Origin: a virus
Virus record (IMG/VR): IMGVR_UViG_3300003891_000022
Coordinates: 1-24,748 of that record
Direction: 5' to 3' (one strand)
Length of the DNA: 24,748 bases
This document shows, in pieces, positions 1-24,748 of this stretch (positions within the stretch are counted from its first letter, which is position 1; the number at the start of each line of letters is the position of its first letter). Below the pieces are notes generated by a model. It was given only the letters and a program-made list of their open reading frames with translations, made no database searches and had not been told where the DNA came from. A program made the position numbers and the translations under genes.

Positions 1-1
1 A

Positions 2-2260
2 GATTCGGTGCCGTTCTCGATTATGGAGGTAGCTTTACGGTTAGATGGATTGATTTACGCCAAATCGGTCCATGCAGCGGGTCTGGTTATCGGGGATCGA
101 CCTCTTTATGAGCTTTGTTCCGTGGAGCGGATGAAAGAGGCCGATAAAAGTTTGGCAGATCGGGTAGTGGCTTATGATAAGGATGATTTAACCGAGGTGG
201 GGTTGATCAAATACGATATTTTAGGGGTTCGTTTTCTTTCCGTTTTGGCCAAAACTTGTCAGTTGTTAGGGAAATCGTATAATTTTCTATACTCTATACC
301 GATTGATGATCCTGAAGTATATCGTATGATCTCCGAAGGGGAGGTAGATTGTTGTTTCCAGCTTGGTACGAGCCGGATGCGTAGCCTTTGCTTGGACATC
401 CAACCGGATAGTTTTGAGGATTTGGTAGCTTTGAATGCTTTGATTCGGCCAGGAGTATCAAGGAGTGGGGTGGTAGAGCGTTATGCTGCTCGGAAGCACG
501 GTCGAGAGAAGGCAGTTCCTCCGGTGGATTTAAAAATCTTGCATGATATTCTCAAAGAGAGTTTTGGCTTGGTTATTTTTCAGGAGCATATTATCAGGAT
601 TTTGAGGGAAGTGGCAGGTTTGGAGTGGTCGGTTGTTAATAAATTACGTAAGGCAATGGCGAAATTGCAGCGGGATGATTCCTTTCAAGAGGCGGAGCAA
701 CAGTTTATTGATGGAGCGACGAAAACACAAGGGATTTCGGTAGAAGAGGCGCGTCGGATTTATGAGACTATCAGTTATGCTGGCTCGTATGCTTTCAATA
801 AAAGTCATAGCACTTGTTACTCTCTTATCTCCTATTGGACGGCTTGGTTGAAATATCATTATCCCTTAGAGTACATGTTGGCTTATATGATCGTCAATTC
901 GGAGCAACCTGCCAAACTTCAAGAGGCGATTATTGAGGCGAAACGTTTGAATATTTCGGTCGTTGCTCCGATGGCGAACTATTCCGAGATTGGTTTCTCC
1001 ATAAAAGATGGTCAGATTTATTGTGGTTTATCGTCAATTAAAGGGATTAGCTCCGATACTGCAGCGGTAGTATTGGTTTTGCGTGACCCCTCCCGTATTT
1101 CCGAGTTTCCGAAATTGATGGATTCCTATCGTGCTGGAAGTCACAAAGTGGGTCCCTTTAAAGGATTATCCGATTTTGTGGATCGTTTAAATCGTAGCGG
1201 TTTGAGACGATTTTGTAATATCAGTCATATCCGAGCTTTAGTGATGGCTCATGCTTTTTCGGATTGTGAGTCTTATGAAGAGTCTTGGGTTGCGATGAAA
1301 CAGTCGGAGGATCGCAAGTCCGTTCGGAAAGGAACTGACGATTCGTTTACTCAGCTGACTTTGATTGAGGTTCCATTGACGGTTTCGGATTATGGGGAGG
1401 ATTATATAGAGCCGATTCGAGCCTTTAATGCTTTGGTTCCGTATCGGGTCGGTCCTGATATTATGACTGTCTATGAGAATTTTTTGAGATCGAATTATGA
1501 TGGAGTTTTTCAGGTGGAGGATAAGGGGGTAATTTATAAATGTGGAGATGGGTATTGGAAGAAAAATATCGTTTTCGGTCGGGTAATCGGTTATGAAGCT
1601 AGCCGTCGTAACGAAGAGGAGGTTTTTCAGCCGGATACTTTGTTCTTGGATGACCGCATTGGTCGGGTAAGAGCTTTTACGTTTAAACGCAGTTATATCG
1701 AGGGGTGGCGTTTAGATTGGATCAATGCGGTGTTAGATGTTAAGAATTGGGAGGAGGATGGTGCTTGTGCCGTCATTTATAGTTCGGAACGGGGACATGA
1801 AGAGATGTTGGGGATTGTCCCATTACTACATTGGCGGGATGCCGTTGAGAACGAAGCGGAGTTGTCGGAATGGGAGAAGGCATTGAGTGTGCATCCGTTG
1901 CGAATGGTAGATCCTCAGTTGTTGCGTGATCCGCAGCGGTATACAGGTTGGTTATGTCGAGTTGAGGAGCGTTCAAAAACGGGTAGTTCCGGTTATGGTG
2001 TGATTTATTTACATGGTTTGCAGGGTTTAGTTCAAATCGCTATTTTTTCGGATGTTTGGCAAAAAGTTCGCAGCAAATTTTTTGATCGCTGTTATAAATC
2101 AGTCGTTTCTTTGCCGGTTAGTTCGGGCCGGTTTGGATATACGTTCCGTGGCTCGGTAAACCAGATCCGGTTTATGGGGTTCAAGTTTGATCCGAGCCTA
2201 AAAGTGGAATATCAGCCTAAGATCGTCAATTGCATTGATCCGATGATTGGAGTATTTTAA
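2..2260 (+). CDS. dnaE: DNA polymerase III alpha subunit (DnaE type), 5'-partial
   Basis: Replicative C-family DNA polymerase, visible from the middle of the palm to the C terminus; the N-terminal PHP domain and first two catalytic aspartates lie upstream of the window. About 753 codons are seen. Early on, SVHAAGLVI followed by KYDILGVR matches the palm; the Asp of KYDILG corresponds to the third catalytic Asp (E. coli D555). The fingers follow with FQLGTSRMR, NALIRPG, QEHIIRI and NKSHSTCYSLISYWTAWLK. A helix-hairpin-helix-like part (GLSSIKGIS, LIRALVMAH-type context) comes next, then HPL and an OB-fold-like stretch (YGVIYLHGLQGLVQIAIF) near the end. A GTG at 8 is in frame, but homology to DnaE continues through it and the frame is open to the window edge, so I treat the gene as truncated by the window rather than starting there. 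A phage-encoded replicase fits the neighbouring recA and resolvase. Confidence 0.93.
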   Translation, partial: DSVPFSIMEVALRLDGLIYAKSVHAAGLVIGDRPLYELCSVERMKEADKSLADRVVAYDKDDLTEVGLIKYDILGVRFLSVLAKTCQLLGKSYNFLYSIPIDDPEVYRMISEGEVDCCFQLGTSRMRSLCLDIQPDSFEDLVALNALIRPGVSRSGVVERYAARKHGREKAVPPVDLKILHDILKESFGLVIFQEHIIRILREVAGLEWSVVNKLRKAMAKLQRDDSFQEAEQQFIDGATKTQGISVEEARRIYETISYAGSYAFNKSHSTCYSLISYWTAWLKYHYPLEYMLAYMIVNSEQPAKLQEAIIEAKRLNISVVAPMANYSEIGFSIKDGQIYCGLSSIKGISSDTAAVVLVLRDPSRISEFPKLMDSYRAGSHKVGPFKGLSDFVDRLNRSGLRRFCNISHIRALVMAHAFSDCESYEESWVAMKQSEDRKSVRKGTDDSFTQLTLIEVPLTVSDYGEDYIEPIRAFNALVPYRVGPDIMTVYENFLRSNYDGVFQVEDKGVIYKCGDGYWKKNIVFGRVIGYEASRRNEEEVFQPDTLFLDDRIGRVRAFTFKRSYIEGWRLDWINAVLDVKNWEEDGACAVIYSSERGHEEMLGIVPLLHWRDAVENEAELSEWEKALSVHPLRMVDPQLLRDPQRYTGWLCRVEERSKTGSSGYGVIYLHGLQGLVQIAIFSDVWQKVRSKFFDRCYKSVVSLPVSSGRFGYTFRGSVNQIRFMGFKFDPSLKVEYQPKIVNCIDPMIGVF

Positions 2261-2281
2261 TGAAGTAAGATAAGTAGGATT

Positions 2282-2518
2282 ATGGCGACCGGAATCAATA
2301 CGTTTTCTGGGAAGACCGTGCCATACATTATGCTCGGCTTTCTCGGTATTATGAACTTTAGAGTTGTTTCTGACCTTAGAAATGCTTCAAAGCCTCCCAA
2401 ACGGTCTGGAAGCGTGGCAAATTTTGTCTTCAATTGGGGTCTAGCCGAGTGGAAACGCCAATGTGAAGATGGCGGCAAGTTACAAGTTATTCGTTTATTA
2501 GTATGGTTGAGATGTTGA
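2282..2518 (+). CDS. doubtful small hypothetical protein (78 aa)
   Basis: This frame starts at an ATG three bases after AGTAGG-like sequence and would encode 78 residues with a hydrophobic patch (YIMLGFLGIM) near the N terminus and a basic middle. I recognise no family. Its leucine codons include CTC, CTT and CTA, whereas the neighbouring genes use TTA and TTG almost exclusively, so it is either a recent arrival, a decayed gene, or not coding. The stop overlaps the small tandem repeat at 2507-2527. Kept only because it fills an otherwise empty 312-base gap. Confidence 0.22.
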   Translation: MATGINTFSGKTVPYIMLGFLGIMNFRVVSDLRNASKPPKRSGSVANFVFNWGLAEWKRQCEDGGKLQVIRLLVWLRC

Positions 2519-2527
2519 GATGTTGAG
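2507..2527. repeat. short tandem repeat, 8-base unit TTGAGATG
   Basis: The unit TTGAGATG occurs twice in a row followed by a partial third copy (TTGAG). It lies at the 3' end of the doubtful frame in the 2261-2572 gap. Too short to imply a function. Confidence 0.6.
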
Positions 2528-2572
2528 GTTTGACGGTGGAACCAAATCGGTCACTTAGAAAGGGAATAAACG

Positions 2573-3091
2573 ATGTTGCAGACAGTACAGCGGATCATAC
2601 CGCAAAAAACCGAATGGGAAGGGAAGGAATTTTACTATTCTGACATTGGTAGTGAATTCCACGGTAAGAAGTCGTTTCGGCTTTGGATTTCGCCTAAACT
2701 TATATATGAGGATTTCGTCCCTTTCCCTTGTCTGGGACAAATTTTGAAAGTGGAATCGGGTTTCGTGTTGAATCCCGGTGACAAAACAGTTTATAATATC
2801 ATCGTTCATTGTGGCTTCCGGGGAACAGCCTCCTTGGAAGTGTTGACTCCGGGTGCGGAAGTCTTTATTTATCATAATTATCGTTCCCCTCTTGGGAGTT
2901 TAGGGGTTGATGAGGGGGCAATTGTCGTGGTCCATTTGGGTGAACCCTTGAAAGTAAAATGGCATCGTTCGGGACGCCTTTATGGGGAACCTGCCGAAGG
3001 TATATCGGTCATCTATCCCGATGGCACGGTCAAAGAATACGAGGTTCCTAATGAAGAGGAGTTGAATACGTTAAAGACTTTGATAGTTTAG
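2573..3091 (+). CDS. hypothetical protein, beta-rich (172 aa)
   Basis: No family recognised. The start ATG follows GAAAGGGAATAAACG, a good Shine-Dalgarno sequence at normal distance. The protein is soluble-looking, without a signal peptide or membrane segment, and has many short hydrophobic/aromatic strands separated by Gly/Pro/Asp turns (for example NPGDKTVYNIIVH, GAIVVVHLGEPLKVKW), suggesting a mostly beta fold. The C terminus is acidic. It lies just downstream of the polymerase gene and is followed by a promoter-like sequence, so it is probably the last gene of its transcription unit. A virion or nucleotide-related role cannot be decided from the sequence. Confidence 0.7.
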   Translation: MLQTVQRIIPQKTEWEGKEFYYSDIGSEFHGKKSFRLWISPKLIYEDFVPFPCLGQILKVESGFVLNPGDKTVYNIIVHCGFRGTASLEVLTPGAEVFIYHNYRSPLGSLGVDEGAIVVVHLGEPLKVKWHRSGRLYGEPAEGISVIYPDGTVKEYEVPNEEELNTLKTLIV

Positions 3092-3095
3092 GTAG

Positions 3096-3111
3096 ATTCG
3101 GTAAACCGGAT
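3096..3111 (+). other. small hairpin ATTCGG-TAAA-CCGGAT
   Basis: A six-pair stem (one G-T pair) with a four-base loop begins five bases after the stop codon of the 2573-3091 gene. No run of T follows, so it is not a clear intrinsic terminator; it may be a weak stop or stabilise an RNA end. Confidence 0.35.
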
Positions 3112-3123
3112 AATCGTATCATA

Positions 3124-3152
3124 TTGACATATTCGCATAAATTTGTTAAGTT
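3124..3152 (+). promoter_or_regulatory. candidate sigma-A/70-type promoter
   Basis: A perfect -35 hexamer TTGACA (3124-3129) is followed after 17 bases by TAAGTT (3147-3152), a weak -10 matching three of six consensus positions. Transcription would start near 3159, upstream of the GGAAGGAG at 3179-3186 and downstream of the TTG at 3143. If real, it excludes that TTG as the start of the next gene. Confidence 0.42.
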
Positions 3153-3202
3153 TTGTAGGTTATGTAAATCGGATAATAGGAAGGAGTTCGTTAGTTTTCA
3201 AG

Positions 3203-3838
3203 ATGGGTAATTTCCTGGAAACCTACTATCGGGATCGTCGAATTGAGGTTAACTCTTTGGTTTTGAATAATCTTAAGGAGGTATTGGCAACTTTGGTGCC
3301 TTCTCCTAGAGGGAATGCTGTGCTGCTTTTAGGGTTTGAAGGCCGAATTATGGAGTTATTAACGGATTGGATTAATTCGTGTTACTCCACCTCTCGCCTC
3401 TTCGTTTGGGCTGGTCCATTCCATTCGGTGTATGATGATTGGATTCGGGGTTACCGCCGTTCCGATCCGGCTAGGATTGTGCGAGTGCGGGAGATGTATG
3501 GGATTTTAGACAATATTGTGAATCGGGTTCGGAACGAAGGTTATTATCGGATTAACTTGGCGGTCTCGCTTTTTACCGATGTGGCTTTCAATGAACGAGT
3601 TTGTGAGACGATATTTCGTAGTATTATGCGAGATAGTGGAACTTTGTTGCTTCCGCTTGGTCCGAAAGAGCTGAGATATTGGCAACATTATACGAGATCA
3701 GATCGGGTTTTAGATTTAGAGGCAGGATTGGATTTGAGGTCAATATGGCCTTTGCAGACCAGTATTGAGTATCAGGCTCAGCAGATTGCTCAATATGGTG
3801 AAAGCGGAAATGTGGAAGTTGTTGAAGGATTAAACTGA
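3203..3838 (+). CDS. hypothetical protein, alpha/beta pattern (211 aa)
   Basis: No family recognised with certainty. Hydrophobic strands AVLLLGF, RLFVWAG, INLAVSLF and GTLLLPLG alternate with amphipathic helices, as in Rossmann-like proteins such as methyltransferases, but the glycine-rich cofactor loop is not clear, so I do not assign that function. Start choice: an in-frame TTG exists at 3143, but a promoter-like TTGACA-N17-TAAGTT overlaps it and the ribosome binding site GGAAGGAG (3179-3186) lies downstream of it, so ATG 3203 is preferred although its 16-base spacing is long. It opens a run of unknown genes between the polymerase and recA, with a 13-base gap to the next gene. Confidence 0.68.
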   Translation: MGNFLETYYRDRRIEVNSLVLNNLKEVLATLVPSPRGNAVLLLGFEGRIMELLTDWINSCYSTSRLFVWAGPFHSVYDDWIRGYRRSDPARIVRVREMYGILDNIVNRVRNEGYYRINLAVSLFTDVAFNERVCETIFRSIMRDSGTLLLPLGPKELRYWQHYTRSDRVLDLEAGLDLRSIWPLQTSIEYQAQQIAQYGESGNVEVVEGLN

Positions 3839-3851
3839 AAGGATTTTTACC

Positions 3852-4163
3852 ATGTCAGATCAATGTTCAGAAGAAATTCGGTCTAATTCCACTCAATCGG
3901 GTATTGTTTCAACTGATAAATTAGATCAGATTTGTACGGATATGTTAAACCAATTTTATGAGATTGGCCGCACTTACGGTCGAATGGGCCTTTTCGAGGC
4001 TGCGGCTTTGGTAATGCTTTTCACATTTGAAGTGATGGTTGTATCGAGTGGATTTGATCCGGGCCTGCTCGATGCTACGATAGATGGTTTGAAGATGCAT
4101 TATCAGACTATTGTGGATGAGTTTTCCGGCAATATCGTGGCGGAACCGAGCAATTCGGAGTAA
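3852..4163 (+). CDS. hypothetical small helical protein (103 aa)
   Basis: Unrecognised. The ATG follows GAAAGGATTTTTACC, a normal ribosome binding site. The first 20 residues are polar and probably disordered; residues about 25-90 are helical with the hydrophobic face FEAAALVMLFTFEVMVV, which could be a buried helix or a marginal membrane segment, though flanking residues do not look like a typical anchor. The C terminus is polar. Position between two other unknown genes in the same transcription unit is the only context available. Confidence 0.65.
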   Translation: MSDQCSEEIRSNSTQSGIVSTDKLDQICTDMLNQFYEIGRTYGRMGLFEAAALVMLFTFEVMVVSSGFDPGLLDATIDGLKMHYQTIVDEFSGNIVAEPSNSE

Positions 4164-4179
4164 CGGTGCGCTAATCTGT

Positions 4180-4189
4180 AGGAAGGGGG
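4180..4189 (+). promoter_or_regulatory. strong ribosome binding site deciding a TTG start
   Basis: AGGAAGGGGG ends nine bases before the TTG at 4199. The same TAGGAAGG core with nearby TTCG precedes the genes at 3203 and 5999. Confidence 0.7.
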
Positions 4190-4198
4190 AATTCGGTT

Positions 4199-4855
4199 TT
4201 GAGTAATCCTGACGATGAGGTTTGGCAGCTTTATGAGCCTGCCGTGCCTAAATCTGACGAAGTTCTGTTGGATTGGTCGAATGTAATGAGTGCTGCCAGG
4301 AAAGATGAGTATCGTTATGAGAGAGTCTTTTTTCGTTCACGTCTTGATGAGTCGAAAAGATTAGGTGTACATCATGCTTATACTTGTGATTCCGATTTGG
4401 ATTTAATTACCAGTAGTCCTTTTGGGTTTATTATAGCACGTTTAGAATTTAAGATGATGCATGAGCCGTTGCGGTTTAGTCAAGTTATCTCATTCAATCA
4501 TTTGATCTCGATCCCGGCTCCGTGGACTATTCCAGTGTTTATTGTGCGATGTATTGCACCGCCGGAGTTTTATGAGGAGAACAAGGCGGAACATCGGTTT
4601 CGGATCGAACAGTATAAGGGTTGTTCCGATTGGAGGAAAGATGAGTTTTCGTATGATAATGAGGTGATTTGTGAATCGGTTGATTGGAACGGTTATTTTG
4701 ACTGGGAGGTGAGTTTGCGGGAATGGCGTTGTCGTGAGTTCGAGGAGTATTGGGATAGCTATAAGCAGAGATTATATGATCGTTATCGCCATTGGGAGAA
4801 AAATTTAGGCTTCATGCAAGGTGATACTCATTTGAGAAATAGGAGTGAGATGTAA
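4199..4855 (+). CDS. candidate PD-(D/E)XK-fold nuclease (218 aa)
   Basis: The start is TTG, set by the AGGAAGGGGG nine bases upstream. Residues 61-120 show a layout typical of the PD-(D/E)XK nuclease superfamily: an acidic strand with D64, D66 and D68 (YTCDSDLDLI), then E83-F84-K85 (RLEFKM) as the ExK element, a Gln at 95 on the following helix, and a hydrophobic strand PVFIVRC. In that superfamily the D...ExK residues bind the metal and cleave DNA. The C-terminal third is aromatic and charged (repeated W, Y, R), without a recognised domain. The assignment rests on motif spacing only and is an inference; restriction-, recombination- or resolvase-type roles are equally open. The stop overlaps the next start as TAATG. 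Confidence 0.72.
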   Translation: MSNPDDEVWQLYEPAVPKSDEVLLDWSNVMSAARKDEYRYERVFFRSRLDESKRLGVHHAYTCDSDLDLITSSPFGFIIARLEFKMMHEPLRFSQVISFNHLISIPAPWTIPVFIVRCIAPPEFYEENKAEHRFRIEQYKGCSDWRKDEFSYDNEVICESVDWNGYFDWEVSLREWRCREFEEYWDSYKQRLYDRYRHWEKNLGFMQGDTHLRNRSEM

Positions 4856-5304
4856 TGGAGACACGAGTTGTTAATGCTTCTTATCCGTTTAAATTGGATT
4901 TGAGTCCGTATGCCGTCTTGGAATATGCGAGACGGAAAGGGTTCCAATTGTATGTTTATGAAATCCCCAAACGCTATTCGGCACTGCTATTGGCTTCGGT
5001 ACGAGTATATGGGATTTATCGGGAGGTTACAGAGGCCGAGATTGACGAGATTTTTCAGAGAGGGGATGCGGTTTTTTTAACTTATTGGTTGGAGCCTTTG
5101 AAACCGATTAGACGGAAGAAACATTTTTTTATCGCGACGGATTTATCGAAACGGTTTTGGCCGCACAAAATTGATCCTAGTGATCCCGTATTGATTGAAG
5201 TAGTACGGGATTTAGGGGGGAAGGCTAATGCTTTATGGGCCGACCTAAAGATTGTAGAAGGTTCCATTAATGCATTGAGAGAATGGGTTGCCATGGAACG
5301 TTAG
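4855..5304 (+). CDS. hypothetical phage protein, paralogue A (149 aa)
   Basis: Translationally coupled to the upstream gene (TAATG overlap, AGGAG at 4841-4845). The N terminus (RVVNASYPFKL, LEYARRKGFQLYVYE) and C-terminal part (DPVLIEVVRDLGGKANALWADLKIVEG) are clearly related to the gene at 5475-5969, so this is a diverged duplicate. The D-P-x-L-x-EVV-x-x-LG pattern is one I associate with short phage proteins of unknown function. Unlike the other copy it lacks the C-terminal extension ending in HRVW. No catalytic signature is visible. The pair flanks a 45-residue basic protein. Confidence 0.78.
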   Translation: METRVVNASYPFKLDLSPYAVLEYARRKGFQLYVYEIPKRYSALLLASVRVYGIYREVTEAEIDEIFQRGDAVFLTYWLEPLKPIRRKKHFFIATDLSKRFWPHKIDPSDPVLIEVVRDLGGKANALWADLKIVEGSINALREWVAMER

Positions 5305-5324
5305 AACGAAAGGGGGAGAGGATT

Positions 5325-5462
5325 ATGCCGTTTCGATCAGAGAGGCAACGAAGATGGATGTGGATCCATCATCCCGATATTGCCAGACGGTGGTCTCATC
5401 GTTATGGCAGCAAACCACGTCCTTTGAAACATCGTCGGGTTCGCAGGATGCGACGGAAATGA
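5325..5462 (+). CDS. small basic conserved phage protein (45 aa)
   Basis: A short gene starting at ATG 5325 with a strong AGGGGGAGAGG just upstream. It reads MPFRSERQRRWMWIHHPDIA and continues with RRWSHRYG and an Arg/Lys-rich tail, about 40 percent basic. The pattern MPF-x-S-x-x-QRR-x-M/W...HP-x-IA-x-RW is one I know from many phage and metagenomic small proteins of unknown role; the charge suggests nucleic-acid binding. A different overlapping frame (5288-5473) is longer but has no ribosome binding site and poor composition, so this one is preferred. It sits between two paralogous genes. Confidence 0.72.
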   Translation: MPFRSERQRRWMWIHHPDIARRWSHRYGSKPRPLKHRRVRRMRRK

Positions 5463-5474
5463 GGTATTATTGAC

Positions 5475-5969
5475 ATGGAATATCCCGAATTCAAGACTAA
5501 ACGGGTTGTTGTCAACCGTTGTTATGGAGCATTTTGTTTGAGTGTGAAGGCGCAACTTGAATATGCGAAACGGGCTGGATTTCATTTATGGGTTTATAAG
5601 GAAGCTCGTAATTGTGGCATTCCTAATACCAATGCCAATTTGTATATTGAAGTGCCATTGGATAAAATACCTCCTCCAGGATCAATGGAGGATGATTTTA
5701 TTTTATTAACGAAGCAGCCTTTACCGAAATGGGGAGATACGGAGTTCCATTATAATCCTCGTTTTCCTGATACCGTAGATATTTTTTACGATACTGCCCT
5801 TTCTCGTGATGATCCTATTTTGGTGGAGGTAGTTAAGGATTTGGGGGAAGAGGCGAATGGTTTTGGATCGAAATTGGAGATTATTGAGATCCCAGAAGAT
5901 GTGGATTATGAAATTTATGATTGGGACGGATTTGAATCGGTACATGAGGTTCATCGGGTTTGGCCATAA
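5475..5969 (+). CDS. hypothetical phage protein, paralogue B (164 aa)
   Basis: Related to the gene at 4855-5304 in two blocks: LEYAKRAGFHLWVYK near the N terminus and DPILVEVVKDLGEEANGFGS in the C-terminal half. It carries the fuller C terminus, KLEIIEIPEDVDYEIYDWDG followed by HEVHRVW, which matches a recurring pattern in short phage proteins whose function I do not know. The middle (residues 45-105) differs from the paralogue and is Pro-rich. The ribosome binding site is weak (GAGGT). The gene is followed by a 29-base gap to recA. Confidence 0.8.
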   Translation: MEYPEFKTKRVVVNRCYGAFCLSVKAQLEYAKRAGFHLWVYKEARNCGIPNTNANLYIEVPLDKIPPPGSMEDDFILLTKQPLPKWGDTEFHYNPRFPDTVDIFYDTALSRDDPILVEVVKDLGEEANGFGSKLEIIEIPEDVDYEIYDWDGFESVHEVHRVWP

Positions 5970-5998
5970 AATGAGTGATAGGAAGGGATTAATTCGGG

Positions 5999-6976
5999 AT
6001 GGATGAAGATATTCGGAAGATGGTTTTGGAGCTGCAAGGGAGTGGACATCGGATTGATATTGGTGGGATTCAGTTTGCTCCGAAACGGATATTGCATTCT
6101 GGTTCCTGTTTGTTGGATTGGATGTTAGGGGTTGGAGGGTTGCCATCGGGTCGGCTATTGGAGTTCGCGGGAAGTGAAGGAGGTGGTAAGACTACGATCT
6201 CCATGGTTTGTGCCGCAGCAGTGCAAGCGCAAGGATATGAGGTGGTTTGGGTAGATGCGGAACATTCCTATGACGAGATTATGGCTAGAAATGTGGGATT
6301 GAAGGATACCATTGTATTCCAACCCAAGTTTGGGGAGGAAGCCTTAGATATTGTCCGTAAATTTGTAGGTTTGGAGCAAGTAGGTTTAATTGTAATAGAT
6401 TCCATTGCTGCTTTGGTGCCTCAAGATGAGCTGAAAGTGGTGCAAGTGACGGATGCTATTGCTTTACAAGCGCGAATGATCTCTTTGAAATTACGCCAAA
6501 TTTTTGTGGAGATGACACCAACCTCTCCCACGATTATTACGATCAATCAGTTACGAGATCGGGTAGGAGGTTGGGGGGCGTCTCATACCACGCCAGGTGG
6601 TCGTTCTCATAAACACTGGGCACATATCCGAATCCAAGTAGCACGAGGAAACTCAATTGAGGATACCGATAAGAATCGTGTGGGGAATTGGGTGGATTTG
6701 AGTTATCTCAAATCGAAGATGACTTCACCTGATAAGAAGGTTTCGGTTCCTTTGGTTTGGGGTTACGGGATTGATCGGCGTTTAGATATTATTGAATCCG
6801 CGGCTTTGTTAGGGGTGGTTCGGAAGGAACGAGGTCGAGTTTATTTTGAGGATGGGGAGACCGGAAAGTTCGTTAAGGATATATCAGATGAGCAATTAAC
6901 CGATTTATTTTTGAAAGTGAATCTTATTTTGGACACGTATCGAACTAAAATTTCAGGTGCCGGTGAAGCTATTTAG
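5999..6976 (+). CDS. recA: RecA-type recombinase (phage, 325 aa)
   Basis: ATP-dependent DNA strand-exchange protein. The start ATG follows AGGAAGGGATTAATTCGG. Walker A is G-S-E-G-G-G-K-T-T (residues 58-66; cellular RecA usually has GPESSGKTT), the catalytic Glu is E88 in VDAEHSYD, Walker B is LIVIDSIAAL (130-139), and N183-Q184 begin the DNA-binding loop L2 that ends in the TTPGG element near 197-201. LKSKMTSP matches the Lys-rich ATP-cap region. The length is close to but shorter than cellular RecA, and the acidic C-terminal tail is absent. The Walker A substitution and tail loss are typical signs of a diverged viral copy. Immediately followed by a RuvC-like resolvase, giving a recombination pair in one operon. 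Confidence 0.95.
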   Translation: MDEDIRKMVLELQGSGHRIDIGGIQFAPKRILHSGSCLLDWMLGVGGLPSGRLLEFAGSEGGGKTTISMVCAAAVQAQGYEVVWVDAEHSYDEIMARNVGLKDTIVFQPKFGEEALDIVRKFVGLEQVGLIVIDSIAALVPQDELKVVQVTDAIALQARMISLKLRQIFVEMTPTSPTIITINQLRDRVGGWGASHTTPGGRSHKHWAHIRIQVARGNSIEDTDKNRVGNWVDLSYLKSKMTSPDKKVSVPLVWGYGIDRRLDIIESAALLGVVRKERGRVYFEDGETGKFVKDISDEQLTDLFLKVNLILDTYRTKISGAGEAI

Positions 6977-6980
6977 GAGG
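6975..6980 (+). promoter_or_regulatory. AGGAGG ribosome binding site deciding a TTG start
   Basis: A perfect AGGAGG overlaps the recA stop codon and lies nine bases before TTG 6990. It makes the upstream in-frame GTG at 6957 unlikely as the start of the resolvase gene. Confidence 0.8.
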
Positions 6981-6989
6981 TATCAAATT

Positions 6990-7574
6990 TTGAAGTTAGA
7001 CTCTAATATGGCGATGGTATTAGGGATTGATCCTTCATTGAACTCTACCGGATTGGCCTTACTTAATTATCGGGATGGAGGATTGGTTGCGACTAGAGCT
7101 ATTAGGCCGAATAAAGTAATCGGTTTTGATAGATTATCTTATAATCGTGCTATTTTACAGGATTTCCTTAAACCGGCGGAGCCTTACATTGGGTTTGCAG
7201 TTATTGAGGATTATGCTTATTATTCGGTAGGACGAGGGAAACTTCAGATTGCGGAGTGGGTGGGTATCATCAAAATGTATATCTATGATAATTTCGGGGA
7301 TTGTGTTTATTCCGTTCCGAGTACTACTTTGAAGAAATTTATCTGTGGAAATGCTAGGGTTCAGGATCGGGTTATCGGTTTGGAGGCTTATAAGAGGTTC
7401 GGTTGGGAGTTTGAGACGGAAGATGAAGTAGATGCTTGTGCTTTAGCCGAGTTTGGACGTCGGGTAAGTCACTATTGCTATGGTTTAAGGAGTTGGGAGG
7501 AGGGATTGATTGAGGCTCAGAAAAGTGCGATCCTGAACTATGCCGAGAATAATAGGATTTTGTTGCGGGAGTAA
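6990..7574 (+). CDS. RuvC-like Holliday junction resolvase (194 aa)
   Basis: RNase H-fold endonuclease of the RuvC group that cleaves four-way junctions produced by recombination or replication. The four acidic catalytic positions are in place: D14 in LGIDPSLNSTG, E73 in AVIEDYAY, and D145 with D148 in EDEVDACALAEFG, the last two with the three-residue spacing seen in bacterial RuvC. A Lys-rich element (TLKKFICGNARVQD) precedes the last pair as in the family. The TTG start is chosen for the AGGAGG nine bases upstream. Directly downstream of recA, so the two are probably co-expressed; it may also resolve branched DNA before packaging by the large terminase. Confidence 0.88.
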   Translation: MKLDSNMAMVLGIDPSLNSTGLALLNYRDGGLVATRAIRPNKVIGFDRLSYNRAILQDFLKPAEPYIGFAVIEDYAYYSVGRGKLQIAEWVGIIKMYIYDNFGDCVYSVPSTTLKKFICGNARVQDRVIGLEAYKRFGWEFETEDEVDACALAEFGRRVSHYCYGLRSWEEGLIEAQKSAILNYAENNRILLRE

Positions 7575-7586
7575 GGGCGGTCAGTG

Positions 7587-8066
7587 ATGTCGAGGTTCCA
7601 AGATTTGCAGATTTATCTTAATAACAGTAATGAGATGTTGCTTCCGGTTGAAGTCGTTCCTGGAGTAGATTTTTATGGCCATAAGGTTTATGTTCCGGTT
7701 GGAACTGATTATCGGTTTTATGTATGGGATAAAAACGCACCGGTTTTTGAGTCTATTTCGTTAGGTCCTGATTGTATTCGTTATTTGCAACAATCCCTAC
7801 CGATAGCGGTGAATATTTTTTTCACCCTTACCATGATCACGGCGGTAGGTCGTATTGGAGTATGTATTCGCCAATCTGAATTGGAGAGACTATCGTACAT
7901 GTCTTTGCGGAAATCCATGAACTATATTATACGGCTACGACGTCGGTGGTTGGTGACATGGGGGTTCACGAATGAGAGCAATTTCCCTATGGAGTTAGGT
8001 CCATCTCGAAGGAATATTACTCCAATTAAGATTTATTGGGTGAATCGTGATAAGGTGTTGCGATGA
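7587..8066 (+). CDS. hypothetical protein (159 aa)
   Basis: Not recognised. The ATG at 7587 follows GGGCGGTCAGTG; a GTG one codon earlier is an alternative. Residues about 1-60 look beta-rich (FYGHKVYVPVG, YRFYVWD). Residues 71-93 are strongly hydrophobic (PIAVNIFFTLTMITAVG) and could be a membrane helix or a buried pair of strands; the following basic stretch (IRLRRRW) would then be cytoplasmic. It overlaps the next gene by four bases (ATGA), implying coupled translation. Confidence 0.68.
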   Translation: MSRFQDLQIYLNNSNEMLLPVEVVPGVDFYGHKVYVPVGTDYRFYVWDKNAPVFESISLGPDCIRYLQQSLPIAVNIFFTLTMITAVGRIGVCIRQSELERLSYMSLRKSMNYIIRLRRRWLVTWGFTNESNFPMELGPSRRNITPIKIYWVNRDKVLR

Positions 8067-8284
8067 AAGTGAAATTGTTTAGAGGGAATTGTAATTATTG
8101 TGGTGGTCAAGTGAAAGATCGTTGGTTTCGTATGACTATTTCGTTTATAGATGATGAGGATATACAAGTTCTATTTTGCAAAAATGAGTGTATCCGATCC
8201 TATCTTGTCACATATTCCGATTTATTGTATAATATTCAAAAGGTACGAACTATATCGGTAGAGGAGATCACAGAGGATGGCTAA
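8063..8284 (+). CDS. small putative zinc-binding protein (73 aa)
   Basis: Starts in an ATGA overlap with the upstream stop, with TAAGGTG as ribosome binding site. Two cysteine pairs, CNYCGG near residue 10 and CKNEC near residue 39-43, are arranged like a zinc ribbon or treble clef of about 35 residues. The remainder is a short helix and an acidic tail. Such small zinc proteins are common between replication and packaging genes of phages; a regulatory or protein-binding role is likely but cannot be named. It overlaps the next gene by eight bases. Confidence 0.72.
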   Translation: MKVKLFRGNCNYCGGQVKDRWFRMTISFIDDEDIQVLFCKNECIRSYLVTYSDLLYNIQKVRTISVEEITEDG

Positions 8285-8522
8285 ATTGCGGCGTTGGGTT
8301 AAAATAGAACAGGTTGTCTGTAAAGGAGGTTCAGAAGAGGTTTTATATCAGACCGATTTTCCCTTGCATCGTTTTGAACGTTCGGAAGAGGAACGAAAGA
8401 AGCATGAAGAGTTAGAATTGAAGAAGTTTTTGGCGGAGGAGATATTCGATTTTTGTGTGAGTTCACCGGTCAGCCAAGACCGGTACATTCGGGTGTCTCT
8501 GTTTGACGTTGATTCGGAGTAA
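8277..8522 (+). CDS. hypothetical small protein (81 aa)
   Basis: No family recognised. The ATG lies ten bases after GAGGAG and overlaps the previous gene. The N terminus is basic (AKLRRWVKIEQ) and the middle is a highly charged helix (RSEEERKKHEELELKKFLAEEI), perhaps a short coiled coil; the last 20 residues include a strand-like YIRVSLFDV. Composition and overlap with neighbours make it a real gene in the operon leading to the packaging genes. Confidence 0.66.
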   Translation: MAKLRRWVKIEQVVCKGGSEEVLYQTDFPLHRFERSEEERKKHEELELKKFLAEEIFDFCVSSPVSQDRYIRVSLFDVDSE

Positions 8523-8532
8523 GGTGAAAGTT

Positions 8533-9264
8533 TTGGCACGAAAACCGAAACTAAAGGTTGTAAAGAGCAGTTCCGGTTCAGATTCAAGTTCCGATAATAA
8601 TTTTTCCGGGGTTGTTATATCTCCCACTGTTGCTCCTCCGAAGGAGGAGCGGGAACGTTGTATTGCAATGCTTCGTAGTGGCGAACGGTGCCGACGTCCC
8701 GCTCGTGCCGGAAAATTTTATTGTTCGGTCCATGCTTATAAGGAAAAAGGAGCAGTTGATAGTACCGATTTTAGACATGAATTTAATCAGTTTAAGTACG
8801 GTAATGTTTTAGATGTTATATCCGCTTATTTGGGAGATTTAGAAGAAGATGAGCGGAAATTTATTATGCAAGTTTATGGGGATGCAAGTCTGGATGCGGA
8901 AATCGCTCTGTTGCGCTTGGTTATTAGGAAGTTGATATTGCAAGGTACGAACCAGCAACAGTTCCAATTATTGCCTCGGTTGGTGAGCTCTTTAGCGGAT
9001 TGTTTCCGAGAAGCCTTAAATATGATTGAAGGGAATCGTTTAGTCGTGGAATTCACTAGTCGGGTGGGGGAAGAGTATTGGCGCGAGCTGTTTAAAGGGT
9101 TTAAACGTTTGGTGGAGGAGACGTTATATCCTCAACTGTGTAGCGATTGTCAACATAAAATAGATACTTTCGTAAAGGCCGGTACAGAAGGTGAGATTGT
9201 ATTGGATGTTGCTCCTAGTAGGGATGTTCCAATGATTCCTCAAGATGATTTGCCTGATGAATGA
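8533..9264 (+). CDS. zinc-motif protein, candidate small terminase (243 aa)
   Basis: Start TTG 8533 is chosen because AAGGTGA (8521-8527) lies six bases upstream; an earlier in-frame TTG at 8503 would overlap the previous gene. The N-terminal 40 residues are basic and Ser-rich. A motif C-x5-GERC-x-R-PA-x-AGK-x-YC-x3-H (about residues 42-65) resembles short zinc-binding modules of phage proteins. The C-terminal two thirds are helical, with DAEIALLRLVIRKLI and LLPRLVSSLADCFREAL, a layout I associate with proteins encoded just ahead of large terminases. The small terminase recognises viral DNA and feeds it to the motor; here the idea rests on position and helical architecture, not on a clear family match. 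Confidence 0.72.
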   Translation: MARKPKLKVVKSSSGSDSSSDNNFSGVVISPTVAPPKEERERCIAMLRSGERCRRPARAGKFYCSVHAYKEKGAVDSTDFRHEFNQFKYGNVLDVISAYLGDLEEDERKFIMQVYGDASLDAEIALLRLVIRKLILQGTNQQQFQLLPRLVSSLADCFREALNMIEGNRLVVEFTSRVGEEYWRELFKGFKRLVEETLYPQLCSDCQHKIDTFVKAGTEGEIVLDVAPSRDVPMIPQDDLPDE

Positions 9265-9303
9265 GTCATAGACGGGATGAGAAAATACGGTAGGTGATTC
9301 AAG

Positions 9304-9822
9304 ATGCAGGCTTTTATCGTAGTTGGTCCCGAAAGTAGCGGAACTCGGTTAGTTACTAAAATCCTGATAGCGGCTGGTTGTAATGGTTCGGCGGAGCATT
9401 ATCAGGAATTTGACGATCATCAGTTTGTTGGAGATCCGATTGTTTGGCGTCGTTCTTTACCGCATGGTTCTTATTGGCCTTCTTTACGTGGAATGATTAC
9501 CAGGTTGCGGGGGGAACGTTATGGTGATATTCAAATTGTCATTACGACACGTTCTTGGAGGATTTTAGCGGAATCGCAAGTTAAGGCAGGCTATAGCCGA
9601 GATTTACAACATGCCTATCAAAAGATTTTGCAAGCCTATAAGGTAATTTTTACCGATATTCCGTCTTTGATGGTTCCTTATGCGGTGGTGGATTATCATG
9701 CTTTGACAACTTATCCTAAGCTGGAGATACCGTGGCTTACTCGGTTTTTAGGGTTGCCGGATGTGGATTGGTCATCTTTGCCGGAAATCGTTCCAGCCGA
9801 TGGGAAATATGGAGTAAGTTAA
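9304..9822 (+). CDS. sulfotransferase-like P-loop protein (172 aa)
   Basis: The N terminus, FIVVGPESSGTRLVTKIL, is a strand-loop-helix of the type that binds the 5'-phosphosulfate of PAPS in sulfotransferases (G-x-x-SSGT-R), and differs from a classic Walker A by lacking the GKT/S lysine. A central RRS-PHG element and a strand IQIVITTRSW followed by ESQ-x-KAGY resemble the later phosphate-binding parts of the fold. At 172 residues it is shorter than most sulfotransferases. RNA or sugar sulfation, or a nucleotide-kinase-like activity, are alternatives. AGGTG precedes the ATG. Its stop overlaps the start of the large terminase (TAATG), so the two are made in a coupled way. Confidence 0.78.
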   Translation: MQAFIVVGPESSGTRLVTKILIAAGCNGSAEHYQEFDDHQFVGDPIVWRRSLPHGSYWPSLRGMITRLRGERYGDIQIVITTRSWRILAESQVKAGYSRDLQHAYQKILQAYKVIFTDIPSLMVPYAVVDYHALTTYPKLEIPWLTRFLGLPDVDWSSLPEIVPADGKYGVS

Positions 9823-11843
9823 TGGCGAAGAAGGATATTTTGATACCCAGTCGGGATTCGGTTAAAATTCCGCCTTATATTATCGTTTCAGGAAGGGAGC
9901 ATTCTTCGCTATTGAAGCAATATACTCCCTGGTCTTTAGCGTTGCAGAGTTTAGCCTATCGTGACGTTAAAAATATTCTTACTTCGATGTTTTCCTCTTC
10001 GGATACCGGAATGACGGTCGCGGATTGGGTTTTTCGCCACACTTTTAATATTTCACGATATACGGGCAAATTGGGTCCTCTCAATTTTTGGAATTATCCC
10101 TGGCAAGTTCAAATACTCAATGATGATTCTAAGCGTATCTGTATCCAGAAATCAACTCAGGTTGGAATCTCAGAGATCTGTTTACGAAAAGGGGTTTGGT
10201 TTATTATTACTCATCCTGGTACGACGTTATATTACACCCTTCCTGATGAAGGGTTAGCCAATCATTTTTCCGATATTCGTTTAGAGACTTTGGTAGATAA
10301 TTCGCCGCGATTAAAATCTTTGTTAGGTTCGACGGACTCTTATGGTCGCAAACAGTTTGGTGCCTCTTGGATTTTGGTGCAATCTTCATTTAGCAAACGA
10401 GGTGCTCAGTCCACTCCGGTCGATTTTTTGGTGGTTGATGAGGAAGACTTCTCAATGCCGGGAGTTCGGGCTTCGTTGAATGAACGTCTTTCCTCTTCAC
10501 CTCATAATTATACCATTGACATCTCGATTCCACTTCGTCGCGGTGCCGGTATTAACCGTTTATGGGAACAATCAACTCGGAATCGTTGGTTGATTGTTTG
10601 TCCATATTGTTCTCGATTAGAACTTAATTTAGATGAGGTTAAAGATATTTGGGAGTTCCAGCGTTGGTTGCAACGGCAGCCTCTATTCCGACAATTTTTG
10701 ACTTTAGATCATATCAAACCAGTTGGGGATAAGCAATATGATTATGTTTGTGAACGCTGCAATCGAGTTTTAGATCGTCGGATCGGGCATTGGGAGTTTT
10801 CTTTAGAGGAGATTAAAAGTAAGACCTTAGGCGGCAGCGTCGAGTATTGGAGTGGATATAAGGTCAATCAATTGTGTGCTCCATATATTTCTGCGAATAC
10901 TATTTTGAAGAAGAAGGAAGATTATCGGATAGGGATCTTTAGAGGGAATGAGAGTGAAGCGGATTTTAACTCTCATGTTTTAGGGGAGCCTCCGTCGATT
11001 GTCTCCAGTGATCTGCGGGTCCCGAATGAAGCTGATTTTGATCGTTTATTGTTGCGTTATCGTGCTTTGGAAGCAGATGATAGTGGTCGGTGTTCGATGG
11101 GGATTGACTGGGGTGGGGAGGATTCCTGGGCGGTGATTAGTAAGCCAATGGAATTTGAGGGGATGGATACTCCGGTACGAACGATTGTGCTTTTGATTAA
11201 AGTATCTGGTAAAGATGTTTTGGATCATGCTCAGCAGTTCCTTTATTTTATTGATCGCTACAAGGTTGGGGCAGTATTTGCGGACTTCGGTTATGGAGCG
11301 GCTCAGAATCGGGTCTTGTCACGGGCCTTAGATAGTTCTCCCTATCGTTTTTGGGAGGTAGTCTCTTCTAATCCGACCTATAAGCAGATTCAAGCTGCTC
11401 CGATGCGGGTTTATAATGCTCGTTACGATGCGCGGAGTCGTTGTGTTCATGTGATGGCCAATACTTTAATGCGTCGTCATATTTGGTGTATTTTTAATGC
11501 CGCTTTTTATATGATGCGACAAAATCGGGAGTTGTATAATTATTGGTTGAGACATCACGAAAATATTACGGTTGAGAAAATAAACATTCCGGGATTGGAC
11601 ATAGATATTACCGGTTTTGGTCGGCATGGACCGGATCATTTATGTAAAGCAGCATGTTACGATATGTTGGCTTATGAGTTTTTGAGAGCTTTGGAACGGA
11701 GTGCCGGTGATATAGCACGGTATACGGTAGATGCTTCTCGGATTACTCCTTATGGGATTAAGGAGGAAGAAGAGGAAGAGGAAGAAATAACTATTCGGAC
11801 GGTTAAACGCAAGAGACGGGTTATTACGATGAAGGGAGTATGA
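9822..11843 (+). CDS. terL: terminase large subunit, GpA type (673 aa)
   Basis: DNA-packaging motor with ATPase and nuclease activities. Start ATG 9822 overlaps the preceding stop; the longer in-frame reading is not supported. The ATPase shows an aromatic NYPWQVQ element, a Walker A-like KSTQVGIS (110-117, with the lambda-GpA-like deviation from GKT/S) and Walker B VDFLVVDEED (200-209). Two CxxC pairs (C260/C263 and C310/C313) form the zinc element typical of GpA relatives. The RNase H-like nuclease follows: MGIDWGGEDSW (D429), VGAVFADFGYG and GPDHLCKAACYD. An acidic E-run and a basic tail end the protein. It lies ahead of portal and head genes as expected. Confidence 0.92.
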   Translation: MAKKDILIPSRDSVKIPPYIIVSGREHSSLLKQYTPWSLALQSLAYRDVKNILTSMFSSSDTGMTVADWVFRHTFNISRYTGKLGPLNFWNYPWQVQILNDDSKRICIQKSTQVGISEICLRKGVWFIITHPGTTLYYTLPDEGLANHFSDIRLETLVDNSPRLKSLLGSTDSYGRKQFGASWILVQSSFSKRGAQSTPVDFLVVDEEDFSMPGVRASLNERLSSSPHNYTIDISIPLRRGAGINRLWEQSTRNRWLIVCPYCSRLELNLDEVKDIWEFQRWLQRQPLFRQFLTLDHIKPVGDKQYDYVCERCNRVLDRRIGHWEFSLEEIKSKTLGGSVEYWSGYKVNQLCAPYISANTILKKKEDYRIGIFRGNESEADFNSHVLGEPPSIVSSDLRVPNEADFDRLLLRYRALEADDSGRCSMGIDWGGEDSWAVISKPMEFEGMDTPVRTIVLLIKVSGKDVLDHAQQFLYFIDRYKVGAVFADFGYGAAQNRVLSRALDSSPYRFWEVVSSNPTYKQIQAAPMRVYNARYDARSRCVHVMANTLMRRHIWCIFNAAFYMMRQNRELYNYWLRHHENITVEKINIPGLDIDITGFGRHGPDHLCKAACYDMLAYEFLRALERSAGDIARYTVDASRITPYGIKEEEEEEEEITIRTVKRKRRVITMKGV

Positions 11844-11844
11844 A

Positions 11845-12903
11845 ATGGGTGATTTTTATCAATTGGTTGCTACCAGGAATTCGGAATGTTATTCGATGCT
11901 ATCGGAGTTAGTGAAACGTACTGATATTCAAGTTTTCGATTTGGCCGATGATTTCCCGATTATCGGTCGAGAGGATGCCGGTATATTCCATTTTTTCGGG
12001 TTAGGTTGTGACGTTAATGGCTATGATTTTCCGTATTTGCGTACAGTATTGCATGAAGCAAGATTGGCCGGTTATCACGTAATTTGGTCTCCCTGGACGG
12101 CCATTCCCCTATTTGGTAATGAGAAAGTGAATGAGATGGTACATAGTTCCATCTCGGAATGCCAATATATCAGTTTATTTTCGGGATATGAGTTGGGTCG
12201 TTTTAGTGGGGTATACGGGATTCCGTATGAGGCTTCTATCGCTATTTGGCCGTTTATGATGTGGTCGGATCCGAATGAGATTATGCCGAAAGAGTATACC
12301 ATATCTATTCTGAATACTTGGGATTATACGGAATCGTTGGATCTATGGTTTGATCGTTATGGGTTCCTGTACCGGATAAATTTTCCGCCAAATACAAAAA
12401 TACATGTAGTGCATTTGGAAGGAGCTTATGTGCCAGATTATGGTGGAATTTTGTCGGATGATGAGTATTTAAGCTATGTGGGTTTGGTGAAAGAGGGGAT
12501 TGCTAATGCTCTGCAAGATTCTCCGGTGGAGATAGATGTGGTATCGGTCCAGACCTATGATGAGGCTTTAAGGGAACTTAATCGCGCCAAAGGATTTTTG
12601 GATTTATCTCGCGAAATTGTTAATCCGTATCGTTATGTTTCGTTATATTACCGTGGTACAGAAATTATTTCATCTTCTATTGGTTGCTTGTGGGAGCATT
12701 TGGGGGATGGAGCATTTTATATTTCTCCATATAATATCGTGGATATTGAAGCGGCAATTGAGGTGTTAGAGGAACACTATTCTCCGCTGGATAATTATAG
12801 TGAGATCTATAGCTCGGTGATAGAGTATAATGATACGGTCGCAACTTCATGGCAGGAGATGTATCGTGCCATCGCGCGAGTAGGAGAGCCATCTCATGGA
12901 TGA
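11845..12903 (+). CDS. putative GT-B-fold glycosyltransferase (352 aa)
   Basis: Probable transfer of a sugar from a nucleotide-sugar donor. The N-terminal half alternates strands and helices (GIFHFFGLG, GYHVIWSPW). The C-terminal half carries the pattern of GT4-like enzymes: ALRELNRAKGFLDLSREIVN, then NPYRYVSLYYRGTEIISSSI, then GDGAFYISPYNIVDIEAAI, corresponding to the donor-site segment in which a locus or host name is replaced by a choice of family and a default loop. No signal peptide or membrane segment is seen. It starts one base after the terminase stop and overlaps the portal start by eight bases, so it is expressed with packaging genes. Assignment is from fold-level pattern, moderately secure; the acceptor (virion protein, DNA base or host surface) is unknown. 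Confidence 0.78.
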   Translation: MGDFYQLVATRNSECYSMLSELVKRTDIQVFDLADDFPIIGREDAGIFHFFGLGCDVNGYDFPYLRTVLHEARLAGYHVIWSPWTAIPLFGNEKVNEMVHSSISECQYISLFSGYELGRFSGVYGIPYEASIAIWPFMMWSDPNEIMPKEYTISILNTWDYTESLDLWFDRYGFLYRINFPPNTKIHVVHLEGAYVPDYGGILSDDEYLSYVGLVKEGIANALQDSPVEIDVVSVQTYDEALRELNRAKGFLDLSREIVNPYRYVSLYYRGTEIISSSIGCLWEHLGDGAFYISPYNIVDIEAAIEVLEEHYSPLDNYSEIYSSVIEYNDTVATSWQEMYRAIARVGEPSHG

Positions 12904-14782
12904 GAATGTTCAATCGAGCGAAATCATAGTGACTCGTTCTAAATATGTAAGTGTGGAGAAAGATCGCACTATTGCTAATTTTGCGAGAAGCAGTTTGAAA
13001 ACGAGTCAATTGGGTGCTTCTGAGAAGCAGAAGGAAATCGAACGCAAAGTTAAAGATAAACTTTTACAGCAAGGTGATGATACGAATCCACTCAATGATA
13101 CGATTGAGCCGCCTTTTAATTTAGATGGATTGGCACAATTGACGATTAAAAATACTTGGAATCATGCTTGTATTAAAGCGAAAGTGAGCAATCTGATCGG
13201 ATCCGGTTGGCGTTTAACTCCTTCCAAAGAGCATGTGGATCGAATGAAAGATCTGGAAAACCGTATTAAGGAGTTAGAGGCGCAACTGGAAGCCGATCCA
13301 ACGGAAGATCCGGCGATTTTATCGGAACTGTTGGAACTCCGATCTGAGAAGGAGGAATATGATTCGATTACCGAGAAAATTAGGAAGTTATTCCATAAGC
13401 CGAATAATCGTATGACGATTGTCGAGATTTCGGAGAATGCTTTTATTGATCGAGAAGGGATTGGACAAGGTTTTTGGGAGATTTCGGTCAATGCGTTAAC
13501 GGCTGAACCGGATCATATCTATCATTTACGGGCGGCAAGTATGCTGCGATTGGCGAAATTGAGTGGCTGGGTTCAAATCTTGGCGGATGGAAGCCGCATA
13601 TTTTATAAGGAATGGGGAGATTGGAATATTTATGACAAGTACACCGGGAAACAGTATGGATATTTCGTTACCGATGATGACGGGGTTCCGGTAAGAAATA
13701 ATGGATTAGCTCAGATCGTATGGCTGGAAGAGGAGCTTCCGATTGAGAAGTGGGCGAATGCAGTTATTGTTTTTTATAAGTATAATCCGATGAATCAGTA
13801 TTATGGACTTCCTGACGGGATCCCTGCTTTACCTGCGATGGCAGGTAAGGAAGCTGCGGATGAATTCAATTATGCCGAGTTCGATAATTACGGAATGGCT
13901 CGTTGGGCGGTGATTATTCGGGGTTCACAATTGTCTAAAGAGGCGAGACGGGAGATTGAGACATTCTTTGAAGAGGATATGAATGAAAATGCGCATGGAG
14001 TTCTGTTAGTGACGATCCCTCCACCTCCTATCCCTCCGATTCCATCTGCGTCTTCACCTCCTGAGACTACGGTTGAGTTTCAGCCGTTAGATGTGCAACA
14101 GCATGAAGCTCATTTTCAGGAGTATCGCCATGATTTGAGGGATGAAGTTTTGGCGGCACACAATGTTCCGCCTCATTTGGTCTCCATTATTGAGACTGGG
14201 AATATTGGAGGGGGACAGGGTGTGGCTCAAATGCAGAATTTTGTTAAAAATGTAATTACTCCTATGAAAACTAAAGTGGAATATCAAATCAACAGTTTAA
14301 TTGAAGTAGGGTTTGGGATTGATTGGTTGAAATTCACCTTTAATACCAGTGATCTTACGGCCGAGTTGGATGTCGCCAAGATCTCGCAGATTTACTCCAA
14401 TGTTTATGCTATGACGATCAATGAGATGCGGGATCGTGCCGGTTTGGATCCGGTAAATGGTGGAGACCGGATATTCTTGGTAATTCCTGGTATTGGATTG
14501 ATCTTCGTAGATGATTTGGATAAAATGGGTTCGGTCTTCCTGGCAGGAGGGATAGGAGGGCTGGTTGCCGCTCCGTCGGATGAAGGAGAGGGTGACAACC
14601 CGCCACCTTCGCCCGATATTCCGGGGGATGCGGCGGGTGATTTGACGAGTTTGTACCCCAATGCGGTATGGCGGAATTTGGGGAAACAGTTAATGGATTT
14701 AGCGAACCGAGGATCCTATCTTCGGTCGGGAAAAACCTTGCGATTGGTTCGTGCCAAAGATTTGTTTGGCGATAAGGAGTAG
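12896..14782 (+). CDS. phage portal protein, PBSX/HK97-like (628 aa)
   Basis: Forms the dodecameric portal ring at one vertex through which DNA enters and leaves. Starts by overlapping the previous gene, with AGGAGAG as ribosome binding site. Residues about 85-110 contain WNHACIKAKVSNLIGSGWRL, the conserved stem-proximal segment. A coiled-coil-like insertion follows (about 115-165, Glu/Lys/Leu-rich). The core motif YYGLPDGIPALPAMAGKEAA and the following FNYAEFDNYG are typical of PBSX-type portals, as is the NVPPHLVSIIETGNIGG segment. A Pro-rich loop (PPPPIPPIPSASSPP) lies near residue 380, an unusual insert. The C terminus has Gly/Asp/Pro-rich low complexity. Position after terL is canonical. 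Confidence 0.9.
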   Translation: MDENVQSSEIIVTRSKYVSVEKDRTIANFARSSLKTSQLGASEKQKEIERKVKDKLLQQGDDTNPLNDTIEPPFNLDGLAQLTIKNTWNHACIKAKVSNLIGSGWRLTPSKEHVDRMKDLENRIKELEAQLEADPTEDPAILSELLELRSEKEEYDSITEKIRKLFHKPNNRMTIVEISENAFIDREGIGQGFWEISVNALTAEPDHIYHLRAASMLRLAKLSGWVQILADGSRIFYKEWGDWNIYDKYTGKQYGYFVTDDDGVPVRNNGLAQIVWLEEELPIEKWANAVIVFYKYNPMNQYYGLPDGIPALPAMAGKEAADEFNYAEFDNYGMARWAVIIRGSQLSKEARREIETFFEEDMNENAHGVLLVTIPPPPIPPIPSASSPPETTVEFQPLDVQQHEAHFQEYRHDLRDEVLAAHNVPPHLVSIIETGNIGGGQGVAQMQNFVKNVITPMKTKVEYQINSLIEVGFGIDWLKFTFNTSDLTAELDVAKISQIYSNVYAMTINEMRDRAGLDPVNGGDRIFLVIPGIGLIFVDDLDKMGSVFLAGGIGGLVAAPSDEGEGDNPPPSPDIPGDAAGDLTSLYPNAVWRNLGKQLMDLANRGSYLRSGKTLRLVRAKDLFGDKE

Positions 14783-14800
14783 TTCGGCAAGCAGTACTGT

Positions 14801-14838
14801 CGGCTGAAGAAAGGCAGCCTTCCGAACTTTAGGTTCGG
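14801..14838 (+). other. double hairpin element, copy 1
   Basis: Stem GGCTG/CAGCC (14802-14806 with 14815-14819) carries an AAGAAAGG loop; a second stem CCGAAC/GTTCGG (14822-14827 with 14833-14838) has the loop TTTAG. The 14-base segment 14809-14822 matches 20195-20208 except for one base. No T-run follows, so it is not an obvious terminator. It fills the gap between the portal gene and 14854. Confidence 0.5.
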
Positions 14839-14853
14839 TAAACTTTAAATGGA

Positions 14854-15123
14854 ATGTCAAATGTAGAGGTCTGGCGAGCTGAGTTTTTGAAGTTCGCGAA
14901 TTTAAATTGTGTGCGGGTTTATGCTCACGCACCGGTAGGGAGTATGTTGTATGTTCTCGATTCGGAGGAGGAATATTGGTACGGCCAAATGTCATGGGCG
15001 GGAGGGGACTATTATGTTTTGAGCCGTATCCGAGTTCCCGATCCGAATGGAGTGGTTGTAGTGGAGGGGACTTTACCGGACGGTTCTAAAGTTTCGGTAA
15101 AGAAAGAAGTGACGTATCGGTAG
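14854..15123 (+). CDS. hypothetical small beta-rich protein (89 aa)
   Basis: Unrecognised at family level. After a short helical start, residues 18-88 are almost all strands and turns (VRVYAHAPVGSMLYVLDSEE, GGDYYVLSRIRVPDPNG, VVVVEGTLPDGSKVSV), an Ig-like or small beta-sandwich look. Such domains in head operons sometimes decorate capsids, but that is speculation here. The ribosome binding site is weak, and the leader holds a double hairpin that could influence expression. Stop and next start are separated by one base. Confidence 0.68.
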   Translation: MSNVEVWRAEFLKFANLNCVRVYAHAPVGSMLYVLDSEEEYWYGQMSWAGGDYYVLSRIRVPDPNGVVVVEGTLPDGSKVSVKKEVTYR

Positions 15124-15124
15124 A

Positions 15125-15385
15125 ATGGCTACCGTTTTTACAGTCGAGGATTATATCAGTGACTTGAAGGAGATTGCCGATAGGAGCAACACCCTTCATG
15201 TTTTCAATCGTATTGTCGCTAGGATGCCAAAATTGTCGCCTTCCAAGTTGAATCTTTTGAAGGATAAAGCCGTGTCAAGCAATAATGAGATTTTGGTAGC
15301 GGCTTGGTATGATTGTTTGCATAAATGTTTAGTGGAATATGTGGTAGGGACAGATCGTCAAGTTTTTGTGCGTACTGTTCAATAG
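15125..15385 (+). CDS. hypothetical small helical protein (86 aa)
   Basis: No family recognised. Mostly helical (VEDYISDLKEIADRSNTLHV, KLNLLKDKAVSS, ILVAAWYDCLHKCLVEYVV), with two Cys near residue 64-68 that are too few for a metal site. It starts one base after the previous stop, so is coupled with it, and lies just before the minor head protein gene in the head-assembly operon. Confidence 0.65.
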   Translation: MATVFTVEDYISDLKEIADRSNTLHVFNRIVARMPKLSPSKLNLLKDKAVSSNNEILVAAWYDCLHKCLVEYVVGTDRQVFVRTVQ

Positions 15386-15388
15386 GCG

Positions 15389-16246
15389 ATGCGTCTGCAT
15401 TTTTGTCGCAGTCCAGTTTTTGCACGTCTACCTTCGGATTTGAGTGAGTATGCTCGAAAAGCCGGGATTGAGTTATGTGTTTGTCCGCATTGTATCAATA
15501 ATTTTATTAAACATTTGTGCAATTATCATCATTTTCCGACCTATCACTATCCTCTCTCTTCTGGTATCCCCCAATCTTTTAGTAATATAAGTGGAGATTT
15601 CTCTCATCTTTATTATGAGTTCGCGGAATTGTTGTATCAACGCTATAATTCGCTATTCTCGTGGTTAATAGATTTATTGGTTATTGGTTCCTACCGGAGT
15701 ACCGATAGTATCGTGCTGCGGGAGTTGGGGGAACGTTATACCTATACTATGAATGTTCTAATGGGGGTATTGGGAGATTATTTAGGTGAAGTTTTTCGTA
15801 TCGGAGCTCGGAACGTTCTGAAACAAGCCGCTTTAGATGCTAATTATATGTCCTATTCCGTGTTGAAAAGCATGTCTAATTATATAGGAGATATTTCTTT
15901 GAATATGATACGTTATAAATTGGATCAGATATTTTTAGCATTCAAAAATTATCTCAAAAATTTAAATTTAGTTGATATAGCTGCAGACATAAATTGTTAT
16001 TTGGATGATAGTTTAGCCTATATTTATTGGTCGGTTCTTAATGAGTTTGAAAAGGTCTATTCGTTGAGTATGTATGAGCAGATGCGAATGTGTGGGGTCA
16101 AGATGGTGAGGTTGAAACGTTCTTCTAGTGAGGGTTGTAATCTATGTGATACTTTAGTGCGATATACCTATCCGGTTGAGAATGCTCCGATTCCTTCGGA
16201 AAATACCCATATTGGTTGTCGTTGTCGGTTGGAGGTAGTGGAGTAA
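15389..16246 (+). CDS. minor head protein, Mu gpF / SPP1 gp7-like (285 aa)
   Basis: Head-morphogenesis protein that is packaged in small numbers and associates with the portal. The C terminus, EGCNLCDTLVRYTYPVE followed by ENTHIGCRCRLEVVE, has the Cys-x2-Cys ... H-x2-C-x-C metal-binding signature of the Mu-F-like domain. The rest is long helices, with an additional C-x2-C/H-rich N-terminal segment (CVCPHCINNF, residues 30-40) and YHHFPTYHYP, possibly a second zinc site. Located a little downstream of the portal gene, as usual, though two small genes intervene. The gene tolerates AT-rich codons more than its neighbours in the region 15850-16020. Confidence 0.82.
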   Translation: MRLHFCRSPVFARLPSDLSEYARKAGIELCVCPHCINNFIKHLCNYHHFPTYHYPLSSGIPQSFSNISGDFSHLYYEFAELLYQRYNSLFSWLIDLLVIGSYRSTDSIVLRELGERYTYTMNVLMGVLGDYLGEVFRIGARNVLKQAALDANYMSYSVLKSMSNYIGDISLNMIRYKLDQIFLAFKNYLKNLNLVDIAADINCYLDDSLAYIYWSVLNEFEKVYSLSMYEQMRMCGVKMVRLKRSSSEGCNLCDTLVRYTYPVENAPIPSENTHIGCRCRLEVVE

Positions 16247-16247
16247 G

Positions 16248-17096
16248 ATGATGAGTTCTTTCCATTTGTATAAACATCCGATTGCGGGGTTGGTTCCTTT
16301 TAAGCCGAAGGAACCGATTCGGCCTGGCGGTCCGGTGATGTTGGATGCAGAGTGGGTACAGAAGAACTTTACTGAAGTTTTTATAGCTGAATTGGTAGGA
16401 GTACCGACTTATGGAGATACTAAATGTGATGGCAATATTACCTTTTATTCTCGTGCTGCTAAACAACTCCAAGCCGCTTTTGCCGAGATAGGAAGAAATT
16501 CCCTAGCCAATAGGATATTATTCTTTGGTGGTTCGGTGAATTTCCGTTTTATGCGTGGTAGCACTAGAACTTTGTCCAATCATTGTTTCGGTACAGCTGT
16601 TGATTTGAATCCTCAGTGGAATCCATACGGAAGTTCTCCGGCACCGTTGGGGGAGAAGGGATCGGTGGTGGAGTTGGTCCCGTATTTTAAGAAGTATGGT
16701 TTTCGTTGGGGGGGAGATTTCCAGTCTCATACGGATGGGATGCACTTCGAGGTGGAGCGGATAGTGGAGGTGAGTTCGGTCGAACCTTCTCGAAAGTCGG
16801 TAACCTTACTGAAGGATGGGGTCCATTTAGATATTCCGGCTTTTTTGGATGGGGGTACGACTTATGTCGCGGTACGGCCATTGTTGAACCATTTAGATGG
16901 TTTTTCGATCTTGTCGGTTTTTGATGATCAGTTCGTTATTGAGAAGGATAATGTAGTATATCGTATTCCGGGTATTATTGAAGATGGGGTGGGTTATATT
17001 TTGTTGCGTGATTTAATGCCTATTTTGAAAAATTATACTTTGACTTTTTCGTTGGTGCAAGGAAGACCGGTAGTAGAGTTGAAGCGGATAAAATGA
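16248..17096 (+). CDS. M15-type peptidase with C-terminal surface domain (282 aa)
   Basis: Likely peptidoglycan peptidase (D-Ala-D-Ala or L-Ala-D-Glu type). Residues 108-122 contain SNHCFGTAVDLNP, whose H112 and D119 match the first two zinc ligands of M15 enzymes; RWGGDF (153-158) and DGMHFE (163-168) supply the catalytic acidic residue region and third ligand H166. From about residue 175 the protein has LLKDGVHLDIPAFLDGGTTYVAV and a second similar repeat, resembling the copper-amine-oxidase N-terminal-like domain of Firmicutes surface proteins. There is no signal peptide, so export would need a holin or the enzyme acts from the virion. It is set in the head-gene block rather than a lysis cassette. 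It overlaps the next gene by four bases. Confidence 0.85.
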   Translation: MMSSFHLYKHPIAGLVPFKPKEPIRPGGPVMLDAEWVQKNFTEVFIAELVGVPTYGDTKCDGNITFYSRAAKQLQAAFAEIGRNSLANRILFFGGSVNFRFMRGSTRTLSNHCFGTAVDLNPQWNPYGSSPAPLGEKGSVVELVPYFKKYGFRWGGDFQSHTDGMHFEVERIVEVSSVEPSRKSVTLLKDGVHLDIPAFLDGGTTYVAVRPLLNHLDGFSILSVFDDQFVIEKDNVVYRIPGIIEDGVGYILLRDLMPILKNYTLTFSLVQGRPVVELKRIK

Positions 17097-17677
17097 ACTC
17101 TTTATTTCCATTTGTAGTCAATATCAACGATTTGGTAAATGCAATAGCTGCTAAAGACTTTAGTGCTCTTTGGGAAGTGGTTAAAACTTCGGATAATGAG
17201 CTATTGTATTGGCGTAAATTATTTTGTCTTTGGAAGATTTTGAGTTCCTGTTATTGTCCCATACGTCTGGTTTGTGGGATTGATGGACATTATTGGATCG
17301 AAGCAGATTTTCCAGAGACAGTATGGATATTTGATTGGAATTACGATTATTATTGTGTTCGTCTATTTGCGGACAATCCTTCTAAAGCCTTGAAAAATAA
17401 ATCATTTGAACCCATTTCGGTGTTTGATAGGTTTAATCGGCGGGAAGTATTGGTATCCAATAGTATGTATCTTATTGATGTCTTTAATGATTGGAATGTT
17501 AGGGAGCAGTTTGAGGCTGGTTCTGAGGAGTTGGAGACAATATTGCAATTAGATGGTTCTAATATTCAGATAGTGGAGCAATTGTGCTGTTCTTTTTTGA
17601 GAAGTGAGCTGGATCTATGGAACAGAGAATCGTACCAACAGATCAAAGTTCCTCAGTTTCTGAAAATCGAGTTCTAA
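17093..17677 (+). CDS. hypothetical protein (194 aa)
   Basis: No family recognised. The ATG overlaps the peptidase stop (ATGA). The sequence is aromatic and acidic (LVCGIDGHYWIEADFPETVW, FDWNYDYYCVRLF), with a helical N-terminal third. There are no membrane segments or metal motifs. The gene overlaps the next one by 61 bases, which is unusual for this otherwise tidy operon and either reflects a true long overlap or a later start for the downstream gene. Confidence 0.66.
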   Translation: MNSLFPFVVNINDLVNAIAAKDFSALWEVVKTSDNELLYWRKLFCLWKILSSCYCPIRLVCGIDGHYWIEADFPETVWIFDWNYDYYCVRLFADNPSKALKNKSFEPISVFDRFNRREVLVSNSMYLIDVFNDWNVREQFEAGSEELETILQLDGSNIQIVEQLCCSFLRSELDLWNRESYQQIKVPQFLKIEF

Positions 17678-17904
17678 TTTTGCGATGTGGAAATCCGACT
17701 TGTGGGGGCCGTTTGGAGAAGTCGAATCCTTCTGGTCGGAACTCGACGAAACGTTTGTGTGACGTTAGTTTTATGTGTGGGGTCATCAAATGTCCACGTT
17801 GTAAATGTTTTAATGAAGTGCATGTTGAGAATGGAATCTTGTTGTCGATGACGACTATTGATGTTGAGGGGAAAGTTGTTTATTCTTTCCCGGACAAGCA
17901 GTAA
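17617..17904 (+). CDS. Com-like zinc-finger protein (95 aa)
   Basis: Two cysteine groups, LRCGNPTCGG (residues 22-32) and IKCPRCKCFNEV (57-68), separated by a loop give the layout of Mu Com-type proteins, small zinc proteins that in Mu bind mRNA and switch on translation of the modification gene mom. I see no mom-like gene in the window, so any regulatory target is unknown. The first 20 residues overlap the previous gene in another frame; TTG 17680 would remove the overlap but has no ribosome binding site. It is the last gene before a hairpin terminator. Confidence 0.72.
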   Translation: MEQRIVPTDQSSSVSENRVLILRCGNPTCGGRLEKSNPSGRNSTKRLCDVSFMCGVIKCPRCKCFNEVHVENGILLSMTTIDVEGKVVYSFPDKQ

Positions 17905-17926
17905 AAAAGTAGCTTCGCTATTTTTT
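17903..17926 (+). terminator. intrinsic terminator after the Com-like gene
   Basis: A-run (17903-17908), bulged G, then TAGC-TTC-GCTA (17910-17920) and a T-run (17921-17926) form a hairpin whose lower stem is A-T and that ends in six T residues. It overlaps the TAA stop and separates the packaging/head operon from the protease-capsid operon. Confidence 0.72.
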
Positions 17927-17998
17927 CACTTATATGTATTTATTAAAATTTTCATATTTACGTTACTATATATAAACGGCCATGGAAGGGATAGGAGT
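17927..17998 (+). promoter_or_regulatory. AT-rich promoter-like gap before the capsid operon
   Basis: After the terminator the sequence is strongly AT-rich, unlike the coding regions, and carries TATATATAAA at 17967-17976, a possible -10 region. I do not find a good -35 hexamer at normal spacing, so this could be a promoter needing an activator or a phage-specific sigma factor. Confidence 0.4.
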
Positions 17999-18006
17999 TG
18001 GAGACG

Positions 18007-20175
18007 ATGCTACAGGAACGTTTCAATCTCGATGGTTCTTTTATTCGCACGATAGATACTGAAAAACGGATGGTATCGGGGATGGTGGCGACACCTGCCG
18101 TTACGGTAGATGGGAGGCGTATTGCAGCCGGTGCGTTGGATCATCCAACCGCTCTGACCGAATTTTTGCGGGTTCCATTGTTCCTTTGGAATCATAATCC
18201 CGATTATCCAATTGGTCGTATCAAACGATTAGAGAATCGCAGTGGAGCGGGGTTGTGGGCGTCCGGTATTGTGGACGACGAAATGATATGGAACTGGATT
18301 TTGCAAGGACGAATTCGGGGTTTTTCGATTGGATTTAAAGTTTTGGATTGGTCTTTGGAAACCGAAAGTGGAGAGCCGATAAGTGCGGAGGAAGCTCGGC
18401 TGGATAATTCCTCAGAATTTGTTTTCGTCTTTAACAAAATCCAGTTATTCGATATAAGTGTGGTTTCCTCTCCTGCGAATACCTATTGTTTATTTGTAGA
18501 ACCGCATGAGATGGAGGAACCAGAGTATTCAGGATTTCCTGAGCAATTACGGAAGTCTGCTGAAGGGTTCGACCTCACTAAATTCGAGCGGGTAGCTCGA
18601 TCCGAAGATTTGCCGCTTTACCTTCCTAAACGAGATCATTTCGATATGTATATGCCATTTGAACGAAATGGCAGTTTCTTAAAAGAAAAATTGGAAGCGG
18701 CAGGGGTTCCTTATGATCCCACCGATTGGTGGGTTTATGGATATGCGACTCGTTTCGATGAGGTGGATAGTTACGGGACTCGGATGACCCGTACGGCAAT
18801 TGAGAAAGCCTTGGATGATTATGCTCAGTGGAAGAATGTAAGGGAACAGCATGATCATCATAAAGCCGTTGGAGTTGCACCACTTTTGCAGTTAGATAAA
18901 AGTGGTTTGTTTATTGCCGCTCGAATTTCCAAAGGAGCACCGGATACTTGGCAGAAAGTTTTGGATGGAACTTTGAAAGGCTTCTCTTTGGGAGGGGTAA
19001 TTAAACCCAACGGAATTATTGAAGTTCGGGAGAACGGTAGAACGATTAAAAATATCGTTGATGTCGAGTTGTCGGAAATATCTCTAGTCGATAGGCCAGC
19101 GGTACGTAGTTGTGGTTTTACTCTGGCTTGTCGCGATATTAAGGAGGATAGTGTTATGCCAGAAACGGATGAGGTTTTGGTTTCTACGGAGTCCGTTGAC
19201 GATGAGGAGAACGAAGTCCAAACTCCCAAAATGTCTCTAAGTGAGATTCAGGAGTTGATCCGAGCCTTATCGGACGATAGTGATAATTATCAAACGACTT
19301 CATTGGATCACTTCACTCGTGGTGCGAATGGAGATCCTGATTTGCCGTTGGATATGGATCGTTCTTGGGATTCTCGTGCAGCTGAAAAGAGGGTTCGAGC
19401 CTGGGCGGATGCCGAGGATGGTCCAAATGCGAAATATCGGAGAGCATTTTTCTGGTATGATGAAAGTGCACCGGAGAATTTTACCTCTTATAAACTTCCG
19501 TTCGCCGATGTCGTCGATGGTCGTTTGACCGCAATTTGGAGGGGTGTCGTAGCGGCAATGATCGCTTTAAAAGGCGGTCGAGGGGGAGTGGATATTCCCG
19601 ATGAAGATCGCCGAGCGGTCTATAATCGGATTGCAGCATATTATCGTAAAGCGGATAAAGAGCCACCGGAATTTGAAGCGGAATATGAAGGCGAAATGGA
19701 TTTGGAGGGGGTTCTGGACGAAAGTGATCTGCCGGAACAAGTGAAGGTAGAACCCGCCAATTCGGAAGCCTTGGAGATTACCGAACGTTTAATGGCGATG
19801 TCCCAGAAATTGGATGATGTTATTGCCGCTTGTGATCGGTTGAGCTCTGATATTGCTAAAATGAATGAGCATTTGGAGAAAGTGATTATGGCACGTCAGG
19901 AAGAATCCGAAGAAACTTCCCAGTCCTCGGAAGAAAAGACGGAAGTTCCCGAATCGGGAGAATCTTCGGAGTTCAATCGTGCCGCCGGAACTGAACTCCA
20001 TAAGAAGATTGAAGAGCAAAATGCTTTGATCCGCGATCTGAAGAAAGCGTTGGAACGTTTCGGGGAGGGCCGGAAAGCGACAGATCGAGAGGATGGTTCC
20101 GCTTCCCGAAAAAGTATATGGGATGGTGTAGTTCCTGATTTCCCTCGCTTTGCGAGAGGTCGGTCGGGACGATAA
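18007..20175 (+). CDS. double prohead-protease / scaffold fusion protein (722 aa)
   Basis: Head maturation protein. ATG 18007 is chosen for AGGAG nine bases upstream; TTG 17998 is too close to that site. Domain 1 (about 20-165) is an HK97-type prohead protease: catalytic-type H63 in FLWNHNPDYPIGRI and S107 in GFSIGF, with LFDISVVSSPAN. Domain 2 (about 240-372) repeats the same logic: VYGYATRFDEVDSYG, REQHDHHKAVGV (H282 or neighbours), GTLKGFSLGG (S327), ELSEISLVDRPA. A third domain (445-555; LPLDMDRSW, SYKLPFADVVDG) is one seen in phage protease proteins. The tail (585-690) is coiled-coil and acidic, as in scaffold domains. Usual proteases have one catalytic domain of about 200 residues. It precedes the capsid gene. 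Confidence 0.9.
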   Translation: MLQERFNLDGSFIRTIDTEKRMVSGMVATPAVTVDGRRIAAGALDHPTALTEFLRVPLFLWNHNPDYPIGRIKRLENRSGAGLWASGIVDDEMIWNWILQGRIRGFSIGFKVLDWSLETESGEPISAEEARLDNSSEFVFVFNKIQLFDISVVSSPANTYCLFVEPHEMEEPEYSGFPEQLRKSAEGFDLTKFERVARSEDLPLYLPKRDHFDMYMPFERNGSFLKEKLEAAGVPYDPTDWWVYGYATRFDEVDSYGTRMTRTAIEKALDDYAQWKNVREQHDHHKAVGVAPLLQLDKSGLFIAARISKGAPDTWQKVLDGTLKGFSLGGVIKPNGIIEVRENGRTIKNIVDVELSEISLVDRPAVRSCGFTLACRDIKEDSVMPETDEVLVSTESVDDEENEVQTPKMSLSEIQELIRALSDDSDNYQTTSLDHFTRGANGDPDLPLDMDRSWDSRAAEKRVRAWADAEDGPNAKYRRAFFWYDESAPENFTSYKLPFADVVDGRLTAIWRGVVAAMIALKGGRGGVDIPDEDRRAVYNRIAAYYRKADKEPPEFEAEYEGEMDLEGVLDESDLPEQVKVEPANSEALEITERLMAMSQKLDDVIAACDRLSSDIAKMNEHLEKVIMARQEESEETSQSSEEKTEVPESGESSEFNRAAGTELHKKIEEQNALIRDLKKALERFGEGRKATDREDGSASRKSIWDGVVPDFPRFARGRSGR

Positions 20176-20181
20176 AGTTAG

Positions 20182-20230
20182 GTCGATAGGCCGGGAAAGG
20201 CGGCCTTCTGGTTAAAAACTCTATTCCAGA
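20182..20230 (+). other. double hairpin element, copy 2, in the capsid leader
   Basis: Stem AGGCC/GGCCT (20188-20192 with 20202-20206) carries a GGGAAAGGC loop; a second stem TCTGG/CCAGA (20207-20211 with 20226-20230) has a 14-base loop. The 14-base segment 20195-20208 matches 14809-14822 but for one base. It ends at the first base before the GAAAGGA ribosome binding site of the capsid gene, so it may protect the mRNA end or tune translation. Confidence 0.5.
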
Positions 20231-20245
20231 GAAAGGATAGTGAAT

Positions 20246-21214
20246 ATGACTCCAGAGCAATGGATGAAACGTGCAGTCGATGTCGGTCTGTTGACCGATG
20301 GTGGACGTTTAAATCGTGAACAGAGCGATGCGTTTATTGATCTTGTGGTCGATGAATCGGTTTTATCTAAAATTGTTCGGGTCGAACGAGTGAGTAATCC
20401 TCGTGGCGAACTGAACTTTATGGATATTACCGAACCGGTGACGGAAGCAGTCGGTGAAGATGCCGATACGGGGAACACTTATGAACCAATCCTGAGCAGT
20501 GTCGAGTATGATACTCGAAAACTGCGGTCGGCAATTGATTTCACCAGTGAAGCCTTTGAAGAAAATATTGAAGGCGATGCCTTCCGAGACCGAGTTATGG
20601 GCGCAATGAGCAAGCGGATCGCAACGGATATTGAACTTCTTTATATCCGTGGCAGTACTACGACTTATGCGGCTGATAATAGCCGTTTAGGTCGCTTGTT
20701 GCGTCGTTTGAATGGCTGGTATGTGCAAGGTTTGGCGGGACATGTGGTAGACCTTGATGGAGCTACAATCTCCAAAGAGGTCTTCAATGATTTGATCCAA
20801 GCCATGCCGTCACGTTATTTGCGGAATAAGTCCGATCTGAAGTTCTTTGTGGGTGTAAGCACGGAACAAGAGTATCGGAACGTTGTTGCGAATCGGGCAA
20901 CCGGTTATGGCGATGATAGCCTGCAGGGATCGAATCCGATGCGGGCTTTCGGAATTGATATTGTTCCGGTTCCGTTGTTCCCGGAGAATTTGGCTCGGAC
21001 TGCCGGAACGGAGAGCTTTAATGACGGCAGCTTTATTTGGCTGACGAACCCGCAAAACCTGATTGCGGTGATTTCCCGTGATATTACCATCCACTGGGAA
21101 TTTGTACCGCGTCGAGACCGTTGGCAATCCACCATTTATACTCGGGTGGATTGTTTGATCGAGAATACCGATGCCTTCGTAATGGGGATCAACCTCCAAG
21201 TGGAAGGAGCTTAG
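20246..21214 (+). CDS. major capsid protein, HK97-fold (322 aa)
   Basis: Main head shell protein. ATG 20246 lies eight bases after AAAGGA (GTG 20240 is too close to it). The sequence has the features of HK97-like capsid proteins: an N-terminal arm (LTDGGRLNREQSDAFIDLVV) leading to strands ELNFMDITEP, a peripheral-domain helix (SKRIATDIELLYIRG), FNDLIQAMPSRYLR, FFVGVSTEQEY (P-domain turn), and the A-domain loop FGIDIVPVPLFPE. There is no long N-terminal scaffold domain; the scaffold is probably supplied by the coiled-coil tail of the upstream protease gene. Codons here are a little richer in C-ending choices than in its neighbours, as is common for a highly expressed gene. Confidence 0.92.
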   Translation: MTPEQWMKRAVDVGLLTDGGRLNREQSDAFIDLVVDESVLSKIVRVERVSNPRGELNFMDITEPVTEAVGEDADTGNTYEPILSSVEYDTRKLRSAIDFTSEAFEENIEGDAFRDRVMGAMSKRIATDIELLYIRGSTTTYAADNSRLGRLLRRLNGWYVQGLAGHVVDLDGATISKEVFNDLIQAMPSRYLRNKSDLKFFVGVSTEQEYRNVVANRATGYGDDSLQGSNPMRAFGIDIVPVPLFPENLARTAGTESFNDGSFIWLTNPQNLIAVISRDITIHWEFVPRRDRWQSTIYTRVDCLIENTDAFVMGINLQVEGA

Positions 21215-21233
21215 ACGTAGGAGGGAGCCGCGG

Positions 21234-22649
21234 ATGACGGCCAATGCTACGTTGAATGGTGAGCATGAGGTCGTGGTAGATCAACTTTATATTGCATTAT
21301 GTTATAAATGCGGTAATAAATTTTGTTATAGTGGAGATGAAATAATTGATGTTATTTGTCCACAATGTGGAACGCATAATTATGTTTATAGGAATACTAC
21401 CGTGTCAAATGTGAGGCGTTTGATCCTATATGGTGCTCGTGAATATAAATATCGGGGAGTCCGTTATAAAGCCTTTGTGCCGGTTCCGGTTTATGATGAT
21501 TTCGTAGCGCAACATTTATTGAATACCGGTCTTTTTATGGCGGATCCGCCGTTAGATGTAAAGTATGTTCGATATGTTGGTCCAGAACGGCATAGAGTTG
21601 TTAGGTTGGGAGTTGATAATAAAAGTACGGTTATTCTCAGAGCCGGAAAATTGATTCGGGGTGAGAGCAATTTTATCGAGGCTATTTCCAGAAAATTATC
21701 GAATGGTGGTTTGGTGCATTATTTGAGTAATAATGAAGTTATAGAGAGCATTAGCAAAAATAAAAGTTTTTCGGCCTTATTTGTGCGGGATATGGGATTG
21801 GGAGATGTCTTGATCTTTCGTTCTTGTTTAAAGGATTTTAAGAGACAATATCCCAATTCGGTTATTACGGCTTTGACTTTGGCAAGATATATGTTCGTTT
21901 TGGAGGATGTTGCAGATCAGGTCGGTGATATTAAATCGGCGGATTGGAATGCTTTGAATTACGATGTCAGTGCTAATTTATGTCGCAAGAGTGAGATTGC
22001 TGAATTGAACTCTACGATGCATCGAGCCGATGTTTATGCGATGTTTATGGGATTTAAGTTGCAAGATTATGATATGAGTTGGAATTTATCGGATCCTGTT
22101 AAGGAGAGTGCCTATAATCTTTTAGCTGAATATAATATTGATCCTGATAATGATTTTGTGGTTACGTTTCAACCTTATGCTTCTACTGTGATAAGAAGTT
22201 TGAATTTGCCAGAAGTTATAGATCTGGCGATAAAATTAAGGGATCGGTTTAATGCTAAAATAATATTTACGCATCATACTCGTTGTAATGAGTTTAGTCG
22301 GAATGGATTTATAAATTTGAGTGGATTGACTAATGTGGAGGAATATTGTGGGCTGATTTATTGGAGTAAATTGGTGATTAGCGGAGATAGTGGAGCATAT
22401 CATGTGAAAGAGGCGGTAGGGAATGGAAAAGCCTGTGCGGTATTCTCCACCATTGATCCGCAGTATCGTACTAAGTATTATAAGAATGTATTATCGTTGT
22501 GGATGCAAGAGGAGACTGAAATGCCTTGTGGGGGTCCATGCTTCGATCAGGGCTGCCGAGCTCTGCATTGTTTGAAATATTGGACCGCGAATCGAATATT
22601 TGAACGTATTGAGCCATTGATTGGCGAGTTGAATCCCAAAGGAGGATAG
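21234..22649 (+). CDS. GT9-like glycosyltransferase fused to zinc ribbon (471 aa)
   Basis: Probable sugar transferase of the heptosyltransferase-like GT9 family. ATG 21234 follows AGGAGGGA. Residues 20-50 are a zinc ribbon (C23-x2-C26 ... C42-x2-C45). Residues 70-105 (YRGVRYKAF, FVAQHLLNTGLF) and 110-140 resemble short head-associated phage proteins. The C-terminal part has the GT9 signature: FVRDMGLGDVLIFRSCLKDF (183-202), QPYAST (313-318), ISGDSGAYHVKEAVG (382-396) and a late Cys cluster (C432, C436, C441, C446). GT9 enzymes normally lack the N-terminal extension. It sits directly after the capsid gene (19-base gap), so capsid glycosylation is the natural hypothesis; a host-surface sugar change is an alternative. 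Confidence 0.86.
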   Translation: MTANATLNGEHEVVVDQLYIALCYKCGNKFCYSGDEIIDVICPQCGTHNYVYRNTTVSNVRRLILYGAREYKYRGVRYKAFVPVPVYDDFVAQHLLNTGLFMADPPLDVKYVRYVGPERHRVVRLGVDNKSTVILRAGKLIRGESNFIEAISRKLSNGGLVHYLSNNEVIESISKNKSFSALFVRDMGLGDVLIFRSCLKDFKRQYPNSVITALTLARYMFVLEDVADQVGDIKSADWNALNYDVSANLCRKSEIAELNSTMHRADVYAMFMGFKLQDYDMSWNLSDPVKESAYNLLAEYNIDPDNDFVVTFQPYASTVIRSLNLPEVIDLAIKLRDRFNAKIIFTHHTRCNEFSRNGFINLSGLTNVEEYCGLIYWSKLVISGDSGAYHVKEAVGNGKACAVFSTIDPQYRTKYYKNVLSLWMQEETEMPCGGPCFDQGCRALHCLKYWTANRIFERIEPLIGELNPKGG

Positions 22650-22658
22650 GAAATCACT

Positions 22659-23096
22659 ATGTTGAAGATTGTAAAATTGGAAGACAAGGTTGCTCCTGGA
22701 AACCGTTTGGTGGTTTGTAATAGTGCTTCGTTCCGAGTAAAGGGTACGAATGCACGTTTCAAAGCAGGAGAGCCGGTCGAAGTTACTCAGAAGCAGTATG
22801 AGTATCTCATGAATCTCAATACTGTTCTGGGACATGTGATTGTTTCGGAATATCGTGCTTCGACGAAAAGGATGAAACCGGTAGCAGATGTAGAGACGGC
22901 AAAAGATATTTTTTCGGTAATGCCCGGTGAGGCCAAAACGAGTTCGGCTATTGAGAAGGATGAGCCGGAGATCGATCTAGGTTTGTCGGAAGAAGGAGTT
23001 CAGATTGCCGGGAGCAAATTGAAGTTGAAGCGGCCTAAAGCGGAGAACTCCAGAGATTCCGGTGCGGATGATCCTTATAAGGTAAGTCCGACCTAA
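22659..23096 (+). CDS. hypothetical head-region protein (145 aa)
   Basis: No certain family. The ATG follows GGAGGATAGGAA. The N-terminal 65 residues look like a small beta domain (RLVVCNSASFRVKG, GEPVEVTQKQYEYLMNLN), with the "EVTQKQYEYLM" phrase reminiscent of short phage head proteins in which a beta strand is followed by a helix. Residues 75-145 are polar, Lys/Glu/Ser-rich and probably disordered. It lies between the glycosyltransferase and the adaptor, where a decoration or head-completion protein is often encoded. Confidence 0.66.
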   Translation: MLKIVKLEDKVAPGNRLVVCNSASFRVKGTNARFKAGEPVEVTQKQYEYLMNLNTVLGHVIVSEYRASTKRMKPVADVETAKDIFSVMPGEAKTSSAIEKDEPEIDLGLSEEGVQIAGSKLKLKRPKAENSRDSGADDPYKVSPT

Positions 23097-23118
23097 TCCA
23101 TAGAAAGCTCAAAATCCG

Positions 23119-23856
23119 ATGTCAGAAATTTTTGAATATCCGGTAGAAGATACTTATATTCGGAATTATTGTTCCGTATCCGATGTGAAGTCTTTATTGC
23201 TGGGACTTAACGTGGATTTGGATACGGTTTGGGGGGAGAGTTTTACGACGGAGGATATTATTCAATATGAGGCATTAGAGATTGAAGAGCTAACCGGAAG
23301 ATATTTTTTCCCGGTGAGGTTTTCGGAACTCCATGATGGAGGTCGGACTTATATCGTTCCCCATCATTTGCCTATTATTGAGGTGGAGCAGTGTTATTAT
23401 GATGGGGATTCCACCAATGATTTATTGGAGGATATTATCGTTTCACCTTTTAGGATTCGTTCTTATTCTATGTTTCCTAGCGGATTAGATAATATTACTT
23501 TAGTCTATGTGGCAGGTTATGAGACGGTTCCTTACCATATCCGTTGGGCAAATGCTATTGCCGTTGCGATTCGTGCCTTGACGAGCGATTCGGATTGGTT
23601 GGAACGGATTATGAGTTCGGGCGTTGGTAGTGGTTCGGGGGAGCGATTAACCGTTGGTCCGGTCGTTATGCAGGAGGGAGGGTTAGGTTGGAAGGGGTTG
23701 ATTGATTCAAAGCTGGGTAGGCTGTGTCAACGATATATTCGAGCTATTCAAAAAGAGCAGAGTATCGGAATGAAGTTGACGACACGGGAAGACGCTCATC
23801 CTAAGTTTCATGAGTGGATTTTTGAGGATCAAGCTGGAGTTGGTAGTAAGGTTTAA
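23119..23856 (+). CDS. head-tail adaptor, HK97 gp6-like (245 aa)
   Basis: Protein of the connector ring below the portal. The start is YCSVSDVKSLLLGL-type near residue 17, followed by FTTEDIIQYEALEIEELTGR, FFPVRFSELHDGG and HHLPIIEVEQCYYDGD, the arrangement seen in gp6/gp15-like adaptors (an N-terminal helical pair, then a beta-sheet with PIIEV, then VYVAGYETVPYHIRWAN helices). At 245 residues it is longer than HK97 gp6, with a C-terminal Gly-rich loop (SSGVGSGSGERLTVG) and a helical tail. The ribosome binding site is weak. Order capsid - adaptor - closure - neck is canonical. Confidence 0.83.
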   Translation: MSEIFEYPVEDTYIRNYCSVSDVKSLLLGLNVDLDTVWGESFTTEDIIQYEALEIEELTGRYFFPVRFSELHDGGRTYIVPHHLPIIEVEQCYYDGDSTNDLLEDIIVSPFRIRSYSMFPSGLDNITLVYVAGYETVPYHIRWANAIAVAIRALTSDSDWLERIMSSGVGSGSGERLTVGPVVMQEGGLGWKGLIDSKLGRLCQRYIRAIQKEQSIGMKLTTREDAHPKFHEWIFEDQAGVGSKV

Positions 23857-23861
23857 AACCG

Positions 23862-24332
23862 GTGCAACGCGGATTGTACTATCAAAAGAAATTTTGGTGG
23901 AAGGTTCATCGGTATGGGGAGCAAGTAAAATTACTGACTCGTCAGGATGAGGAGAAATGTCCTGGCGCATTTAATCCCTATACCAATGAGTATGATCCGG
24001 CACGGGATCGAGCTTATCACCGGAATAACCCAACGGCTCCAATTTGTGAGAAAGGATATATTACCGAAGGTCCACTGGAAGTAGATGGATATGCTTTTGT
24101 AGGGTTTAGCCTGACCGAGGAGATGGTAAAATTGTTGGGTTTAGATGAGTTTCGGCAGGGAGATATTATGTTATATTTTCCATACGATACTTCTCTCGAT
24201 GAGATCGAATCGGTCCGTTATCCCGTGAACGGGAATGATGTTTATGGGATATATCGCAAAGATTCGTGGCGTTGGGATAATACCGTGATTTATCATTATG
24301 CTTTGGCACGTTTGATCGGTAGTTCGAGCTGA
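23862..24332 (+). CDS. hypothetical, possible head-closure protein (156 aa)
   Basis: The start GTG 23862 lies five bases after the previous stop and lacks a clear ribosome binding site, which suggests coupled translation. Residues 15-60 contain a CPGAFNPYTNEYDPARDRAYH stretch and NNPTAPICEKGYITEG; the second half is beta-rich with VDGYAFVGFSLTEEMVKLLG and GDIMLYFPYD. The location directly after the adaptor and before the gp10-like gene is where a head-closure (stopper) or tail-terminator protein usually is. No sequence motif proves that; identity from order only. Confidence 0.66.
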   Translation: MQRGLYYQKKFWWKVHRYGEQVKLLTRQDEEKCPGAFNPYTNEYDPARDRAYHRNNPTAPICEKGYITEGPLEVDGYAFVGFSLTEEMVKLLGLDEFRQGDIMLYFPYDTSLDEIESVRYPVNGNDVYGIYRKDSWRWDNTVIYHYALARLIGSSS

Positions 24333-24337
24333 GAAAG

Positions 24338-24523
24338 ATGGGACCTTTGGATTGGTTCAAAGAAATATTATATGATGGTGAAGGGATTCCACTTCGGGAA
24401 CGGCTGAAGCGGTTCAAAAAACGTAAAAGGATTCGTGCTTTACCGCAAGCCTGTAAGGTGTGTGGTTTAGAGTTGGTGGATGGAGTTTGTTTGAAAGGCC
24501 ATTATGCAAGGTCTGAACGTTAA
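24338..24523 (+). CDS. small zinc-motif protein (61 aa)
   Basis: The ATG follows GAGAAAG. The N-terminal half is acidic then strongly basic (LKRFKKRKRIR), and the C-terminal half carries CKVCGLELVDGVCLKGH, a C-x2-C-x8-C-x3-H pattern of a minimal zinc ribbon. Such tiny zinc proteins recur in this genome. Function is unknown; it overlaps the next gene by 20 bases. Confidence 0.68.
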   Translation: MGPLDWFKEILYDGEGIPLRERLKRFKKRKRIRALPQACKVCGLELVDGVCLKGHYARSER

Positions 24524-24748
24524 TTTAGGATCGCTGGTTAAAGTCAATTGGCGCGATAATATTAGAGCGGTCGTGCGAGATACTAGACGTATCATTCGGG
24601 ATATTGAGACGGCTTCTTTTAAAGCGGCACGTAATTGGGGGAGAGATACCAATCGCGAAATTAAGGGATTACTCAATAATGTATTGGTTCAGAAACGTAC
24701 CGGTACGATGTATCGGTCGCAGAATTATTTAGTACAGTGGAATCCGAG
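24504..24748 (+). CDS. gp10-like neck/tail protein, 3'-partial
   Basis: Runs off the window. ATG 24504 follows GAAAGG (24493-24498) and overlaps the end of the preceding gene. Eighty-one codons are visible: a beta start (GLNVNLGSLVKVNW), then a long amphipathic helix (VVRDTRRIIRDIETASFKAA), and VLVQKRTGTMYRSQNYLVQW, matching HK97 gp10-like proteins, in which a helix ending in a [T/S]-G-x-[M/L/Y]-x-x-S turn leads into beta strands. They join head and tail in siphoviruses. Assignment is moderate because half of the protein is missing. Confidence 0.66.
   Translation, partial: MQGLNVNLGSLVKVNWRDNIRAVVRDTRRIIRDIETASFKAARNWGRDTNREIKGLLNNVLVQKRTGTMYRSQNYLVQWNP

Follow-up and report, generated by a model that had tools for sequence, protein, structure and literature searches.

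Two S78 protease domains joined to a conserved third domain and a scaffold-like tail in one predicted head maturation protein of an uncultured tailed phage

Prohead proteases must remain inactive while the shell is open and, once it has closed, cut scaffold and capsid proteins a single time; the assemblins act as dimers, and gp21 of phage T4 as an oligomer. In HK97 the scaffold is carried as the delta domain of the capsid protein, and in lambda the protease C and the scaffold Nu3 are encoded by overlapping genes (PMC8508860). A diverged homolog is found in phage SPN3US, where Ser and Asp of gp117 align with the catalytic residues but the catalytic His does not (PMC5694885). Here we describe a 722-aa reading frame that almost certainly encodes two Peptidase_S78 domains, a third domain and a scaffold tail in one protein. 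Head proteases are well known, but a tandem of this type is rare among them.

The window analyzed is a stretch of 24,748 nt, positions 1 to 24,748 of the IMG/VR virus record IMGVR_UViG_3300003891_000022, and the gene with its parts, the portal gene and the capsid gene all lie on its plus strand. The gene, annotated from its open frame and codon bias as a tandem-S78 head maturation protease/scaffold protein, spans 18007-20175 and runs for 722 codons without a stop from an ATG at 18007, which is located 9 bases 3' of a Shine-Dalgarno-like AGGAG (17993-17997; duplex energy about -8). In-frame codon bias extends over both protease domains and their linker, through the third domain and into the tail, and GC content is similar throughout. 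The order of the surrounding head genes is complete and ordinary, with a portal protein (12896-14782; PF04860) upstream and a major capsid protein without a delta domain (20240-21214; PF05065 and alignment) downstream, the likely start of the latter being the ATG at 20246. A D-Ala-D-Ala carboxypeptidase (M15) gene lies within the head module, between portal and protease (16248-17096), and the capsid gene is followed immediately by a glycosyltransferase family 9-like gene (21234-22649). The left part of the contig carries a DNA polymerase III alpha fragment (2-2260) and a RecA-like gene (5999-6976), suggesting a larger phage genome.

The initial annotation had proposed two protease domains on the basis of two segments sharing a His-then-Ser layout (H63/S107 and H282/S327), and profile searches returned two matches accordingly. 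Domain 1 (residues 15-160; 18049-18486) and domain 2 (residues 237-376; 18715-19134) were both identified by Pfam, alignment, and AF2 modeling with Foldseek. Each half passed PF04586 independently, with 39.3 bits (E 9.7e-10) when residues 1-200 were scanned alone and 48.5 bits (E 1.4e-12) for residues ~190-390 scanned alone, the curated cut-off being 21 bits; PHROGs and NCBIfam made the same S78 call, and a genome-level search gave two separate S78 matches within the frame. The XkdF family PF14550 matched domain 2 only (E 1.1e-6; 30.5 bits against a cut-off of 24, whole protein) and was outscored there by PF04586. The separate domain scans together with the models ruled out that only one of the protease matches is real.

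Alignment of ten S78 domains, including HK97 gp4, revealed 12 invariant columns, all of which are kept in both window domains. Among 280 distinct S78 rows, H63 (18193-18195) and H282 (18850-18852) occupy a position with His in 99%, S107 (18325-18327) and S327 (18985-18987) one with Ser in 100%, and D149 (18451-18453) and E357 (19075-19077) one with Glu in 97% and Asp in 3%, domain 1 thus carrying Asp where Glu is usual. By analogy with the His-Ser-Asp triad of T4 and SPN3US (PMC5694885), this acid would be the third catalytic member. The presumed triad, H63/S107/D149 and H282/S327/E357, is intact at both sites and in 270 of 272 complete S78 rows. A feature missed by the initial annotation is that domain 1 has T33 and R37 at two loop positions that are acidic in 98% and 95% of S78 domains, respectively, so that it does not keep the DxxG(D/E) loop motif, which is widespread among S78 proteases although not published as a requirement for belonging to them. 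Only two S78 rows lack both loop acids, namely domain 1 and the protease of locus L150, which also lacks the catalytic His; domain 1 may therefore be decaying or specialized. In L150 itself (2098-4419), S78, the third domain and a capsid protein share one frame and the protease His is replaced by Val, probably representing a dead protease retained within a capsid fusion.

The predicted structures point in the same direction. The AF2 model of domain 1, built from 70 sequences, has a domain pLDDT of about 95, and its top PDB matches in Foldseek were herpesvirus proteases and T4 gp21 with borderline scores (E 1e-3 to 4e-3, low TM), every match listed being of the herpesvirus protease/gp21 class. 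For domain 2 modeled with the third domain (48 sequences), pLDDT was about 97, and Foldseek matched HCMV protease (E 2.6e-6) and T4 gp21 (TM 0.59, rmsd 2.9), residues 240-372 adopting the protease fold in the model as had been anticipated. Hence, both domains are predicted to have the herpesvirus assemblin/T4 gp21 fold, clearly for domain 2 and with borderline matches for domain 1. The linker between them (residues 166-236; 18502-18714) was modeled with low confidence except for a predicted helix at residues ~218-231. Domain 2 is very probably an active protease. Domain 1 looks competent but unusual, and the balance tips only modestly towards activity, which is less certain owing to the loss of the two conserved loop acids.

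The search of viral contigs with the full protein alone returned no relative, and alignments were therefore used. Domain 2 shares 41-46% identity with proteases of other phage contigs, whereas domains 1 and 2 share only about 22%, and it groups with proteases of Streptomyces and Rhodococcus phages. The closest relatives of the window capsid protein are the Stanwilliamsviridae capsid proteins (about 33%), from the same phages as the relatives of domain 2. Since the nearest named relatives of domain 2 and of the capsid protein occur in the same actinobacterial phages, the cognate maturation protease is most likely domain 2, a partner probably inherited together with the capsid protein; this relationship had not been recognized in the initial annotation. 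In one IMG/VR contig (L094) the order is portal, then a protein with a domain-2-type S78, third domain and tail, then the same capsid family, which corresponds to the 722-aa protein minus domain 1, and wherever an S78 gene is seen in a locus with a related capsid protein, it encodes only one S78 domain. Domain 1 scores best against T5-type and protease-capsid-fusion S78 domains at about 30% identity, has at most 33% overall identity to any relative, and forms a long branch in the tree.

The third domain (residues 450-555; 19354-19671; AF2 pLDDT about 97), which has no Pfam family and which the initial annotation had also marked out, is real and conserved among relatives as a head-protease-associated domain. 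About 67 frames have it after S78 and four or five have it before S78, and in the Thermus phage Riverbug it follows a Mu-I-type protease. In locus L119 (1960-3690) it follows an S49/ClpP-type protease and is thus not bound to one protease class. That the domain accompanies head proteases of any catalytic class suggests a scaffold or capsid-binding job. The domain is of interest beyond this protein, since it has no name and occurs with S78, S49-like and Mu-I-like proteases, all of which it probably serves in the same scaffold or capsid function. Two further fusions were observed: a 1071-aa protein (L145:1981-5193) in which S78 and the third domain are combined with an AAA ATPase domain, an unexpected association of ATPase and head protease, and a 1073-aa protease (L365:1670-4888) whose protease part and tail are separated by a ferritin/Dps domain, similar proteins being present in BFVD.

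The charged tail (residues 556-722; 19672-20172) had been described as a scaffold-like coiled coil; its scaffold-like character was supported and the tail is probably a scaffold, but the coiled coil, although probable, is indicated by weak family matches only. The C-terminal motif KSIWDGVV (20110-20133) matches the KSxWxGxF of relatives, the C-termini of which read KSKWNGSFLG, KGIWSGSFLG or SFWGGVF. A strict W-G/S/D-G-x-F/V/A form was present in 22 of the 55 tails from loci with related capsid proteins, compared to 0.15 expected after shuffling, and many of the rest have a looser W-x-G form. The W-x-G motif is a probable capsid docking point.

A strong internal start was likewise overlooked at first. 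The Shine-Dalgarno sequence AAGGAGG (19141-19147) lies 8 nt 5' of the in-frame codon M384 (ATG at 19156), which is eight residues past domain 2 and thus at the boundary between proteases and scaffold. With a predicted pairing of -12.1, the site is stronger than those of the 20 other gene starts that were scored in the window, the best of which reaches -10.7. Shuffling of codons gave p 0.05 for a comparable site anywhere in the gene and p 0.002 for one at the domain boundary, and a comparable site arose in 6.6% of synonymous shuffles. The start is not conserved in the relatives examined, L094 included, and similar in-frame Shine-Dalgarno/ATG pairs arise by composition in the charged tails of relatives. 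We consider it slightly favored, as a prediction for this gene only, that the start at 19156 yields a separate scaffold of 339 residues (third domain plus tail; 19156-20175).

The arrangement of two S78 domains appears to be rare. S78 was present in about 350 reading frames of the 376 fetched loci, a redundant and biased sample, with two clear copies in the window frame only; a set of 796 genomes from two phyla yielded 155 S78 matches, none of them in tandem in one frame. Across 50,697 phage records no place reached 80% coverage of the query, and among the best matches listed there were single domains but no S78-S78 protein. No papers on tandem prohead proteases were found in the collection of papers searched, and a single example leaves no measure of selection on domain 1. 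A lone metagenomic contig with neither a second example nor a close relative could reflect an assembly or sequencing artefact that joined two adjacent S78 genes, or two phages, and separate neighboring S78 genes in one module do occur (L377, see below). Such a joining is nevertheless very improbable, as the 722 codons are open, codon bias and GC run uniformly through both domains and the linker, and the head gene order around the gene is undisturbed.

The sequence relationships also bear on how domain 1 arose. A recent tandem duplication was ruled out by identity, the two domains being about 22% identical while domain 2 reaches up to 46% with other phages. An older duplication inside the gene, followed by fast divergence of domain 1 instead of capture of a separate S78 lineage, would agree with the detectable similarity between the domains (E 2e-4) and with the fact that a single clade of both was not rejected (p-AU 0.42). 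However, the best tree separates the two, and domain 1 scores best with T5-type or protease-capsid-fusion S78 domains whereas domain 2 does so with actinophage-type ones; hence we regard this origin as unlikely. A further proposal concerns function, namely that domain 1 is a dead or weak pseudoprotease serving structure or regulation, either by assemblin-like pairing with domain 2 or as a propeptide blocking domain 2 until assembly is complete. The long branch of domain 1 and its lack of two loop acids that nearly all active-looking S78 domains retain agree with this proposal, and precedents exist in gp117 of SPN3US, which has diverged from its paralogue, the prohead protease gp245 (PMC5694885), and in T4 gp21, the active site of which is blocked by its N-terminus until the protein cleaves itself (PMC9958956). 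In contrast to gp117, domain 1 keeps the His, the Ser and an acid seen in other S78 domains (Asp in 3%), and it retains G70, G109, S151, P156 and N158 despite its low identity (at most 33%) to any relative, making a pseudoprotease doubtful in our view.

The best explanation overall, which we hold with moderate confidence, is thus a head maturation protease-scaffold of an uncultured tailed phage with the build S78, S78, third domain and tail, as supported by the frame, the two S78 folds, the catalytic residues, the third domain and the gene order. According to this explanation, domain 2 would be the cognate protease of ancestral origin and would trim the capsid and scaffold proteins within the finished procapsid, and the third domain and tail would form an internal scaffold, replacing the delta domain absent from the capsid protein and docking to it by the C-terminal W-x-G motif. 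Domain 1 would be a divergent S78 domain of a different type gained at the N-terminus, most likely still cutting, and either contributing an additional active site or specificity, or pairing with domain 2 as a built-in half-dimer. The internal start at 19156 may supply the scaffold alone in excess, so that few double-protease copies are placed among many scaffold copies in the manner of lambda C/Nu3; the double protease would co-assemble with the scaffold through the third domain and tail beneath the capsid protein, and after closure domain 2 would cut capsid and scaffold while domain 1 acts as an extra site or as a partner of domain 2. We only tentatively extend this to two active prohead proteases of distinct S78 sublineages with different substrates or timing, in which the scaffold half made alone from the internal start would allow protease and scaffold doses to be set separately. 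A natural covalent pair with two intact, sequence-distinct sites would allow one to ask if activation depends on pairing and if mutation of one serine at a time can separate two cutting steps.

Compared to described systems, both window domains share the His-Ser-acid layout and motifs of HK97 gp4 and the S78 family (PF04586), but HK97 gp4 has one domain and neither the third domain nor a scaffold tail. The capsid maturation proteases of Tomas, Wakanda, NiceHouse and Dorin (Stanwilliamsviridae and Rhodococcus phages) resemble domain 2 in sequence, have an acidic tail, and lie in the same portal-protease-capsid order next to a related capsid protein; however, each has one S78 domain, and no third domain was present in those examined. 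The 565-aa protease of L094 comes with the same adjoining capsid family and has a domain-2-type S78, the third domain, a charged tail and a KGIWSGSF terminus, but lacks domain 1 and a strong internal start. Lambda C, which is not an S78 protease, and Nu3 likewise combine protease and scaffold in one gene with an in-frame internal start, whereas the start in the window is predicted only. Two prohead-protease homologs of family S80, gp245 and gp117, occur together in SPN3US, but in separate genes (PMC5694885). Similarly, L377 (Actinomycetota genome G544) has two S78 proteases in one head module like the window, but as separate genes (2587-3039 and 4711-5361) flanking the capsid gene. Finally, an 880-aa protein of an IMG/VR contig (L098:2977-5616) also joins two head-protease domains and the third domain in one polypeptide, but its second protease belongs to another family (phrog_976) and the order is S78, third domain and second protease.
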